From Lachnospiraceae bacterium (GTDB taxonomy: Bacteria > Bacillota > Clostridia > Lachnospirales > Lachnospiraceae), in contig JAEETA010000003.1 in the NCBI GenBank assembly GCA_016286555.1, forward strand, positions 1-64,000: DNA of 64,000 nucleotides. Direction: 5' to 3'. The notes beneath the pieces are model-generated. The model was not told where the DNA came from, made no database searches, and saw only the letters and a program-made list of their open reading frames with translations. Positions 1 through 64,000 of the stretch are shown piece by piece (position 1 is the stretch's first letter; every line of letters starts with the position of its first letter). The position numbers and the translations under genes are program-made.

Positions 1-541
1 TCTGATCTTTGTTCCGGAACCGGGGCCCATCTTTTACGCCCAGGTGCGGAAGGGCAAGAACGGCCGGGACTTCCGTATGTACAAGTTCCGTAGCATGTAT
101 AAGGATGCGGATGCACGCAAGGCCGAGCTCATGGCGAAAAATGAGATGCAGGGCCTGATGTTTAAGATGGAGAATGACCCCAGGATCCTGGGGAGCGGCC
201 CCGACGGGACGAAGAAGGGCATCGGCTGGTTTATCCGCAAGACCTCCATCGACGAGTTCCCGCAGTTCTGGAACGTATTAAAAGGGGATATGAGCCTGGT
301 GGGGACCCGTCCTCCCACACTGGACGAGTGGAGCAGGTATGAGCTGCACCACCGCGCCCGCCTGTCCATCCGGCCCGGGATCACGGGGCTCTGGCAGGTC
401 AGCGGACGGAGCGACATCACGGATTTTGAGGATGTGGTGAAGCTGGATCTGGAGTATATCAATAACTGGACCGTGGCCGGGGATCTGAAGATCCTGCTGC
501 GGACCGTGGCGGCTGTTTTTCGGGGGAGTGGCGCCAAATAA
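1..541 (+). CDS. Undecaprenyl-phosphate sugar phosphotransferase, C-terminal part (5' cut by window edge)
   Basis: This is the catalytic part of a bacterial sugar transferase (WcaJ/WbaP/RfbP family). Such enzymes move a sugar-1-phosphate from a nucleotide sugar to undecaprenyl phosphate at the inner membrane face and so prime polysaccharide assembly. The reading frame is open from base 2 with no start, so the N-terminal membrane part lies outside the window. Visible family motifs are [20 protein letters not shown], the Lys-Thr-Ser-Ile-Asp-Glu-Phe-Pro-Gln run near 240-265, LVGTRPP and [14 protein letters not shown]. It ends at the usual C-terminus of the family. The first gene of the visible locus, it fits the many glycan genes downstream. 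Which sugar it uses cannot be read from the sequence. Confidence 0.93.
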
Positions 542-592
542 GAGGATGCGGCGGTTTTCGCATCTGTGTTTTTGAGGAGTTTGGAAGATCGG

Positions 593-1741
593 ATGAATTT
601 AGTGCTGATACTCAGGGCGGATATTCTGTCCACTCTGACGGTTCTGTTTTTGATCATATATGAGGTGTACTGTTCCAGGTACCGGAAGGAGCGGAACTAT
701 TTCCTGACCTTCGCTTCCATGTGTCTGGGGCATGATATCTTTGCGCTGATCACGGAGATCACGGTGAACACCCCTTCGGTGCCGAAGTACTTAAACGACG
801 CGGCGCACATCATGTTCTTTTTCTTCTCCCTGGGGTTTTCGCTGCTGTACTTTGAGTATGTGCTGAGCCTGCTGATGCCCAGGAGGGACCAGCGGAAGTA
901 CCTGATTCCCACGGTGCTGGTGTGCTGTGGGGCCATGATCGTGATGCTCTTCTCGGACATCGAGTATGTCCGGGGGTACGACACTTACTACAGCGCGGGG
1001 CTGGGGCCCACCATCTGCTATGTAACGGGCTTTGTGCTCTTTATCGCGGCGGATGTGATGATGGTGATCTACCACAAGCGGATCAACAAATCGGTGCTGT
1101 ACTTTGCACTGCCGCTGTCGGTGATGATGCTGGGACTCATGGTGGTGCAGATCCTGGTGCCGGAGTTCCTTTTTACGGGTTCTGCGCTGACGCTGACGGT
1201 CTTCGGTGTGTTTTTTGCCATCGAAAATCCCGTGGGGCGGATGCAGGAGCGGGCATTCATCGATCACGATACGAAGGTCTGGAACCGGAACTGCTACGAG
1301 CATGACCTGGAGGAGCGCCTGCCGGCGGAGCTGGAAAACGGTACGCAGCTCTATTACGTGCTGGGGGACATCAACGGCCTGAAGGCGGTGAATGACAAGC
1401 TGGGGCACCTGCGGGGGGATAAGCTCATCGCGGATTGTGCGAAAATGCTGACGGAGACCATGCATTCGGCCTACCGGATCTACCGCATCGGCGGAGACGA
1501 GTTCGCCGTGATCTATCTGAATCCCAGTGAGGAAGAGGTGTACTGTGAGGTAAACGAGGCGAGACGCCGCGGGATGACCATGAAGGTGGAGGAAGACCTG
1601 CCGGTAGGCATGAGCTTCGGTACCGCGAAGCGGGAGCCGGGAGAGGCACTGGCGCTGACCATCCGCCGTGCGGACCTGCAGATGTACCGGGAGAAGGCTT
1701 CCTACTACGAGGAGAACGGGATCGAGAGAAGAAGATACTAA
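593..1741 (+). CDS. Membrane-anchored GGDEF protein (probable diguanylate cyclase)
   Basis: The protein is about 382 residues from the ATG at 593; a GTG at 566 is in frame, but the ATG has GGAAG 6 bases upstream and is preferred. The N-terminal 200 or so residues form about six or seven hydrophobic segments, like an integral membrane sensor. The C-terminal half carries DTKVWNRN (the family's D-LTGL-NR equivalent), GDINGLKAVND, and an intact RIGGDEF near residue 300, then RADLQMYREK. These are the marks of a GGDEF domain that makes cyclic-di-GMP from two GTP. No clear RxxD inhibitory site was noted before GGDEF. It lies just 3' of the sugar transferase, consistent with second-messenger control of surface glycan. 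Its signal is unknown. Confidence 0.9.
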   Translation: MNLVLILRADILSTLTVLFLIIYEVYCSRYRKERNYFLTFASMCLGHDIFALITEITVNTPSVPKYLNDAAHIMFFFFSLGFSLLYFEYVLSLLMPRRDQRKYLIPTVLVCCGAMIVMLFSDIEYVRGYDTYYSAGLGPTICYVTGFVLFIAADVMMVIYHKRINKSVLYFALPLSVMMLGLMVVQILVPEFLFTGSALTLTVFGVFFAIENPVGRMQERAFIDHDTKVWNRNCYEHDLEERLPAELENGTQLYYVLGDINGLKAVNDKLGHLRGDKLIADCAKMLTETMHSAYRIYRIGGDEFAVIYLNPSEEEVYCEVNEARRRGMTMKVEEDLPVGMSFGTAKREPGEALALTIRRADLQMYREKASYYEENGIERRRY

Positions 1742-1773
1742 AAGCTTCGAAAATGAATACGCAAGACGCAAAT

Positions 1774-1808
1774 AGAGCGGACCGATGAACGGCCCGCTCT
1801 TGTTGTTT
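1774..1808. terminator. Bidirectional intrinsic terminator
   Basis: AGAGCGGACCG (1774-1784) pairs with CGGCCCGCTCT (1790-1800), one mismatch, followed by a T-rich tract (TGTTGTTT). It lies between the convergent GGDEF gene and the DUF4214 gene. Confidence 0.65.
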
Positions 1809-1833
1809 GGTTTGATATTGGCTTTAGAAGGTC

Positions 1834-4728
1834 TTACTGTTCCTCTGCGTAGAGGCTCTGAACAAGGTTCTGGAACTCTATGGATCCGACGACATCTTTG
1901 ATGATGACATCACGCTTTTCTCCTGCGGTGAGTCTTTCCAGGAACTGGTTGTAGCCGGCTGCGTCGGGTTCACGGCACAGGGCTACAGCGTAGAGATCTG
2001 TCAGGAAATCAGCATCCGAGGTATTCCGTGCCACGTACTCGGGAGAGGTGAGGATGTGCATGGGCAGATCTGCTACGGACATTTCTCCGGAGTTGATCAT
2101 GTAAGCCCAGATTTCGGTATTTGCAAACTCGCCCAGGCGCTTCAGGCCGCTAAGATAGCCGTTCTGTACGAAGTAGTAGATGTTCTTGTTATACAGGACA
2201 TTCCCCTTCGCATCTACCCAGCCGCGGGAAGCGTTGATCTTCTGGCAGCGGTTCAGGAACTCATCGGACATGATGAAGGCTCTTACGAGATCGGCCCAGG
2301 AGGCACCTTTGTTCACCGTCGTCATCCAGCTGGCAACTTCCTCGTCCTCCGGCTCTCTGCCGATGAGGCCGCTGTAGAGGATGTGGATGAATTCTTCATC
2401 GGTGATCTTCTCATCCGGGTCGCGGCCTGCAAGGGACTGAACCCTTCTCATATCACCGCCGAACTCATCACTCAGATAGACGTTTTCGACGAATTCAGCG
2501 CAGCTCATGGTTCCGGACAGGATCGGAGTAATCCAGGGGTTGTTCGCTTCAATAGGTCTGTCAAGGAATGCGAGGTACACATCGTTCAGCAGATCCAGAG
2601 CTTCTGCTTCATCTACCTCCAGAGGATCTGTGGGACCGGGATCCGCTGCAGCTTCCACCAGGGCATAAACTACGAAATGCTCGGGATCGGTGTTGCGGGA
2701 GAAGAGATCCGTGGTCAGCGCGATGCTGATGCTGCCGTCGTCATCAATGGTAACTTCTCCGGCATTGTAAATGTTCAAAGCGGTATCTGCTGCGCCCACG
2801 GTGTGGGAAGCCAGCCTAGCGGCCTGTGCGGGCCGGAGATTCGCGGTTGCGCTTTCCAGCACGTCGCTGGTCTCGCTGGTGAAGCACAGGAGCTGCAGAT
2901 CGGTAGCGGTAGCCAGATCCTCATCGGTGAGGTTCAGCTGCACCGTTGCGCTGGTGTCCTCCAGAGGATTTGCCCATACATCTTCGATTCTGTCGCTTCT
3001 GCCGGTTCCCCGGAAGAAGACCTGATCCAGTGCCAGATCCAGGAAGGATGCGGTTGCGGGATCTACGCTGAGATCCTCAAAGGTACCCACAATACCACCG
3101 ATCAGTTCGTCGTTAGCGTCAAAGGTCACATCCAGTCTGGCGGATCCGGAATCCAGAGTGCCTTCGGGAAGAGCGACGGATGCATCATTGAAAACGACTG
3201 CGTCACCTTCCCCTGCCACAGGAATCATGACTTCATCTTCCTGCGCCGAAACATCTGCGCCGATATGGAAATTGCCTTTTCCTACTTTGAAAGAAAAGAC
3301 GGAGACCGCATCATCTTCCGTATTCACTTCTTCGGCGTTGAGGTGGAAGGATTTTACCTGATAACCGGGGTCGGGAACGATGGCCATGGTGACCCAGGAG
3401 CCTTCCGGTACCAGCATCTCGCTGCATGGCACCTCTATCTGGCTGGCTGCTCTGCTCGGGCGATCCAACTGATAGTCGACGTAAGAGGGATAGGTATCCG
3501 GACTTTCCGTGGTGCCTTCAGGGACATCGAAATGCTTCATGCCGTCAGCTTCAAAATCCCAGTTCGGGTCTCCGTCATCGAAATCGATGGCCAGAAGGGT
3601 CAGTGTGGAATGTCCGATGTAGAGGTCGTTGGGCTCGATGCCCCCCAACTCGCTGGGAGCAAAATAATCATCGTTGGACCAGAGGAAATTGCCGACGAAG
3701 CATTCCTCATTGGGGGCGAGGGCCAGTGCGATATTGTATTCCTCGTTCGGATCTACGGGTACGTCGGTGATGGTGAAGTGAAAATCCTGGTCCTCATAGT
3801 GGTTCAGGTAGGAGTAGCGATCCCGGAAGAAGCTGGTATCGGGAGTCTGATCGCCATTCGTATCCACCATCAGCTGCGCAGTGTAGTCCACGTTGTTGAT
3901 GACGAGGGAATAAACCTGATCGTCCCAGTGGATGTAGAAGTCAAAATCCACCGTGGTAGCATTGTCTTCCCGATTGTAGGGGAGATTCTGTCGACGCAGT
4001 GCCTCCATTTCGGTGTCAGAAAGATCGCAACCTCTTTCGAAGTCATATCTGGCACTCTGGCTGCGCTGTCCGTCATTGATGGAAACCTGTGCCTTTACAC
4101 AGGATTCACCATAGGATACTTCGATGGGCGTGTCATCATGGGAAAGAGCGGGAATGCCGGTCCAGAGTTCTGCGACCCGCTGCGTATCATCCGTATAGGT
4201 GCCGCCGCTCAGGATAATGGTGGCATTGTGGTTTCCACCACCGCCACCGCCGCCACCGCCGCCGTTATCGTTGGCAAATTCGACGTTGATGAGGGAGACG
4301 GAGGTGATAGGGTCCGTTGAAGCCGTTCCGATCAGTGCACCCAGGGTACTGATTTCCAATCCGTCACCGGAAACCAGGGCGTCCCGAATGGCGTCCGTCA
4401 TCAGGTTCGTGTGATCGCCGTTTACTTCCAACTCAGTCCACGATAAATCCGCTCTATGGTTCTGGGTGGCTTCCACCTTCAGACGCAGGTGGTCTCCCTG
4501 CCCCACATTGAGCGCAATATCCTGGTTTGCAGTAACGCTCGCCCAAGTGGTGCCGTCCACGGAATATTTTACGCTTCCCTGTGCGGGATCGTAACCTTGC
4601 CGGAAGGACACGGACAGATTCATGTTTGCAGCAACTGCTCTGGCGGTGAGAGGGGACAGTCCCACGCATCCAGCTACCAGAGACAGGCTGAGCAGTGATG
4701 AGAGTATTTTTCTCAAAAAATGTTTCAT
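1834..4728 (-). CDS. Large secreted DUF4214-domain protein
   Basis: The 964-residue product has a Sec signal peptide (MKHFLRKILSS, hydrophobic core, then TARAVA cleavage site), so it is exported. Roughly residues 35-690 are acidic, Asn/Asp- and Thr-rich and beta-like, with no family I recognise; a run of ten glycines lies near residue 160 (bases about 4235-4262). The C-terminal third (from about residue 700) holds DUF4214-type repeats, seen as DVYLAFLDRPIEANN, YSGLIGREPEDEEVASW and YAVALCREPDAAGYNQFLE. DUF4214 is common in surface-layer and secreted proteins and may bind glycans; the function here is not known. It is monocistronic and divergent from the CDP-sugar genes. No sortase motif or S-layer anchor was seen. 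Confidence 0.8.
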   Translation of the reverse strand: MKHFLRKILSSLLSLSLVAGCVGLSPLTARAVAANMNLSVSFRQGYDPAQGSVKYSVDGTTWASVTANQDIALNVGQGDHLRLKVEATQNHRADLSWTELEVNGDHTNLMTDAIRDALVSGDGLEISTLGALIGTASTDPITSVSLINVEFANDNGGGGGGGGGGNHNATIILSGGTYTDDTQRVAELWTGIPALSHDDTPIEVSYGESCVKAQVSINDGQRSQSARYDFERGCDLSDTEMEALRRQNLPYNREDNATTVDFDFYIHWDDQVYSLVINNVDYTAQLMVDTNGDQTPDTSFFRDRYSYLNHYEDQDFHFTITDVPVDPNEEYNIALALAPNEECFVGNFLWSNDDYFAPSELGGIEPNDLYIGHSTLTLLAIDFDDGDPNWDFEADGMKHFDVPEGTTESPDTYPSYVDYQLDRPSRAASQIEVPCSEMLVPEGSWVTMAIVPDPGYQVKSFHLNAEEVNTEDDAVSVFSFKVGKGNFHIGADVSAQEDEVMIPVAGEGDAVVFNDASVALPEGTLDSGSARLDVTFDANDELIGGIVGTFEDLSVDPATASFLDLALDQVFFRGTGRSDRIEDVWANPLEDTSATVQLNLTDEDLATATDLQLLCFTSETSDVLESATANLRPAQAARLASHTVGAADTALNIYNAGEVTIDDDGSISIALTTDLFSRNTDPEHFVVYALVEAAADPGPTDPLEVDEAEALDLLNDVYLAFLDRPIEANNPWITPILSGTMSCAEFVENVYLSDEFGGDMRRVQSLAGRDPDEKITDEEFIHILYSGLIGREPEDEEVASWMTTVNKGASWADLVRAFIMSDEFLNRCQKINASRGWVDAKGNVLYNKNIYYFVQNGYLSGLKRLGEFANTEIWAYMINSGEMSVADLPMHILTSPEYVARNTSDADFLTDLYAVALCREPDAAGYNQFLERLTAGEKRDVIIKDVVGSIEFQNLVQSLYAEEQ

Positions 4729-4893
4729 ACCCTTTCCTCCTGATTCATTTTTTGTCGGGTTTCCGTTGGCAGGTCGATTGCGCCTCGGGATACCGACGGC
4801 GTTACACTCAAAAGTATAGCATAGACGGGAGCGCCTATGTGCAGTAAACTACTATATTTTTTGGCGTTTCCTATCCCCTTTGTGGGCCAAAAA

Positions 4894-4902
4894 TGGTAGA
4901 AT
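4894..4902 (+). promoter_or_regulatory. Extended -10 promoter for the CDP-sugar genes (candidate)
   Basis: TGGTAGAAT matches an extended -10 (TGN-TAnAAT type); no good -35 is visible. It lies about 90 bases upstream of the TTG start at 4992. The rest of the 4729-4991 gap holds AT-rich sequence with a TATACT (complement of 4812-4817) that could serve the divergent DUF4214 gene. Confidence 0.35.
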
Positions 4903-4991
4903 TGTAGTAATGTTGGGTGCGGAGAGAGGAATGCCTGCGAATGGTGCAGGGACGCACTTTCCGGAACCTGTAAAATGGGAGGGGACTAATC

Positions 4992-6977
4992 TTGCGGATT
5001 CGTTTGGCGGATTATGTGGCGGATTTTCTGGTAAAGAAGGGCGTGACGGACGTGTTCACGGTAGTGGGCGGCGGCGCCATGCATTTGAACGATGCCCTGG
5101 GACATACGGTCGGGCTGCGCTGCACCTACAATCATCATGAGCAGGCCTGCGCCATGGCAGCAGAGAGCTATGCACGGCTGGAGAATCGCATCGCTGCGGT
5201 CTGTGTGACCACGGGCCCCGGCGGAACCAACGCTATTACGGGAGTGCTGGGGGGCTGGCTGGATTCCATTCCTATGTTCGTGATCAGCGGGCAGGTGCGG
5301 TATGATACCACGGCCCGTTATGCGGAGGGGTTTACGGATGGGCTGCCCCTGCGGGCAGTAGGCGATCAGGAGTATGATATCGTCCGTTCCGTGGAGCCCA
5401 TGACAAAATATGCGGTGATGATCGAGGATCCCTTAAGCATCGGCGCGCATTTGGAGCGGGCCTGGGAGCTGGCTGTTACGGGCAGGCCGGGGCCTGTTTG
5501 GATCGATATTCCGGTAAATTTCCAGGGGATGGAGATCGAGACGGAAGAGTTGCAAACTGTGGAGCAGGTATTTGGGGACTCTGTGTGTGGGGCCGAGAAT
5601 CCCGCGAGCGCCTGTGGAAGAGGCGTTGTGAGTGGCGCTCTTGTGGCATCGGGTGTTCCCATTCCTCCTGCGGTTTCGTCTGATGTGGCAAATGACGTGC
5701 TGGCGCGGATCCGCGGTGCGCAGCGTCCCGTTTTTTACGCGGGCAGCGGTATCCGACATGCGGGAGCGGTGGCAGAGTTCCGTGAGCTGATCGAGAAGCT
5801 GCAGATTCCTGTGGTGACCTATTGGAACAGCATCGACCTCATCGAGTCGGATCATCCTCTCTACGTGGGGCGCGGCGGCAACATGGGAGACCGCGCCGGG
5901 AATTTTGCGGTACAGAATGCGGACCTGGTTCTGGCGGTGGGCACGAGGCTTTCCATCCGTCAGGTGGGATATGATTACAAGACCTGGGCCAGAGAGGCGC
6001 AGGTGATCCTGGCGGATATCGACGCAGGAGAGCTGAAAAAGCCTACCATTCACGTGGATCTGCCCATCTGGGCGGACGCAAAGGATTTTCTGGGAGCGCT
6101 GCTGCGGGCAGCGGATGACGCGGGTGCCGAGGCGGCCGGGCGTGTGTCGGCGGATGCGCAGAGTTGCGGTTTCTGTGCACCGGAGCTTTCTGCTGTGCGT
6201 GGGAAGTGGCTTGCTGCCTGCCATACCTGGCGGGAGAAATATCCTGTGGCATTGCCGGAATATTTTGCAGATCCCGATGCGCTGCCCAATGTATATGCAT
6301 TCATTCATGAACTGAGCAGTGCGCTGCCGGAAGGATCCCTTACCGCAGTGTCCAACGGCGCATGCTGTGTGGCGGGACATCAGACCTATGTGATCAAGAA
6401 GGACACCCGTTTTATCATCAACAGTGCCGTAGCCAGCATGGGTTACGGACTCCCTGCAGCCATCGGACTGTGCAGGGCGGGAGAGCATCAGGCGGGGCAG
6501 GTGCAGGATACCATCTGCCTCGAGGGTGACGGCTCCATCATGATGAATCTGCAGGAGCTTCAGACAGTGGTGACAAACCGGCTGCCCATTAAGCTGTTCC
6601 TGATCAACAATCAGGGCTACCACTCCATCCGCATCACTCAGACCAATCTCTTCTCAAAGACCACGCGAGTGGGCATCGGACCGGAGTCGGGAGATCTGGG
6701 ATTTCCTTCGTTTAAGAAGATTGCGGAGGCCTTCGGATGGCCTTATCTGGAGGCACGTACCGGCGGGGAGCTGAAGGGTAAGATTGCGGAAGCACTGGCA
6801 ACTCCGGGATTTGTATTTTGCGAGGTCTTCACGGATACGCAGCAGGTCTGGGCGCCGAAATCCTCCGCAATGCGGCTGGAGGACGGCTCCATGGTGAGTA
6901 GACCCCTGGAGGATCTGGCACCTTTCCTGCCCAGGGAAGAGCTGCTGGAGAACCTGTTTATCAAGCCGGTGGAGTGA
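4992..6977 (+). CDS. Thiamine-diphosphate-dependent enzyme, acetolactate-synthase-like (YerE-type candidate)
   Basis: The 661-residue protein has the three-domain build of acetolactate synthases. The N-terminal domain has the catalytic glutamate in NHHEQACAMAAE (Glu50) and TTGPGGTNA. The middle domain contains FYAGSGIRH. The C-terminal domain carries the ThDP signature GDGSIMMN near residue 513 and NNQGYHSI near 538. Its start is TTG, with GGAGGGG 7-10 bases before. Next to CDP-glucose 4,6-dehydratase, cytidylyltransferase and the E1 dehydrase, a close functional parallel is YerE, which adds a two-carbon unit from pyruvate to CDP-3,6-dideoxy-4-ketohexose in yersiniose synthesis. That role is inferred from context; a plain biosynthetic acetolactate synthase is less likely because no ilvN or ilvC is near. 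A Gly/Ala/Ser/Val-rich stretch around residues 195-230 looks like a linker insertion. Confidence 0.8.
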   Translation: MRIRLADYVADFLVKKGVTDVFTVVGGGAMHLNDALGHTVGLRCTYNHHEQACAMAAESYARLENRIAAVCVTTGPGGTNAITGVLGGWLDSIPMFVISGQVRYDTTARYAEGFTDGLPLRAVGDQEYDIVRSVEPMTKYAVMIEDPLSIGAHLERAWELAVTGRPGPVWIDIPVNFQGMEIETEELQTVEQVFGDSVCGAENPASACGRGVVSGALVASGVPIPPAVSSDVANDVLARIRGAQRPVFYAGSGIRHAGAVAEFRELIEKLQIPVVTYWNSIDLIESDHPLYVGRGGNMGDRAGNFAVQNADLVLAVGTRLSIRQVGYDYKTWAREAQVILADIDAGELKKPTIHVDLPIWADAKDFLGALLRAADDAGAEAAGRVSADAQSCGFCAPELSAVRGKWLAACHTWREKYPVALPEYFADPDALPNVYAFIHELSSALPEGSLTAVSNGACCVAGHQTYVIKKDTRFIINSAVASMGYGLPAAIGLCRAGEHQAGQVQDTICLEGDGSIMMNLQELQTVVTNRLPIKLFLINNQGYHSIRITQTNLFSKTTRVGIGPESGDLGFPSFKKIAEAFGWPYLEARTGGELKGKIAEALATPGFVFCEVFTDTQQVWAPKSSAMRLEDGSMVSRPLEDLAPFLPREELLENLFIKPVE

Positions 6978-7005
6978 AGCGCCGGGTATTAAGAGAGGAA
7001 TTCTC

Positions 7006-8136
7006 ATGAATTTTGACCTGAGTTTTTATCGCGGGAAAAAAGTGCTGGTCACGGGGCACACGGGATTTAAGGGAACCTGGCTGTGCAGGGAACTGCTGCA
7101 GGCGGGGGCTGAGGTCATCGGATATGCCCTGGAGCCGCCCACAGAGCCTTCGATTTTTGCTCTCACGGGTACTGCGAAAGAGATGGAGAGCATCATCGGC
7201 GACGTGCGGGATGTGACCCAGGTGCATGAGACCTTTCGGCGGGTGAAGCCGGACATCGTGATCCATATGGCGGCCCAGCCTCTGGTGCGGGAGTCCTATA
7301 AGGATCCCATCTGGACCTACGAGACCAATGTCATTGGGACTGTAAATGCCCTGGAGTGCGCAAAACAGGCACCTTCCGTGCGGTCTTTTGTGAATGTGAC
7401 CACGGACAAGGTTTACCGCAATCCGGAGTCCGGTGTCCCCATGGTGGAGACCGATGTGCTGGACGGGTTTGATCCCTATTCGAATTCCAAGTCCTGCTCG
7501 GAACTGGTGACGGCGACTTATGTGCGGAGCTTTTTCTCCTATCCCGGCGAGGGGGGATCCGAGGATCCTTTCTACGGGCATTACAGGAAGGAGGGCTTCC
7601 CCATTTCCGTGTCCACGGTGCGTGCGGGAAATGTTATCGGTGGCGGAGATTTTGCTCTGGACCGCATCATTCCGGACTGCGTCCGTGCGGCCCTTTCGGG
7701 CGGCGAGATCGTGTTGCGCAACCCCGCTTCCGTGCGGCCTTATCAGCATGTGTTGGAGCCACTGAATGTGTACCTGAAGCTGGCTGCGCTGCAGTATGAG
7801 GATCCTTCCTACGCGGGCAGTTATAATGTGGGACCGGACGATGGGGATTGCTTCACCACGAGAGAACTGGCGGGGCTGTTCTGCGACAGCTGGAACGGGC
7901 TGAATCCCGGGAAGGAGTCGGTAACCATCGTGGAAGCGTCGGACGGTGGGCCTCATGAAGCAGGCCTCCTGCGGCTGAATTGCGATAAGCTGAAAGAAAA
8001 GCTGGGCTGGAAGCCTGTCTGGACCATGGCCCAGACCATGGAGAAGATCGCCGAGTGGACGCTGGTGTATCGTGACGGCGGCGATGTGGCTGCCGAGACG
8101 GATCGGCAGATTCGGGAGTTTTTGAAGGGCGAATAA
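7006..8136 (+). CDS. rfbG: CDP-glucose 4,6-dehydratase
   Basis: The 376-residue protein is a short-chain dehydrogenase of the RfbG/DdhB family, converting CDP-D-glucose to CDP-4-keto-6-deoxyglucose with bound NAD. The family opening is nearly textbook: FYRGKKVLVTGHTGFKG, then YALEPPTEPSIF. NAD-binding GHTGFKG is at residues 18-24, the active-site threonine lies in NVTTDKVY, and Tyr/Lys in PYSNSKSCSE. RAGNVIGGGDF and the C-terminal LGWKPVW also match. GAGAGGAATTCTC precedes the ATG. It follows the ThDP gene by 28 bases, so the two are probably co-transcribed. A strong terminator directly follows. Confidence 0.95.
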   Translation: MNFDLSFYRGKKVLVTGHTGFKGTWLCRELLQAGAEVIGYALEPPTEPSIFALTGTAKEMESIIGDVRDVTQVHETFRRVKPDIVIHMAAQPLVRESYKDPIWTYETNVIGTVNALECAKQAPSVRSFVNVTTDKVYRNPESGVPMVETDVLDGFDPYSNSKSCSELVTATYVRSFFSYPGEGGSEDPFYGHYRKEGFPISVSTVRAGNVIGGGDFALDRIIPDCVRAALSGGEIVLRNPASVRPYQHVLEPLNVYLKLAALQYEDPSYAGSYNVGPDDGDCFTTRELAGLFCDSWNGLNPGKESVTIVEASDGGPHEAGLLRLNCDKLKEKLGWKPVWTMAQTMEKIAEWTLVYRDGGDVAAETDRQIREFLKGE

Positions 8137-8140
8137 AATG

Positions 8141-8174
8141 ATGCCCCGGATGCTTCGCATCCCGGGGCATTTTT
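8141..8174 (+). terminator. Intrinsic terminator after rfbG
   Basis: ATGCCCCGG and CCGGGGCAT form the outer stem with inner ATGC-TTC-GCAT, followed by TTTT. It closes the first half of the CDP-sugar genes. The rest of the gap to 8393 is AT-rich, with no feature I recognise. Confidence 0.85.
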
Positions 8175-8393
8175 GTGAGCAAAATTTCTTCTTGCTTTTT
8201 CTCTGTTCGGCGATAAAATGAGTACACGGATGTTTTGATTTGGATTATATTGAATTGGAATCACAAAAATCTACGGTCTGCGATACTCTTTCGTAGCTGG
8301 CGACATTTTGTCGCAATCTTTTTTCTCGGCCATTCGCCGGAAGATTTACCACTTATCAAATTAATTTGGGCGAATGCCCAGGAAAGGATTTTT

Positions 8394-9290
8394 ATGGCAA
8401 AAAAACAAGTAAATAGCGATTCTGACACTCTTTCTTACATGAACGCAACAGGGAAGATTGATTTCACGTTGCGAAATGACATGATGTTCCATAGGGTCAT
8501 GCAGAGCTCTAACGTCGCTTTGAAGCATCTGATCTGTTCTCTCAAAGGGCTGGATCCCTCCACGGTTAAGGAGGTTACACTCACAAATCCCATCGATTAT
8601 TCTGCCTACAACCACAAAGAGATTATTCTGGATGTAAAGGTTTTATTGAACAATAATGAGATCCTGGATATTGAATTGCAGCTTTATTACACCGTAGAGT
8701 GGAAGCTCAGATCCCTTCTGTATCTCTGTAGATCTTTTGATTCTATCGGTGCAGGAAAAAATTACCTCAATCTGAAACCGACGACCTTTATAGCAATCAT
8801 GGACGATCCGCTCTTCCCGGAGCATCCGGAATTTTATTCCCACTATCAATTGCTGAACACGAAAAATCATCAGCCGTATACGGACTATCTGAGCCTGAAT
8901 GTGTTATACTTGGGGCAGACAGAACTTGCAACGGAAGAGGACATCCAAAACGGATTACTTTACTGGGCCGAACTGTTTAAAGCGAAAACCTGGGAGGAAC
9001 TCAAAGCACTCTGCCGTCGGGAACCCGGATTCGAGGAGGTGGCGAAGGTTATGTATAACAGCAACATTCAGGATCAGGAGAGAACACTGTTTGAGGCACA
9101 TCAAAGGTATTTGATGGAACAATATTCCATGATGAGAGATTTGCGGAATGCCCGTGAAGAAGGACGCGCAGAAGGACGTGGGGAAGTCCAAAAGGAATAT
9201 GAGGAGAAAATGGCTAAGGCTGAGGCAGAAATCGAATCCCTCCGTGCTGAGATTGAGCGCTTAAAGGCAGAGGCTGAAACGAAGAAATAA
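8394..9290 (+). CDS. Rpn/PD-(D/E)XK nuclease family transposase-like protein
   Basis: The 298-residue product belongs to the Rpn (recombination-promoting nuclease, YhgA-like, formerly transposase_31) group. Seen features are the opening KIDFTLRNDMMFHRVMQ, SLKGLDPSTVKEVTLTNP, the nuclease core ILDVKVLLNNNEILDIELQ (D...ExQ type catalytic strand), then the central all-alpha part. The C-terminus is a charged coiled coil with REEGRAEGRGE and repeated Glu/Lys/Ala heptads, typical for the family. The frame is open upstream to 8235, but the ATG at 8394 has GGAAAGG 6 bases before it and starts the conserved region. It is more AT-rich than its neighbours. It breaks the CDP-sugar gene series, which suggests insertion. 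No terminal repeats or target duplications were seen. Confidence 0.85.
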   Translation: MAKKQVNSDSDTLSYMNATGKIDFTLRNDMMFHRVMQSSNVALKHLICSLKGLDPSTVKEVTLTNPIDYSAYNHKEIILDVKVLLNNNEILDIELQLYYTVEWKLRSLLYLCRSFDSIGAGKNYLNLKPTTFIAIMDDPLFPEHPEFYSHYQLLNTKNHQPYTDYLSLNVLYLGQTELATEEDIQNGLLYWAELFKAKTWEELKALCRREPGFEEVAKVMYNSNIQDQERTLFEAHQRYLMEQYSMMRDLRNAREEGRAEGRGEVQKEYEEKMAKAEAEIESLRAEIERLKAEAETKK

Positions 9291-9348
9291 CGGGTTTAGA
9301 GCGAAAAAGGATTATTACGCAACTACCTGAGTAACAAGGAGGAACGCT

Positions 9349-10125
9349 GTGAAAGTTGTGATTTTGGCGGGAGGCTTCGGCACCCGTTTTTCCGAAGAGA
9401 GTGAATATCGTCCCAAGCCCATGATCGAGATCGGTGGCATGCCGATCCTGTGGCATATTATGAAGGAGTACAGTCATTACGGATTCAACGAATTCGTGAT
9501 CTGCGCAGGCTACAAGCAGCAGGTGATCAAGGAGTGGTTCTCGGACTATTTCCTCTACACTTCGGATGTGACCTTCGACCTCACCGCGGGTAATAAGGTG
9601 ATCCTGCACGAGCAGCGTTCCGAGCCCTGGAAAGTGACGGTGGTGGATACCGGACTCCATACCATGACCGGCGGCCGTATCAAGCGCGTGGCAAAATATT
9701 TAGGCGATGAGCCCTTCCTCATGACCTACGGCGACGGCGTCTGCGACGTGGATGTGAAGAAGCTGGTGGAGTTCCATCAGAGTCACGGAAAGCTGGCAAC
9801 CCTTACCAGCGTCATTATGGAGCAGCAAAAGGGTGTCCTGGACATCGGCGGAGACAACGCTGTTCACTCCTTCCGTGAGAAAAATGTGGGAGACGGATCC
9901 CCCATCAATGCAGGTTACATGGTGATGGAGCCTGCGGTGCTGGATTACATCGGCGGGGACGACAATATCCTGGAGAAGGATACCCTGGTGAAGCTGGCGG
10001 ATGCGGGAGAGCTTATGAGCTATCAGCACAGAGGTTTCTGGCAGTGCATGGACAACCGCCGTGAGCGGGATATGCTGGAGAAAATGTGGGCTACCGGAAA
10101 TGCTCCCTGGAAGAGCTGGGAATAA
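9349..10125 (+). CDS. rfbF: Glucose-1-phosphate cytidylyltransferase
   Basis: The 258-residue protein makes CDP-glucose from CTP and glucose-1-phosphate, the first step toward CDP-dideoxyhexoses. Diagnostic motifs are LAGGFGTRFSEES at the N-terminus, RPKPMIEIGGMPILWHIMK, the metal-binding TYGDGVCDVD and the C-terminal GFWQCMDNRRERDMLE. Length is that of RfbF/DdhA. The GTG start has AAGGAGGA 5-7 bases upstream. It leads the second half of the CDP-sugar genes, downstream of the Rpn insertion. Confidence 0.96.
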   Translation: MKVVILAGGFGTRFSEESEYRPKPMIEIGGMPILWHIMKEYSHYGFNEFVICAGYKQQVIKEWFSDYFLYTSDVTFDLTAGNKVILHEQRSEPWKVTVVDTGLHTMTGGRIKRVAKYLGDEPFLMTYGDGVCDVDVKKLVEFHQSHGKLATLTSVIMEQQKGVLDIGGDNAVHSFREKNVGDGSPINAGYMVMEPAVLDYIGGDDNILEKDTLVKLADAGELMSYQHRGFWQCMDNRRERDMLEKMWATGNAPWKSWE

Positions 10126-10130
10126 TGTCA

Positions 10131-10176
10131 CCCCGAATGAATCGGGGAGACAATTCGGCCAACGGAGTGGCCGAAT
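10131..10176 (+). other. Two hairpins between rfbF and the SDR gene
   Basis: CCCCG-N7-CGGGG (10131-10147) is followed by ATTCGGCC-N8-GGCCGAAT (10153-10176). Neither has a T tract, so they look like mRNA stabilising or processing hairpins, not terminators. Confidence 0.5.
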
Positions 10177-10206
10177 CAGCGGGCGGAAGGCGAGATAGGA
10201 GAGAAT

Positions 10207-11199
10207 TTGGACTACGTGTACATCACCGGCGCCACGGGCGCGGTGGGACTTGGATTAATCAAAGAGTGCTTGCGGCGTGGCGTGGGCGTAACCGTTCTGG
10301 TGCGGCCCGGATCTGAGAGAAATGCAAATCTGACGGAAGCTTCGGAAAACGGATCCCTCGAGATCGTGGAATGCGATCTGAAGGACCTGAAATATCTGAC
10401 CATCGTGGATGGGGACATTCTGGAATCCGGAAATGGGCGGATCGCACATTACGGCAGTTGCTCCGCTTTTTTCCATCTGGGATGGACAGGGACCATCGGA
10501 CCCGGTCGGAATGACGAAGGGATACAACGCCAGAATGTGGAATATGCGCTGGATGCTGTGCGACTGGCAGCAGGGCTGGGTTGCAAGGCATTTGTGGGAG
10601 CGGGGTCTCAGGCAGAGTATGGGAGACCCGGGACAGAGCCGCTCCGCCCCGACACGCCCTGCAATCCCGAAAACGCCTACGGAAGAGCAAAGCTGGATGC
10701 GTGTCACGAAACAGCGGCGCTGTGCAGAAAGCTGCGCATCGCTCAGGTGTGGCCCAGGATCCTCAGTGTCTACGGACCCGGCGACGGGGAGCGGACCATG
10801 ATTACTTCCGTAATCAGGCAACTCCTGGCGGGAGAAAAACCTGCATTAACGGCGGGTGAGCAAATGTGGGATTACCTCTACAGCGAGGATGCGGGGAGGG
10901 CCCTGTATCTCCTGGGAGAGAAGGCTTGTGATGATCCCGCGATCAGCGGACGGATCTATCCTCTGGGCAGCGGTCAGGCGCGCCCTCTGCGGGAGTATAT
11001 CGAAATCCTGCGGTATGCCATTGATCCCGCATTGCCTTTGGGATTTGGCGAAATCCCCTACGGTCCGAATCAGGTAATGCATCTGCTGGCGGACATTTCC
11101 ACCCTCACGAGAGATACGGGCTTCGTGCCTGAGACGGATTTTGCGGACGGAATCCGTGAGACTATTGCCTGGGTCAAGGCACATACCTCTGACAATTGA
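10207..11199 (+). CDS. NAD-dependent epimerase/dehydratase (SDR), CDP-sugar reductase or epimerase candidate
   Basis: The 330-residue protein is an extended short-chain dehydrogenase. The cofactor motif GATGAVGLG is at residues 7-15 and the catalytic Tyr-x3-Lys occurs in NAYGRAKLDA; QVWPRILSVYGPGDGERTM and the DYLYSEDAGRAL segment are typical for nucleotide-sugar enzymes. Start TTG has AGGAG 5 bases upstream. Between rfbF and rfbH it most likely finishes the CDP-sugar, for example as the C-4 side reductase (YerF-like, or abequose/paratose-synthase-like). The exact reaction cannot be told from the sequence. Confidence 0.85.
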   Translation: MDYVYITGATGAVGLGLIKECLRRGVGVTVLVRPGSERNANLTEASENGSLEIVECDLKDLKYLTIVDGDILESGNGRIAHYGSCSAFFHLGWTGTIGPGRNDEGIQRQNVEYALDAVRLAAGLGCKAFVGAGSQAEYGRPGTEPLRPDTPCNPENAYGRAKLDACHETAALCRKLRIAQVWPRILSVYGPGDGERTMITSVIRQLLAGEKPALTAGEQMWDYLYSEDAGRALYLLGEKACDDPAISGRIYPLGSGQARPLREYIEILRYAIDPALPLGFGEIPYGPNQVMHLLADISTLTRDTGFVPETDFADGIRETIAWVKAHTSDN

Positions 11200-11340
11200 G
11201 CTTTTTCGCAGAATAGTTCTCCGAGTATCCCTGCATGGGATTGAGAAAATGCCATGCATGTTCCGGGAAGAAGGGGATGTGCGCTCGGAAAATCCGCGCA
11301 AGAATCAGAGATAAACAGAATTTGGAGAGTTAACAGCATT

Positions 11341-12693
11341 ATGGCAAATTGGGAAAACGAACAACAGGCGAGAGACGAGATCAAATCCCTGGTGGGAGAA
11401 TATTACAGACAGTTTAAAGCCCCTGCGGAGAGCAAGGAGGGCTTCAAGCCCGGGGACCGCATTAGCTATGCCTCCCGTGTCTATGACGAGAAGGAGATGC
11501 AGGCTCTGACGGATGCTGCGCTGGATTTCTGGCTCACCACGGGACGGTTTTCCGATGCTTTTGAGAAGGAGTTTGCAAGCTGGATCGGGGTAAAATACGC
11601 ACACCTGGTAAACAGCGGATCCTCCGCAAATCTCATTGCTTTCTCCGTACTGACGGCACCGGAACTGGGGGATCGGCAGGTTAAGAGAGGAGACGAGGTC
11701 ATCACCGTGGCCTGTGGCTTCCCCACCACCATCGCCCCCATCCTGCAATACGGCGCGGTACCTGTCTTCGTAGATGTGACAGTTCCGTCATATAATGTGG
11801 ATGTGAACGCTCTGGAAGGTGCTCTTTCCGACCGCACCAAAGCGGTGATGCTGGCCCATACCCTGGGCAATCCTTTTGACATCAAGGCAGTGAAGGCGTT
11901 TTGCGCAAAGCACAACCTCTGGCTGGTGGAGGACAACTGCGACGCTCTGGGCAGCAGATATACCATTGACGGGGAGACGAAATTTACCGGCACCTGGGGA
12001 GATATCGGCACTTCATCCTTCTACCCGCCTCATCACATGACCATGGGCGAGGGGGGCTGTGTTTATACCGATAATCCCTTGCTTCACAGACTGATCCTGA
12101 GCTACCGTGACTGGGGCCGGGACTGCATCTGTCCTTCCGGACATGACAATTTCTGCGGACATCGCTACGACGGTCAGTTCGGTGACCTGCCTGCAGGATA
12201 TGACCACAAATATGTCTACAGTCACTTCGGCTACAACCTGAAGGTGACGGATCTCCAGGCCGCCATCGGCACGGAGCAGCTGAAGAAGTTTCCTTCCTTC
12301 ATCGAGCGGAGAAAACACAACTGGGCGAGACTCCGCAAGGCTCTGGAGCCCGCGGTGGACCGCCTGATCCTGCCGGAGCCTGCGGAGGGCAGTGATCCTT
12401 CCTGGTTCGGTTTCCTGATCTCGGTGCGGCCGGAGAGCGGCATCTCCCGGAACGAGCTGATCAGGTTCATCGAGGGGCACAACATTCAGACCAGACTCCT
12501 CTTCTCCGGAAATATTCTGAAACACCCCTGTTTCGACGAATATCGGGAGACGGACCGCTATCGCGTGGCGGGGTCTCTGGAGGTGTCGGATTTCGTGACG
12601 GAGAACACTTTCTGGGTGGGTGTTTATCCCGGCATGACGGATGCCATGATCGATCACATGGCGGAAGTGATCCTGGAGGGAATAAGAGGATGA
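11341..12693 (+). CDS. rfbH: CDP-6-deoxy-D-xylo-4-hexulose 3-dehydrase (E1)
   Basis: The 450-residue protein is RfbH/DdhC, a PMP and [2Fe-2S] enzyme that removes the C-3 hydroxyl of CDP-4-keto-6-deoxyglucose with help from the E3 reductase. It starts with RISYASRVYDEKEM and shows NSGSSANL, GDEVITVACGFPTT and HTLGNPFD. The lysine of ordinary aminotransferases is replaced by histidine (His231-His232 in PPHHMTMGEGG), as known for E1. Cluster cysteines are visible as C262-x-C264-x7-C272, with C200 in EDNCDALGS upstream. The frame extends back to 11254, but the family start fits the ATG at 11341, with GGAGAG 11 bases upstream. No E3 (ddhD) gene is in the window, so the reductase must be elsewhere. 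Confidence 0.95.
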   Translation: MANWENEQQARDEIKSLVGEYYRQFKAPAESKEGFKPGDRISYASRVYDEKEMQALTDAALDFWLTTGRFSDAFEKEFASWIGVKYAHLVNSGSSANLIAFSVLTAPELGDRQVKRGDEVITVACGFPTTIAPILQYGAVPVFVDVTVPSYNVDVNALEGALSDRTKAVMLAHTLGNPFDIKAVKAFCAKHNLWLVEDNCDALGSRYTIDGETKFTGTWGDIGTSSFYPPHHMTMGEGGCVYTDNPLLHRLILSYRDWGRDCICPSGHDNFCGHRYDGQFGDLPAGYDHKYVYSHFGYNLKVTDLQAAIGTEQLKKFPSFIERRKHNWARLRKALEPAVDRLILPEPAEGSDPSWFGFLISVRPESGISRNELIRFIEGHNIQTRLLFSGNILKHPCFDEYRETDRYRVAGSLEVSDFVTENTFWVGVYPGMTDAMIDHMAEVILEGIRG

Positions 12694-12694
12694 T

Positions 12695-12758
12695 AAAAGA
12701 ATCGTAGAACATAAAAAACGGACCGTTATGGTCCGTTTTTTTGTCCTACGATTCTTTT
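12695..12758. terminator. Nested bidirectional terminator
   Basis: An inner perfect repeat AAAAAACGGACC (12713-12724) / GGTCCGTTTTTT (12730-12741) sits inside an outer perfect 13-bp repeat AAAAGAATCGTAG (12695-12707) / CTACGATTCTTTT (12746-12758). It works for rfbH on + and the glycosyltransferase on -. The stop codon of the minus gene lies in the right outer arm. Confidence 0.92.
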
Positions 12759-13720
12759 TCCTTCGTTACCTCAGGAAAATTGATCCGCTCTTCCTCGATC
12801 ACCAGCGGTCTGTGCATGACCCGCTTATTGATGCTGAGGATGTACTCTCCCAGAAATCCGGTAAACACCAGCTGCAGCGATCCGAAGATCAGGACGGAGA
12901 GCAGGATGGGCGCGGTGCCTGCAACGAAGCGGTCCCAGTAGATCAGCTTCAGGATCAGGTACACCAGAGCGATGATCATGCTGATGCCGCCTACGATGAA
13001 TCCGGCGAAGGTTGCGATACGCAGCCCCACCTTGGTGTAGGAGGTGAAGCTCAGCATGGCTGCGTCATACAGGGTGTAGAAATTGTTGTGGGTTTTGCCT
13101 GCTCTGCGGCGCTGCTGCTCGTAGGGGAGATCTACCCGTTCGAAGCCCAGCTCGGCTACAATGCCCCGCAGGAAAGGGGTGGGATCGTCCAGATTTCGCA
13201 GGACCTCCACAAAGCTTTTGTCGTAGAGTCCGAAGCCGGTGAAGTGCTCAATCTGCTCCACGTCGGACATCTTTTTGATCATTTTGTAATAGCGGGTGCG
13301 CAGGAAGCGCATGATGGGATTTTCCCGGCTGCTGGTCTTGATGCAGCTGACGATGCGGGCGCCTTTTTCCCATTCCGCCACCATCTTCGGGATCATGTCC
13401 ACGGGATCCTGGAAGTCGGCACACATGCAGATGGTGCAGTCCCCGGTGGTCTGGCAGATGCCGTAGTAGGGGGAGTTGAACTGGCCGAAATTTTTCGCAT
13501 TGAATATGGCACGGATCTTCGGGTTCCCGGCGCAAAGCTGACGCAGTAGCTCTCTGGTTTTGTCTGTGGAACGGTTGTCGATAAAGACGATCTCGTAATC
13601 GTAATCCGGCAGGGACTCCTTCATCTGCGCGATGACGGCTTCGCTGATGGGGACCACGTTTTCTTCTTCGTTATAGCAGGGGATCAGGATGCTGACGGTC
13701 TTCAAGGTCTTTGCCTCCAT
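12746..13720 (-). CDS. Family 2 glycosyltransferase, DPM1/GtrB type
   Basis: The 324-residue protein has a cytoplasmic GT-A domain followed by two membrane helices (about residues 230-255 and 265-295), the layout of GtrB, ArnC and bacterial dolichol-phosphate-mannose-synthase-like enzymes. Visible motifs: SILIPCYNEEENV, VFIDNRSTDKTRE, NFGQFNSPYYGI, the metal-site region MCADFQDP near residue 99, and HFTGFGLYD. These enzymes usually charge undecaprenyl phosphate with a sugar that membrane GT-C enzymes then use outside the cell, which fits the five large GT-C-like proteins downstream. It is a single convergent gene. Confidence 0.92.
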   Translation of the reverse strand: MEAKTLKTVSILIPCYNEEENVVPISEAVIAQMKESLPDYDYEIVFIDNRSTDKTRELLRQLCAGNPKIRAIFNAKNFGQFNSPYYGICQTTGDCTICMCADFQDPVDMIPKMVAEWEKGARIVSCIKTSSRENPIMRFLRTRYYKMIKKMSDVEQIEHFTGFGLYDKSFVEVLRNLDDPTPFLRGIVAELGFERVDLPYEQQRRRAGKTHNNFYTLYDAAMLSFTSYTKVGLRIATFAGFIVGGISMIIALVYLILKLIYWDRFVAGTAPILLSVLIFGSLQLVFTGFLGEYILSINKRVMHRPLVIEEERINFPEVTKEKES

Positions 13721-13858
13721 AGGTTTCTAACGATTGCGCCCTTTAGTGTACCACATGAAAGCGCGTATTTCCATAAATTTCGGGTACGAACGGTGCGTGA
13801 CTTTTTTGTCCGAATGGGATAAGATATAGTTAACTATCTGTGTTTGCTCGGTGGGGTT

Positions 13859-16696
13859 ATGAAAAAAGCAATCTCTGATTTTTTTAACAGAATTAAAGTA
13901 TACAGGGAGAGTCAGGAGACGATCCATGCGATAAACGAATTCAACATGCATTACGGCACTTTCGCCGCCGTAATGCTTTTTGTCGTGGCTGTGGTCGTGC
14001 TGCTTCGGACGGATCCCGATGCGGTCAATGCGGACAGCAGGTATGGGGCGATGTACATCCTCCTGGCGGCCTGCATGTTCTTCTTATACGTGGCTTACCG
14101 CTGGTTTAAGCAGAAGAAGACCGAGCCCATTTTTCCTACCACGGCGGTGCTCTTCCTAAACACTGCCCTTACCATCACGGAATGGGCTGTGGCTGCTTCC
14201 ACCATGGGACTGGTGGAAAAATACATTCTGGGCGGCACCATTATGATCTTTATGATCTGCTTCCCCATCGTGAACAGGCTCTCCGCACTGAGCTGTCTGC
14301 TCATGGGCTACGTGTGCTTTGTGGTGGGAATGCCCAACGACACCCAGACGTCCCGCCAGGTGATCCTCGTGGGTCTGTATGTGCTGGTGCTTTTCGGCAT
14401 CGGTTCCAGCCGCTATGTGAACTTCCGGACGGATGTGGCGCGAAACGCGTATTTCAAGAATCTGTCCCTCTATGACGAGCTGACGGGTCTGCGGAACCGT
14501 ACCGCTTACCGCGTGGACGGCGAGCATTACCTGGGTAAGCGCATCATGGTCATGATGCTGGACATCGACGATTTCAAGCATTTCAATGATTTCTTTGGCC
14601 ATCAGACGGGAGACCGGCTGCTGGTGGAATTTGGCGCGGCGCTGAAGCACTGTTTCGGAAACCGCAATGCCTACCGCTACGGCGGTGATGAATTCTGCGT
14701 GCTTTTCCCTGTCAAGGACCAGTCGGATGTGAACAATATCCTGACGGCCTGGACCAACGAGGAGGCGAGAGCACAGCTTTCCGTGGAGGGAAGCCGCATC
14801 ACCAGTTCCTGCGGCTATGTGCTGGGAACGCCCCAGACCAGAGTGGATCTGAGTAACATGCTGGCCGAGGCGGATCAGATGCTGTATCAGGCGAAAAACA
14901 ACGGTAAAAACTATGTCTCCGGCAAGGAGTATGAGGGCATCCAGACCGAGGAAGGACGCACCATCCTGGAGCGCCGTATGGTCACGGCTGCCAGCATCGA
15001 TTCCCTGACGGGACTCATGAACATGCATGCCTTCCGGGAGTATGCTTCCGAGCGGCAGAGCGCTATGGAACCGGAAGCAAGAGAGTATCTGGTTTATATC
15101 GATGTGGAGAATTTCAAGGGATTTAACCAGAAATACGGCTATCAGAGCGGTGATGAACTGCTTCGTTCCGTCGCCATTTCCATCAAGGAGAATTTCCCCA
15201 AAACCATCATTTCCAGATTCCACGATGACCAGTTCGTGCTGATCACGGATGTGGATGATCTGGATTACCGTCTGGATAAGCTGCATGAGGATGTGCACCG
15301 GTATCAGAAGGATATCCGCATCGAGCTGAAATGCGGTATCTGCGCCCTGGATCAGGTCAGTGATATCTCGCTGATCTTCGATCATGCGAAGGTTGCCTGC
15401 CAGAGCATCAAGGGGAAGAAAAATACGGTCATCCGGTACTATGATGATGTTTTGAGTGCTGCCATCGAACGGCAGAATTATATCCTGAATCATTTCGAGG
15501 ATGCCATGGAAAAAGGTTATCTGCAGCCCTTCTTCCAGAATCTGGTCCGGGCCGTTTCCGGCAAAGTCTTCGGACTGGAGGTGCTGGCCCGTTGGATCGA
15601 TCCCGAGTACGGATTTATCCCGCCTTCGGAATTTGTGCCCGTGCTGGAAAGAGCGCATGTCATCGACCGTCTGGACCTGCACATCATGCGGGAAGCCTGC
15701 AGACTCATGAAACTGGCGGAGGAGCAGGGGGTGACGGGACTGCCCATGTCCATCAATCTGTCCAAGCTGGACTTCCGTCTGCGGGATATGTTTGAGGCCA
15801 TCGAGGAGGTTCGAAATGAGTTTGGCTTTGCTCCGGACAGGCTCCACATCGAGGTGACGGAGAGTGTCATGGCCGGAGATACCAGCTTCTACATCAACAA
15901 CCTGAGCCGTTTCCGGGAGGCCGGATACGAGGTCTGGATGGATGATTTCGGAAGCGAGTATTCTTCCCTGAACAACCTGAAGGATTATCATTTTGATACC
16001 CTGAAGATTGACATGCAATTCATGAGAGAGTTTTCCGCCAAGGAGAACTCCCGCATCATCCTTGCTTCCATCGTGGATATGGCGAAGCGCCTGGAGATCC
16101 GTACCGTGACCGAGGGCGTGGAGACGAGAGAGCAGTACGAGTTCCTGCGGGACATCGGCTGCGACATCATCCAGGGCTATTATTTCGACAAGCCTCATGA
16201 TGCCGAGACCATCAAAAAGCAGTACGAAGCGGATCCCCAGATCCACGAGACCGTTTCCGAGGCAAAGAGCTTCCACGTGCTGGGCAATATCAATTTCCTC
16301 AGCGGTGATCCGCTGGATGACAGCGATGTGGAGCGCCGGAATATGGTTCCCTTCGTGTTTATGCGTCGGGATCGGGCTGATGATCCGACATCTTCCCACA
16401 CCATTTACGAGAGCCGTGCGTACATGGATAAGGTCCATCTCCTGCGGGAGAAGGGCGGTCAGCACCAGGGCAAATCCTTAGAGGAACTGTCCCCGGAGGA
16501 ACGCGCGGACGTGGAGCAGCTGGTCCAGGCCTGCTTCGCGGATCGTCAGGTGCACAATTACAACTACAACGGCGATCTGGGAAATATGCAGGTGCGCATG
16601 CGTCTGCTGGACGGCGACGGCGTCACGAGACCGGCCATCTTCATGCTGGTATTTGAATGGAATTTCCTGCCGGATGAGGGGCCGGGTAAGACCTGA
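13859..16696 (+). CDS. Membrane protein with GGDEF, degenerate GGDEF and EAL domains
   Basis: The protein is about 945 residues. Five or six membrane helices fill residues 30-185. GGDEF domain 1 (about 200-360) has SLYDELTGLRNR and an intact YGGDEF near 275. A second GGDEF-like domain (about 375-540) has SIDSLTGLMNM, but the signature is HDDQF near 454, so it should be inactive. The EAL domain (about 550-795) reads EVL in FGLEVLARW, keeps MDDFGSEYSSL, LKID, TEGVET and QGYYFDKP, and so may still hydrolyse cyclic-di-GMP. The last 150 residues are an unassigned tail. ATG 13859 has GGTGGGG close upstream; TTG 13844 is the alternative. A terminator follows. Confidence 0.9.
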   Translation: MKKAISDFFNRIKVYRESQETIHAINEFNMHYGTFAAVMLFVVAVVVLLRTDPDAVNADSRYGAMYILLAACMFFLYVAYRWFKQKKTEPIFPTTAVLFLNTALTITEWAVAASTMGLVEKYILGGTIMIFMICFPIVNRLSALSCLLMGYVCFVVGMPNDTQTSRQVILVGLYVLVLFGIGSSRYVNFRTDVARNAYFKNLSLYDELTGLRNRTAYRVDGEHYLGKRIMVMMLDIDDFKHFNDFFGHQTGDRLLVEFGAALKHCFGNRNAYRYGGDEFCVLFPVKDQSDVNNILTAWTNEEARAQLSVEGSRITSSCGYVLGTPQTRVDLSNMLAEADQMLYQAKNNGKNYVSGKEYEGIQTEEGRTILERRMVTAASIDSLTGLMNMHAFREYASERQSAMEPEAREYLVYIDVENFKGFNQKYGYQSGDELLRSVAISIKENFPKTIISRFHDDQFVLITDVDDLDYRLDKLHEDVHRYQKDIRIELKCGICALDQVSDISLIFDHAKVACQSIKGKKNTVIRYYDDVLSAAIERQNYILNHFEDAMEKGYLQPFFQNLVRAVSGKVFGLEVLARWIDPEYGFIPPSEFVPVLERAHVIDRLDLHIMREACRLMKLAEEQGVTGLPMSINLSKLDFRLRDMFEAIEEVRNEFGFAPDRLHIEVTESVMAGDTSFYINNLSRFREAGYEVWMDDFGSEYSSLNNLKDYHFDTLKIDMQFMREFSAKENSRIILASIVDMAKRLEIRTVTEGVETREQYEFLRDIGCDIIQGYYFDKPHDAETIKKQYEADPQIHETVSEAKSFHVLGNINFLSGDPLDDSDVERRNMVPFVFMRRDRADDPTSSHTIYESRAYMDKVHLLREKGGQHQGKSLEELSPEERADVEQLVQACFADRQVHNYNYNGDLGNMQVRMRLLDGDGVTRPAIFMLVFEWNFLPDEGPGKT

Positions 16697-16735
16697 TTTT
16701 TTCGGGAGAAACGGATCTGAGAAAGAATTATGGAG

Positions 16736-16760
16736 GGAGAGTCTTCGGACTCTCCTTTTT
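16736..16760 (+). terminator. Intrinsic terminator after the GGDEF/EAL gene
   Basis: GGAGAGTC-TTCG-GACTCTCC is an 8-bp perfect stem with a UUCG tetraloop, followed by TTTTT. Confidence 0.95.
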
Positions 16761-16816
16761 CTTAAGCAAAATTAAGGATTTCTGCCCATTTCCGCAATGA
16801 TTTTTTTCAGAATTCA

Positions 16817-16830
16817 TGGTAAAATATAGT
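16817..16830 (+). promoter_or_regulatory. Extended -10 promoter candidate for the membrane-protein genes
   Basis: TGGTAAAAT (16817-16825) overlaps TATAGT (16825-16830). No good -35 is visible. It supports the later start at 16880, because the in-frame ATG at 16835 lies too near the -10 box. Confidence 0.45.
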
Positions 16831-16879
16831 ATCTATGCGTATGCTCTTTTTTGGCGTAGAAAGGGGAGAATATTCTGCC

Positions 16880-19150
16880 ATGAAAAAGACCAATCGAACG
16901 GCTCCGGAAAGCTGGTCCTTCCGGATCGATCTGCCGCTTGCATTTATCCTGGGAGCCGTTTTGTATCTGACCGTATATATCGCACTGGGCTTCGCCAAAT
17001 ATGGCATGACTGCGCCCTATTTCTATGCCGGCGTGGACGATTTTAGTGAGTACGCAGGCGTTCTGGATGATACCTATCACGACTGGGATGAGCGGGTCGG
17101 TGCACTGAACACGGACCACATCATCGGAAGCGCTGCCACCCGACTCCTGGGAGTGGAGCGTGTCGTTACCGCCTTTTGTTATCTTCTGACCCATCATGTG
17201 GCCAAGGCCATGAACCTGCGGCTGCTGCTTTGCTTTGCCCTGACGGGCGTGTCGGCTTTCGTGGTGCTGCGGGTCATTTCCCTGCGTCGTTTCTACGCCT
17301 TTGCCGGAGGCCTGCTCTACGGTCTGGCGCCTTATATTTTCTATCGCCATGTGGAGCACATCTGCCTGAGCGCCGCTTATTTCGTGCCTCTGGGATTGTT
17401 GCTGTGCTGGTGGGCTTACACTTCCGACGGGACTTACTTAAAGCCCGGGAAGGGATTTTTCCGGGATCCCCGGAACATCGTAACCCTCATCGCCTGCGCG
17501 CTGATCCCCAATAACGGCGTGGGATATTATCCGTTCTTCGTCTGCTTTTTCCTCGCTACCACATTTTTCCTGATCATCCTGCGGGAGTGCCGCTCCGGAG
17601 AGGGAGCGAAGCACGCCATTCTCGCAGCTTTGCGTGTGCTGCTGATCCAGGTGGGAATCATCGCTCTGTTCCTGATCATTGCGGTGATGCCTTATCTGCT
17701 GCAGCTTCGGACCATGGGAGGCAATGTGCTGACCTCGAGAGAGTACTGGGATCTCGAGGGATATTCTCTGAAGATCACGCTTATGTTTCTGCCCATTTCC
17801 AGTCACGGCATCCCTGTGCTGGGAGAGATCATCAAGGATTACTACGTGAACATGCCCCTGGTGAATGAGAACGCCAGCGAGTACCTGGGGATCTGCGGTA
17901 TCCTGGGACTTCTGACCTGCATGTGCTATCTGATGCGGGTGCCCATGGGCGCGGGACGGAGAGAAACGGTGCCTGTGGCTGAGGCGGAGAAGGATTCCGA
18001 AACAAAAAAAGCTGCGCCGAAAAAGCGTGTAGTGCAAGCGGCCGGGACAGAGGATGCGATGTACGAAAAAATCGCACATTTTACCTCGGCTTCAGTGCTC
18101 ATGGGCCTGCTGTTCTTTACCGTAGGCGGCGCTGTCAGTTTCCTGTTCTTCGTCCTGAAACTGTACTATCTGCGGGGCTTTAACCGCATTTCCATCTACA
18201 TGCTGTTCCTCTGCATCCTGGCTCTCATGAATTTCCTGCAAAAATGGGAAGGGACGGTGCTGCGGAAGGGGAATGCCCGGAAGCATAAGGTATTCCTGGG
18301 ATGTGTCTGCGCGCTGGTGCTGGTAAGCGCCCTGGAGCAGATCCCCACCACGGGAGCTCCCGTGAACCTTACTGCCAACAAAACGGCCTATGAGTCCGAC
18401 GCCTCCTTCGTGGGGCAGATGGAGAAGATCCTGGGAGAGGGCGCCATGGTTTATCAGCTGCCCTACCATGGATATCCCGAGGGCGTCGGTAAAGTGAACG
18501 ACATGGAGAACTACCACCTGCTGGCAGGGTACATGCATTCCAAAACCCTGCGGTGGAGCTTCGGCGAGATCAAGGGCACCGAGGAGGATGAGTGGTGCAT
18601 GAAGACGGCCAGTCTTCTGGATCCGGCGATTACCGGATACGCTTCTGTGAGCCAGTTGACCCATTCCAGGGAGTCCACGGGGGAGATGATTGTTGAAAAT
18701 CTGCCCAGCGGCAAGGGTTCCGGGGAGTCCGAGGAGGATGCGGACGCTGACAGGAAGGACGGAGATTCCGAGGAGGATACCGGCGACGATGCAGATGCGG
18801 ATGATGATGCCGGATCTGATGAGAATGCAGACAGTGCAGATGCCGCAAAGGACGGAGACGCTGACGAGACGGATGACGCCGACCAGATCTACATGATCGT
18901 GGATGGTCGCATTACGGTGGCGGGAACCGCAGGCGAGGAATGGAAGGAAGAGGTGGACGATGCCACTGCCGGCACCAGGGAATTCCTGGAGGAGGTGCGG
19001 GGCGCAGGATTTACCGGCCTCTACATCGATTCCAGAGCCTACACCGAGCGGCAGCTCCGCTATCTGCTGAGGGCCCTGAACAGGGAACTGGGCGGTCCCA
19101 GACTCATTTCCAACAACCGGAACCTGTATTTCTATGATCTGAGACCCTAA
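16880..19150 (+). CDS. Large polytopic membrane protein (GT-C-like) with acidic insert
   Basis: The product is about 756 residues with some eleven hydrophobic segments spread to about residue 480, then a large extracytoplasmic C-terminal part. The early loop YAGVDDFSEYAG has paired acidic residues, as in GT-C glycosyltransferases after helix 1. I cannot assign it to a named family. Near residues 611-670 (bases about 18711-18890) there is a highly acidic low-complexity stretch rich in Asp, Glu, Ala and Ser. AAGGGGAG lies 11 bases before the ATG. It starts a same-strand run with the GT2 and flippase genes, so a role in transfer of a lipid-linked sugar or glycan modification outside the membrane is likely but unproven. 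Confidence 0.7.
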   Translation: MKKTNRTAPESWSFRIDLPLAFILGAVLYLTVYIALGFAKYGMTAPYFYAGVDDFSEYAGVLDDTYHDWDERVGALNTDHIIGSAATRLLGVERVVTAFCYLLTHHVAKAMNLRLLLCFALTGVSAFVVLRVISLRRFYAFAGGLLYGLAPYIFYRHVEHICLSAAYFVPLGLLLCWWAYTSDGTYLKPGKGFFRDPRNIVTLIACALIPNNGVGYYPFFVCFFLATTFFLIILRECRSGEGAKHAILAALRVLLIQVGIIALFLIIAVMPYLLQLRTMGGNVLTSREYWDLEGYSLKITLMFLPISSHGIPVLGEIIKDYYVNMPLVNENASEYLGICGILGLLTCMCYLMRVPMGAGRRETVPVAEAEKDSETKKAAPKKRVVQAAGTEDAMYEKIAHFTSASVLMGLLFFTVGGAVSFLFFVLKLYYLRGFNRISIYMLFLCILALMNFLQKWEGTVLRKGNARKHKVFLGCVCALVLVSALEQIPTTGAPVNLTANKTAYESDASFVGQMEKILGEGAMVYQLPYHGYPEGVGKVNDMENYHLLAGYMHSKTLRWSFGEIKGTEEDEWCMKTASLLDPAITGYASVSQLTHSRESTGEMIVENLPSGKGSGESEEDADADRKDGDSEEDTGDDADADDDAGSDENADSADAAKDGDADETDDADQIYMIVDGRITVAGTAGEEWKEEVDDATAGTREFLEEVRGAGFTGLYIDSRAYTERQLRYLLRALNRELGGPRLISNNRNLYFYDLRP

Positions 19151-19205
19151 GTGACATGCGATGATACCTGCGGGCGTGAGATACCGGGGGATGAATGAGG
19201 TACCC

Positions 19206-20237
19206 ATGAGCAAACTGCTGACGGTGGCTGTTCCTTCTTACAACGCAGCCCGGTTCCTTAACAAAAACATAGAGAGTCTCATGGCAGTGCCCGGACGGGA
19301 GCGGCTGGATGTGATCATCGTGGACGACGGCTCCACGGACGAGACCGGTGCCATGGCGGATGCGCTGGCAAAGCAGTACGACGGCATCGTGCGGGTGATC
19401 CACAAGGAAAACGGCGGCCACGGATCCGGCGTTAATGCGGGTCTGAAGAAGGCACTGGGCACCTACTACTGTGTCCTGGACGCAGACGATTACGTGGATC
19501 CCCATACCTTCGGAAAGGTGCTGAACCGGCTGGAACGCTGCGAGCCCGTTGCCCTTGCGCTTTTTGATTTTGATTTCGTGGATGAGGACGGACAGGTCAC
19601 GAAGCATGTGGAGCTTCCGGCCCTGCCGAAGGATCAGGTCTTTTCTTTCGGAGATTACGCGGGGAAACTTCATGACGGTCCGGACAGATGGGTCTGGATC
19701 CACAACGCCATCTACCGCAGAGAGTTCCTGGAAAAGATTGATTTTTCCTGCCATGAGCACCACTATTACGTGGACATGGAGTATATCACCTACCCTCTGA
19801 CAAGCGTTGGAAATGCGGTGTATTTTCCACTGCGGGCACGGTACTATCTGGTGGGCAGAGGGGGCCAGAGCGTGGCCTTAAACTCCCGGGTAAAACACTT
19901 TGACCAGTACCGGGAAGTGGTGGAATTCCTGGTGGCGTTTGACAGGAAAGAAGCAGAGCGGTCAGCGTCCACCGGTACCCCAAATGCGGCAGTGCTGGCG
20001 TACACCAGAAGCAGGACGGCAGAGTTTATCACCGGTGTGTACTCCACGCTCTTCGGATTCCCCGACAGGAAGGATGCCGTTCGTGTTGCGACGGAGTTTG
20101 ACGAATGGCTCAGGAAGGAAGCACCGGAGATTTACGAGGCCAATGAGAGCCTGGCAGTGAAAGCGCTGCGGACATCCCGGTTTTCGCTGATGGGCGTCGG
20201 GGCCTTTGTGTATCGCATTTTACGAGGGAAAACCTGA
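19206..20237 (+). CDS. Family 2 glycosyltransferase
   Basis: The 343-residue protein starts with LLTVAVPSYNAARFLNKN and shows IIVDDGSTDETG and the metal-binding VLDADDYVDP, which define a GT-A family 2 enzyme. It has no membrane helix, except a weakly hydrophobic C-terminal end, so it acts in the cytoplasm. The ATG at 19206 has TGAGG 6 bases before it; the frame is open back to 19161 but those residues are not conserved in the family. It lies between the GT-C-like protein and the flippase. The acceptor and donor sugars are unknown. Confidence 0.92.
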   Translation: MSKLLTVAVPSYNAARFLNKNIESLMAVPGRERLDVIIVDDGSTDETGAMADALAKQYDGIVRVIHKENGGHGSGVNAGLKKALGTYYCVLDADDYVDPHTFGKVLNRLERCEPVALALFDFDFVDEDGQVTKHVELPALPKDQVFSFGDYAGKLHDGPDRWVWIHNAIYRREFLEKIDFSCHEHHYYVDMEYITYPLTSVGNAVYFPLRARYYLVGRGGQSVALNSRVKHFDQYREVVEFLVAFDRKEAERSASTGTPNAAVLAYTRSRTAEFITGVYSTLFGFPDRKDAVRVATEFDEWLRKEAPEIYEANESLAVKALRTSRFSLMGVGAFVYRILRGKT

Positions 20238-20294
20238 AAGAAAACGCCGATGTGATTTCTCATCACGGCTGAAAAGGTTGAAAGAGGTAGAACA

Positions 20295-21659
20295 GTGAAG
20301 ATAGAGCGCGGTTCTCTTCGCTACAACTTCATCATGAACACCCTGCTCCAGGGCTCCGCGTGGCTGATCCCCTTCGCCATCAGACCCTACGTGTCCAGGA
20401 TCCTTCTGCCGGATGGCATGGGACATGTGGGTTTTGCCATCAGCCAGCTGTACTATTTCATCCTCATTGCAACCCTGGGAATCCCCACCTACGGGATCCG
20501 GGAATGCGCCAGAGTCCGGGAGGATCCCGAGGTTCTGCGGCGTACGGTGCGGGAGATCCTGTGCATCAACCTGGTGATGGGTGCAGTGGCTTACGCATTG
20601 TATTTTGGCTATGTCTTCGGCTTTGCGGGGGCGGAATATCGCACGCTGCTGCTGGTGATCAGCCCCGCCATTTTGCTGAACGTCATCAATGTGGACTGGT
20701 TCTACAAGGGTCTGGAGGACTTTCGCTCCATTGCCTTTCGGAACGTGGTGGTGCGGCTGTGCGCAGCCATCGCCATCCTCCTCATGGTGAAGGGTGCGAA
20801 TCAGCGTCCTCTGTACGGATTCCTAAGTATCCTGTCCTCCTACGGAGCGGGCCTGTGGAATCTGCTGGGGGTAAGTCGCACCATGAAGCGGGTGCGCGCC
20901 GAGGCTGCGGCGAGAAAAGCTGCTGCTGCGGAAGAAGCAGAGGGGAAGGGGTTGAAGGTCAGTGCCTCCCAGGAAAAACGGGCCGCCGCCAGAAAGCGCA
21001 AGGCCGCGGAAGCGGGAGCAAAGCGACACCTGCGCCCCATCATGGTTTTCCTGGGCATGAGCATTGCCACTGCCATTTATACGCAGTTGGATGTGGTGAT
21101 GCTTGGCTTTATGCAAAATGACAACGTCGTCGGAATCTATGATGCTGCCGCTGCGGTAAAAATCATTCTGGTGGCTGCAGTCACTGCTCTGGGAGCGGTG
21201 CTTCTTCCCAGAGTCAGCGCCCTGCTTTCCGCAGGGAAGCGCGGGGAATTCCTGAGGCTGAGCCGGAAGGCCATTCTGTATGTGGCCGCTTTCGGACTGG
21301 CACTTATGGTAGGAACCATCCTGTGCAGAAACGGCATCATCCTGGTGATGTCCGGCAGGGAATTTACGGCAGCAGGAGAGGTGTTGCTGCTCCTGGCCAT
21401 GACCATTCCCCTCATCGGCTACACCAACATCGTGGGCATGCAGATGCTGGTGCCGCTGGGCAGGGAAAAAGCGGTGCTGGCTTCGGAGATCGCAGGTGCG
21501 GTGACGGATTTTGTACTGAACCTGATCCTGATCCCGGGATACGGCGCTGCGGGCGCGGCCCTGGCCACGGTCCTTGCGGAGTGCGTGGTAGCGCTGTGGC
21601 AGACTTTTTGCTGCAGAGCGGAGATCAAGGAAGCCTTTGCGGCAAAGAAAACCGCATAA
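20295..21659 (+). CDS. Polysaccharide flippase (Wzx/PST, MATE-like superfamily)
   Basis: The 454-residue protein has about 12-14 membrane helices and the usual opening of oligosaccharide flippases: LLQGSAWLIPFAIRPYVSRILLP followed by GFAISQLYYFILIATLGIPTYGIRE (both read over several helices). It should flip undecaprenyl-linked repeat units. A central cytoplasmic loop (about residues 200-250) is unusual: about 45 residues very rich in Ala, Lys, Arg and Glu. The GTG start has AGAGG about 7 bases upstream. It is downstream of a GT2 and upstream of large membrane proteins, as expected in a Wzx/Wzy-type locus, although no clear Wzy polymerase was recognised. Confidence 0.9.
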   Translation: MKIERGSLRYNFIMNTLLQGSAWLIPFAIRPYVSRILLPDGMGHVGFAISQLYYFILIATLGIPTYGIRECARVREDPEVLRRTVREILCINLVMGAVAYALYFGYVFGFAGAEYRTLLLVISPAILLNVINVDWFYKGLEDFRSIAFRNVVVRLCAAIAILLMVKGANQRPLYGFLSILSSYGAGLWNLLGVSRTMKRVRAEAAARKAAAAEEAEGKGLKVSASQEKRAAARKRKAAEAGAKRHLRPIMVFLGMSIATAIYTQLDVVMLGFMQNDNVVGIYDAAAAVKIILVAAVTALGAVLLPRVSALLSAGKRGEFLRLSRKAILYVAAFGLALMVGTILCRNGIILVMSGREFTAAGEVLLLLAMTIPLIGYTNIVGMQMLVPLGREKAVLASEIAGAVTDFVLNLILIPGYGAAGAALATVLAECVVALWQTFCCRAEIKEAFAAKKTA

Positions 21660-21664
21660 AAAAC

Positions 21665-21697
21665 AGCAAAAAAACATGCACCCATGAAGGTGCATGT
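21665..21697 (-). terminator. Intrinsic terminator for the VanZ-like gene
   Basis: ACATGCACC (21674-21682) pairs with GGTGCATGT (21689-21697). On the minus strand a U-rich run follows (the A run at 21668-21674 on +), so it ends the leftward transcript. Confidence 0.85.
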
Positions 21698-21774
21698 CGT
21701 ATGAAACAAATGCAGGTGCGGGTCCCCGGGAAAGGCTTTGCAGGGAATGCCCCGAGGGAAGCGGCCGGGAGTGG

Positions 21775-22242
21775 TTACTTTCTGTGCTCCGGAGGATTGG
21801 AATGCCGATCTGCGGGAGCGGGCGCTTCCGGATCCTCGTGCTTGGCAGTGGCCGAGCGGATCATGTCCCGGATGATGTGGTAGATTTCCCGGAGAAGCGC
21901 AAAGAGCAGGAACATCAAAAGGAACCCGCCGATGCCGGCCACGATGTCCGCGAACTCCATGGTCCCGGTTCCGGTGGCCCCCTGGCCGATCTCGATGGCA
22001 AAGGTGAGGCCCAGGATCAGGGTAAAGACATAAAGCCATGCGATGACCATGGTGTGGCCCTTTTTTGCAAGGTTCCTGAACAGGGGATAGCACACGAAGA
22101 TCCCAATCATCCCCAGGATACCGATGACCAGAAAATGCAGTTGTTTGTCGGAAAAATGAGCCTCGTAGGAGTCGTTTAAGTGCAGCAGGCGGCTGTGCCA
22201 GAGACCGATGTACTCCACGAGTTTTGTCAGCAGTTTTTTCAT
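21775..22242 (-). CDS. VanZ-like membrane protein
   Basis: The 155-residue protein has four hydrophobic helices and the sparse VanZ signature: SDKQLHFLVIGILG, then FAIEIGQGATGTGTMEFADI, then GIGGFL. VanZ proteins are small membrane proteins, linked in one case to teicoplanin resistance; their activity is not known. The C-terminal 30 residues are hydrophilic and rich in Pro, Glu, Ala and His. The start at 22242 (MKKLLTKL) is chosen because a consensus promoter ends just 6 bases before it. The open frame upstream of this ATG overlaps the divergent gene and is not credible. It is the only leftward gene in this part of the locus. Confidence 0.65.
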   Translation of the reverse strand: MKKLLTKLVEYIGLWHSRLLHLNDSYEAHFSDKQLHFLVIGILGMIGIFVCYPLFRNLAKKGHTMVIAWLYVFTLILGLTFAIEIGQGATGTGTMEFADIVAGIGGFLLMFLLFALLREIYHIIRDMIRSATAKHEDPEAPAPADRHSNPPEHRK

Positions 22243-22248
22243 ACGGGC

Positions 22249-22278
22249 ATTATAGTCCCGGAGAAGGATAATCGTCAA
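22249..22278 (-). promoter_or_regulatory. Consensus promoter of the VanZ-like gene, probably leaderless
   Basis: On the minus strand TTGACG (22278-22273), an 18-base spacer, and TATAAT (22254-22249) are followed by six bases and the ATG. The expected start of transcription is the A of the ATG. No ribosome binding site can exist in such a transcript. Confidence 0.75.
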
Positions 22279-22279
22279 A

Positions 22280-24253
22280 TTGAGAGACACGGAGAAGCAA
22301 AAACTGAATAGGATCTGCCTGATCACGGCGATGATTCTGACGCTTGCGTCGTTTTTGATCATCCGTGCAAAGTACTCCTTCGTGCCGGAAGCCAACGACG
22401 ATGCCGTGATCCGTTCCATTCTGTCGGGGAACTACACCGGCACGCCGGATGCGCATGCGATCTACCCCGAGTATCCCCTGGCGCTCATGATCTCGGGACT
22501 GTATCACATCTTCCCGAAGGCGGACTGCTACAGTACGGTCATGGTGGGATTTTTCTTCCTGGCGCTCTTCGAGATCCTGCGGTCCGGCGGTCTCCTGGGA
22601 ATGCATATTTTCCCCGGGAAAAATGCGGCGGACACGGGAGTGAGCATGCGGGCGAAGCTCCTGGGCATGGCGGTGGGAATGCTTCCCGGCGTGGGAATCT
22701 TCCTGGCGGTCTTCCCGCATGCGGCAGTGCTGCATTATACCTTTACCTCCGGGATGTTGGGGGCGGCTGCCATTTTGGCGCTCTGTGCGGAGGATCGTCC
22801 CGATGAAGGGGGAATGAAAGGAGCGCTGCTTTGGATCGGTTGCTTTAACCTCCGGTCCCAGATGGGATATTTGCTCATGCCCTTTTTTCTCCTTACCGTG
22901 CTTTGCAATTTCCTCCGTTACCGGAAGAAGGGATGGCTGTTCTCCCTTCCCATGATCCTGCTTTTTTATCTCTTTACGTTGACGGCGGAATCCATCGGAT
23001 ACCATACCGAGAGCTGGAAAATGTTCCAGAAGTACAATGATGTGCGGTCGGAACTCTATGATTACGCAGTGATCCTGCCCTACGAGGAGGCGGAGGAGCT
23101 CTACGACGAAGCCGGTATCAGCCCCGAGGAAGTCGCCATCTTCCGGGATTACAATGTGGCATTGCTGCGGGTGGATCCTTCCCAGGAGAGCATGGGGGGC
23201 TTCAATGCGGATGATGTGGAATACATGCGGGCCAGAACGGAGCTTACGGAGAAGGTGCTGCAGGTGGCAAGAAAGGCGGAGGCTCTGCGGGAGAAGCCGG
23301 GCTTCGGGGAAGAGCTGGACCTGTATCTCTACGAGCTGCGGTATTTGGGGAAGCCGCTGGACTATCAGTATCCCAGTTCCTATGCGCCCTATAACCTGAT
23401 GGCGGGGGTTCTGTATCTGCTCCTGCTGGCACTGTTTGTGACGAATCCGTCATTTTTGACTGCTTTTGAGGGGATTTCCCTTTTTCTCGGAAGGACGCTT
23501 TTGTGGCTCTATCTCTATCATGGAGACAGAACGCCGGTGCGCGTGATGCTTCCGCTGTACGTGGGAGAACTGGTGGTGCTGGTTGCCTTCGTGCTGCAGG
23601 AGAGCGCCATTGTCTTCGCCGCAGGCGAAACGAAGAGCGGAACCCCTGTCCGGGTGTCCGCACTTACCATCGAATCCGAGACAGTGAAGGCTCCGAGGGC
23701 CGCAAAGCTGTCTGCGGTGCTGAAGCGCCTGGATGCTTTCGGCAGCAGGCTGGTGGCGCGGGAGGAGCATTTGAGCGATCGCGGGAAAAAGGTGCGTGGA
23801 TTCCTGCAGACAGGCGGCATTCTGCTTTTTGTGATCGCTGCGCTGTACTACCTGCCGGCCCAGGCGGGGAATCTGCAAAAAGAGTATGCGCTCCGGGAGA
23901 GGACCAACGAATCCTTTGCAGCTGCCCTGGATCAGATCCGCTCGGATCCAGGCACCCTGTATTTTGCGGACATCTATACGGTGGTTTCCTACACCGAGCG
24001 GTGCTTTGAGAAGGGCGTTCCCGGGAATGCACTGCTGCTGGGCGGATGGACGGAGCCCGGCGGGCTCTATGCCGGCAGACTGGGCGGGAGAGATGCCATG
24101 ACCCGGATCCTGGAGGGGGCCCCTCTGATCATCGATTCGGAGGAACGGCTGGAGCATATGACGGAATATTTTGCTTCCTGTGGCTACGAAGGGGTGGAAT
24201 GGGAGGAAATCTCCCCCGGCATCTACCGGGTGCGGGAGCCTCTGAAGGGATGA
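22280..24253 (+). CDS. Large polytopic membrane protein, unknown family
   Basis: The 657-residue protein has helices at about residues 10-30, 65-90, 115-180, 205-240, 370-410 and 510-530, and an extracytoplasmic C-terminal domain. An acidic pair near the N-terminus (PEANDDAVIRSILSG) follows helix 1, as in GT-C type transferases and the GtrII-like glucosyl transferase group. I do not recognise the exact family. Its TTG start has GGAGAAGGA about 11 bases upstream; the first in-frame ATG is 52 bases further. Its start overlaps the -35 box of the divergent VanZ-like gene, so the two may influence each other. It is followed by a similar gene, with a 113-base gap. Confidence 0.65.
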   Translation: MRDTEKQKLNRICLITAMILTLASFLIIRAKYSFVPEANDDAVIRSILSGNYTGTPDAHAIYPEYPLALMISGLYHIFPKADCYSTVMVGFFFLALFEILRSGGLLGMHIFPGKNAADTGVSMRAKLLGMAVGMLPGVGIFLAVFPHAAVLHYTFTSGMLGAAAILALCAEDRPDEGGMKGALLWIGCFNLRSQMGYLLMPFFLLTVLCNFLRYRKKGWLFSLPMILLFYLFTLTAESIGYHTESWKMFQKYNDVRSELYDYAVILPYEEAEELYDEAGISPEEVAIFRDYNVALLRVDPSQESMGGFNADDVEYMRARTELTEKVLQVARKAEALREKPGFGEELDLYLYELRYLGKPLDYQYPSSYAPYNLMAGVLYLLLLALFVTNPSFLTAFEGISLFLGRTLLWLYLYHGDRTPVRVMLPLYVGELVVLVAFVLQESAIVFAAGETKSGTPVRVSALTIESETVKAPRAAKLSAVLKRLDAFGSRLVAREEHLSDRGKKVRGFLQTGGILLFVIAALYYLPAQAGNLQKEYALRERTNESFAAALDQIRSDPGTLYFADIYTVVSYTERCFEKGVPGNALLLGGWTEPGGLYAGRLGGRDAMTRILEGAPLIIDSEERLEHMTEYFASCGYEGVEWEEISPGIYRVREPLKG

Positions 24254-24366
24254 TGCCGCGATAGAAGCACAGAAGGACTGCGGACGGGTACCGATGCACG
24301 GAAGGCAGGGGCTCCCGGGAAAGCAGATGGATACAAAGGGATCAAGCACAGAGATCGGAGACTGGA

Positions 24367-26322
24367 ATGTTGGAAAAGATGAAAGCCCGGATCACCGGAC
24401 TGCTGACGGACAAAAAAACAAGGAATGCGCTGATAGTACCGGGGGCAGTATTGCTGCTTCTGATCCTGATGAGTGCCTTCTATATGGAGCATTGGATGGA
24501 GTCGGATTTTGCTGCGGAGATGATCTTCTCCAAACTGATGTCTGAGACCGGCCATTACATCGCAACCCCCGACTGGTATTATTCCACGGAGTATCGGCTG
24601 TTCTATACCCAGCTCATCATGGTGCCCCTCTTTAAGTTCATGAAGAGCTGGACCGCCATCCGTGTCATTACCAACATCGTGTTTTACGGGATCCTGCTGG
24701 CATCCTATGCATTCATGGTAAAGCCTCTGAAGGCAAAAACCGAGCGGAAGATCCTTTTTGCGGCGCTGCTGCTGGTTCCTTTTTCTGAGACCATGGCACA
24801 GCACATGCAGTTCGGCAACACCTACATCGCCCATGTGATCCTTATGTTCTGGAACATCGGGCTGGTGCTGCGGCTGGCCTTCGAGCAGGATCGCTTGAAG
24901 CTGCAGGATAGGGAGACACTTGCCGCCGGCAGCGGCTGGCAGATCTGGTACCTGTGCGCGCTGACCGTGCTGGCAATGGTGTGCGGTGCTTCCGGCGTGC
25001 GGTATTTCCTCTCTGTGTATGCGCCCCTTCTGGTGGCAGGCCTGTGGCTCATTTTCCGGGGAGAGCATTTCCGTGCGTTGCTGGATGCAGACGAGCGCCC
25101 CACTTTCCGCGGCCTGATCCGTGATCTCCGCGATGTGTACATGTCCCGGGAGGCAGGGATCTTTAGAAACTCCCTGGGTGCATCCGCCATCGCTTTCATC
25201 GGATACCTGTTCAATGTCACTTATATCCGCAGCCACTTTATCTTCACCACCTATGAAGACCTGAACTTTATCCGCGTCATCAACGGGGAGCTCTTCCGCA
25301 GGATCGAGAACTCCATCGGAAGCTTCCTGGAACTTATGGGCTATATCCCCGACCGCGGGGTCTTAAGCCTCCGCGGCTTCATCACCCTGCTGTCCTTCGT
25401 CATGATCGTGGTGGGAGTGGTGGTGATTGTTTCCGTACATCGTCAGCTGCGGAATCCTTTTGTGCCGGACTATGACGAGGATATCGAGTATGTGGATCTG
25501 GAGGACGCCGGAGCTGCCCGCACTGAAGCTGAAACGAGTGCGCTTTTCGAGGAAGATGCTGCATATGAAGATGACAGCGAGTCCATGGATCCGAGTGATG
25601 GCGTGGCAGCTGAGGCGGATGTGGAAGAAGAAGTGATCTCAGGCGAAGAGCCCGGCTACGACGAAGACATTGAATATGTGGACTTCGGCGGACCCGTTGC
25701 AGTGGCAGATGTTGACGATACCAACCTCATCGACCGCTTCTTCCTGGCTCTCTTCCACAGCGCATTTATCATCATGACTTTTGTGCTGGTATTCACTTAT
25801 ACCACCATTACTCCCAGGTACTACTTAATGCCCCTGGTCCTGATCCTGCCCCTCCTTCTGATCTACGACAGAAGAGAGGTAAAGCCCTTCCGCAAGGACC
25901 TTGTTCTGTGGATCCTGACCCTGTCCATGACCATTGCCGGAGCCAAGATCCTCTACTCCATGGCGACCGTGGATAAAAATGCGGACCGCAGCGCAGCCGC
26001 TGCCTACCTGACGGAAAACGGATATACCTTCGGCTACGCCATGTATGATGATGCAAACATGCTGGAAGAACTGACGGACGGCGCCCTGGAGGCTGCCGGC
26101 ATCCGCCTCGAAGACGGTGCCGTCAAGTACTTCCGCTGGTCCTCCCCTGCCGCCTACTACGAACCCACCTACGCCACCGGCCCCGTCTTCCTCCTCCTCA
26201 CTACCGAAGACTACGCCGCTAACTCCGACGCGTCTGCTGTCGCTGCGGGTACTATCGTTTATGATCAGGATGGATACGTCATTCTAGCTTACGATTCGCC
26301 GGAGGCATTGAGGGAAGAGTAG
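24367..26322 (+). CDS. Large polytopic membrane protein with acidic loop
   Basis: The 651-residue protein has about ten membrane helices. The N-terminal loop after helix 1 reads HWMESDFAAEMIFSKLMSE, again an acidic periplasm-side loop typical of GT-C-like enzymes. Between helices near residues 370-445 lies a long acidic, low-complexity loop whose two ends carry the same motif YDEDIEYVD (bases near 25470 and 25653). The C-terminal 110 residues are extracytoplasmic. GGAG lies 6-9 bases before the ATG. No named family is assigned. It ends just before the paired hairpin units. Confidence 0.65.
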   Translation: MLEKMKARITGLLTDKKTRNALIVPGAVLLLLILMSAFYMEHWMESDFAAEMIFSKLMSETGHYIATPDWYYSTEYRLFYTQLIMVPLFKFMKSWTAIRVITNIVFYGILLASYAFMVKPLKAKTERKILFAALLLVPFSETMAQHMQFGNTYIAHVILMFWNIGLVLRLAFEQDRLKLQDRETLAAGSGWQIWYLCALTVLAMVCGASGVRYFLSVYAPLLVAGLWLIFRGEHFRALLDADERPTFRGLIRDLRDVYMSREAGIFRNSLGASAIAFIGYLFNVTYIRSHFIFTTYEDLNFIRVINGELFRRIENSIGSFLELMGYIPDRGVLSLRGFITLLSFVMIVVGVVVIVSVHRQLRNPFVPDYDEDIEYVDLEDAGAARTEAETSALFEEDAAYEDDSESMDPSDGVAAEADVEEEVISGEEPGYDEDIEYVDFGGPVAVADVDDTNLIDRFFLALFHSAFIIMTFVLVFTYTTITPRYYLMPLVLILPLLLIYDRREVKPFRKDLVLWILTLSMTIAGAKILYSMATVDKNADRSAAAAYLTENGYTFGYAMYDDANMLEELTDGALEAAGIRLEDGAVKYFRWSSPAAYYEPTYATGPVFLLLTTEDYAANSDASAVAAGTIVYDQDGYVILAYDSPEALREE

Positions 26323-26339
26323 GTACACAGTTTGGACGC

Positions 26340-26486
26340 GGTCCGTGCCCATATTTTCCGGTTCGGACACGCTTCCGCTTGGTTTTTTGCACGCAGCGGT
26401 ACTAAACTCGCTACGCCTGACGGCTAAGCTCGTCAAGTACCGGCGGCAAAAGACAGTCCTCACCCGGATAAATATGGTCCCGGACC
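26340..26486. repeat. 147-bp structured hairpin unit, left copy
   Basis: The ends pair (GGTCCG 26340-26345 with CGGACC 26481-26486; CCATATTT 26349-26356 with AAATATGG 26470-26477), and inner stems such as CGGTACT (26397-26403) with AGTACCG (about 26436-26442) follow. It aligns with the reverse complement of the right unit at roughly 70 percent by eye. Confidence 0.75.
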
Positions 26487-26570
26487 TCTTGCTACAGAGT
26501 CCGTATGTTCTGATAGTCGTTGTCCCGAAGCAAAGTTCTATGAAGGTCGCTTGCAGTAGTTTTCATCATG

Positions 26571-26717
26571 CCCGGGAAGGCATATACCCGGCGTGAGGAC
26601 AATGTTTTTCCGTCGGTACTTGCTCGAATAAGCCGACAGGCGCGATTCGAGCTTAGTACCGCTACGTGAAAAACCTTAACGGGAGTGTGTCCGAACACGG
26701 GTATATGCCTAGCCCGG
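26571..26717. repeat. 147-bp structured hairpin unit, right copy (inverted)
   Basis: Stem set: CCCGGG (26571-26576) with CCCGGG (26712-26717); GGCATATACCCG (26579-26590) with CGGGTATATGCC (26698-26709); GGACA with TGTCC; GTTTTTC (26604-26610) with GAAAAAC (26668-26674); CGGTACT-t-GCTCGAAT (26614-26629) with ATTCGAGC-tt-AGTACCG (26645-26661). The 84-base spacer between the units (26487-26570) has no gene. The whole 26323-26762 gap holds only this structure. Confidence 0.8.
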
Positions 26718-26762
26718 GCTGGTAGAACCCTACTAAATCTTGAAGGAATAACATCACTAAGT

Positions 26763-28535
26763 ATGGATACAAAAAAGCAACTCTCCACCGCCTACTACAT
26801 CGGTGTTGCAATCTTAATACTGGCCCTTCTGGCAACTGACAGTATCCTCATCGCCCGCCGAGAAGGCTACCACATGGACGAGATCCTCTCCTACGAACTC
26901 TCCAACGCAGAGTTCACCCCCTGGATCACTCCCATCCAGCCCGAAGGCCGTCTCGAGAAATACTACCGCGAGATGATCAGGGGAAACGGCATCCGCGAGA
27001 CCTTTTCCAATTTGTTTGCCCAGGTCAGCGACGTCCTCACAAGGAGATCCGCCTCCACCGCAGCAAACTATAAAGCCGATGTCTACGACGAGCCCGTGTG
27101 GTTTTCCGCAGATGACATTCATGACTACGTAACCTACGACAGCGAGGACAGCGTCCCCATCCTGTCCCCCTACTACAACTCCACCACCGATAACCACCCG
27201 CCCCTCTACTTCATCCTCGTGAACATCTTCAGCGTATTCGCGGGAGACAGCTTTTCCCAGTGGCCCGGCTCCATCCTCAACATGCTCTTCCTCGTGGCCG
27301 GCGTTCTTATGCTCCTCCGCCTTTTTGCGAAGGTCTACGGCAAACCTTACCTGGGATTGGCGGCAGCGGCTATGTACGGATTTTCCGCGGCGGGCATCAA
27401 CTCCGTCATGCTCATCCGCATGTATATAATGGTGGTTTTCTGGTGTCTGACCGTTATGTGCACCACCCTGGAGAAGCTTCACGCAGCCGAGGCCGGAGCG
27501 GAAGAGTCCCCCTTCGCGAAGCATAACAAACTCCTCATCTGGGGCACCGCTTTAGGATTCCTGAGCCAGTACTTCTTCTGCTTTTTTGCACTGATGCTGG
27601 CGGGCTGCACCATCGTAAGACTATTCAGAGCGGGACGGAAAAAGGACATCCTCTACTACCTCCGCTCCAACGCTTTTGCGGCACTGGCAGGACTTCTCCT
27701 GTACCCCTTCGCATTTCATGATCTCCTCCACACCGACCGCGGCGTGGAAGCCCTGGAGAGCATGACTTCCGGCCTGTCCGGATTGGCGGGACACATGGGA
27801 GACTTTGCACTGATCACCATCAAGGAGACCCTGGGAGGATGGATCGGATTTGCCGTATTTTTCCTCCTCATCGCGGTCCTCATTACCATCCGCTTCCCGG
27901 AAGGGACGGTGAAAAATATCATTACCCCCGCGGTCTGCTTCCTTGGGTACTTCCTCATCGTCAGCCGCGTGGCGCCCTATCAGGTGGATCGCTACATGAT
28001 GCCTGCGTTCCCTATGATCGCAGTGATCTTTGTACTGTTGCTGGACGCACTCCTCGTAAGGACCGGGGAGCTCATCCGGAACGGAAAGGGGGAAGCCCTG
28101 GAGATCCCGCCCCGTTTGAGAGGAGCTGTTCTCGCGTTGGGACTCCTCCTGGTGCTGCCGGGGCTGTTAATCCATTTTGACGATCAGGAATACTCCTTCC
28201 GGGGGTATAATACCCAGGTCGCGGTGGCGGATTCCTACGCGGATCTGGACTGCATCTGCATCCATCCCGGGTACGGTTTTTACCGGAATGTGCCGGAGAT
28301 GATGCGGTATCGCAACTCTCTCATTACCAAGGAAGAGGAGCTGCTGGAGCGGGTCTATGACCAGCGGATCGTGGATGATACTGAGATGATCCTCATCTGC
28401 GGCAATGGCGTGGACCGGGAGAAAATGCTGGAATACATGAGTTCCTGGTACGGATTTACCGAGAGCGAAGTGCTCTTGCAGGAAGGCATCTACGGCGATA
28501 CGATCCTCCGGATCGCAAAGCCGGAGGCAAAATAG
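26763..28535 (+). CDS. Membrane glycosyltransferase, GT-C/family 39-like
   Basis: The product is about 590 residues with some twelve helices. The first extracytoplasmic loop begins GYHMDEILSYELSN; an Asp-Glu pair after helix 1 is the catalytic-type motif of GT-C enzymes using polyprenyl-phosphate sugars. A later loop has NSTTDNHPPLYFILVN, the His-Pro-Pro-x-Tyr motif common in family 39/ArnT-like proteins. The start at 26763 has AAGGAA upstream. It lies 15 bases before pseC. It probably transfers a lipid-linked sugar to a surface glycan or protein. Confidence 0.78.
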   Translation: MDTKKQLSTAYYIGVAILILALLATDSILIARREGYHMDEILSYELSNAEFTPWITPIQPEGRLEKYYREMIRGNGIRETFSNLFAQVSDVLTRRSASTAANYKADVYDEPVWFSADDIHDYVTYDSEDSVPILSPYYNSTTDNHPPLYFILVNIFSVFAGDSFSQWPGSILNMLFLVAGVLMLLRLFAKVYGKPYLGLAAAAMYGFSAAGINSVMLIRMYIMVVFWCLTVMCTTLEKLHAAEAGAEESPFAKHNKLLIWGTALGFLSQYFFCFFALMLAGCTIVRLFRAGRKKDILYYLRSNAFAALAGLLLYPFAFHDLLHTDRGVEALESMTSGLSGLAGHMGDFALITIKETLGGWIGFAVFFLLIAVLITIRFPEGTVKNIITPAVCFLGYFLIVSRVAPYQVDRYMMPAFPMIAVIFVLLLDALLVRTGELIRNGKGEALEIPPRLRGAVLALGLLLVLPGLLIHFDDQEYSFRGYNTQVAVADSYADLDCICIHPGYGFYRNVPEMMRYRNSLITKEEELLERVYDQRIVDDTEMILICGNGVDREKMLEYMSSWYGFTESEVLLQEGIYGDTILRIAKPEAK

Positions 28536-28549
28536 GGAAAGGAGATCCT

Positions 28550-29779
28550 ATGAGCAACGAAGAAATGAAAGAAAATCCCACAAATATTCCCGCCATTGCA
28601 GGCGGTACTCCCATCCGTCAGGGAAAACCGACCCTGTATTACGGAAAGCAGCTGGTGGAGGAGGATGATATCCAGGCAGTAGCCGAGGTGCTGCGGAGCC
28701 CTGATATCACCTGCGGCCCCAAGATCAGTGAGCTGGAGGAAGAACTTTGCCGTGTGACTGGTGCCCGCTATGCCGTGGCCTGTTCCAACGGCACCGCAGC
28801 CCTGCACATGGCATGCATGGCAGCCGGCATCACCAAGGGAGATGAGGTCATCGTATCCTCCCTGACCTTTGCAGCTTCCGCAAACTGCGTTCTGTACTGC
28901 GGCGCTACTCCTGTTTTCGCGGATATTCGGGAAGATACCTACAATATTGACATTGAGTCAATAAAAGAGAAGATCACTCCCCGCACCCGTGCCATCATCG
29001 CGGTGGACTTTACCGGCCAGGCGGTACAGCTGAAAGAGATCCTGGCCCTGTGCAGAGAACACAGACTCCTCCTCATCGAGGATGCGGCTCATTCCCTGGG
29101 AACCAAGTACATGGGACGCCCCGTGGGCTCCATTGCGGACATCACCACCTTCAGCTTCCATCCGGTGAAGACCGTGACCTGCGGCGAGGGCGGTGCCTGC
29201 ACCACCAACAATACCGAGATCGCTCTGAACCTGGCGCTGCTCCGTTCCCATGGCATCACCCGGAACAAGGATATCGAAAGACACCCCAGCGACGATCCCT
29301 GGTACAACGAGCAGGTACTTCTGGGCTTCAACTACCGCATGACCGATTTCCAGGCGGCAATGCTCCTGAGCCAGTTGAAGAAGCTGGATCGTTTCGTGGC
29401 AGCCAGAGCAGCCATTCGGGAAAAATACAACAAGGCATTTGCGGACATCCCGCAGCTCATTCTCCAGACCAACATTCCGGAGTCCGAGACGGCGCAGCAC
29501 CTCTACATCCTGCGGCTGAATGCAAAGAAGATCTCCTGCAACCGGAGACAGTTCTTCGATGCGCTGTGCGCCGAGGGAATCCATCCCCAGGTGCACTACC
29601 TGCCGGTGTATCGCCATTCCTTCTACGAGTCCATCGGCTATGCGCCCAACGAGTGCCCTGTGGCCAACAAGATCTACTACGGCATCGTCAGCATTCCCCT
29701 GTATCCCGCCCTTACGGAAGAGGACACGGATGATGTCATCGCAGCTGTAAAGAGGATCTGCGAGTACTTCGCTATCTAA
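28550..29779 (+). CDS. pseC: UDP-4-amino-4,6-dideoxy-N-acetyl-L-altrosamine transaminase type (DegT/DnrJ/EryC1)
   Basis: The 409-residue PLP aminotransferase has IPAIAGGTPIRQGKPTLYYG, then YGKQLVEEDDIQAV, SNGTAALHMACMAAG, ATPVFADIREDTYNID, the PLP Lys in SFHPVKTVTCGEGG and LGFNYRMTDFQAAML. The segments LYCGATPVFADI and RSHGITR...WYNEQ favour the pseudaminic acid aminotransferase PseC over other sugar aminotransferases. It should aminate the 4-keto UDP-sugar with glutamate as donor. AAAGGAGA lies 5-7 bases before the ATG. It heads the pse gene group. A bacillosamine/legionaminic route enzyme (PglE/LegC) is the main alternative. Confidence 0.88.
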   Translation: MSNEEMKENPTNIPAIAGGTPIRQGKPTLYYGKQLVEEDDIQAVAEVLRSPDITCGPKISELEEELCRVTGARYAVACSNGTAALHMACMAAGITKGDEVIVSSLTFAASANCVLYCGATPVFADIREDTYNIDIESIKEKITPRTRAIIAVDFTGQAVQLKEILALCREHRLLLIEDAAHSLGTKYMGRPVGSIADITTFSFHPVKTVTCGEGGACTTNNTEIALNLALLRSHGITRNKDIERHPSDDPWYNEQVLLGFNYRMTDFQAAMLLSQLKKLDRFVAARAAIREKYNKAFADIPQLILQTNIPESETAQHLYILRLNAKKISCNRRQFFDALCAEGIHPQVHYLPVYRHSFYESIGYAPNECPVANKIYYGIVSIPLYPALTEEDTDDVIAAVKRICEYFAI

Positions 29780-29801
29780 AGCTTAAGGCAGGGAACCTAC
29801 C

Positions 29802-31418
29802 TTGAATCTGAAAGAAAAAATCGTCAAGTGCATAGAGATCCTCCTCCTGCTTGCAGGCGGCTTCCTGACAGCCTTTTTCTACAGGCTGCAGATGAAATTC
29901 TCCGTCTGGAACACCCTGGGAGAGGAGAAGATCCACATCGATCTGCAGAGCATGAACCGGCAGATCGGCGGCATTGTGGCTGTGGCAGTGATGATCGCTG
30001 TGTCATATTTCCTGCTGCGAATGCTGAGAAATAAGGGCTGCGACCGTCTACCCGGAAGCTGGGTTGCGGTATTTACCGGGCTCTACGCTCTGGTGCTTTT
30101 CCTCTGGATCGCACTGCTGAAAATGCCCCTGATCCCGGACGATACGGGTCTTTGCTACTCCAGCGCGGAAGCCATTTTCCTGAACAATTTCACGGATTAT
30201 GCTTTTGCAAAGGATTACCTCAGTCGCTGTCCCCAGCAGCTGGGCATCGTCAGCATCGACCTGCTGGGCATGCGGTTCATGGGAGAAAAAGCAGATCTCT
30301 TTTTCCAGGGGATCAACGCGCTGCTGCTGATCCTGGCGTATCTGGCGGGAGCGCGGCTGACGGGCGACCTTTCCGAGCGGTTTGAAAATCCCCTGCCGGA
30401 GCTTCTGTGGCTGATCTTCGGACTGCTGAATGCACCCGTGATCTGCTATGTGAATTACCTCTACGGCGATGTGGCGTGCCTCAGCGCCATGCTTATCGGG
30501 ACCTGGGCACTGACGGAGTACATGAAGTCCCGAAAAATGGCCTGGCTGGCGGTACTGCTTCCCATTACCGCTGTGGGCACATTGCTTCGAATGAACACGC
30601 TGGTCTTTGTGATTGCGGCGGTACTGGTTCTTCTGCTGCAGGCCTTTCTGGACAGGCGTCCGGCCCATCTGGTGGCAGTATTTTTGCTCCTGGCTGCGGC
30701 CCTTCTGCCCTCGCCCATCCTGCGGTCCGTGTATGACCGGAACCCGGAGCTGTACTTTAACGGCGGGATCCCCAATTCCCTCTACATTGCCATGGGACTC
30801 CATGACAGCTGGGTGGGGCCGGGATGGTATGATGATTCCAACCGCACCGTGTATCTGGAGACGGACGGCGATATCGAGCAGTGCAGGGAGATCGCCCGCG
30901 CAGACATTTCTGCAGCGCTGGACAGATACAGAGAAGATCCTGCCTATGCGAAGGATTTCTTCTATCGCAAGGTCCTGACCCAGTGGGCGGAACCCTCTTA
31001 CGGATCCATTTTCTGCTGTCTCTATTGCGGGTCCGAAAATGAGAAGGCGGCGGGCTTTGTCAACGAGCTGGTCTACGGGAAGGCAAACGGGCCCTACCGC
31101 ACATGGCTTGGGATTTTCCAGGGGATCCTTTACGCGGGGATGTTCCTGGGAGCACTTTTTGAATTGTTGGAACTCCTCACCGGAAAACGGGAGCCGGATC
31201 TCGTGCGGATCCTGCCCTGGCTGACATTGCTGGGAGGATTTTTGTTCAGTATTTTGTGGGAGGCCAAAAGCCGTTATATCATGGAATATGTGGTCCTCCT
31301 GATCCCCTATGCGGCCATCGGCTACGGAGAACTGGTGCGGCGGCTTTCGCAGCTGCGCGTCTCCGGGGGCGTAAGCGTCCGCAGGGATTCCGGAAACGGA
31401 AAAGACAGAAAGCACTGA
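29802..31418 (+). CDS. Polytopic membrane glycosyltransferase, GT39-like
   Basis: The 538-residue protein has about twelve helices. The loop LKMPLIPDDTGLCYSSAEAI has the Asp-Asp pair of GT-C enzymes, and the C-terminal WEAKSRYIMEYVVLLIPYAAIGYG is like the end of Gram-positive mannosyltransferase-type membrane proteins. Start is TTG with only a weak AGGGAA upstream. It lies inside the pse group, 22 bases after pseC and 54 bases before the dehydratase, so it is likely co-expressed. The hydrophilic stretch at about residues 330-410 should face outside. Confidence 0.75.
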   Translation: MNLKEKIVKCIEILLLLAGGFLTAFFYRLQMKFSVWNTLGEEKIHIDLQSMNRQIGGIVAVAVMIAVSYFLLRMLRNKGCDRLPGSWVAVFTGLYALVLFLWIALLKMPLIPDDTGLCYSSAEAIFLNNFTDYAFAKDYLSRCPQQLGIVSIDLLGMRFMGEKADLFFQGINALLLILAYLAGARLTGDLSERFENPLPELLWLIFGLLNAPVICYVNYLYGDVACLSAMLIGTWALTEYMKSRKMAWLAVLLPITAVGTLLRMNTLVFVIAAVLVLLLQAFLDRRPAHLVAVFLLLAAALLPSPILRSVYDRNPELYFNGGIPNSLYIAMGLHDSWVGPGWYDDSNRTVYLETDGDIEQCREIARADISAALDRYREDPAYAKDFFYRKVLTQWAEPSYGSIFCCLYCGSENEKAAGFVNELVYGKANGPYRTWLGIFQGILYAGMFLGALFELLELLTGKREPDLVRILPWLTLLGGFLFSILWEAKSRYIMEYVVLLIPYAAIGYGELVRRLSQLRVSGGVSVRRDSGNGKDRKH

Positions 31419-31472
31419 CGGCCGCCCTGTGCGGCTGAGCGAGGCGCCGGAGGCGCTTTGCGGGGAGAAACT

Positions 31473-33389
31473 ATGAGCAACCTTTGGAAGGATTTTTTCA
31501 CAAAAGCACCGAATACGAAATTCACCAAGATCCCCATTGTGCGGATCCTGGCCCTGATATTCCTGGACATCATGACGAGCCTGACCTGTTCCTTCATGGC
31601 CATCTATATCAGGTATGATTTCCGGATCACCGATATCGAGAAACGGTTCTGGGACGCTTATGTGGCGGGGATCCTGCCCATCATCCTCATTACCCTGGGA
31701 TGCTTTGCGATATTCGGACTTTACAATTCGGTGTGGCGCTACGCCAGTGCCAACGAGCTGGTGAAGATCGTGGTTTCCACCCTCATCGCGGCGTTGCTGT
31801 TCCTTGCAGAGAGCAGGCTGACGCACCACTATCTGCCCAGAAGCTACTATCCCTTCTACTGGGTGTTCATGATGATTGCCACCTGTCTGGTGCGTTTCGG
31901 CTACCGGATCTTGCGACTCATCAATGCCAAGCGCAAGGACCTGTTCTCCCACAGTGAGATCTCCAACGTGATGGTGGTGGGTGCCGGTGCTGCGGGCGAT
32001 ATGATCCTGAAGGAAATCGAGAGCAGCAGGTATCTTGCGATGCAAGCCCGCTGTATCATCGATGACAACCCCGGCTGTCACGGCAAGAAGATGCGCGGCA
32101 TTCCCATCGTGGGAGATCGGAATGACATTCCCAAAGCCGTGGAAAAATATCAGATCGACGAGATCATTTTTGCCATTCCTTCCGCAAACGTTCAGACCAG
32201 GAAGGAGATCCTGGAGATTGCCAAGGAGACGGGCTGTAAACTGCGTACCCTGCCGGGTATGTACCAGCTCATCAGCGGCGATGTGTCCGTGGCAAAGCTG
32301 AAGGACGTGGACATCGAGGATCTGCTGGGCAGAGAACCGGTGAAGATCAACAATGACGAAGTCCTGAAGATGGTCATGGGCAAGAAGGTGCTGGTCACCG
32401 GCGGCGGCGGCTCCATCGGAAGCGAGCTTTGCCGGCAGATTGCAGCCCACGATCCCGCACTTTTGATCATTTTCGACATCTACGAAAACAATGCTTACGA
32501 CATCCAGCAGGAGCTGATGCGCAAGTACCCTTCCCTGAATCTGGAGGTACTCATCGGATCTGTCCGTAACACCGCAAGGGTGGAGAGCATTTTTGAAAAA
32601 TACCGTCCCGACATCGTTTACCATGCGGCAGCCCACAAGCATGTGCCGCTGATGGAGGCCAGCCCCGGCGAGGCCATCAAGAACAATGTCATGGGTACCT
32701 GGAAGGTGGCCCAGGCGGCGGACAAATACCATGTGGAGCGCTTCGTGCTGATCTCCACTGACAAGGCTGTCAATCCCACCAATGTCATGGGTGCTTCCAA
32801 GCGCATCTGTGAGATGGTGATCCAGATGATCAACCTTCACTCCGAGACCGGATTTGTGGCGGTGCGTTTCGGCAACGTGCTGGGCAGCAACGGCAGCGTG
32901 ATCCCCCTCTTCAAGCAACAGATCGCAGAGGGCGGCCCCGTGACGGTGACGGATCCCGAGGTCATCCGCTACTTCATGTCCATCCCCGAGGCCGTGAGTC
33001 TGGTGCTGCAGGCAGGTGCCTACGCACAGGGCGGAGAGGTTTTTGTCCTGGATATGGGCAAGCCCATGAAGATCGTGGACCTGGCGGAAAACCTCATCAA
33101 ACTCTCCGGTTATCGTGTGGGAGAGGACATTGAGATCCGTTTTACGGGCCTGCGTCCCGGTGAAAAAATGTACGAAGAGCTGCTGATGAAGGCCGAGGGT
33201 CTGAAGCAGACGAAAAACGAGCTGATCTATGTGGGAGAGCCCATTCCCTTTGACGAGAAGGTGTTCCGTGAGCAGCTGCAGCGCCTGGAAGATGCGGTGG
33301 CCACGGAGGATGTGGACATCCGGCCTCTCATCCGGGAGATCGTTCCCACCTATCATTACGAAGATAAGGAACCGGAGGCAGAAAAGTAA
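31473..33389 (+). CDS. Membrane UDP-GlcNAc 4,6-dehydratase (CapD/PglF/WbpM family)
   Basis: The 638-residue protein has four N-terminal membrane helices (to about residue 140), a first Rossmann-like part with MVVGAGAAGDMILKEI, and the dehydratase domain with GGGGSIGSELCRQI near residue 310. The active-site segment STDKAVNPTNVMGASKR shows the methionine in place of the usual tyrosine that is typical for this family. FTGLRPGEKMYEELL closes it. It oxidises and dehydrates UDP-GlcNAc to the 4-keto-6-deoxy sugar. In a pse group one would expect a soluble PseB; this retaining-type enzyme feeds bacillosamine or legionaminic routes elsewhere. ATG 31473 has GGGAG 7 bases upstream. Confidence 0.93.
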   Translation: MSNLWKDFFTKAPNTKFTKIPIVRILALIFLDIMTSLTCSFMAIYIRYDFRITDIEKRFWDAYVAGILPIILITLGCFAIFGLYNSVWRYASANELVKIVVSTLIAALLFLAESRLTHHYLPRSYYPFYWVFMMIATCLVRFGYRILRLINAKRKDLFSHSEISNVMVVGAGAAGDMILKEIESSRYLAMQARCIIDDNPGCHGKKMRGIPIVGDRNDIPKAVEKYQIDEIIFAIPSANVQTRKEILEIAKETGCKLRTLPGMYQLISGDVSVAKLKDVDIEDLLGREPVKINNDEVLKMVMGKKVLVTGGGGSIGSELCRQIAAHDPALLIIFDIYENNAYDIQQELMRKYPSLNLEVLIGSVRNTARVESIFEKYRPDIVYHAAAHKHVPLMEASPGEAIKNNVMGTWKVAQAADKYHVERFVLISTDKAVNPTNVMGASKRICEMVIQMINLHSETGFVAVRFGNVLGSNGSVIPLFKQQIAEGGPVTVTDPEVIRYFMSIPEAVSLVLQAGAYAQGGEVFVLDMGKPMKIVDLAENLIKLSGYRVGEDIEIRFTGLRPGEKMYEELLMKAEGLKQTKNELIYVGEPIPFDEKVFREQLQRLEDAVATEDVDIRPLIREIVPTYHYEDKEPEAEK

Positions 33390-33391
33390 CT

Positions 33392-34081
33392 ATGAGGAGT
33401 ATTGCCATCATAACCGCCCGGGGCGGCAGCAAGCGCATTCCCCGCAAAAATATCAGGGACTTCTGCGGCAAGCCCATCCTGGCTTACTCCATAGAAGCAG
33501 CGCTGCAGGCGGGATGCTTTGACGAGGTCATGGTTTCCACCGACGATCCCGAGATTGCAGAGATTGCAAAGCGTTACGGTGCATCCGTGCCTTTCTATCG
33601 CAGTCCCGAAACCTCCGGAGATTTTGCCGGCACGGCGGAGGTATTGCTGGAGGTGCTGGAAGAATATGAAAAGCGGGGACAGACCTTTGATCTGGCCTGC
33701 ATCCTTTATCCCACGGCGCCTTTTGTTACGGCGGAGCGTCTGCGGGAGAGTGCGGAGCTGATGAAGGGTTCCGATGCGGACAGCCTGCTTCCCGTGGTGC
33801 GTTTTTCCTATCCCGTGCAGCGTTCTCTCGTCCTGCGGGAGGGAATGCTGGTGTTCGAACAGCCTCAGTATCTCACCGCCAGATCCCAGGACCTGGATCC
33901 TCATTTCCATGATGCGGGTCAGTATGTATTTTTCCGGCCCAAGAGTCTGCGGCGGAATCGCAATCTTCTCATCGGAAAGATCCTCCCCATGGAGATCCCG
34001 GAGACGGAGGTGCAGGACATTGACACGGAGACGGATTGGCAGCTGGCGGAGGTGAAGTACCGTCTGCTGCGGGAAGTGTAA
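33392..34081 (+). CDS. pseF: Pseudaminic acid cytidylyltransferase
   Basis: The 229-residue protein belongs to the CMP-sialic acid synthetase family: AIITARGGSKRIPRKNI at the start, MVSTDDPEIAEIA, LYPTAPFVTAERL, and the C-terminal VQDIDTETDWQLAE. The pattern SYPVQRSL and FHDAGQYVFF favours PseF among the nonulosonic acid enzymes. It joins CMP to the nine-carbon sugar. Only two bases separate it from the dehydratase stop codon, so translation is probably coupled. Confidence 0.9.
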   Translation: MRSIAIITARGGSKRIPRKNIRDFCGKPILAYSIEAALQAGCFDEVMVSTDDPEIAEIAKRYGASVPFYRSPETSGDFAGTAEVLLEVLEEYEKRGQTFDLACILYPTAPFVTAERLRESAELMKGSDADSLLPVVRFSYPVQRSLVLREGMLVFEQPQYLTARSQDLDPHFHDAGQYVFFRPKSLRRNRNLLIGKILPMEIPETEVQDIDTETDWQLAEVKYRLLREV

Positions 34082-34085
34082 GAGA

Positions 34086-34637
34086 ATGAGTAAGTATACC
34101 CTGCGGGAGATCGGCGGCGACGAGGATCTGGAACGGATTATGCGCTGGCGGATGGACCCGAAGATCACAAAATATATGAATACGGACCCTGTCCTTACCC
34201 TGGAAGGGCAGAGAAAATGGGCGAAAAAAATTGCATCGGATCCCGATGTATGGTATCGTATCGTGCTTGTGGACGATGCGCCGGCAGGAGTCATCAATCT
34301 GACGCATCTCACGGAGCCCGAGGGGCGCATCGGATGGGCCTACTACATCGGCGAGGAGAAGCTTCGCAGCATGGAACTGGCCATCGCTCTGGAAGCGGGG
34401 ATGTACGACTACGTATTTGATACCCTGGGAAAAACGGCCGTGGTCAGCGACGTATTTTCGAAAAACAAGGGCGTCATCACCCTGCACAAACTGCTGGGAT
34501 GCGAGATCAAGGCAGTGGTGCCGGAAGCAGTGACGAAAAACGGCGAGAGCTTCGAAGTTACCTATATGGAAATGACGGCGGAGCGCTGGGCAGAGCAGCG
34601 GAAGAACCTGAAGGTGCAGGGGATTGCGTTTGTTTGA
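34086..34637 (+). CDS. pseH: GNAT N-acetyltransferase, PseH-like
   Basis: The 183-residue protein is a GNAT acetyltransferase. It has YTLREIGGDEDLERIMRWRM, typical WRM-type opening of sugar N-acetyltransferases, a central GRIGWAYYIGEE, and a late VSDVFSKNKGVITLHKLLGC segment as in RimJ/RimL-like folds. In the pse set PseH acetylates the 4-amino group of the UDP-aminosugar before hydrolysis. The gene starts 5 bases after pseF stops. Assignment to PseH relies on context as well as on the fold. Confidence 0.82.
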   Translation: MSKYTLREIGGDEDLERIMRWRMDPKITKYMNTDPVLTLEGQRKWAKKIASDPDVWYRIVLVDDAPAGVINLTHLTEPEGRIGWAYYIGEEKLRSMELAIALEAGMYDYVFDTLGKTAVVSDVFSKNKGVITLHKLLGCEIKAVVPEAVTKNGESFEVTYMEMTAERWAEQRKNLKVQGIAFV

Positions 34638-34649
34638 CGGAGGATGGAT

Positions 34650-35705
34650 ATGAATCACGAGGTTATGATCGGAAAGAACAGGATAGCGGCGGATGCGCCC
34701 ACCTATGTCATTGCGGAGCTTTCCGGTAATCACAATATGGATTATGACAGAGCTGTCAGGATTATCGAGGCGGCTGCGGAAGCGGGAGCAGATGCCATCA
34801 AGGTGCAGACCTACACGGCGGACACCATCACCCTGGATTGCGACGATCCCTGTTTCCAGATCACCCAGGGAACTCTCTGGGACGGCACCACGCTGCACAA
34901 GCTCTACGAGAAGGCCTATACCCCTTGGGAATGGCAGCCGAAGCTTCGCGACAGAGCCCTTGCGTTGGGGCTGGACTTTTTCTCCTCCCCCTTTGATCCC
35001 ACTTCCGTGGACTTCCTGGAGGGGCTGGATGTGCCCTGCTACAAGATCGCATCCTTCGAAATCACGGACATTCCTCTGATCAGGAAGTGCGCCCTGCTGG
35101 GAAAGCCCCTTATCATTTCCACCGGTATCGCCCACATCGAGGACATCGAACTGGCGATGGATACCTGCAGAGAGGCGGGGAACGAGAACGTGATCCTCCT
35201 GAAATGCAGCTCTGCATATCCCACACCTTATGAAGATATCAATTTGAAGACCATGGTAAACATGGCTCAGACTTTTGACTGTGTAACGGGTCTGTCGGAT
35301 CATACCATGGGCAGCGCCGTTGCCGTGGCATCCGTTGCCATGGGGGGCCGCGTGGTGGAAAAGCATCTCACCCTTCGCCGTGCGGACGGCGGCGTGGACA
35401 GTGCGTTTTCCATGGAGCCTGAGGAGTTCCGCCGCATGGTGGACGAGATCCGCATCGTGGAGAAGGCGGTAGGCACCGTGACCTATGAACTGGGAGAAAA
35501 GCAGACCAGGGAGCGGGAGCATGCCAGAAGCCTTTTCATTGCGCAGGATATGAAGAAGGGAGACGTGTTTACTCCCGAGAATCTGCGGAGCGTGCGTCCG
35601 GGCTGCGGCCTGCACACAAAGTACTACGACGAGCTTCTGGGGAAGCGGATTTCCAGGGATGCCAAGCTGGGAACTCCCATGAGCTGGGATTTGCTGGAAC
35701 ATTGA
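34650..35705 (+). CDS. pseI: Pseudaminic acid synthase
   Basis: The 351-residue NeuB-family enzyme condenses the free 2,4-diacetamido hexose with phosphoenolpyruvate. Motifs: YVIAELSGNHNMDYDRA, ADAIKVQTYTADTITL, FFSSPFDPTSVDFLE, YKIASFEITDIPLI, KCSSAYPTPYEDINL and GLSDHTMGSAVAVASVAMGG. HLTLRRADGGVDSAFSMEPE, with its GGVDSAFS, favours PseI over NeuB or LegI. The last 60 residues are a SAF domain. ATG 34650 is chosen because GGAGG ends 6 bases upstream; ATG 34644 would have no spacing. It follows pseH closely. Confidence 0.93.
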   Translation: MNHEVMIGKNRIAADAPTYVIAELSGNHNMDYDRAVRIIEAAAEAGADAIKVQTYTADTITLDCDDPCFQITQGTLWDGTTLHKLYEKAYTPWEWQPKLRDRALALGLDFFSSPFDPTSVDFLEGLDVPCYKIASFEITDIPLIRKCALLGKPLIISTGIAHIEDIELAMDTCREAGNENVILLKCSSAYPTPYEDINLKTMVNMAQTFDCVTGLSDHTMGSAVAVASVAMGGRVVEKHLTLRRADGGVDSAFSMEPEEFRRMVDEIRIVEKAVGTVTYELGEKQTREREHARSLFIAQDMKKGDVFTPENLRSVRPGCGLHTKYYDELLGKRISRDAKLGTPMSWDLLEH

Positions 35706-35721
35706 CATTGGGAGATTTTGC

Positions 35722-37641
35722 ATGAAAGTATTAGAACTGATCCTGTCGGGGGGATATTATTTTTCCATTGCCGCCATCGGCTTCATCATCCTGTTTTTCA
35801 TCGTGACGGGTGTGAACGGAGATGTGCGCAGCCGCACGCGAAAAATGATGAACCATACCGCCCTCATCGCCCTGTTCGGCTGTCTGGCGGAGATGGCGTC
35901 CACCATCGCCAACAACATTGATGAGATCCCGGTGCCGGTGAAAACCATTCTGTTTTCCGCCAATATGTCTCTCATGTTCCTGTGTTCCATGTATTTTGTC
36001 CGGTATACCTATGCGTTTATTCTGAAGGATCAGGATACTTCGGAACGCGGCCGGAAATATACATACATCAGTGGCATGATCGTGGTGGCGTTTCATATGA
36101 TCCTGATCGGGAACTTTTTCTATCCCATCATTTTCTTTTATGACGGGCCTGACGTTTGCCTGGGGCCTCTGTACATCCTCATGGGCTATCTGGCGCCCGC
36201 TTTTTACCTGCTCATCGGTGTGGTGGGAATCTTCACCCAGCAGAAAAAACTGTCCAGACGAGAGTTCCATGCCCTGCTTTCCATTCACCTTATCGTGCTG
36301 CTGGGAGCTTTCCTGCAGGCAATCCTGGATGATGAAGTGCTGCTGGTGAGCTACTCCATCGCCATGGGTCTCTACATCGTTAATTCTTTTCTGGAGTCCA
36401 AGGATTACCTGAGACTGGTGGAAACCAATATCATGCTGGAGGATGCGGAGCAACGGGCCAATGCGGCCAACCGTTCCAAGTCTGCCTTTCTGTCCACCAT
36501 GTCCCACGAGATTCGCACTCCCATGAATGCGGTGCTGGGACTGAATGAAATGACGCGCATGACCCTGACGGACGATACGCTGCCGGAGCCGGAGCGGATC
36601 GAAAAATCCCTGGAATACTCCGAGAGCATCAAGGGCGCGGGGGAGACGCTGCTCTATGTTATCAACGATATCCTGGATATTTCCAAGATCGAGTCCGGTA
36701 AGCTGGATGTGGTGACGGCGCCTTACCATATGAAGACGCTGCTGGAAGAGTTGAACTCCGTTTTTTCCTATCAGGCGGAAGCAAAGGGGCTCATGTACAT
36801 CTGCCACATCGACGGAGACCTCCCGGGCTATGTGGAGGGTGATAAGCTCCGTGTGCGTCAGATCATCACCAACCTCATCAACAATGCCATCAAATATACG
36901 AAATCCGGTACTGTCTCCCTGGATGTGTCCGGTGTGGTGAAGGGAGAAGAAGTCCGATATGACATCTCTGTCACAGATACGGGCATCGGTATCAAGCCCG
37001 AGAGCCTGCCGCACCTCTTCGATGTCTTCAGTCGTGTGGATGACAGCGAGACCCACTACATCGAGGGAACCGGCCTGGGGCTTGCCATCGTAAAGAACCT
37101 GCTGGGCCTCATGGGCGGCGACGTGGAGGTGGAGAGTACCTACGGAAAAGGATCTACCTTCATCATTCATCTGCCCCAGAAGATCCTCTCCGGTGAGAAG
37201 ATCTCGGAATACAGCAAGGCACAGGACAAGGCGCAGGAGAAGGCTGTGGAGTTCAGCGCCGCAGGATTCCTGATCCTCATCGTGGACGACAATGCCATGA
37301 ACCGCGCCGTAGCGAAGAACTTCCTGGAAAAAATGCATGCGGATGTGGAGACTGCCACGTCCGGCCCCGAGGCGCTGGAGATGATCCGCGGCAAGAAGTA
37401 CGATGTGGTGCTGCTGGATCACATGATGCCGGATATGGGCGGCGATGAAGTGCTGCACATCATCCGTGAGCATCCCGACGAGTTCGTGGCGAACTCTGAC
37501 ACGCCCATCATTGCTCTCACCGCAAATGCCCAGACGGGGCTCCGTGAGAAGTACATCAATGAGTACGGATTCACCGATTATATGGCGAAGCCTTTCCGCT
37601 ATCAGGATATGGTGGCGTTGCTGCGGGCATATCTGAAGTGA
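35722..37641 (+). CDS. Hybrid membrane histidine kinase with receiver domain
   Basis: The 639-residue protein has a seven-helix membrane sensor (about residues 10-225), a HisKA domain with FLSTMSHEIRTPMNAVLG (phospho-His near 263), a HATPase with NLINNAIKYT, DTGIGIK and GTGLGLAIVKNLL, and a C-terminal receiver domain with LIVDDNAMNRAVA, acceptor Asp near 565 in VLLDHMMPDMGG and the late MAKPF lysine. No output domain or partner regulator is next to it. It starts 16 bases after pseI and is likely expressed with the pseudaminic acid genes, which hints at coupling of glycan synthesis and signalling. Confidence 0.93.
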   Translation: MKVLELILSGGYYFSIAAIGFIILFFIVTGVNGDVRSRTRKMMNHTALIALFGCLAEMASTIANNIDEIPVPVKTILFSANMSLMFLCSMYFVRYTYAFILKDQDTSERGRKYTYISGMIVVAFHMILIGNFFYPIIFFYDGPDVCLGPLYILMGYLAPAFYLLIGVVGIFTQQKKLSRREFHALLSIHLIVLLGAFLQAILDDEVLLVSYSIAMGLYIVNSFLESKDYLRLVETNIMLEDAEQRANAANRSKSAFLSTMSHEIRTPMNAVLGLNEMTRMTLTDDTLPEPERIEKSLEYSESIKGAGETLLYVINDILDISKIESGKLDVVTAPYHMKTLLEELNSVFSYQAEAKGLMYICHIDGDLPGYVEGDKLRVRQIITNLINNAIKYTKSGTVSLDVSGVVKGEEVRYDISVTDTGIGIKPESLPHLFDVFSRVDDSETHYIEGTGLGLAIVKNLLGLMGGDVEVESTYGKGSTFIIHLPQKILSGEKISEYSKAQDKAQEKAVEFSAAGFLILIVDDNAMNRAVAKNFLEKMHADVETATSGPEALEMIRGKKYDVVLLDHMMPDMGGDEVLHIIREHPDEFVANSDTPIIALTANAQTGLREKYINEYGFTDYMAKPFRYQDMVALLRAYLK

Positions 37642-37723
37642 GTGGATGAATCAGGACGTTCAATGGCTGGATTTGGCGGACCTATGCGGGAGGGGGGCCT
37701 GTGATCATTTCTGGTAAAAATCT

Positions 37724-38437
37724 ATGGAATTAAAACGTATCGGAACAATCTATACCGACCTCCCCGAAAAGTTCGGCTTACCCCGGCAGAGCACCCTGGC
37801 AGAGCATCTGAAAGGATGGATCTGCTTCGAAGAGCCGTATGGAGATCCCCGTGCCTTCGAGGGAATCGAGGAGTATGACTATCTGTGGCTCCTCTGGGGC
37901 TTCGACGTGCCGGAGGGAGAGTTCCGCCCCAGGGTGCGTCCTCCCAGGCTGGGGGGCAACGAATACCGCGGCGTCTTCGCCACCCGCTCCCCCTTCCGCC
38001 CCAATCCCCTGGCAATGAGCTGCGTAAGGCTGGAGCGCGTCCTTAGGCCGGGAGATGCGGGATATGCTGAGGCACGTGCTCTTGGAACGCGGCCGGGCAG
38101 CGGCGTGATCCTGGAGGTCAGTGGCATCGATATGCGCAGCGGCACCTCTGTCTACGACATCAAGCCCTACCTCCCCTACGTGGAGGCCCATCCCGATGCC
38201 CGGGGCGGCTTCTCCGACCTTCATGCGGATGACCGCCTGCAGGTGGAGATCCCTGACACCATCCTGTCCCAAATCCCTGCCGACAAGCAGGACGCCCTTC
38301 TCGAAATCCTTTCCCAGGATCCCCGCCCCGCCTACCAGGACGATCCTTCCCGCACCTACGGCCTCGCCTACGCCGGACTGAATATCACTTTTCGGGTGGA
38401 AGAGGATTGCGTACATGTGATCTCAGTGGAGGAGTAA
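37724..38437 (+). CDS. trmO: tRNA (N6-threonylcarbamoyladenosine37-N6)-methyltransferase
   Basis: The 237-residue protein is of the TsaA/YaeB/TrmO family, which methylates t6A37 in tRNA-Thr with S-adenosylmethionine. It opens MELKRIGTIYTDLPEKFGLP and has YDYLWLLWGF, RVRPPRLGGN, VFATRSPFRPNPLAMSCV, VSGIDMRSGTSVYDIKPYLP and the C-terminal Pro-Arg-Pro-Ala-Tyr segment, all family marks. It is a lone gene between the glycan locus and the maltose genes, with 82 bases to the kinase gene upstream. Confidence 0.94.
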   Translation: MELKRIGTIYTDLPEKFGLPRQSTLAEHLKGWICFEEPYGDPRAFEGIEEYDYLWLLWGFDVPEGEFRPRVRPPRLGGNEYRGVFATRSPFRPNPLAMSCVRLERVLRPGDAGYAEARALGTRPGSGVILEVSGIDMRSGTSVYDIKPYLPYVEAHPDARGGFSDLHADDRLQVEIPDTILSQIPADKQDALLEILSQDPRPAYQDDPSRTYGLAYAGLNITFRVEEDCVHVISVEE

Positions 38438-38445
38438 TATTATTT

Positions 38446-38474
38446 TTGACAATTGTGACTTGCAAAGATAATAT
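38446..38474 (+). promoter_or_regulatory. Consensus sigma-A-type promoter with no annotated gene downstream
   Basis: TTGACA (38446-38451), a 17-base spacer and TAATAT (38469-38474). The expected start is near 38481. The next thing downstream is a terminator at 38576, not a gene. Confidence 0.8.
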
Positions 38475-38480
38475 CGTTGG

Positions 38481-38611
38481 AAGAAAGAAATGTGGTTTTG
38501 TGCCGTACAGCGAATGCTCAAGCGGGGGGCTACGTTTCTTTTTTTGTTATCTATATGCTGGTTACTGCCTATTACGGCCTCCTGGTATTATTCCGGAGGC
38601 CTTTCTTTTTT
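38481..38611 (+). ncRNA. Candidate small RNA (about 130 nt) between orphan promoter and terminator
   Basis: The promoter at 38446-38474 and the terminator at 38576-38611 bracket about 130 nt without a convincing gene. A 33-codon frame from ATG 38514 would give a hydrophobic peptide (FLFLLSICWLLPITA core) ending inside the terminator, but it lacks a ribosome binding site. I do not recognise a known RNA family. Confidence 0.45.
38576..38611 (+). terminator. Intrinsic terminator
   Basis: GGCCTCC (38576-38582) pairs with GGAGGCC (38595-38601), followed by TTTCTTTTTT. Confidence 0.92.
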
Positions 38612-38624
38612 CTGAGGGAAGGGT

Positions 38625-38820
38625 TGGTCAGGCCGGCGGGCGGATTTGTCCCTGAGGCGTAAAATCGAGTCGACACTTAGCAAGCGGCGCGAAATGCGCA
38701 GCCGCAGCAGAGCGACTGTTTGAGCAAAGCGAGTTCAGCTCTGCAAGGCTTGGTTTGGCATGAGCGGCGGCGCGCTTAGTGACGAGCTCGTTCGCCGTGG
38801 GACAAATCCGATCCGCCGGC
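38625..38820. repeat. Palindromic dispersed repeat, copy 1 (about 190 bp)
   Basis: Ends are inverted: GGCCGGCGGGCGGATTTGTC at 38631 and GACAAATCCGATCCGCCGGC ending at 38820. An inner hairpin GCAGAGC...GCTCTGC (about 38706-38743) is present. Full-length match to copy 3. It has no gene. The rest of the 38438-39054 gap holds the small RNA candidate and the lacI promoter. Confidence 0.9.
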
Positions 38821-38891
38821 AGGAGCTTGTGTGAAATGCGCGGAGCGGTCTGTAAAAAGTCCACAATTCAGAAAACGCTTTCTTGTGAAAC

Positions 38892-38920
38892 TTGCTGATT
38901 GCAGATTTTAACGCCATAGT
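38892..38920 (+). promoter_or_regulatory. Promoter of the LacI-family gene
   Basis: TTGCTG (38892-38897), a 17-base spacer, CATAGT (38915-38920); the operator-like palindrome begins 14 bases later. Confidence 0.55.
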
Positions 38921-38933
38921 GCTACCATAAGGC

Positions 38934-38953
38934 TGTGCAATCGATTGCGCACA
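38934..38953. promoter_or_regulatory. Operator-like palindrome for the LacI regulator (autoregulation)
   Basis: TGTGCAATCGATTGCGCACA is a near-perfect palindrome with a central CG as in LacI-family operators. The core CAATCGRTTGCGCA is repeated before malE at 40240-40253. A further AATTGCGCAA lies at about 39044-39053. Confidence 0.65.
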
Positions 38954-39054
38954 TTTGTGCAACAAATTGCAACAATTCGCGGCAATCTCCGACGGAGCAC
39001 AGGCGAAAACCTCAGTAAACATGCGGATTTTTCGTTCCATCCGAAATTGCGCAA

Positions 39055-40125
39055 ATGACAGCAAAACAAACGCGAAATGCGGAAAGCGGGCTTATGGGCA
39101 TGAACGAAAGCACCGAAAACGGTGATTCCAAAGAAATATTGACCATCCACGATGTGGCCAGAGAACTGGGCGTCTCTGCCAGCACCGTTTCCCGCGCTAT
39201 TTCCGGGAAAGGCAGGATCGGAGAGGAGACCAGACAGCGCGTGCTGCAGTTTATCAACGCCAACTCCTTCCATCCCAATGCGGCAGCCAGATCCCTGGCA
39301 CAGTCCCGGACCTACAACCTGGCCATTATCATGCCTGAGGTAAGAGACCTCGTGGACATGCCATTTTTCCATACCTGCATGCACGGTGCGGAGGAAGTGG
39401 CCCAGGCGAACGATTATGACCTCCTCGTGGTCACCACCGACGGCACCAACCTCCATCCTCTGGAGCGTATGGTGGGCAACCGTAAGGTGGACGGCATGAT
39501 CCTTACCAGAACCTATGAGAATGACGTTTTCGTGGAATACCTGAAAAATGTGGGGATTCCATTTGTTACCGTAGGCAGATGCTATGATCCGAAGGTGCTT
39601 CAGGTGGACCATGACAACGCAGGCGCCTGCAAGGAGCTGACCATGCTCCTCATCTCCAGAGGCATGGAGAAGATCGCCTACCTGGGCGGCGGCCTGGATC
39701 AGATGGTGAACATCGACCGCTACGCGGGATTCCGGCAGGGCTATGAAGCCTATCGCAAACAGCCCGATAAACGCTGGATCTACACCGATCTCGTGAACAA
39801 GAACCAGATCTCCAGAGCCGTGGATGAACTGCTCCACCTGGGTGTGGACTGTATGCTCTGCCAGGACGATTTCATCTGCAATGAAGTGGTGCAGGAGTTG
39901 AACAACCGTAAAGTCAGCATTCCCGGAGGTATGAGAGTGGCGTCCTGCCACTACAGCAGGCTCCTGGACAATTACCCCGTTACCATCACCTCCCTGAAAT
40001 TCGACATCATGGATATCGGCAGGAAGGCGGTGCAGGTGCTGCTGGATCAGTTAAACGGCAAGAATCCCAGAACTCTCACTATGCTGGATTACGAGATCAG
40101 CCTGAAGGAGAGCACCAAAAACTGA
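39055..40125 (+). CDS. LacI-family transcriptional regulator of the maltose-type genes
   Basis: The 356-residue protein has a LacI helix-turn-helix (ILTIHDVARELGVSASTVSR, then AISGKGRIGEETRQRVL) about 30 residues from the start and a periplasmic-binding-like sugar domain (NLAIIMPEV, HPLERMVGNRKVDGMIL, VDHDNAGACKELTMLL, KIAYLGGG). It should bind the palindromes upstream of itself and of malE and respond to a malto-oligosaccharide. The frame starts at ATG 39055, where no ribosome site is visible; ATG 39094 or 39100 are alternatives that keep the whole DNA-binding domain. It is 289 bases before malE on the same strand. Confidence 0.92.
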   Translation: MTAKQTRNAESGLMGMNESTENGDSKEILTIHDVARELGVSASTVSRAISGKGRIGEETRQRVLQFINANSFHPNAAARSLAQSRTYNLAIIMPEVRDLVDMPFFHTCMHGAEEVAQANDYDLLVVTTDGTNLHPLERMVGNRKVDGMILTRTYENDVFVEYLKNVGIPFVTVGRCYDPKVLQVDHDNAGACKELTMLLISRGMEKIAYLGGGLDQMVNIDRYAGFRQGYEAYRKQPDKRWIYTDLVNKNQISRAVDELLHLGVDCMLCQDDFICNEVVQELNNRKVSIPGGMRVASCHYSRLLDNYPVTITSLKFDIMDIGRKAVQVLLDQLNGKNPRTLTMLDYEISLKESTKN

Positions 40126-40200
40126 ACAATTCGGTAATTTTTTGAACCGTTTGTTAAAATCGACTAAGAAAACCGTTTTCCATTCGTCAAAAATGACAAA

Positions 40201-40261
40201 TTGACAAAACGAACTTAATCGAGATAAACTGTTTTCAGACAATCGGTTGCGCAGTGCGCAA
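40201..40261 (+). promoter_or_regulatory. malE promoter and downstream operator
   Basis: TTGACA (40201-40206), an 18-base spacer and TAAACT (40225-40230) are followed at 40239-40253 by ACAATCGGTTGCGCA, sharing the core of the palindrome before lacI, and by TTGCGCAGTGCGCAA (40247-40261). This places the repressor just after the transcription start. A GAAAACCGTTTTC palindrome at 40168-40180 lies upstream. Confidence 0.7.
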
Positions 40262-40414
40262 TCAGTCGTTTTCCCAAGTGGGGCACAGGCTCCCAAGGAA
40301 AACGAAACCCCGTAAACGGTTATTCCGGCGGCTTGCCAGGCCGACCGAGTAACATACTCACTTTAAGAAGCATCGAAGAGATCGAAGCTTCAAGCACAAA
40401 TGGAGGATACTATT

Positions 40415-41764
40415 ATGAAGAAGAAGATTTTGGCAGTTCTTCTTGCAACCGCGATGGTTGGCACCATGGCTGGTTGCGGAAGCGAGGAAGTAGCTTCTAC
40501 CGCTACCGACGCAGCACAGACCGTTGCAGATACGGCTGATACCGCTGCAGATACCGCGGCTCAGGCAGCAGACGCTGTTGCTGATGCAGTTGCAGACGCA
40601 GTTGACACCACCGTTGATTACGGTACCGGCGAGATCAAGGTTTGGGTTGCAGAGGCAGTCGTAGACTTCACCAAGGAGAAGATCGATACCTTTATGGCAG
40701 CACATCCCGAGTTCTCCGGCTACACCTATGTTGTTGAGGCAGTCGGCGAGGGCGATGCAGCCGGCAACATGATCACCGACGTTACCGCAGGTGCAGACAT
40801 CTTCGGTTTCCCTCAGGATCAGCTGGCTCGTCTGGTTGTTGCAGGCGCTCTTGAGACCGTTGCTCCCGAGAACGTTGACGCAGTTAGGACCCAGAACGAT
40901 GCAGGTGCCGTTGGCGCTGCAACCGTAGGCGATGAGCTTTATGCTTACCCTGTAACTTCCGATAACGGATACTTCCTGTACTATGACAAGAGCGTCATCT
41001 CTGATCCTTCTACCCTTGAGGGTATCATGGAGCAGGCTGAGGCAGCAGGCAAGAACGTTTACTTCGAGATCAACTCCGGCTGGTACAACACCGCATTTTT
41101 CTTCGGCACCGGCTGCAAGCTTGACTACAGCATCGACAGCACCGGCGCATTCAGCGGCAGCGACATCACCTATGCATCCGATGCAGGCGTGGTTGCACTG
41201 AGAGAGATGATCGATCTGGCAGCATCTCCTTCCTTCCAGAACGGATCTTCCGTAAGCAATGCTACCAACGTGGCAGCAATCGTTGACGGTACCTGGGATT
41301 CCACCGCAGCAAAGGATCTCTTCGGCGATAACTATGCATGCGCTAAGCTTCCCACCTTCACCGGTTCCGACGGCAAGACCTATCAGCTGAGCGGCTTCGG
41401 CGGCTTCAAGCTCCTTGGTGTTAAGCCTCAGGATGACGAGAACAAGCTGGCTGTCTGCGACGCTTTGGCTCTGTACCTGAGCTCCGAGGAAGTTCAGCAG
41501 GCTCGTTACGAGGCAGTGGGCTGGGGTCCTTCCAACCTGAACGTTCAGGCATCCGCAGCAGTGAAGTCCGATGAGGCTCTGTCCGCACTGGCTGAGCAGC
41601 TGGCATTCACCATCCCTCAGGGACAGTACCCCGGCGACTACTGGAGCCTGGCTACCGGCCTTGGCGATGATGTCATCACCGGCGTTCTGAACAAGGACAG
41701 CTCTGACGATGATCTGATGGCAGCTCTGCAGGCATTCACCGATGCTTGTGCAGCAGCAAAATAA
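40415..41764 (+). CDS. malE: Sugar ABC transporter substrate-binding lipoprotein (MalE-like)
   Basis: The product is about 449 residues. A lipoprotein signal (MKKKILAVLLATAMVG) ends in lipobox MAGC with Cys near residue 22, so it is tethered outside the membrane. A linker of about 45 residues, rich in Ala, Asp, Thr and Val in near-repeats, precedes the binding domain (YGTGEIKVWVAEAVVDFTKE, DIFGFPQDQLARLV, KDLFGDNYACAKLPTF). The order fits maltose/maltodextrin-binding proteins (family 1 solute-binding). GGAGG lies 8 bases before the ATG. Together with the two permeases and the amylase it should import starch breakdown products. No ATPase gene (msmX-like) is nearby, which is common in Firmicutes. 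Confidence 0.9.
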   Translation: MKKKILAVLLATAMVGTMAGCGSEEVASTATDAAQTVADTADTAADTAAQAADAVADAVADAVDTTVDYGTGEIKVWVAEAVVDFTKEKIDTFMAAHPEFSGYTYVVEAVGEGDAAGNMITDVTAGADIFGFPQDQLARLVVAGALETVAPENVDAVRTQNDAGAVGAATVGDELYAYPVTSDNGYFLYYDKSVISDPSTLEGIMEQAEAAGKNVYFEINSGWYNTAFFFGTGCKLDYSIDSTGAFSGSDITYASDAGVVALREMIDLAASPSFQNGSSVSNATNVAAIVDGTWDSTAAKDLFGDNYACAKLPTFTGSDGKTYQLSGFGGFKLLGVKPQDDENKLAVCDALALYLSSEEVQQARYEAVGWGPSNLNVQASAAVKSDEALSALAEQLAFTIPQGQYPGDYWSLATGLGDDVITGVLNKDSSDDDLMAALQAFTDACAAAK

Positions 41765-41792
41765 GATCTGACGGTTCGATAAACCAAAGAAA

Positions 41793-41831
41793 GGCATCCG
41801 GCGGAAGGGGGATCCTTCTGCCGGGTGTTCC
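41793..41831 (+). other. Intercistronic hairpin between malE and malF
   Basis: CCGGCGGAAGG (about 41798-41808) pairs with CCTTCTGCCGG (41814-41824), extended by GGCA/TGTTCC. Only a short T run follows (CCCTTT), so it may attenuate transcription or protect malE mRNA, giving more binding protein than permease. Confidence 0.6.
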
Positions 41832-41878
41832 CTTTATGAGACGGGGTTACAAAGGACCCCGGACCCGGGAGGAAAGCT

Positions 41879-43273
41879 ATGGCAGCAGAAAATAACAAAA
41901 ACAAAAGCGGCGCCGCGGCAGCATTTTCCGGCATCGGAAAAAACATCGCCGAGATCGGCACCACCTTTAAAGAAGGAGACTGGAAAACCAGGGTATCCTA
42001 CCTCATCATGGGCTTCGGCCCCATCTGCAGAGGTGCTTTCCTGCGGGGCTTCATGTATCTGTTCTGCCAGGCAGGGATCATCTCCTGGATCGCAATGTAC
42101 GGCTGGAAGTACTTAAGCAAGCTGAACACTCTGGGTACCGTTGAGACCGCAAAGGTCGGGCGGAAAACCGTTTACGGTGACGACAGCTTCCTGATCCTGC
42201 TCTTCGGACTCTTAAGCCTCATCCTGGTGATCGCGCTCATCGCCCTCTGGCGCATGAACATCGCCGAGAACCGTAAGGAAGAGGAAATCCTGAAAGCGGG
42301 CAAAAAGCTTCCTGGCAACAAGAGAGATTTCCTGAGTCTCTTCGATTCCAATTTTGACAAGACCTTACTTGCACTTCCCGTTCTGGGTATTTTCGTTTTC
42401 ACGGTGCTGCCCATCATCTTCATGATCTGTGTGGCATTCACCAATTACGACGCAACTCACCAGTCCCCCAGCAAGCTCTTCACCTGGGTGGGCCTGGACA
42501 ACTTTAAGGAACTGCTGAGCTTCGGCCCCAACGGTTTCGGTTCCACCTTCGTTTCCGTTTTGCTTTGGACGCTGGTCTGGGCATTCTTTGCCACCTTCCT
42601 GGATTATTTCCTGGGAATGGCTGTGGCTATTCTGATCAATAAAAAGGGAATCAAGTTTAAGAAGATGTGGCGTACCATTCTGGTCATGACCATCGCGGTT
42701 CCCCAGTTCGTGTCTCTGCTGTATCTCATGAAGATGTTTGCAAAGGACGGACTCATCAATACCTATCTCATGAAATGGGGCTGGATCCAGGAAGCCATTC
42801 CTTTCTGGACCAATCCTATGCTGGCGAGGATCACCATCATCGTCATCAATATCTGGATCGGTATTCCTTACCTGATGCTGATCGCAACGGGTCTGCTGAT
42901 GAACATCCCCGAGGACCTCTACGAGAGCGCCAAGATCGACGGTGCCACTCCCTGGCAGATGTTCCGGCACATTACCCTTCCCTATATGCTTTTCGTCACC
43001 GGCCCTTATCTGCTGACCCAGTATACGGGCAACCTGAACAACTTCAATGTCATTTTCCTCCTGACCCAGGGCGGACCGAAGTCCATGGCACTGGCGGGAG
43101 GCGCCGGTCGTACAGACCTATTGGTAACCTGGCTGTATAAGATCACACTGAACGATACGAACTACAAGATGGCAGCCGTCATCGGTATCATGGTGTTCAT
43201 TGTCACAGCCGTCATCTCACTGGTGGTATACAATATGCTGCCTTCGGTTAAAGATGAGGAGGGCTTCCAATAA
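41879..43273 (+). CDS. malF: Maltose-type ABC transporter permease (MalF-like)
   Basis: The 464-residue membrane protein has about eight helices. A long N-terminal part with two helices and a charged loop precedes the permease core, as in MalF. The conserved EAA loop reads YESAKIDGATPWQMFRHITL near residue 345. Other family segments are FTVLPIIFMICVAFTNYDA and FNVIFLLTQGGP. GGAGGAAAG precedes the ATG. Its stop codon overlaps the malG start (TAATG), so the two are translationally coupled. Confidence 0.94.
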   Translation: MAAENNKNKSGAAAAFSGIGKNIAEIGTTFKEGDWKTRVSYLIMGFGPICRGAFLRGFMYLFCQAGIISWIAMYGWKYLSKLNTLGTVETAKVGRKTVYGDDSFLILLFGLLSLILVIALIALWRMNIAENRKEEEILKAGKKLPGNKRDFLSLFDSNFDKTLLALPVLGIFVFTVLPIIFMICVAFTNYDATHQSPSKLFTWVGLDNFKELLSFGPNGFGSTFVSVLLWTLVWAFFATFLDYFLGMAVAILINKKGIKFKKMWRTILVMTIAVPQFVSLLYLMKMFAKDGLINTYLMKWGWIQEAIPFWTNPMLARITIIVINIWIGIPYLMLIATGLLMNIPEDLYESAKIDGATPWQMFRHITLPYMLFVTGPYLLTQYTGNLNNFNVIFLLTQGGPKSMALAGGAGRTDLLVTWLYKITLNDTNYKMAAVIGIMVFIVTAVISLVVYNMLPSVKDEEGFQ

Positions 43274-44151
43274 TGGCTAAAAACACAAGTACTTCTTCCA
43301 TGAAACAAAAAAGAGCTGTGGGAAATGCCATTGCCTATCTGGTGCTGATCGCCATCTCCATTGTATGGCTTTTCCCCTTCGTGGGGCTGGTGCTCCAGTC
43401 CTTCCGTTCCTACGCTACCGAGTACGGCGGAATGGTGGAGTATTTTATCCCAAAGCAGTTCTCCCTGGATAACTACAAGTTCATCCTCAGCGGAGAATCC
43501 AATTACCTGCTCTGGTATCGCAACACGGTGATCATAGCGATTTTCGTGTCCCTGTTCCAGACCATCATCGTTCTCTGCGTCAGCTATGCGCTGTCTCGGA
43601 TGCGGTTTAAGGGCAGGACCTTCCTGATGCGTTTCTGGCTGATCCTGGGCATGTTCCCCGGATTCCTGGCAATGATCTGTCTGTACTTCCTGTTAAAGGC
43701 CTTGGGCCTGACCCAGGCAGGTGCAGTCCCCGGATTGATCCTGGTGGGCATCGCCAGTTCCGGAATGGGCTATTATGTCTGCAAGGGATATTTTGACACC
43801 ATCCCCAAGAGCCTGGACGAGGCAGCCCGCATCGACGGCGCTTCCAGAGCGAGGATCTTCTTTACCATGACCCTGCCCATGTCGAAGCCCATCATCATCT
43901 ACACCGCCCTGGTTGCTTTCATGGCTCCCTGGTGCGATTACGTATTTGCTTCCTATGTGGCCTTCGGACATGACACCAGCTACAACGTAGCCGTAGGTCT
44001 GACCCGCTGGGTATGGACCAACGATTATCAGGGGTTCTTCACCAGATTCTGCGCCGGCGGCGTCCTGGTTGCCATCCCTGTGGTCATCCTGTTCATGTGT
44101 CTCCAGAGATACTATGTCGAAGGAGTCACCGGCGGTGCGGTCAAAGGATAA
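43273..44151 (+). CDS. malG: Maltose-type ABC transporter permease (MalG-like)
   Basis: The 292-residue protein has six helices. The EAA motif EAARIDGASRARIFFTMTLP is near residue 185, and YALSRMRFKGR and FPGFLAMICLYFLL are typical for MalG. It pairs with MalF in the membrane and couples to an ATPase through the EAA loop. It shares one base with malF. Confidence 0.94.
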   Translation: MAKNTSTSSMKQKRAVGNAIAYLVLIAISIVWLFPFVGLVLQSFRSYATEYGGMVEYFIPKQFSLDNYKFILSGESNYLLWYRNTVIIAIFVSLFQTIIVLCVSYALSRMRFKGRTFLMRFWLILGMFPGFLAMICLYFLLKALGLTQAGAVPGLILVGIASSGMGYYVCKGYFDTIPKSLDEAARIDGASRARIFFTMTLPMSKPIIIYTALVAFMAPWCDYVFASYVAFGHDTSYNVAVGLTRWVWTNDYQGFFTRFCAGGVLVAIPVVILFMCLQRYYVEGVTGGAVKG

Positions 44152-44178
44152 AAACCTTTTCATACATTATTTTCGGGG

Positions 44179-44202
44179 AAGTGGAGTGCAAGCTCCACTT
44201 TT
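44179..44202 (+). terminator. Hairpin with short T run between malG and the amylase
   Basis: AAGTGGAG (44179-44186) pairs with CTCCACTT (44193-44200), then TT. It probably reduces, but may not stop, read-through into the amylase gene. Confidence 0.55.
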
Positions 44203-44221
44203 CCTGTATCGGGAGATTTGC

Positions 44222-46015
44222 ATGAAGACGGAAATGATGCGAAAAATGAAGGCATTGGGGCTGGCGGGAGTGCTGGCATTGACCACAGTTTTCACTGGAT
44301 GCGGCAAGGACGCGGGAGGAGCTGTGGGTGCCTCCGGGACGGCAAATTCCGACACTGCCGTCGGAAGTGATGCGGCGACTGTGGGTGACACGGATGCCAA
44401 CGGAAGTGGCGATGCTGCGAGTGACGGAAATGCTGCCGGAAGCAGCGATGAAGGTGCCGCGGCAGCGGAAATGACTACTGTCGGGGGCTACCCTGCGGTT
44501 GCCATTCCTCAAAATCATGAGACAGTCCCGAATACCGGAAAATATCGCAACTACTATGAAATCTTCGTGGGCTCTTTCTACGACGGAGACGGGGACGGAC
44601 ACGGAGATCTGAAGGGTGTTACGCAGCAGCTGGATTACATCGCGGATCTGGACTTTGACGGGATCTGGCTCATGCCGGTTTCTCCTTCCCCTACTTACCA
44701 CAAGTATGATGTGACGGATTACTGCGATGTGGATGAAAGCTACGGCACCGTGGAGGATTTTGCGGAGCTGGTGCAGGAGGCTCACGCCCGTGGGATTTCC
44801 GTCATCATCGACATGGTGATCAATCACACTTCCTCTCAGCATCCCTGGTTCAAGGAAGCGAAAGATTACCTTCGCTCCCTGGCGGCGGGAGAGGAACCGG
44901 ATGCGACCGCATGTCCCTACGTGGACTATTACCATTTTTCCTACGGACAGCCCGGCAGTGACTGGTACCGGGTCATCGGCACGGATTATTTCTACGAAGG
45001 GGTCTTCTGGTCCGAAATGCCTGACCTGAATCTGGAGAGCGAAGCGGTGCGGGGAGAGCTACATACAATCGCCGATTTCTGGCTGGATCTGGGAGTGGAC
45101 GGCTTCCGGATGGATGCCGCCATGCATTACGACGAGACGGATCTGGAGCTGAATCTGGATGTCTTAAATGATCTGTATACCTATTGTCAGTCGAAGAATC
45201 CGGATTTTTACATGGTTTCCGAGGTATGGGCCGCAGAGAGCACCATCGCAAAATACTATGAGAGCGGCACCGACAGTTTCTTTAATTTCGACCTGGCCCA
45301 GGCGGAAGGAAAGTTGATCCGGGCGGCCAGAGGGCGCTTTTCCGCAAAAACTCTGGCAGAGGCGCTGGCGCAATATGGCAATGATTTCTCCGTGGGAAAT
45401 CCCGACTACATTGACGCTCCCTTCCTGACCAACCATGACATGGGACGCGTCTCCAACGCACTGAACAACAAGACGGATGCCATCAAGCGGGCAGGTGGCC
45501 TGCTCATGATCTGTCCCGGAAATCCCTTCGTTTACTACGGCGAGGAGATCGGTATGCCCAGCAAAGGAAATGCGGACGAGAACAAGCGCCTTCCCATGCT
45601 CTGGAGCACTGACGGCACTGAGGGAGAGGGCGGCATGGCAAGACGCCCGGAAGGAGCGGAATACGGCATTAAATCCGCCTTTGAAGGTGTGCAGGAACAG
45701 CTCCTGGATCCGGAGAGTATTCTGAACTATTATCGTCGTGCGCTGCAGCTGCGGCGGGAGAATCCGGAGCTGGCGTACGGTTCTTTGAGCGTCGACGAAG
45801 TTCGCACCACGGACGAAGTGGGGGTTCTGATCCGGGAGGCGGAGGACAGCAGGATCTATGTAGTCTTCAATCTTTCCTCCGATCCCGTCACCGTGGATTT
45901 TTCCGGCGCTGATGTCACTTTGTACAGCACGCTGACCTTAAGCCCTTCCGAGGAGATCACCTTCGAAGGCGGCAGCCTGCAGCTTCCCGGCGGTGGCATT
46001 GCAGTACTGCGGTGA
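44222..46015 (+). CDS. Secreted lipoprotein alpha-amylase (GH13)
   Basis: The product is about 597 residues. A lipoprotein signal ends in VFTGC, with Cys near residue 23. A Gly/Ala/Asp/Ser-rich linker of about 75 residues follows. The GH13 barrel then shows YYEIFVGSFYDGDGDGHGD, region I DMVINH, region II GFRMDAAMHY (nucleophile Asp), region III MVSEVWA (acid/base Glu) and region IV FLTNHDMGR (third Asp). The C-terminal beta domain is short. It should cut starch outside the cell and feed the MalEFG importer. GGGAG is 6 bases before the ATG; the frame also opens upstream inside malG but those residues are not part of the gene. Confidence 0.94.
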   Translation: MKTEMMRKMKALGLAGVLALTTVFTGCGKDAGGAVGASGTANSDTAVGSDAATVGDTDANGSGDAASDGNAAGSSDEGAAAAEMTTVGGYPAVAIPQNHETVPNTGKYRNYYEIFVGSFYDGDGDGHGDLKGVTQQLDYIADLDFDGIWLMPVSPSPTYHKYDVTDYCDVDESYGTVEDFAELVQEAHARGISVIIDMVINHTSSQHPWFKEAKDYLRSLAAGEEPDATACPYVDYYHFSYGQPGSDWYRVIGTDYFYEGVFWSEMPDLNLESEAVRGELHTIADFWLDLGVDGFRMDAAMHYDETDLELNLDVLNDLYTYCQSKNPDFYMVSEVWAAESTIAKYYESGTDSFFNFDLAQAEGKLIRAARGRFSAKTLAEALAQYGNDFSVGNPDYIDAPFLTNHDMGRVSNALNNKTDAIKRAGGLLMICPGNPFVYYGEEIGMPSKGNADENKRLPMLWSTDGTEGEGGMARRPEGAEYGIKSAFEGVQEQLLDPESILNYYRRALQLRRENPELAYGSLSVDEVRTTDEVGVLIREAEDSRIYVVFNLSSDPVTVDFSGADVTLYSTLTLSPSEEITFEGGSLQLPGGGIAVLR

Positions 46016-46032
46016 GCATATGTTTTTTCAAG

Positions 46033-46064
46033 GCTCTTCCCCTTGCGGGAGGAGCTTTTGTTTT
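46033..46064 (+). terminator. Intrinsic terminator after the amylase
   Basis: GCTCTTCCC (46033-46041) pairs with GGGAGGAGC (46047-46055), followed by TTTTGTTTT. Confidence 0.88.
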
Positions 46065-46124
46065 CCTCGGGGTGTGGTGCCTGCCGACAGCCTCTTTTTG
46101 CGCATGGATCCAGATAAAGGAAAT

Positions 46125-46153
46125 TTGGCAAGAAATAAGCATTGTGATATAAT
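46125..46153 (+). promoter_or_regulatory. Consensus promoter for the small gene and PBP1
   Basis: TTGGCA (46125-46130), a 17-base spacer, and TATAAT (46148-46153). The ATG at 46231 is about 70 bases after the expected start. Confidence 0.85.
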
Positions 46154-46230
46154 ATGATAGCCTGTGGAAATCTGCGGGTTTGTTTCGCGTGTAAATGCCC
46201 CGATGAGGGCTTTGTATCGAGAGTGAAAGT

Positions 46231-46518
46231 ATGCAGACGATTTTTTCAACCATGAAAGTGAACAACGAGTACCAGCTCTGCGAGGTGTACTCGGAGGAAT
46301 GCAAGAATGCGATCGAGGCGGGTCTGCTGGCCAGCCGTATTTCGTATTTCATGAACTATCCGAAGGCGAAGCTTTTCTCCAGACACAGGTATCTGTGCGT
46401 ATTTTGCGTCAATGAGACCTGCGTGGATGAGGCAGAGAGGATCGTTAACAACATTGTGGAGGAGAACGGGTACGAGGTTCGTTTTCTGATGCGCAAGAAC
46501 CCCACCAGTTATCTGTAA
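46231..46518 (+). CDS. Small conserved-looking protein coupled to PBP1, unknown
   Basis: The 95-residue protein has no signal peptide. It looks like an alpha/beta domain: a helix YSEECKNAIEAGLLASRIS, then strands ending in YLCVFCVNETCVDEAERIV, and a C-terminal YEVRFLMRKN strand. The shape recalls the small DUF2007/DUF3343-type proteins, but the match is too weak to name. Three cysteines fall in the middle (LCVFCVNETC). It lies only three bases before the PBP start, which lacks its own ribosome site, so it is probably translated together with it. Confidence 0.7.
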   Translation: MQTIFSTMKVNNEYQLCEVYSEECKNAIEAGLLASRISYFMNYPKAKLFSRHRYLCVFCVNETCVDEAERIVNNIVEENGYEVRFLMRKNPTSYL

Positions 46519-46521
46519 CCC

Positions 46522-49296
46522 ATGAATCTGAATTACGGAAAATCGGGCGTAAAGTCCAAGCAGAAAGAATTGAATGCCAAGGGAGGAAAGTTTGGGAGAA
46601 AGTTCCTGTTCCTCCTTTTTAAGGTTGCCATGGCACTGATGATCGGCGTGGTGATCTGCGGTATCGCGGGAGGCATCGGTCTGTTCCGTTCCATTCTGGC
46701 GGGCACTCCCACCATCCGCATCAGCGAGATCGTGCCCAGCGGTCAGGCCACCATGGTGTTTGACGCCAAGGGCAACAAGATCGACGAGTACATCAGCACC
46801 GATTCCAACCGTATCGTAGTGACCTGGGATCAGGTGCCGAAAGAGCTGGGACTGGCTTTCGTTGCGCTGGAGGACGAGCGTTTCTACCAGCACAACGGCG
46901 TGGACTACAAAGGCATGGTCCGTGCGGGCTGGACCTACATCACCAGCGGCGGTAACGAGTCTCAGGGTGCATCCACCATCACCCAGCAGCTTTTGAAAAA
47001 TACCATCTTTACCGACTGGACGGAAGAGGGTTCCAACAAGATCAAGAAGATCCAGCGTAAGATCCAGGAGCAGTACCTGGCCATTGAGGTGACGAAGCAC
47101 ACCCAGAAAGATGACCTGTTGCTGCGTTATATGAATGTCATCAACCTGGGGCAGAATACCCTGGGCGTCGAGTCCGCTTCCCAGCGGTATTTCGGCAAAT
47201 CCGCCATCGATCTGACCATTTCCGAGTGCGCTGTCATCGCGGCCATCACCAAGAGCCCCACGGCACTGAATCCCATTAAGCATCCGGAGAAAAATGCGGT
47301 GCGCCGGGAACACTGTCTGAACAAAATGAAGGAGCTGGGCTTTATCACCGATGCGCAGTATATGGCTGCCATGGCGGATACCACCTCCGTTTATCAGCGT
47401 ATCAGTTACCATGATACGGAGCTGACGGAGGGAGATGACTCCAACGCCTCTTATTTTTCCGATGCGGTCTATGAGCAGGTGAAAGCAGACCTGGTGGCTG
47501 CCGGATACACTGCCGATCAGGCTACCAGCATGCTGGTCAGCGGCGGTCTGCGGATCTATTCCACCCTGGATCCCGATATCCAGGCTATCCTGGATGAGGA
47601 GTTCCAGGATCCCGACAATTTCTCGCCTCAGACCCACTGGTATCTGAACTATGCACTGACGATCTTTGACAAAAAGGACGAGCCCCACAATTTCTCCAAG
47701 GAGAACATGACCACCTGGTTCAAGGAGAATGGCAGCAGCGGCTTCAATCTGATCTTTGCGGACCAGGAGAGTGCGTATGCGGCCATCGACAAGTACCGTG
47801 CCGCCATGTATGAGCAGCTGGGCCTGGAAGAGTCCGATGATACTTATGAAGAAAAAATCTCCCTGGTACCCCAGCCCCAGGTGGCTATGGTAGTGGAGGA
47901 TCAGTCCACGGGATATGTGGTTGCCATGGAAGGCGGACGCGGTACGAAGGAAGGACGGAGAACCCTGAACCGCGCCACCGGCGCCCTGCGTTCTCCCGGA
48001 TCTACATTTAAGGTGCTTTCTTCCTTTGCGCCTGCCCTGGATTCCGGCGGCAAGACACTGGCAACGGTGTACAACGATGCGCCTTTCAACTACAACGGCG
48101 GACGCCCTGTCAGCAACTGGTACCACGGTTACTATCGCGGGATCCAGTCTCTGCGTGACGCTGTGGCCCAGTCCCTGAATATCATCGCCGTCAAGAATCT
48201 GACGGTCATCGGTCCCAGACTGGGATATGACTACTGTATCAATTTCGGATTTACGACTCTGACGGATGGCGTGGTCATCGGTGGCAAGAGCTTTACCGAC
48301 GTGAACCAGACCCTGGCGCTGGGCGGTATCACCTACGGCGTATCACCCTATGAACTGAATGCCGGTTATGCCACCATTGCAAACGACGGTATTTATATCG
48401 CTCCCAAGGTTTATACCAAGGTGACGGATGCGGACGGTCTGGTGATCCTGGACAATACCAATCCTTCCACGAGACGGGTATTGAAGTCCACTACCGCATA
48501 CCTGCTGACCAACGCCATGCAGGATGTGCTCACCGTGGGTACCGGTTCCAAGGCATCCTTCCCCGGCCAGGCCCTCGCGGGGAAGACCGGAACCTCCAGT
48601 GATTACAAGGATTGCTGGTTTGCGGGTTACTCCCCTTACTACACCGCAACGGTGTGGACGGGATATGACAACAACATCGGTATGAGCACCAGCAGCTCCA
48701 ACGATGAATCCGCCATTTCCAAGCGTATGTGGAAAGCGGTGATGAGCCGGATCCACGAGAACCTGGAATACAGGGATTTCGTAAGACCTGACGGCATCGT
48801 GGAGATGACGGTCTGCAGCCAGTCCGGACTCCTTCCCATCGAAGGACTCTGCGACGGGTGCCTCAAGACGGAACTTTTTGCCGCGGACAATGTGCCCACC
48901 GAGCAGTGCACCGTGCACTATGCCGGCAATATCTGTATGTACGACGGCAGGATTGCTACGGATCTGTGTCCTTTTGCTACCCAGGGCGCTGCATCCCTTC
49001 CGCTGGTGGAGGATCCTTCCCTTTGGGAGGGCTCCGGTCTGGCAGCGGGCGATGCGGGAACTGTCAGCGGCTACTGTATGCATGACGCTGCATTCTTCGC
49101 AAGAGAAGATGCCCAGGATATCATCTATCAGCAGTGGCAGGAGATCTGGGCCCGTGGCGGCGGTGAGACCGAAGGCGGCGGAGAGGGGGAAAATACCCAG
49201 GAGTCGCCGGAGGGCAATCTTGCAGGTCGCAGACCGGATCTGAATCTGCTGAGCAGTTACTGGCTCAGACATATGCAAAAATATTCCGGAAGATGA
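46522..49296 (+). CDS. Class A penicillin-binding protein (transglycosylase and transpeptidase)
   Basis: The 924-residue bifunctional peptidoglycan synthase has a short cytoplasmic tail, a membrane helix (about residues 30-55), the GT51 domain with catalytic Glu in ALEDERFYQHNG (about 116) and ASTITQQLLKN, and the transpeptidase domain with SPGSTFK (active Ser near 493), the SLN motif in AVAQSLNIIAVKN and the KTG motif in AGKTGTSS near 690. The C-terminal 60 residues are Gly/Glu-rich and low in order, with no PASTA domain. It sits as the second gene behind the consensus promoter at 46125. Confidence 0.96.
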   Translation: MNLNYGKSGVKSKQKELNAKGGKFGRKFLFLLFKVAMALMIGVVICGIAGGIGLFRSILAGTPTIRISEIVPSGQATMVFDAKGNKIDEYISTDSNRIVVTWDQVPKELGLAFVALEDERFYQHNGVDYKGMVRAGWTYITSGGNESQGASTITQQLLKNTIFTDWTEEGSNKIKKIQRKIQEQYLAIEVTKHTQKDDLLLRYMNVINLGQNTLGVESASQRYFGKSAIDLTISECAVIAAITKSPTALNPIKHPEKNAVRREHCLNKMKELGFITDAQYMAAMADTTSVYQRISYHDTELTEGDDSNASYFSDAVYEQVKADLVAAGYTADQATSMLVSGGLRIYSTLDPDIQAILDEEFQDPDNFSPQTHWYLNYALTIFDKKDEPHNFSKENMTTWFKENGSSGFNLIFADQESAYAAIDKYRAAMYEQLGLEESDDTYEEKISLVPQPQVAMVVEDQSTGYVVAMEGGRGTKEGRRTLNRATGALRSPGSTFKVLSSFAPALDSGGKTLATVYNDAPFNYNGGRPVSNWYHGYYRGIQSLRDAVAQSLNIIAVKNLTVIGPRLGYDYCINFGFTTLTDGVVIGGKSFTDVNQTLALGGITYGVSPYELNAGYATIANDGIYIAPKVYTKVTDADGLVILDNTNPSTRRVLKSTTAYLLTNAMQDVLTVGTGSKASFPGQALAGKTGTSSDYKDCWFAGYSPYYTATVWTGYDNNIGMSTSSSNDESAISKRMWKAVMSRIHENLEYRDFVRPDGIVEMTVCSQSGLLPIEGLCDGCLKTELFAADNVPTEQCTVHYAGNICMYDGRIATDLCPFATQGAASLPLVEDPSLWEGSGLAAGDAGTVSGYCMHDAAFFAREDAQDIIYQQWQEIWARGGGETEGGGEGENTQESPEGNLAGRRPDLNLLSSYWLRHMQKYSGR

Positions 49297-49300
49297 AGAA

Positions 49301-49331
49301 ACGCCCGACTGGCCGGGGGCCAATCGGGCGT
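49301..49331. terminator. Bidirectional hairpin after PBP1
   Basis: ACGCCCGA-ct-GGCC (49301-49314) pairs with GGCC-aa-TCGGGCGT (49318-49331). It lies between convergent genes; the T run is short. Confidence 0.65.
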
Positions 49332-49395
49332 GTTCTCTGTAGTATGATCTTGCGCTGTGCGGATCTTACGGATCTGCGGCACTTGCCTTTGGTGG

Positions 49396-49749
49396 TTATT
49401 CTGCCTCTGCGGGAGCTTCCTCAGTCTCCGCATCGGGAGTGATCTCGGTGGCTTCCGCAGTGGGCTCGGAGCCGCTCTTTTTCAGCTGGCTGAGCTTATT
49501 TTCCAGATCAGCCTTGCCCTTCAGGGCATTGGTGATGGCAGCCAGTTCCTTTGCAAGCTCGCTGTCCGCATCGTCCTTGTGGGTTTCGTAATATTTCTTA
49601 CCGATGGCGATAAAGTTCTTCTTGAGCACATCATCGCAGGTCATGATCTCGCTTTTCAGTTTTGCCATCTGCGCGACCTGATCTGCCTTATCGGAAATGG
49701 CCTTGCCGGCATTGTACAGTGCTCCGGTGATCTCATCAAAGATTTCCAT
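49396..49749 (-). CDS. Small coiled-coil cytoplasmic protein, unknown
   Basis: The 117-residue product begins MEIFDEITGALYNAGKAISD and continues with a long helical region (heptad-like Leu/Ile/Ala pattern in residues 15-75, with AKLKSEIMTCDDVLKKNF) and an acidic Ala/Glu/Thr/Pro-rich tail. No domain is named, although the KNFIAIGKKYYETHK segment resembles short proteins often seen next to zinc-ribbon genes in Clostridia. On the minus strand AGGAGG is 6 bases before the ATG at 49749. It is a single gene. Confidence 0.75.
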   Translation of the reverse strand: MEIFDEITGALYNAGKAISDKADQVAQMAKLKSEIMTCDDVLKKNFIAIGKKYYETHKDDADSELAKELAAITNALKGKADLENKLSQLKKSGSEPTAEATEITPDAETEEAPAEAE

Positions 49750-49857
49750 GGGTACCTCCTGTAGCGTTTCGTAGTTGTTCCGCAACCTGCGGATGTGTTT
49801 TCATTGATTATACCACTATCAGTTCCCGCTTTCCACAGTGGACGGAAAGGAGCCGCC

Positions 49858-50529
49858 ATGGCAGAAGAGAGAAATACTGCCGGTAATATGCCGGATTATC
49901 CTGTCCTGCTGGAAGGCGGCAGCGGTGAGATCGAGGAGAAAAAATCCCGTTTTATTGCCACATTGCGGCCGGTGGCGGATCAGGCGGAAGCGGATGCCTT
50001 TATCGCTGAGATGAAAAAACAGTACTGGGACGCAAGGCACAACTGCTGCGCTATGGTGCTGGCGGGACCTCAGGAACTGACCCGTTGCAGCGACGACGGA
50101 GAGCCCTCGGGAACGGCGGGGCGGCCCATGCTGGAAGTGCTTCTGGGCAGCGGGATCAAGGGCGTCTGCTGTGTGGTCACCCGGTATTTTGGCGGTACCT
50201 TGCTGGGAACGGGCGGTCTGGTGCGGGCCTATACCTCTGCGGTGCAGGAAGGACTGAAAAACTGCCGCATCGGCATCATGAGCTATGGGTGCCGGCTGGA
50301 GATCGTCACCGATTACAATGACATCGGAAAGGTTCTGTATATCCTGGGACAGCGTTCCCTGGAAGCGGCGGAGAGTGAGTATGGTGCTGACGTGCGTCTT
50401 CGGGTGGATGTGCCGGAGCGGGACAGAGGCGAGCTGGAGAAGGTCATCACCGAGGCAACGGCAGGCAGAGCGGTTTTTACTCCCGGAGAAAAGCATTATT
50501 ATCTGCGGGAAGAATTGATAAATAGTTAA
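49858..50529 (+). CDS. yigZ: YigZ/IMPACT family protein
   Basis: The 223-residue protein has the UPF0029 N-terminal domain (EKKSRFIATLRPV, YWDARHNCCAMVL, DDGEPSGTAGRPMLEVL, VVTRYFGGTLLGTGGLVRAY) and a C-terminal DUF1949 domain. It is a highly conserved bacterial relative of the eukaryotic IMPACT protein, thought to act near translation, but the activity is not settled. The ATG at 49858 has AAGGAG 6 bases upstream. It diverges from the coiled-coil gene. Confidence 0.93.
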   Translation: MAEERNTAGNMPDYPVLLEGGSGEIEEKKSRFIATLRPVADQAEADAFIAEMKKQYWDARHNCCAMVLAGPQELTRCSDDGEPSGTAGRPMLEVLLGSGIKGVCCVVTRYFGGTLLGTGGLVRAYTSAVQEGLKNCRIGIMSYGCRLEIVTDYNDIGKVLYILGQRSLEAAESEYGADVRLRVDVPERDRGELEKVITEATAGRAVFTPGEKHYYLREELINS

Positions 50530-50542
50530 CGAGATTGCTGCA

Positions 50543-50571
50543 TTGACAGGGTGAAAAAACCGTGATTTAAT
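50543..50571 (+). promoter_or_regulatory. Promoter before the DUF1905-C39 gene
   Basis: TTGACA (50543-50548), a 17-base spacer, TTTAAT (50566-50571). The ATG at 50645 lies about 67 bases downstream of the expected start. Confidence 0.7.
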
Positions 50572-50644
50572 AACGATGTAAGTGCTTTCATTAATTTTTT
50601 CATCGCGTATGGAAAACGCGAATTTTGACAGACCGGAGGAGTGC

Positions 50645-51319
50645 ATGAGATATTTTTTTGAATCCAAGATAAGCAAGCAGGACGGGAAGGCAACTATTCC
50701 CATTCCTTTTAATGTATGGGAGGTTTGCAAGCAGACCGACGTCATTCAGGCGGACATCGTCCTGGACAATAAGATCATTGAGTGTGAGCTGTACCCCAAG
50801 GAGAAGGGCATCTACGAGATCGTGCTTCCCGAGGAAGCGGTAGCACAGGTGGATTGTGATGAGAAGGCACACAAGATCCTGCTCCACGTTAACGGCAGCC
50901 TGATCCGCATGGACCAGAACAGCCCCTACAGCTTCGATGCACCCATCCGCAAGGTAGATTCCATGGAGATCATCAAGCAGCCCGAGGACGGCCTCTGCGG
51001 TCAGACCTGTGTGGCTATGCTGGCAGGCGTTACCATTGCCGATGTGATCAAGGTCATGGACTGCCGTGAGTGGCAGGCGACCATGGGCAGACTGATCTCC
51101 GCCCTGAACTACTACGGCATCGACCACTCCGACATCATTGTCTATCCCGGCGAGGGCGAGGAGGTACGTCTTCCCAAGTGTGCGATCCTCATGGAGAAGA
51201 TGGGACGCTTCAGCCATTATCTGTTGTATTTTGACGGAAAATACTACGATCCCACCCTGGGCATCCTGGACGAGTATGACATGTCCAAGCTCAAGGGCTA
51301 TCTGGAGATCAAGTGCTGA
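50645..51319 (+). CDS. Fusion of a DUF1905-like domain and a C39-like cysteine peptidase domain
   Basis: The 224-residue protein has no signal peptide. Residues 1-95 form a beta-rich domain (MRYFFESKISKQDGKATIPI then NVWEVCKQTDVIQADIVLD) like DUF1905/AbrB-type domains. Residues 105-224 look like a C39 or papain-like peptidase: GLCGQTCVAMLAGVTIADVI with the candidate catalytic Cys, and FSHYLLYFDGKYYDPTLG with His and Asp. C39 domains usually cut bacteriocin leader peptides inside ABC transporters, but none is here; a cytoplasmic peptidase or a binding-only domain is possible. GGAGGAG precedes the ATG, with a good promoter and a terminator, so it is an independent gene. Confidence 0.7.
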   Translation: MRYFFESKISKQDGKATIPIPFNVWEVCKQTDVIQADIVLDNKIIECELYPKEKGIYEIVLPEEAVAQVDCDEKAHKILLHVNGSLIRMDQNSPYSFDAPIRKVDSMEIIKQPEDGLCGQTCVAMLAGVTIADVIKVMDCREWQATMGRLISALNYYGIDHSDIIVYPGEGEEVRLPKCAILMEKMGRFSHYLLYFDGKYYDPTLGILDEYDMSKLKGYLEIKC

Positions 51320-51357
51320 TATTTTTGATAATGTTTTTTCATAATGTTACTTTTTGT

Positions 51358-51396
51358 AGAGGTAAGCGAGTTATGTACGCTTACTTCTATTTTTTT
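51358..51396 (+). terminator. Intrinsic terminator after the DUF1905-C39 gene
   Basis: AGAGGTAAGCG (51358-51368) pairs with CGCTTACTTCT (51378-51388), followed by ATTTTTTT. Confidence 0.9.
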
Positions 51397-51493
51397 GATT
51401 CAGTTTCCGATGTCTTGTGCTTCAACCTCTTTTATAGCCTGCGTTTATTTTTCTATATATAATATATATTTAAACATATATAACACACAAAAA

Positions 51494-51525
51494 TGACAAA
51501 AAAATGCAAAAAGTGTCATTATACT
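51494..51525 (+). promoter_or_regulatory. Inverted repeat and -10-like box before the AAA ATPase
   Basis: TGACA (51494-51498) and TGTCA (51514-51518) form an inverted repeat next to TATACT (51520-51525). This could be operator plus -10 of the island genes. The surrounding 51397-51590 is very AT-rich (runs of TATA) and has no gene. Confidence 0.35.
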
Positions 51526-51590
51526 ATTGCGTTTGCGATTCTTTGGTGATATTATCGTCATAGGAGTTCGGAAAGGAAAGGGGTGTCCAT

Positions 51591-52856
51591 ATGCTACTTC
51601 AGTTTTCAGTTGAAAATTTTATGTCTTTCAAGGAACAGGCAACTTTGTACCTAGAACCAACCAAAGACAAAGAACATCAAGAGAACATTATATCCATAGG
51701 AGAGAACAAGGGGCTGAGCGTGATTGCAACGTATGGAGCTAATGCCTCCGGCAAAACCAATTTCTACAAGGCCATTACGATGGCACTGATAATGCTCAGA
51801 GGATCTAATACTCGACAGATTAATGAGCCACTCCTGGTTGTTCCATTTAAGTTTTCGCCTGAATCTGTGAAAAATCCCAGCAAATTCGAATTTCAATTTG
51901 TTGCGCGGGATAATATTAAGTATATTTATGGATTTACGGCTGATCACCAAAGGGTTTATGAGGAGTATTTATACAAATATAGTTCTCGCAAGGCAACTAA
52001 GATCTTTGAAAGAAAAAATATTGAGGAATACAGTTTTACTGCGCGCGAGAAAAATGTACTTTCTCCTTTGACACAGTGGAATACGCCCAATAAGTTTTTC
52101 CTTTCGACAGCAACATTATGGAATGCCCAGATTACCAAAGCACCGATGGAGTGGCTAACGGAAGGGATAGATACCTATACGGATCTAGGTGGCTTCAATC
52201 CTGAAATGATTCAGGCTTACCAAAGTGAAAATGCGGATGCATATTTTCACTTTGCTGAGAAAATGATGCGTGAAACTGACATTAGCATAACGGGAATCAA
52301 AGCGGAGTTGAAAAAAACACCAATCAATCCTAACTTTATGCCGCTTATCCCGGGGCTGATCATAAATGGTCAGCTGATTCAACCGCAAGAGCAAACGCAA
52401 TTGGAAATTACGACCTACCATGAGGTGAAATCCGGGAACAAGAATGTTCAATATAACTTGAAACTGGAAGAAGAATCGTTGGGAACGCAGCTGTTGATTT
52501 CTTTTTCTCCTCTGCTGAAAAATGCTTTAGATAAAGGGAAAACCATCGTCATTGATGAAATTGAAAGAAACTTGCATCCCAACGTTGTACAGTACATCAT
52601 AAACATATTCAGAAACGCTGAAATAAATAAAAATGGCGCACAGTTGATCATAACTACGCATAATACCGCATTCCTTTCACTGAATACATTTCGGAGAGAT
52701 CAGATTTACCTGGTCGAAAAGGATAGAGAAACGGAAGAGTCTTCCTTATATTCGCTGAAAGACTATTCTGTCAGAAAAGGGGAGAATATTGAAAAAGGGT
52801 ATCTATTGGGACGGTATGGGGCTGTCCCTAATATCAAGGGTGGTGATATTGTTTGA
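51591..52856 (+). CDS. AAA15/RloA-like ATP-binding protein (probable defence ATPase)
   Basis: The 421-residue SMC/ABC-type ATPase has the N-terminal LLQFSVENFMSFKEQATLYL, a Walker A loop GANASGKTNFYKAI (Lys near residue 55), ESLGTQLLISFSPLL in place of the ABC signature, Walker B GKTIVIDEIERNLHP and the sensor His in QLIITTHNTAFLS. This is the build of AAA15/AAA21 proteins such as RloA, AbiLi-type and PrrC-neighbour ATPases, which often work with a nuclease partner in phage defence. GGAAAGG is upstream of the ATG. Its stop shares one base with the next start (TGATG). Codon use is AT-rich, unlike most of the window, which suggests horizontal transfer. Confidence 0.88.
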   Translation: MLLQFSVENFMSFKEQATLYLEPTKDKEHQENIISIGENKGLSVIATYGANASGKTNFYKAITMALIMLRGSNTRQINEPLLVVPFKFSPESVKNPSKFEFQFVARDNIKYIYGFTADHQRVYEEYLYKYSSRKATKIFERKNIEEYSFTAREKNVLSPLTQWNTPNKFFLSTATLWNAQITKAPMEWLTEGIDTYTDLGGFNPEMIQAYQSENADAYFHFAEKMMRETDISITGIKAELKKTPINPNFMPLIPGLIINGQLIQPQEQTQLEITTYHEVKSGNKNVQYNLKLEEESLGTQLLISFSPLLKNALDKGKTIVIDEIERNLHPNVVQYIINIFRNAEINKNGAQLIITTHNTAFLSLNTFRRDQIYLVEKDRETEESSLYSLKDYSVRKGENIEKGYLLGRYGAVPNIKGGDIV

Positions 52857-53143
52857 TGAATGCTACGTTTCGAAAAAGGAGTGGGGGACGTGGAAATCGC
52901 GGGAAGAAATGCTTCCTTGTGGTTACTGCGGATCGGCATTTGACAACTGATGCTGTATCCAGGGAACTGAATATAAATGGAGAGGAATATGCTGTCCGGG
53001 TACTTCATTCTTCGAAAAGCGGGAAGATGTTGATGCGTGACGTAAGAAGCTATATGCGTGATCGAGACATTTGTTCTGCTCGCGGTGATGTGGTGATTTA
53101 TCTGGATGAGCATACCGATGAAGGAGGTGGTTCTATTGAATGA
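52856..53143 (+). CDS. Short protein coupled to the AAA ATPase, degenerate RloB-like
   Basis: The 95-residue product begins MNATFRKRSGGRGNRGKKCF and continues LVVTADRHLTTDAVSRELN, ending with ARGDVVIYLDEHTDE. RloB partners of such ATPases begin with a similar basic Arg-rich stretch, then a FLIVCEGExTE strand and a VWVVFDRDEH-like strand. Here the positions match in shape, but the CEGE glutamate is replaced (TADR) and the protein stops after the second strand, about half of usual RloB length. It is therefore either a truncated RloB or a separate small partner. It overlaps the ATPase stop codon. Confidence 0.5.
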   Translation: MNATFRKRSGGRGNRGKKCFLVVTADRHLTTDAVSRELNINGEEYAVRVLHSSKSGKMLMRDVRSYMRDRDICSARGDVVIYLDEHTDEGGGSIE

Positions 53144-53160
53144 CGTTTTTTCCCAAAAGG

Positions 53161-53209
53161 AAAAGCACTCTTTGACCATGCTATTGCAGTAGCATGAAAG
53201 AGTGCTTTT
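53161..53209 (+). terminator. Long hairpin after the AAA/RloB-like pair
   Basis: AAAAGCACTCTTT (53161-53173) pairs with AAAGAGTGCTTTT (53197-53209), with inner CATGCTA/TAGCATG. The stem is almost fully paired for about 20 bp; a terminator, or possibly an attenuator for the next genes. Confidence 0.75.
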
Positions 53210-53210
53210 C

Positions 53211-53255
53211 GGATATGATACATATCCGTTTGATGTACGTGAATTGTATCATATC
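53211..53255 (+). promoter_or_regulatory. Palindromes before the DUF4417 gene
   Basis: GGATATG-ATA-CATATCC (53211-53227) is a palindrome; GATATGATACA (53212-53222) is also repeated in inverse as TGTATCATATC (53245-53255). They look like binding sites of a regulator not seen in the window. Confidence 0.45.
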
Positions 53256-53324
53256 TCCTTTTGGGTGTCTACAGATAACCGTAAACAATTAGCTTTCGCG
53301 GGGATCCCGCAGAAAGGAGGAGGT

Positions 53325-54068
53325 ATGAAGAAGTTCAACCTTTTATTGTGGTGCGATGAAAAAATCACGTACCTCAAGGAGCAGGGAATCGTTTTCAAAA
53401 AGGGGATTCCACAGTTGCCGGAGGAGTTTATCTTCAAAGGAAGGCCGAGTGCGGTATCGACTTTTGCTTATCGCGGAGATATTCCGAAAAGAGCTAAAGC
53501 AACGAGTCTTCTTACATATTACATGTATGAAGATAAACTTTGGCCCAGACTAAGGAAGATTGATGAAGACATCAAGGAGCTGCAAAAATATGGCGGAGTG
53601 GCGGGATTTGACCTGAGTCCTTGCGTTGGTATGCTCCGCCCGCGACAAAGGTTCAGCATACTGGTGAATGCTATCCATTCTTGTTATCTCGGCACGAAGG
53701 GAATAAAAATCCTTCCGAATTACAGGGCCGGAGATTTCGGAACTATTTGTGCAGCAGATTTTTTCTCGGATAATTGTTCGTTTATTGTGGGAAATCACGG
53801 ATGCTCCAGAAATGGGTTTAAAAACTATGGAAGTTATCAAGTAGATATCATTTTGCAAAAGAAGACTCCACCTACGCTATTCATATATGGCTCCATAAGT
53901 AAAAAAGAGGCAACGCGTCTCATAATGCAACATGGTTTTGATATTGTTACTTTCCCGGATCGCCGAAATAGGATCAGGAACGGCAGGAGAAGCTATCTCT
54001 ATCATTATTCGATGGGCAAAATCTGTCGGGAACTGTATTCGGATGCTGCGAGAGGAGGTGTTGCGTAA
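53325..54068 (+). CDS. DUF4417 family protein
   Basis: The 247-residue product fits DUF4417, a family of unknown role common on phages, plasmids and islands. Seen family traits: GIPQLPEEFIFKGRPSAVSTF near the start (split over two strands), LWPRLRKIDEDIKELQKYGGV, GFDLSPCVGMLRPRQRFSIL, and GIKILPNYRAG with the Pro-Asn core, then GSISKKEA. The ATG at 53325 has AAGGAGGAGGT directly upstream. It overlaps the next gene by one base (TAATG), so these genes form a translationally linked set. Confidence 0.72.
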   Translation: MKKFNLLLWCDEKITYLKEQGIVFKKGIPQLPEEFIFKGRPSAVSTFAYRGDIPKRAKATSLLTYYMYEDKLWPRLRKIDEDIKELQKYGGVAGFDLSPCVGMLRPRQRFSILVNAIHSCYLGTKGIKILPNYRAGDFGTICAADFFSDNCSFIVGNHGCSRNGFKNYGSYQVDIILQKKTPPTLFIYGSISKKEATRLIMQHGFDIVTFPDRRNRIRNGRRSYLYHYSMGKICRELYSDAARGGVA

Positions 54069-54502
54069 TGGGGGCAAAAGCAATTTATAATGATCAGCGT
54101 CGAAGTACAATTCATCAGTTGATTGTGGCTCGTGATATAGACAAGATCAGAGGTATTCTCCATGACCGGGATGAATATAAGGCATTTTCCGGTGGGTGGA
54201 GAGCGGTTAATCTGGATGAATATGTCGAACAATTTGGCATTACGAACGTAAGCACCAGCATGGATAATAATCTGCGAAAAATATCTTTTTTCAAAGATGG
54301 CCGTGAATATGCCATTGTTGCGGCGATTGGAGGAAAATACTTTCGTGTCGGTCAGGTGAGAGCGGATGGCAGGATCGGACGCTATCTGACATTGGATTTG
54401 AAAGATCCCAGTATTCCCGGGAGTTTTCAGGGGAAGGCCAGAAGGGCGGAGTTTTTCAGACTGACTCACTTTAGGATGACATACAGGAAAGGAACGGTGT
54501 AA
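54068..54502 (+). CDS. Unknown island protein A
   Basis: The 144-residue product has no known motif. It is soluble and basic at the C-terminus (FQGKARRAEFFRLTHFRMTY). Residues 55-115 look beta-rich (KISFFKDGREYAIVAAIGGK, YFRVGQVRADGRIG). It is coupled by one-base overlap to the DUF4417 gene and is AT-rich. The coupling suggests that the two act together. Confidence 0.7.
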   Translation: MGAKAIYNDQRRSTIHQLIVARDIDKIRGILHDRDEYKAFSGGWRAVNLDEYVEQFGITNVSTSMDNNLRKISFFKDGREYAIVAAIGGKYFRVGQVRADGRIGRYLTLDLKDPSIPGSFQGKARRAEFFRLTHFRMTYRKGTV

Positions 54503-54504
54503 TT

Positions 54505-54942
54505 ATGGCAGATTTTTTTGAAGAGAAAAATGAACGGATTGTGGATGGCGTTCGTTATGTAAAATATCTTGATCTTAAGAAATGGTATTGCGTTGTTGTC
54601 CCTAAGGATGCAAAGGCATATGAAGCCATGTGCAATTATGACATTTGGGATGATGAAAAAGCAGATGTGCGAGACTGTTATTATTTCATGAAGTTTCATG
54701 AAGACTCTTATGTGCTCATGGAAAAATATCTGTTCAATTTCATTGATGCGGAATGCAATCTTCTGATCAATATGTATGAAGAAGAGTGGATTGAAGAGGA
54801 TAATCTTTCCAAAGCACTTGAGATTACAGAGAGAATGATGAATAACAGTGATGACGAGAAATTTCTTGAACTGGCCGGGGAATTTCTTGGACTGCTCAAA
54901 AAGGCGCTGGAATTGAAAACCTGTGTGGGGTGCTACTTCTGA
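54505..54942 (+). CDS. Unknown acidic island protein B
   Basis: The 145-residue acidic protein is mostly helical after residue 60 (EDNLSKALEITERMMNNSDD, FLELAGEFLGLLKKALELK) and opens with a beta-rich part (RYVKYLDLKKWYCVVVPKDAK). It ends with a Cys-rich CVGCYF. No family is recognised. It starts two bases after gene A and its stop shares one base with the next ATG (TGATG). Confidence 0.7.
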   Translation: MADFFEEKNERIVDGVRYVKYLDLKKWYCVVVPKDAKAYEAMCNYDIWDDEKADVRDCYYFMKFHEDSYVLMEKYLFNFIDAECNLLINMYEEEWIEEDNLSKALEITERMMNNSDDEKFLELAGEFLGLLKKALELKTCVGCYF

Positions 54943-55265
54943 TGGGGAAGCGAAGAATTATCTTTCAGGATTTTCTGTTCGAAGATATGCCAGTAGACGA
55001 ACAGGACTATCCTATGGTAACGATTCGGGAACTTCCGCAGGGTTATGATTTGGAAAGCTGCGAGATTCTGTCCTTGGATACTATGCTTAGGATGGATAAG
55101 AGGAAAGAGTGGGAATCCCTTTATCTTCGAATCAAGGATAAGGATGTTTGCATTAAGGACGATGTTCCTTTGGACAACCCTGAGATGGAGCCGTATAAAC
55201 ATTTTTATCTCGGAGCATATTATTTCACTTTGTCCAAGCATAGCAGGAATGTTTTTGTGGCGTAA
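54942..55265 (+). CDS. Unknown island protein C
   Basis: The 107-residue product is soluble, with beta-like strands (MGKRRIIFQDFLFED, WESLYLRIKDKDVCIKDD) and a C-terminal YKHFYLGAYYFTLSK. No family is recognised. The ATG at 54942 overlaps gene B's stop; a frame start at 54930 would overlap more. It is the last gene before a strong terminator, so the DUF4417-A-B-C set ends here. Confidence 0.68.
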   Translation: MGKRRIIFQDFLFEDMPVDEQDYPMVTIRELPQGYDLESCEILSLDTMLRMDKRKEWESLYLRIKDKDVCIKDDVPLDNPEMEPYKHFYLGAYYFTLSKHSRNVFVA

Positions 55266-55284
55266 GATTAGTTGATTCACCCAG

Positions 55285-55317
55285 ACTCCGGTACAGAAAT
55301 GAGTACCGGAGTTTTTT
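55285..55317 (+). terminator. Intrinsic terminator ending the island genes
   Basis: ACTCCGGTAC (55285-55294) pairs with GTACCGGAGT (55303-55312), followed by TTTTT. Confidence 0.95.
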
Positions 55318-55349
55318 GTGAAAAAATGGTGAAAATGATTTTTTTCTGC

Positions 55350-55378
55350 TTGCATTTCCGTGGGAAAGATACTAATAT
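55350..55378 (+). promoter_or_regulatory. groESL promoter
   Basis: TTGCAT (55350-55355), a 17-base spacer, TAATAT (55373-55378). The CIRCE element follows 12 bases later. Confidence 0.75.
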
Positions 55379-55390
55379 AGGTTTTGTTGA

Positions 55391-55417
55391 TTAGCACTCA
55401 AATAATTCGAGTGCTAA
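55391..55417. promoter_or_regulatory. CIRCE element (HrcA operator)
   Basis: TTAGCACTC-N9-GAGTGCTAA is a perfect match to the CIRCE consensus, the HrcA binding site, placed in the leader of groES. It predicts heat-shock control by HrcA. Confidence 0.98.
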
Positions 55418-55477
55418 CAATTGAGAAAAATGCAACCCGGCAGGCGTCGGGAATGTAAATCGAAGGAGGCATCGATT

Positions 55478-55768
55478 ATGAAGTTAGTACCTTTGGGAGA
55501 CAGAGTAGTACTGAAGCAGCTGCTCGCTGAGGAGACCACCAAGTCCGGCATTGTTCTGCCCGGCCAGAACAAGGAGAAGCCCCAGCAGGCTGAAGTTATT
55601 GCAGTAGGCCCCGGCACCACCGCAGACGGCAAGACCGTTCCCATGGAGGTGAAGGTCGGAGATCAGGTTATTTTCTCCAAGTACTCCGGAACCGAAGTCA
55701 AGGTTGAGGAGGATGAGTATATCATCGTAAAGCAGAGCGACATTCTGGCTGTTCTGAAGAAGAAATAA
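55478..55768 (+). CDS. groES: Co-chaperonin GroES
   Basis: The 96-residue protein has MKLVPLGDRVVLKQL, the mobile loop region EETTKSGIVLPGQNKEKPQ, VIAVGPGT, and the C-terminal VKQSDILAVL. It caps the GroEL cavity. The frame is open to 55421, but the ATG at 55478 has AAGGAGG 8 bases upstream and the family start. CIRCE and promoter lie directly before it. Confidence 0.98.
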   Translation: MKLVPLGDRVVLKQLLAEETTKSGIVLPGQNKEKPQQAEVIAVGPGTTADGKTVPMEVKVGDQVIFSKYSGTEVKVEEDEYIIVKQSDILAVLKKK

Positions 55769-55772
55769 TTAA

Positions 55773-57416
<1,644 letters not shown>

Positions 57417-57452
57417 GTACGCAATTTGTATAAGCAATGAGACGCGTCGGAT

Positions 57453-57512
57453 AAACAAAAAAGACTCTAGGGTGCAAGCTTGCTTGCGGGCCCCTGGAGT
57501 CTTTTTTTGTTT
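57453..57512 (+). terminator. Intrinsic terminator after groEL
   Basis: AAACAAAAAAGACTC (57453-57467) pairs with GAGTCTTTTTTTGTTT (57497-57512) around a GCAAGC-rich loop; T run follows in the right arm. Confidence 0.9.
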
Positions 57513-57519
57513 AGACGAA

Positions 57520-57666
57520 TGGGGCGAATGCCCCTCATGAGTAAGCGCACGAAGTGCGGTTACGAATGATTACGCGTCGATATTCCGCATCTGCGATGCG
57601 GAAGCTTGCACGACGTTACAAATGTATTAGTCAAGAAGCTCGAGGAGAAATCCTCGGGCTTCTTTT
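57520..57666 (+). other. Hairpin-rich intergenic stretch with a second terminator
   Basis: Successive hairpins GGGGC-gaat-GCCCC (about 57521), GCAC-gaa-GTGC (about 57549) and TTCCGCAT-ctgcg-ATGCGGAA (about 57583-57603) are followed by a terminator AAGAAGCTCGAGGA-gaaa-TCCTCGGGCTTCTTTT (57633-57666). No gene is seen in 57417-57878. Confidence 0.7.
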
Positions 57667-57677
57667 GCGTGGAATTG

Positions 57678-57795
57678 TTGATCAGGCCGGCGGGCGGATT
57701 TGTCCCCAAGGCGGTCTACTGCGAGTCGTCACTTAGCGAGCGGTGGCAAGCTTAGTGATCGAGCTCGCCCGCTGGGGACAATCCGAGCCGCCGGC
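57678..57795. repeat. Palindromic dispersed repeat, copy 2 (short, about 118 bp)
   Basis: Ends GGCCGGCGGGCGGATTTGTC (from 57685) and GGGGACAATCCGAGCCGCCG (from 57774) are inverted. It shares GAGTCGTCACTTAG with copy 3 but lacks the central hairpin. It ends 3 bases before the -35 box of the next gene. Confidence 0.88.
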
Positions 57796-57797
57796 AT

Positions 57798-57826
57798 TTG
57801 ATAAAACGTGCGTGGTTTGTTAAAAT
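57798..57826 (+). promoter_or_regulatory. Promoter of the clostripain-family gene
   Basis: TTGATA (57798-57803), a 17-base spacer and TGT-TAAAAT (57821-57826, extended -10). Repeat copy 2 directly abuts it. Confidence 0.8.
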
Positions 57827-57878
57827 ATGGACTGGTGTCGCATCAAAAAGCAGACCACGCGACAACTGGAGAAAATAC

Positions 57879-59990
57879 ATGAAACGCAAAATCCTTTCCC
57901 TTGCTTTATCACTCGCCCTCGCTCTTTCCCTCTGTTCCTGCGGCGAGGACTACGATTTCAACCCCGACGATTACTGGACCGAAGGAGAGGAGGAGACCCC
58001 TGCTTCCGACCGCCCCTCCGATGCTACGGCGGATGCGAGCCAGAGTTCCGGTGACGCCGCGGCGGACATTTCCGCTTTGGAAGACGGCCTCACCCCCATG
58101 GGCCCTGAGGGCACCTGGACTGTTATGGTCTACATCTGCGGTTCCGATCTGGAGAGCGAGGACGGCATGGCTTCCTCTGATCTGGAGGAGATGACCAGTG
58201 CTTTGGCTGCAGATCATTACAAAATCGTGGTAGAGACCGGCGGTGCCTATGAATGGGCAAATGACGTCTCCGCAGACGAGCTGGGACGTTACGAGATCCA
58301 TGAGGAAGGCATCGTTCAGGTGGATTCCGTTCCCCAGGCAAATATGGGCGCTTCCGAAACCCTTTCTGATTTTCTTATCTGGGGTGCACAGAATTACCCC
58401 GCGGAGCGCATGGGACTGATCCTCTGGGATCACGGCAGCGGATCCATCAACGGCGTCTGCTTTGATGAGCTCTCCGATGACGACAGTTTGACCCTCATCG
58501 AGCTGCAGCAGGCCCTGTCCACTGCATCCTCCGTGATGACCGATAAGTACGAATTCATCGGCTTCGATGCCTGCCTGATGGCAACCCTGGAGACCGCCAA
58601 TGTGCTCAGCCCTTTCGCTCGTTACATGGTGGCATCCCAGGAGACGGAGTCCGGTTACGGATGGGATTATTTTTCCATCGGATATGAGCTGGCCTGGAAT
58701 CAGGGCATCGGCGGAGATCAGCTGGGACGCGAGATCTGCGACAGCTTCTATAAATCCTGCGAGGAGACGGATGAGGAGAGCAGCTGTACCCTTTCCGTAG
58801 TGGATCTGCGCAAGATCCCCGCAGTGGTGAAGGCCTTTGATGCTTTCTCCGCTGACGTTTATCAGGTGACCGAAAACGACGAGCAGTTCGGTGATTTTGC
58901 AAAGGCCATTACTCAGGCGGACAATTTCGGCGGTAACAATCGGACCGAAGGATACACCAATATGGTGGATCTGGCGGGTCTGGCCGTTGCGGGCAGTCAG
59001 TATTCCGGAAATGCAGCGGCGGTTCAGGCAGCTCTTTCCGATGCGGTGACGTACTGCGTGAACGGCTCCGACCACAGCGGTGCAGGCGGACTGTCCGTGT
59101 ACTATCCTCTGCAGGTGCAGGGTTCTTCGGAACTCAGCATCTTCAAGGATGTGTGCGTCAGCACCTACTACATGGCTCTGGTGGATAAGGTGGCCTACGG
59201 ATTTGCCAATGCCGGAAACATCAGCGATTACGATAACAGCGGCATCCTGGAGAATGACACCTGGTATGAGGACTGGTTTGACGACTGGGGCTATCTGGAT
59301 GATTTCTGGGAGGATTACACAGAGGGTGAGAGCTCTGCTATCTCCTTTGACGTGGAGCCCTATCTGAACGATGAGGGAACCTACACCTTTGTCCTTTCCG
59401 ATGAAGGATACTGTAATACTTCCTACGTGGAGGCAGTGGTTTACAAACTGTCCGAGGATGAAGAAGATCTGATCTGCTACGGTTATACCACCGATGTGCT
59501 GGTGGACTGGGAAACCGGTACCGTGGAAGACAATTTTGACGGTTACTGGTTCTCCCTTTCCGACGGCCAGTGCCTGAACGCTTACTATGTGGAAAGCACG
59601 GATGACTATGATATTTTCACTGCGCCTGTGCTGCTGAATGACGAAGAGACCAACCTGCGATTTGTCTGGTATTACGATTCCGGCAAGGTGGAGATCACCG
59701 GCGCCTGGGACGGTATGTCCGATTTCGGTGCAGCGGCCCGTGATACGAAGCTGCAGGCGGGAGATGTGATCGTTCCCCTGTATGACGGCTATGCCATCGA
59801 TTCGGATGCGGAGTATTACTACTACGGAGAAGAGTATGTCTACACCGGTGAGGACGACATGAACTTTACTTTCCTGCCGGACGGTGAGTACTACTACTCC
59901 TTCTGCATCAACGACATCTACGGCGATTACCTGTTCACCGACAGCGTGACATTCTACGTGGACGGCTATGACATCTATTTTGACAAATAA
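57879..59990 (+). CDS. Clostripain-family (C11) cysteine peptidase, lipoprotein
   Basis: The product is about 703 residues. A lipoprotein signal (MKRKILSLALSLALALS) ends in lipobox LCSC. After an acidic linker, the C11 domain starts TWTVMVYICGSDLESEDG, with the catalytic His in LILWDHGSGSINGV and the catalytic Cys in FIGFDACLMATLETANV. The last 250 residues are Tyr/Asp-rich and beta-like. Family members are clostripains, which cut after Arg or Lys, and their relatives. It is surface-attached and probably degrades proteins outside the cell. GGAG lies about 9 bases before the ATG. It has its own promoter. Confidence 0.92.
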   Translation: MKRKILSLALSLALALSLCSCGEDYDFNPDDYWTEGEEETPASDRPSDATADASQSSGDAAADISALEDGLTPMGPEGTWTVMVYICGSDLESEDGMASSDLEEMTSALAADHYKIVVETGGAYEWANDVSADELGRYEIHEEGIVQVDSVPQANMGASETLSDFLIWGAQNYPAERMGLILWDHGSGSINGVCFDELSDDDSLTLIELQQALSTASSVMTDKYEFIGFDACLMATLETANVLSPFARYMVASQETESGYGWDYFSIGYELAWNQGIGGDQLGREICDSFYKSCEETDEESSCTLSVVDLRKIPAVVKAFDAFSADVYQVTENDEQFGDFAKAITQADNFGGNNRTEGYTNMVDLAGLAVAGSQYSGNAAAVQAALSDAVTYCVNGSDHSGAGGLSVYYPLQVQGSSELSIFKDVCVSTYYMALVDKVAYGFANAGNISDYDNSGILENDTWYEDWFDDWGYLDDFWEDYTEGESSAISFDVEPYLNDEGTYTFVLSDEGYCNTSYVEAVVYKLSEDEEDLICYGYTTDVLVDWETGTVEDNFDGYWFSLSDGQCLNAYYVESTDDYDIFTAPVLLNDEETNLRFVWYYDSGKVEITGAWDGMSDFGAAARDTKLQAGDVIVPLYDGYAIDSDAEYYYYGEEYVYTGEDDMNFTFLPDGEYYYSFCINDIYGDYLFTDSVTFYVDGYDIYFDK

Positions 59991-60077
59991 GGTATTGCGC
60001 GAAGGCCGGCCTTCTGATAGTCTGTGAATTATCCCGTTTGAAAGACGGGGGTACTTATCTGAAATGAGGAAGAACAC

Positions 60078-61418
60078 ATGAAGAGAAAAATGGTCGCAAT
60101 GATTTTGTCCGTGGCACTGCTGATGACTGCCTGCGGAAATACCGCCGGTTCCGGCACGCAGAACACGGATGCGACGGCTACGGAGACCGTGGCTCCTGCG
60201 GATGATACGCAGCAGTCCGATACCGGAAGTGATGCGGATACCACCGCAGATGCTTCCGCTGACACCGCTGCCGATACTGCCGCTGACGCAACCGATGCTG
60301 CTGCAGAGACCGGCATCGAGATCCCCGATGTCAGCATCAAGGTGGCAAACTCCCATCCCGATTCCGATACCATCGCCTTTGAGCAGGAGATGAAGATCAT
60401 CTGGAACATGGGCAATACCCTGGATGCGTTCAGCGACCAGAAAATGTCCAACCACCTGGACACCGAGACCTACTGGCAACATGTGAAGGTGACGGAGGAG
60501 ACCATCAAAAATATCCATGCGGGCGGTTTTGAGACCATTCGCATTCCCATCAGCTGGCACAACCATCTGGATGAGGACTACACCATCAAGACGGACTGGA
60601 TGGACCGCGTGCAGGAGATCGTTGACTATGCCATCAATGACGGTATGCATGTCATCATCAATATCCATCACGACAACGAGGAGCAGCTGGGCTGCTTTTA
60701 TCCCGATTCCGCCCATTACGACCGGTCCGAGCATTTCATCACCCGGATCTGGGAGCAGGTGGCGGAGCGCTTTGCAGACTACGACGAAAAGCTGATCTTT
60801 GAGTCCATGAATGAGCCCAGACTCACCGGTACCAACTACGAGTGGTGGCTGGATCCCACCTCCGATCAGTGCCTGGATGCGGTGGATTGCATCAACCGTC
60901 TGAACCAGACCTTTGTGAACGTGGTCCGCGCTTCCGGCGGCAACAATGCCACCAGATATCTCCTTTGCCCCGGGTATTGCGCATCCCCTGACGGTGCCAT
61001 GAATGAGCATTTCAAGCTTCCCGAGGATCCCGCAAATCATGTGATGGTAGAGGTGCACGCATATACGCCCTATGCCTTCGCTCTGGAGGATGGTTCCGAC
61101 AATACCTTTGACAGCAGCAATCCTTATGACACCGCAGAGATCAGTGATCTTATGACCCACCTCTACTCGGCTTTCATTAAGCAGGGCATTGCCGTGGTGG
61201 TGGATGAGTTCGGCGCCCGGGACAAAAACAACCTGCAGGATCGCGTTGACTACGCTACTTACTACATCGCAGCGGGCAGAGCACGCTGCATCACCTGCGG
61301 CTGGTGGGACAACGGAAACTTCTCCGGCAGCGGAGAGATCTTCCCCATCTACAACCGTGCACAGGAGACCTGGGAGTATCCCGAGATCCTCGAAGGACTC
61401 ATGAAGTACGCCGAGTAA
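60078..61418 (+). CDS. Lipoprotein endoglucanase-type glycoside hydrolase (GH5)
   Basis: The 446-residue protein has a lipoprotein signal ending in LLMTACG (Cys near 19) and a linker of about 70 residues rich in Thr, Ala and Asp. The GH5 barrel then shows IIWNMGNTLDAFSD, FETIRIPISWHNHLD, INIHHDN, acid/base Glu in FESMNEPR and nucleophile Glu in VVVDEFGARD. Such enzymes cut beta-1,4-glucans, mannans or xyloglucan; the substrate is not clear. A terminator follows at once. Together with the xylanase it points to plant fibre use. Confidence 0.93.
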   Translation: MKRKMVAMILSVALLMTACGNTAGSGTQNTDATATETVAPADDTQQSDTGSDADTTADASADTAADTAADATDAAAETGIEIPDVSIKVANSHPDSDTIAFEQEMKIIWNMGNTLDAFSDQKMSNHLDTETYWQHVKVTEETIKNIHAGGFETIRIPISWHNHLDEDYTIKTDWMDRVQEIVDYAINDGMHVIINIHHDNEEQLGCFYPDSAHYDRSEHFITRIWEQVAERFADYDEKLIFESMNEPRLTGTNYEWWLDPTSDQCLDAVDCINRLNQTFVNVVRASGGNNATRYLLCPGYCASPDGAMNEHFKLPEDPANHVMVEVHAYTPYAFALEDGSDNTFDSSNPYDTAEISDLMTHLYSAFIKQGIAVVVDEFGARDKNNLQDRVDYATYYIAAGRARCITCGWWDNGNFSGSGEIFPIYNRAQETWEYPEILEGLMKYAE

Positions 61419-61433
61419 AATATGATATATGAA

Positions 61434-61461
61434 AATGCCACCCGATTGGGTGGCATTTTTT
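61434..61461 (+). terminator. Intrinsic terminator after the GH5 gene
   Basis: AATGCCACCC (61434-61443) pairs with GGGTGGCATT (61448-61457), then TTTT. Confidence 0.95.
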
Positions 61462-61487
61462 CGTGTGCATTTTTGGGTTGGAATCCT

Positions 61488-61683
61488 TGGTCAGGCCGGC
61501 GGGCAGATTTATCCCAAAGGCGAAAATTTGAGTCGTCACTTAATAAGCGGTGCGAAATGCGTAGCCGCAGCAGAGCGACTGTCTGAGCGAAGCGAGTTCA
61601 GCTCTGCAAGGCTTGGGTTGGCATGAGCAGCAGCGAATTTAGTGACGAGCTCATTCGCCGTGGGAAAATCTGAGCCGCCGGCC
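61488..61683. repeat. Palindromic dispersed repeat, copy 3 (about 190 bp)
   Basis: Starts TTGGTCAGGCCGGCGGGC like copy 1 and ends GAGCCGCCGGCC. The middle (GCGAAATGCG, AGCCGCAGCAGAGCGACTGT, GAGTTCAGCTCTGCAAGGCT) is nearly identical to copy 1. It lies between the GH5 terminator and the 3' end of the AraC gene. Confidence 0.9.
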
Positions 61684-61693
61684 TAACATAGTC

Positions 61694-62623
61694 TTACGTT
61701 TGCCTTGGTGCATTTGTTCGTCTCATTCGCAGTTCACTTGGCGAGCATCCATTACGTTCTTTCATAATGCGATTGAAGGTGGAGACGCTGGTAAATCCGG
61801 TCTGGAAGGCAATGTCCGTCACCGGCAGATCCGTCATGCTCAGGAGCTTTTCCGCCGCATACACCCGCTTGTCCTGCAGATATTCGTACACCGTGCGTCC
61901 CGTGTATTCCTTGAAGAGACGCGTGAAGTAGAACTTCGAGAACCCGCTGTACTGTGCGATGAAATCCAGCGTTAAATGCTCCGTAAAATGAATGTCGATG
62001 TAGTCCAGCGTCTGCTGCAGCTTCGTGATGTACTCCCGCCTTTTTTCCTCCTTGCTGTCGGCAAACAGATCTGTCCGTCCCAGCTCGTAACGGGCCAGCA
62101 GCATGAAGGCCCGGAAGAGGTCCCCGTAGATGGCGTAGTCACAGAATTCCCGCTCCGCCAGATACTCTTCACGGATCCGCGCCATAAGCTGCACAAACTC
62201 GTGATAGATGGAAGCGTGACTCTCGGGAGTGACACAGATGCTTCTGGCCATGAGAGAGTTGACGCTGGAGTAGCCCCGCAGCATGGAGAAGATCGAAGGA
62301 TCTACCATATAGATGAAACGCTGTCCCGACTCCGGCGCGTCGATGCTGTGGGTGGTCTGGGAGGGAATCACCAGAATGTCCCCCGGCTGCAGATGATAGG
62401 TATTGCCCAGAACGGTCACAACGTATTCTCCCTCCACCGGCATGATCAGCTCCATGGCGTCGTGCCTGTGGGGCAGGAAGCCGATGGTCTCCCGGTTCAG
62501 AAAGACACGAAGAGGCTGGTCCGAAGGAACAATCTGGATCTCCTCATCATCCAGGAGCACCCGGCCGGACCAGTCCTGGTTTCGCATGTAATATTTGGTT
62601 GCATTGACCTGTTTGTCTGCCAT
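61694..62623 (-). CDS. AraC-family regulator with cupin sensor domain
   Basis: The 309-residue protein has an N-terminal cupin-like part (FLPHRHDAMELIMPVEGEYV, NTYHLQPGDILVIPSQTTH) and a C-terminal AraC double helix-turn-helix domain (LTLDFIAQYSGFSKFYFTRL, FKEYTGRTVYEYLQDKRV, VTDIAFQTGFTSVSTFNRIM). It probably senses a xylan- or glucan-derived sugar. On the minus strand GGAGGAC is 5 bases before the ATG at 62623; an upstream ATG at 62662 is less likely. It is divergent from the xylanase gene, whose -35 region carries one of a pair of identical inverted sites. Confidence 0.93.
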   Translation of the reverse strand: MADKQVNATKYYMRNQDWSGRVLLDDEEIQIVPSDQPLRVFLNRETIGFLPHRHDAMELIMPVEGEYVVTVLGNTYHLQPGDILVIPSQTTHSIDAPESGQRFIYMVDPSIFSMLRGYSSVNSLMARSICVTPESHASIYHEFVQLMARIREEYLAEREFCDYAIYGDLFRAFMLLARYELGRTDLFADSKEEKRREYITKLQQTLDYIDIHFTEHLTLDFIAQYSGFSKFYFTRLFKEYTGRTVYEYLQDKRVYAAEKLLSMTDLPVTDIAFQTGFTSVSTFNRIMKERNGCSPSELRMRRTNAPRQT

Positions 62624-62703
62624 AACTGTCCTCCGAGGCGTATTTTGGCGATTTGCGGTCATCTGTCGGATCGTCCCGAAGGGCGTCTGACATGAAAATG
62701 GTT

Positions 62704-62718
62704 ATATGACTTCTCAAA
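62704..62718. promoter_or_regulatory. Regulator half of a 15-bp inverted repeat
   Basis: ATATGACTTCTCAAA (62704-62718) is the perfect reverse complement of TTTGAGAAGTCATAT (62933-62947). It lies about 80 bases upstream of the AraC ATG. Confidence 0.7.
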
Positions 62719-62932
62719 TAATGCAAATATCATATCACATTTTTTCAATTATGAAACAATTAGAGAAAAATTAATCTGTTAACTGATTAATTAAACAATT
62801 TCAAATATAGCGAAAGTATCATGTTTCCGAGCATTTTTTCGAAACCGAAATGGTTTTCTTGTGCAGGGTGCACAAAAATCAACTTGTATATTTGGATATT
62901 GGAAAGCAATATATAAAGAGCAATTAGCAATT

Positions 62933-62967
62933 TTTGAGAAGTCATATCCGACTTCGAAATTTATAAT
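62933..62967 (+). promoter_or_regulatory. Xylanase promoter with AraC-type site over the -35 region
   Basis: TATAAT (62962-62967) has no -35 consensus at the right spacing; instead TTTGAGAAGTCATAT (62933-62947) covers that place. This is the arrangement of an activator-dependent promoter. The rest of the 62624-62994 gap is AT-rich with no gene. Confidence 0.6.
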
Positions 62968-62994
62968 CATTTTATGAGTTTATGGTGTGAGGTT

Positions 62995-64000
62995 ATGCGT
63001 AGAAATCAAAAAGGGTTCCGCCTGGCGGCTTTGGGACTCGCCGCAGTACTGCTTGCAGGGTGCGGGTCGAGCGGACAGCCTTCCGGGGGAGCGGGTGAAA
63101 CCGCTTCGCAGACCGCGGAGGAGACTCCGGCGGTGACGGATCAGAGCGCTGCAGGAGAGCAGACGGATCCGGTGGCCGAGACTGGCGAAGAGACCGGCGA
63201 GGCTGATGCGGAGAGCGATGTGATCCCTGCCCTGCGAGATACCGTGGGTGAGGCCATGGGATGCAGGATCGGCTGCGCAGTGACCGGTAATGAATTAAAA
63301 GACGACGGTGTCTGGGAGATTTTGACCACCCATTTCAATGCAGTCACCTTCGGTAATGAATTAAAGCCCGACGCGCTGGTGGGTTACAGCGTCGGCACTT
63401 GTCCCGGGACCACCGTGACGGAGTTGAACGGAGAAGAGATCACTGTTCCCGTTCTCACCTATTCCACGGTTGAAGGGATGCTGGACCGCATCCTGGAGTG
63501 GAATCAGGCGAACCCCGATCGCGAGATCAAGGTTCGGGGACACGTTCTTGTCTGGCATTCCCAGACCCCCGAGTGGTTTTTCCATGAGGACTACGATAAG
63601 AAGAAGCCTTACGTGGACGCCACGGAGATGGATAAGCGACTGGAGTGGTACATCCGCGAAGTCCTGACCCATTTCACCGGCGAGGACAGCAAGTATAAGG
63701 ATCTGTTCTACGGCTGGGATGTGGTGAACGAAGCGGTTTCCGATTCCGGCGGCTTCCGCACCGATGCGGAGAACGCGGGCGAATCTCTGGATGAGGATCG
63801 CCACGGCAGCAACTCCAGCTGGTGGCACATCTACCAGAGCGAGCAGTACATCATCAACGCATTCAAGTATGCGAATAAGTACGCTCCCGAATCTTTGGAG
63901 CTTTACTACAATGACTATAACGAGTGCGTGACGCAAAAGCGCAGCACCATCACAAAGCTTCTGACCGAGATCAAGGAGCAGGAGGGGGCCCCCGGTGAAG
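62995..64000 (+). CDS. Lipoprotein endo-1,4-beta-xylanase (GH10), 3' end cut by window
   Basis: The frame is open from the ATG at 62995 to the window end (335 codons), with the stop outside. A lipoprotein signal (MRRNQKGFRLAALGLAAVLL) ends in LAGC with Cys near 23; a Glu/Thr/Ala-rich linker of about 50 residues follows. The GH10 domain shows TTHFNAVTFGNELKPDAL, RGHVLVWHSQTPEWFF and the acid/base Glu in GWDVVNEAVSDSGGF, then the ELYYNDYNE strand. The nucleophile Glu lies past the window edge. It should cut xylan outside the cell and is probably controlled by the AraC regulator. Confidence 0.95.
   Translation, partial: MRRNQKGFRLAALGLAAVLLAGCGSSGQPSGGAGETASQTAEETPAVTDQSAAGEQTDPVAETGEETGEADAESDVIPALRDTVGEAMGCRIGCAVTGNELKDDGVWEILTTHFNAVTFGNELKPDALVGYSVGTCPGTTVTELNGEEITVPVLTYSTVEGMLDRILEWNQANPDREIKVRGHVLVWHSQTPEWFFHEDYDKKKPYVDATEMDKRLEWYIREVLTHFTGEDSKYKDLFYGWDVVNEAVSDSGGFRTDAENAGESLDEDRHGSNSSWWHIYQSEQYIINAFKYANKYAPESLELYYNDYNECVTQKRSTITKLLTEIKEQEGAPGE

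Follow-up and report, generated by a model that had tools for sequence, protein, structure and literature searches.

Two facing hairpin units within a run of polysaccharide genes

The window (the whole stretch of DNA that was analysed, 64,000 nucleotides from contig JAEETA010000003.1 of a Lachnospiraceae bacterium) contains a run of polysaccharide genes at 20295-33389, and a pair of hairpin units, U1 and U2, is found within this run (Table 1). As the preliminary description of this DNA had it, the two units have equal length and face each other in inverted orientation around a spacer of 84 bases; their coordinates hold. Neither of the two flanking genes, here called A and B, has a Pfam match, and the two small open reading frames that overlap the units (83 and 98 amino acids) are taken as spurious. 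A scan of the window region around the units found no promoter-like site and one terminator-like site (26232-26250), which lies outside both units. Rfam has no gathering-score match in the window, and over 26200-26850 there is none at E-values up to 5.

Table 1. Features at and around the pair of units. R1 is the covariance model of the repeat family; G010 is a relative that shares the site.
Feature	Position	Strand	Remarks
Polysacc_synt	20295-21659		Pfam match, polysaccharide run
Flanking gene A	24367-26322	+	651 aa; context only; ends 17 bases before U1
5' end motif of U1, GTTTGGACGC	26330-26339	+	Resembles GGGACGC ends elsewhere (by eye); conserved in G010
Unit 1 (U1)	26340-26486	+ (model strand +)	Palindromic hairpin; folds; R1 match 26356-26469, 103.7 bits
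Spacer between facing units	26487-26570	.	84 bases; orientation same in G010
Unit 2 (U2)	26571-26717	- (model strand -)	Palindromic hairpin; folds; R1 match 26587-26701, 90.4 bits
Flanking gene B	26763-28535	+	590 aa; context only; ATG 45 bases after U2
DegT aminotransferase	28550-29779		Pfam match, polysaccharide run
Polysacc_synt_2	31458-33389		Pfam match, polysaccharide run

When each unit is compared with 200 dinucleotide shuffles, the plus strand of U1 folds at -67.9 kcal/mol (z -5.88) and the minus strand of U2 at -83.0 kcal/mol (z -9.17), with 0 of 200 shuffles equally good in either case; the opposite strands of both units likewise fold far better than their shuffles. This agrees with the hairpins that had been described for each unit, and the outer stems also differ between the units and still pair, as had been described. 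U1 and U2 are homologous: as inverted arms they are 72-88% complementary, and they share 76% identity over query positions 26-140. For this reason, a single long hairpin is an alternative fold of the locus: with RNA parameters, the single U1-U2 hairpin (-188.9) beats two hairpins (-67.9 and -86.1), and with DNA parameters the values are -100.6 for the long hairpin versus -32.1 and -47.2 for the two.

The units belong to a dispersed repeat family of Lachnospiraceae

U1 and U2 are related copies of a non-coding repeat family that is dispersed between genes in many Lachnospiraceae. BLAST identified further copies of the units in their own genome, and a covariance model (R1, 114 positions) was made from 16 hand-picked copies of six genomes of the genus. 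The preliminary description had proposed such a model for finding further copies, and had named a lack of copies and of covariation as what would speak against a selected fold; both copies and covariation were found. R1 identifies 8 copies in the own genome and, at E<=0.01 and with strict filters, matches in 29 of 31 genomes of the genus. Outside the genus, 2 of 4 genomes of the family match by the same measure, and 0 of 24 from other families of the order. At E<=1e-5, at least 138 of 397 family genomes and at least 123 of 334 genera have a match, a lower bound because scoring was limited to 9 candidates per genome, with strict filters. A pattern scan of species genomes returned at least 118 stretches with mostly Lachnospiraceae titles; the other titles were Clostridia, Clostridiales, Firmicutes, Eubacterium/Eubacteriaceae, Butyrivibrio, Coprococcus comes and plain 'bacterium'. 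Long palindromes are usually unstable; those of this family persist across many genera. No description of the family was found among the papers listed on Lachnospiraceae and Clostridiales repeats, in a search that lay mostly outside subscription journals and preprints. The phage and plasmid collections have no match to the window's pair, and carriage by phage or plasmid was set aside on these grounds.

In each unit, a hairpin core roughly 110 bp long and asymmetric in its fold sits on self-complementary arms, which measure from about 20 to more than 100 bp. The core contains a mini-hairpin, a bulge of two bases and mismatches that are conserved; on the model strand, the order of elements in the window's type is GGAC, mini-hairpin, TTTT, CACGTAGCGG, CTAA and a variable tip, followed by TAAG, CCGACG, AAAA and GTCC. 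Outside the core, both the sequence and the length of the arms are variable while pairing is retained, and the best conserved part of the units is the centre rather than the ends. End motifs recur in several genomes, with GGGACGC at the 5' end of many of the compared units; in the window's genus the ends are AGTNACGG-like and U1 carries TTTGGACGC, while the outer end of U2 (the right end of the pair in the window) has no GGACGC motif (all by eye). The exact core pattern is also present in one viral contig of IMG/VR (L344:2490-2555), which may be host DNA.

Base pairing is conserved, and neither strand stands out

The base pairing of the repeat family is well supported. Across 114 distinct copies (alignment A3), 94.5% of the cells are paired, double changes are found in 17 of 22 pairs, and doubly changed cells number 579, whereas shuffles yield 194 on average and slid controls never exceed 138; A3 was fitted to R1, which favours the pairing score, and relatedness between copies inflates the counts of double changes. 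The compensatory change that had been noticed between the outer stems of U1 and U2 is thus found in the family as well.

A functional RNA is usually demonstrated by covariation, and a selected structured RNA family is the main rival to the explanation that we propose below. The units would be transcribed, alone or within mRNAs, and be bound or cleaved (by RNase III, for instance) to stabilise or attenuate the upstream message; the strong covariation with conserved internal loops would then reflect selection on RNA. On the model strand, G-U cells outnumber A-C cells (81 versus 38), in favour of an RNA. However, a single pair contributes 38 of these 81 G-U cells, and in 78% of 115 copies it is the complement strand that has the better fold, so that neither strand stands out. 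Fold energy and G-U counts conflict, and the assignment of a sense strand from either was rejected; a selected RNA may act from either strand. There is also no Rfam family for the units.

Genomic context and the order of neighbouring units

The context of the units was analysed with 149 units from 118 loci, of which 119 units are single. The gaps that hold units are tandem in 61, convergent in 21 and divergent in 7 cases (background gaps: 141, 36 and 43), and divergent gaps are thus under-occupied (7/89 versus 43/220, Fisher P 0.011). Single units with co-directional neighbours are closer to the upstream stop in 41 of 57 cases, and U1 itself starts 17 bases past the stop codon of gene A. A position just past stop codons and the low number in divergent gaps are what an RNA that acts on the upstream message would predict. 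Against such an RNA, the units have no orientation preference: 29 single units between co-directional genes are oriented with the genes and 28 against (40 of the 119 single units had no usable gene context).

The preliminary description had also considered a structured RNA pair or a switch tied to the two flanking genes. Among the 21 fetched loci with gene B, R1 units are present only in the own genome and in G010. In 12 other genomes of the genus (L231-L241; G022 in L246/L247), a homologue of gene A directly precedes gene B, R1 finds no unit between the two, and the gaps, where viewed in unit-free genomes of the genus, are short. An RNA or switch specific to this locus is therefore not supported, in line with the even orientation of the single units, and no gene-specific role of the repeat is visible.

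Units are often arranged as facing pairs, and close neighbours have a nearly fixed order: of 15 neighbours within 400 nt, 13 are facing, 2 are in tandem and none is back to back (P 9e-7 for the facing order versus a one-in-four expectation), and the matches listed in the R1 search of genus and order include at least 18 additional facing pairs and no other close order. This order would suit a classical miniature inverted-repeat transposon, with the pairs as deleted transposons that have hairpin ends and are served by a transposase in trans, and the single units as solo ends. The recurring end motifs, which in pairs place the 5' ends on the outer side (by eye), the closely similar copies at different places of one genome (G012) and the existence of sites with and without a unit (see below) point in the same direction. 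We nevertheless consider this explanation quite unlikely: it is the centre of the units and not their ends that is conserved best, most sampled units are single (119/149), no recurring transposase-like cluster exists among the neighbouring genes, and no transposase-like gene is enclosed by the pairs with longer spacing (L084, L125, L174). By eye, these longer-spaced pairs enclose either ordinary genes or none that is recognised, and an autonomous element was rejected. A recurrent partner gene was rejected too: when 755 open reading frames from the 118 loci were clustered, the largest cluster covered at most 9 loci, and the leading sequences contain, by our own reading, no transposase. Of the decayed mobile element that had been proposed at first, the mobile type of the element is supported; a mere common transposon remnant, which had been named as a refuting outcome, is not shown, as no transposase is linked to it.

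Two further repeated stretches are found in G012: a second, longer hairpin repeat of about 260 bp with TTAGTGACGG-like ends, which lies beside a unit (L188:25-286) and has more copies in G012, and the stretch L188:1428-1600, also with further G012 copies.

Units come, go and turn round in place

Presence of a unit at one and the same site varies between relatives, which argues against a selected RNA. An orthologous site is occupied in G010 (L025) and unoccupied in the window's genome (G000, L013), and a second one is occupied in G140 and unoccupied in G455; no clear target-site duplication was seen by eye at these two unoccupied sites, which would count against the miniature transposon. At a locus that is common to six genomes of the genus, one unit type is left/+ in G006, G028, G002 and G026 and right/- in G015, and the spacer is not inverted despite this change of slot; in G026 the core of the second unit was lost between short direct repeats (all by eye). 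Likewise by eye, the core of U1 in the window corresponds to the core of the other slot in G010, and the arms follow the site.

In close relatives, units are also inverted in place, which also speaks against a selected RNA. Of 18 comparisons between orthologous units of G140, G451 and G452 (genus g111), whose flanks are collinear and 89-99.9% identical, five show an inverted unit, each at its own locus (5 of 13 loci). This count covers 20 copies of G451 and G452 from the higher-ranking matches of the search, together with the search loci themselves; among the fetched sequences, five of the 15 copies in G140 (L366, L367, L372, L375, L377) have no ortholog, and the crosswise comparisons of the two-unit loci L399, L400, L407 and L408 as well as the redundant L437/L447 were left out. 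The core of L371/L407 reaches 95% of the maximum score when inverted and 21% when collinear. In L376/L408, imperfect inner arm segments have switched sides along with the core, and the break points must therefore lie within the arms. The segment of L378/L447 is badly mapped (157 versus 229 bases) and the inversion there rests on a separate comparison. Flipping is the surprising part of our data and rests on draft assemblies: all genomes compared for inversion are drafts, and repeats can be misplaced in such assemblies.

The window's genus provides a further case: G001 and G017 have a unit at the same site (L018:1446-1598, L019:1316-1468) that is inverted and 99.3% identical in flanks that are only 84% identical, and because of this contrast the case is not explained by simple inversion. 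The units of two other comparisons in this genus (L004/L315, L306/L309) are collinear. Inversion of the spacer had been suggested for the window's own site; in G010, the one relative that shares this site, the spacer has the same orientation and no inversion is seen, and what has been inverted in relatives is the unit itself.

A dedicated recombinase that moves and flips units in place, with the folded core as its substrate, could also account for in-place inversion and for the changes of slot. Integron attC sites follow such a folded-strand logic: their structure is kept, the stem sequence is free and unpaired marks are conserved. The Lachnospiraceae repeat appears analogous in that it keeps its structure and its unpaired marks while the stems change freely; unlike at attC sites, neither an integrase nor cassette genes nor attC core sites were seen with it on incidental inspection. 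We think a dedicated recombinase very unlikely, as flipping from arm to arm needs no such enzyme and no candidate was found. Y1_Tnp genes are present in 9 of the 31 genomes of the genus, not including the window's genome, and R1 has no match within the 15 Y1 loci; mobilisation by RAYT proteins was rejected on this basis.

Conserved cores and a proposed re-matching of their arms

In G140, 15 copies share a core of about 108 bp that is 90-100% identical, 8 of them at 97% or more, and two of these cores are identical over 108/108 positions. The arms of the same copies are related but different and 81-100% self-complementary (for example 25/25, 27/28 and 24/24); cores are thus more alike than arms within a genome. 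Insertion of the core into unrelated palindromes was rejected, since the arms show relatedness among themselves and the two unoccupied sites have no arms (by eye).

We propose, with a probability of roughly 0.6, that the pair in the window is an insertion of a Lachnospiraceae-wide non-coding palindromic DNA repeat, similar to REP dimers or to bcr1, with a core that flips and arms that are matched anew. Hairpins that form during replication would provoke template switching, or recombination of one arm with the other, and this would flip the core and re-match the arms; ectopic gene conversion could make the cores of a genome alike, and an activity provided in trans would move the units. That template switching makes the arms of inverted repeats alike and inverts the spacer has been published (PMC8604942), and compensatory changes can arise in this way (PMC8794818). 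If cores are flipped and arms re-matched, much of their compensatory change needs no selection on RNA, and the turning round of units in relatives may help to explain why stems change and still pair. The conserved unpaired features of the core imply recognition by something, and it is likely that a protein recognises the core. Given the in-place inversions and the missing orientation preference, we consider a selected RNA unlikely.

Several observations do not fit the proposed flipping and re-matching well. In 16 comparisons of g111 arms with 353 pairs, 325 pairs are unchanged, 11 are broken on one side, 9 have changed to G-U, 2 have changed on both sides and are broken, and only 6 of the 28 changed pairs are double changes that are still paired. 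The nearly fixed facing order (13/15) is hard to square with units that flip freely and independently, which would scramble it. Template switching alone does not explain how the core has been kept over many genera, nor the contrast in identity between the inverted unit (99.3%) and its flanks (84%) in G001 and G017; and neither a mobilising enzyme (in the neighbour clusters) nor a clear target-site duplication (at the two sites) was found. A new class of mobile hairpin DNA, with a folded-strand core of about 110 bp that is moved and turned by a putative enzyme and arms that are rewritten to be complementary at each site, is a speculative and rather unlikely extension.

The combination of strong covariation, in-place inversion and absent orientation preference makes the family a test case for the extent to which template switching between palindrome arms can imitate selection on RNA, and calls for care when RNAs are sought in gut Firmicutes. 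The family also points to a putative mobiliser to look for.

Comparison with known repeats

REP sequences and their dimers (BIME/REPIN; GTAG and CGTC super-families) are palindromic and intergenic, lie between unidirectional or convergent genes, downstream of coding regions, and often occur as dimers whose facing members can fold together into one large hairpin; the ends are unrelated in some RAYT families (PMC3733652). The Lachnospiraceae repeat is similar in its intergenic position, in its preference for tandem and convergent over divergent gaps and in its facing neighbours. It differs in size and shape (an asymmetrically folded core of about 110 bp, and units of about 147 bp in the window, versus a REP palindrome of 20-40 bp), in the absence of a constant GTAG or CGTC foot tag (by eye, GTAG is inside the core stem and the foot varies), in having no link to RAYT-type Y1 transposases and in its in-place inversion. 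The terms Clostridi, Firmicutes and Lachnospir never occur in the main text of PMC3733652. By size, tag and RAYT link the repeat is not a REP, and we file it as a variant of interspersed palindromic repeats.

The bcr1 and other repeats of the Bacillus cereus group are interspersed, non-coding and 100-400 bp long, have mobile features and are restricted to one group, with up to 130 copies of bcr1 (PMC6542083). The Lachnospiraceae repeat is likewise interspersed, non-coding, of this size range, mobile in character and group-specific, a likeness by description; the TTTAT motif of the B. cereus repeats was not seen in it, and the host group differs. The reported cases of template switching likewise have arms made alike, an inverted spacer and compensatory double changes, but they concern yeast coding genes and RNA genes rather than a dispersed bacterial repeat family (PMC8604942 and PMC8794818).

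Variants of the unit

Some copies deviate from the common anatomy. In four copies of G032 (L264, L266, L267, L268), the tip is replaced by a multibranched fold in which the module CTTAGCGA...TGAGCTTAG is repeated; Rfam returned only chance-level matches for these copies. In L265 of the same genome, two CTAA...TTAAG module hairpins lie next to what, by eye, appears to be the terminus of a 23S rRNA gene. An extra hairpin is found in the bulge next to the mini-hairpin in L009:3994-4110 and L027:126-240. Finally, the units in L084:1720-2091 and L017 are nested within long palindromes with GGGGAC...GTTTC arms, which may resemble the ends of RAYT-linked repeats.
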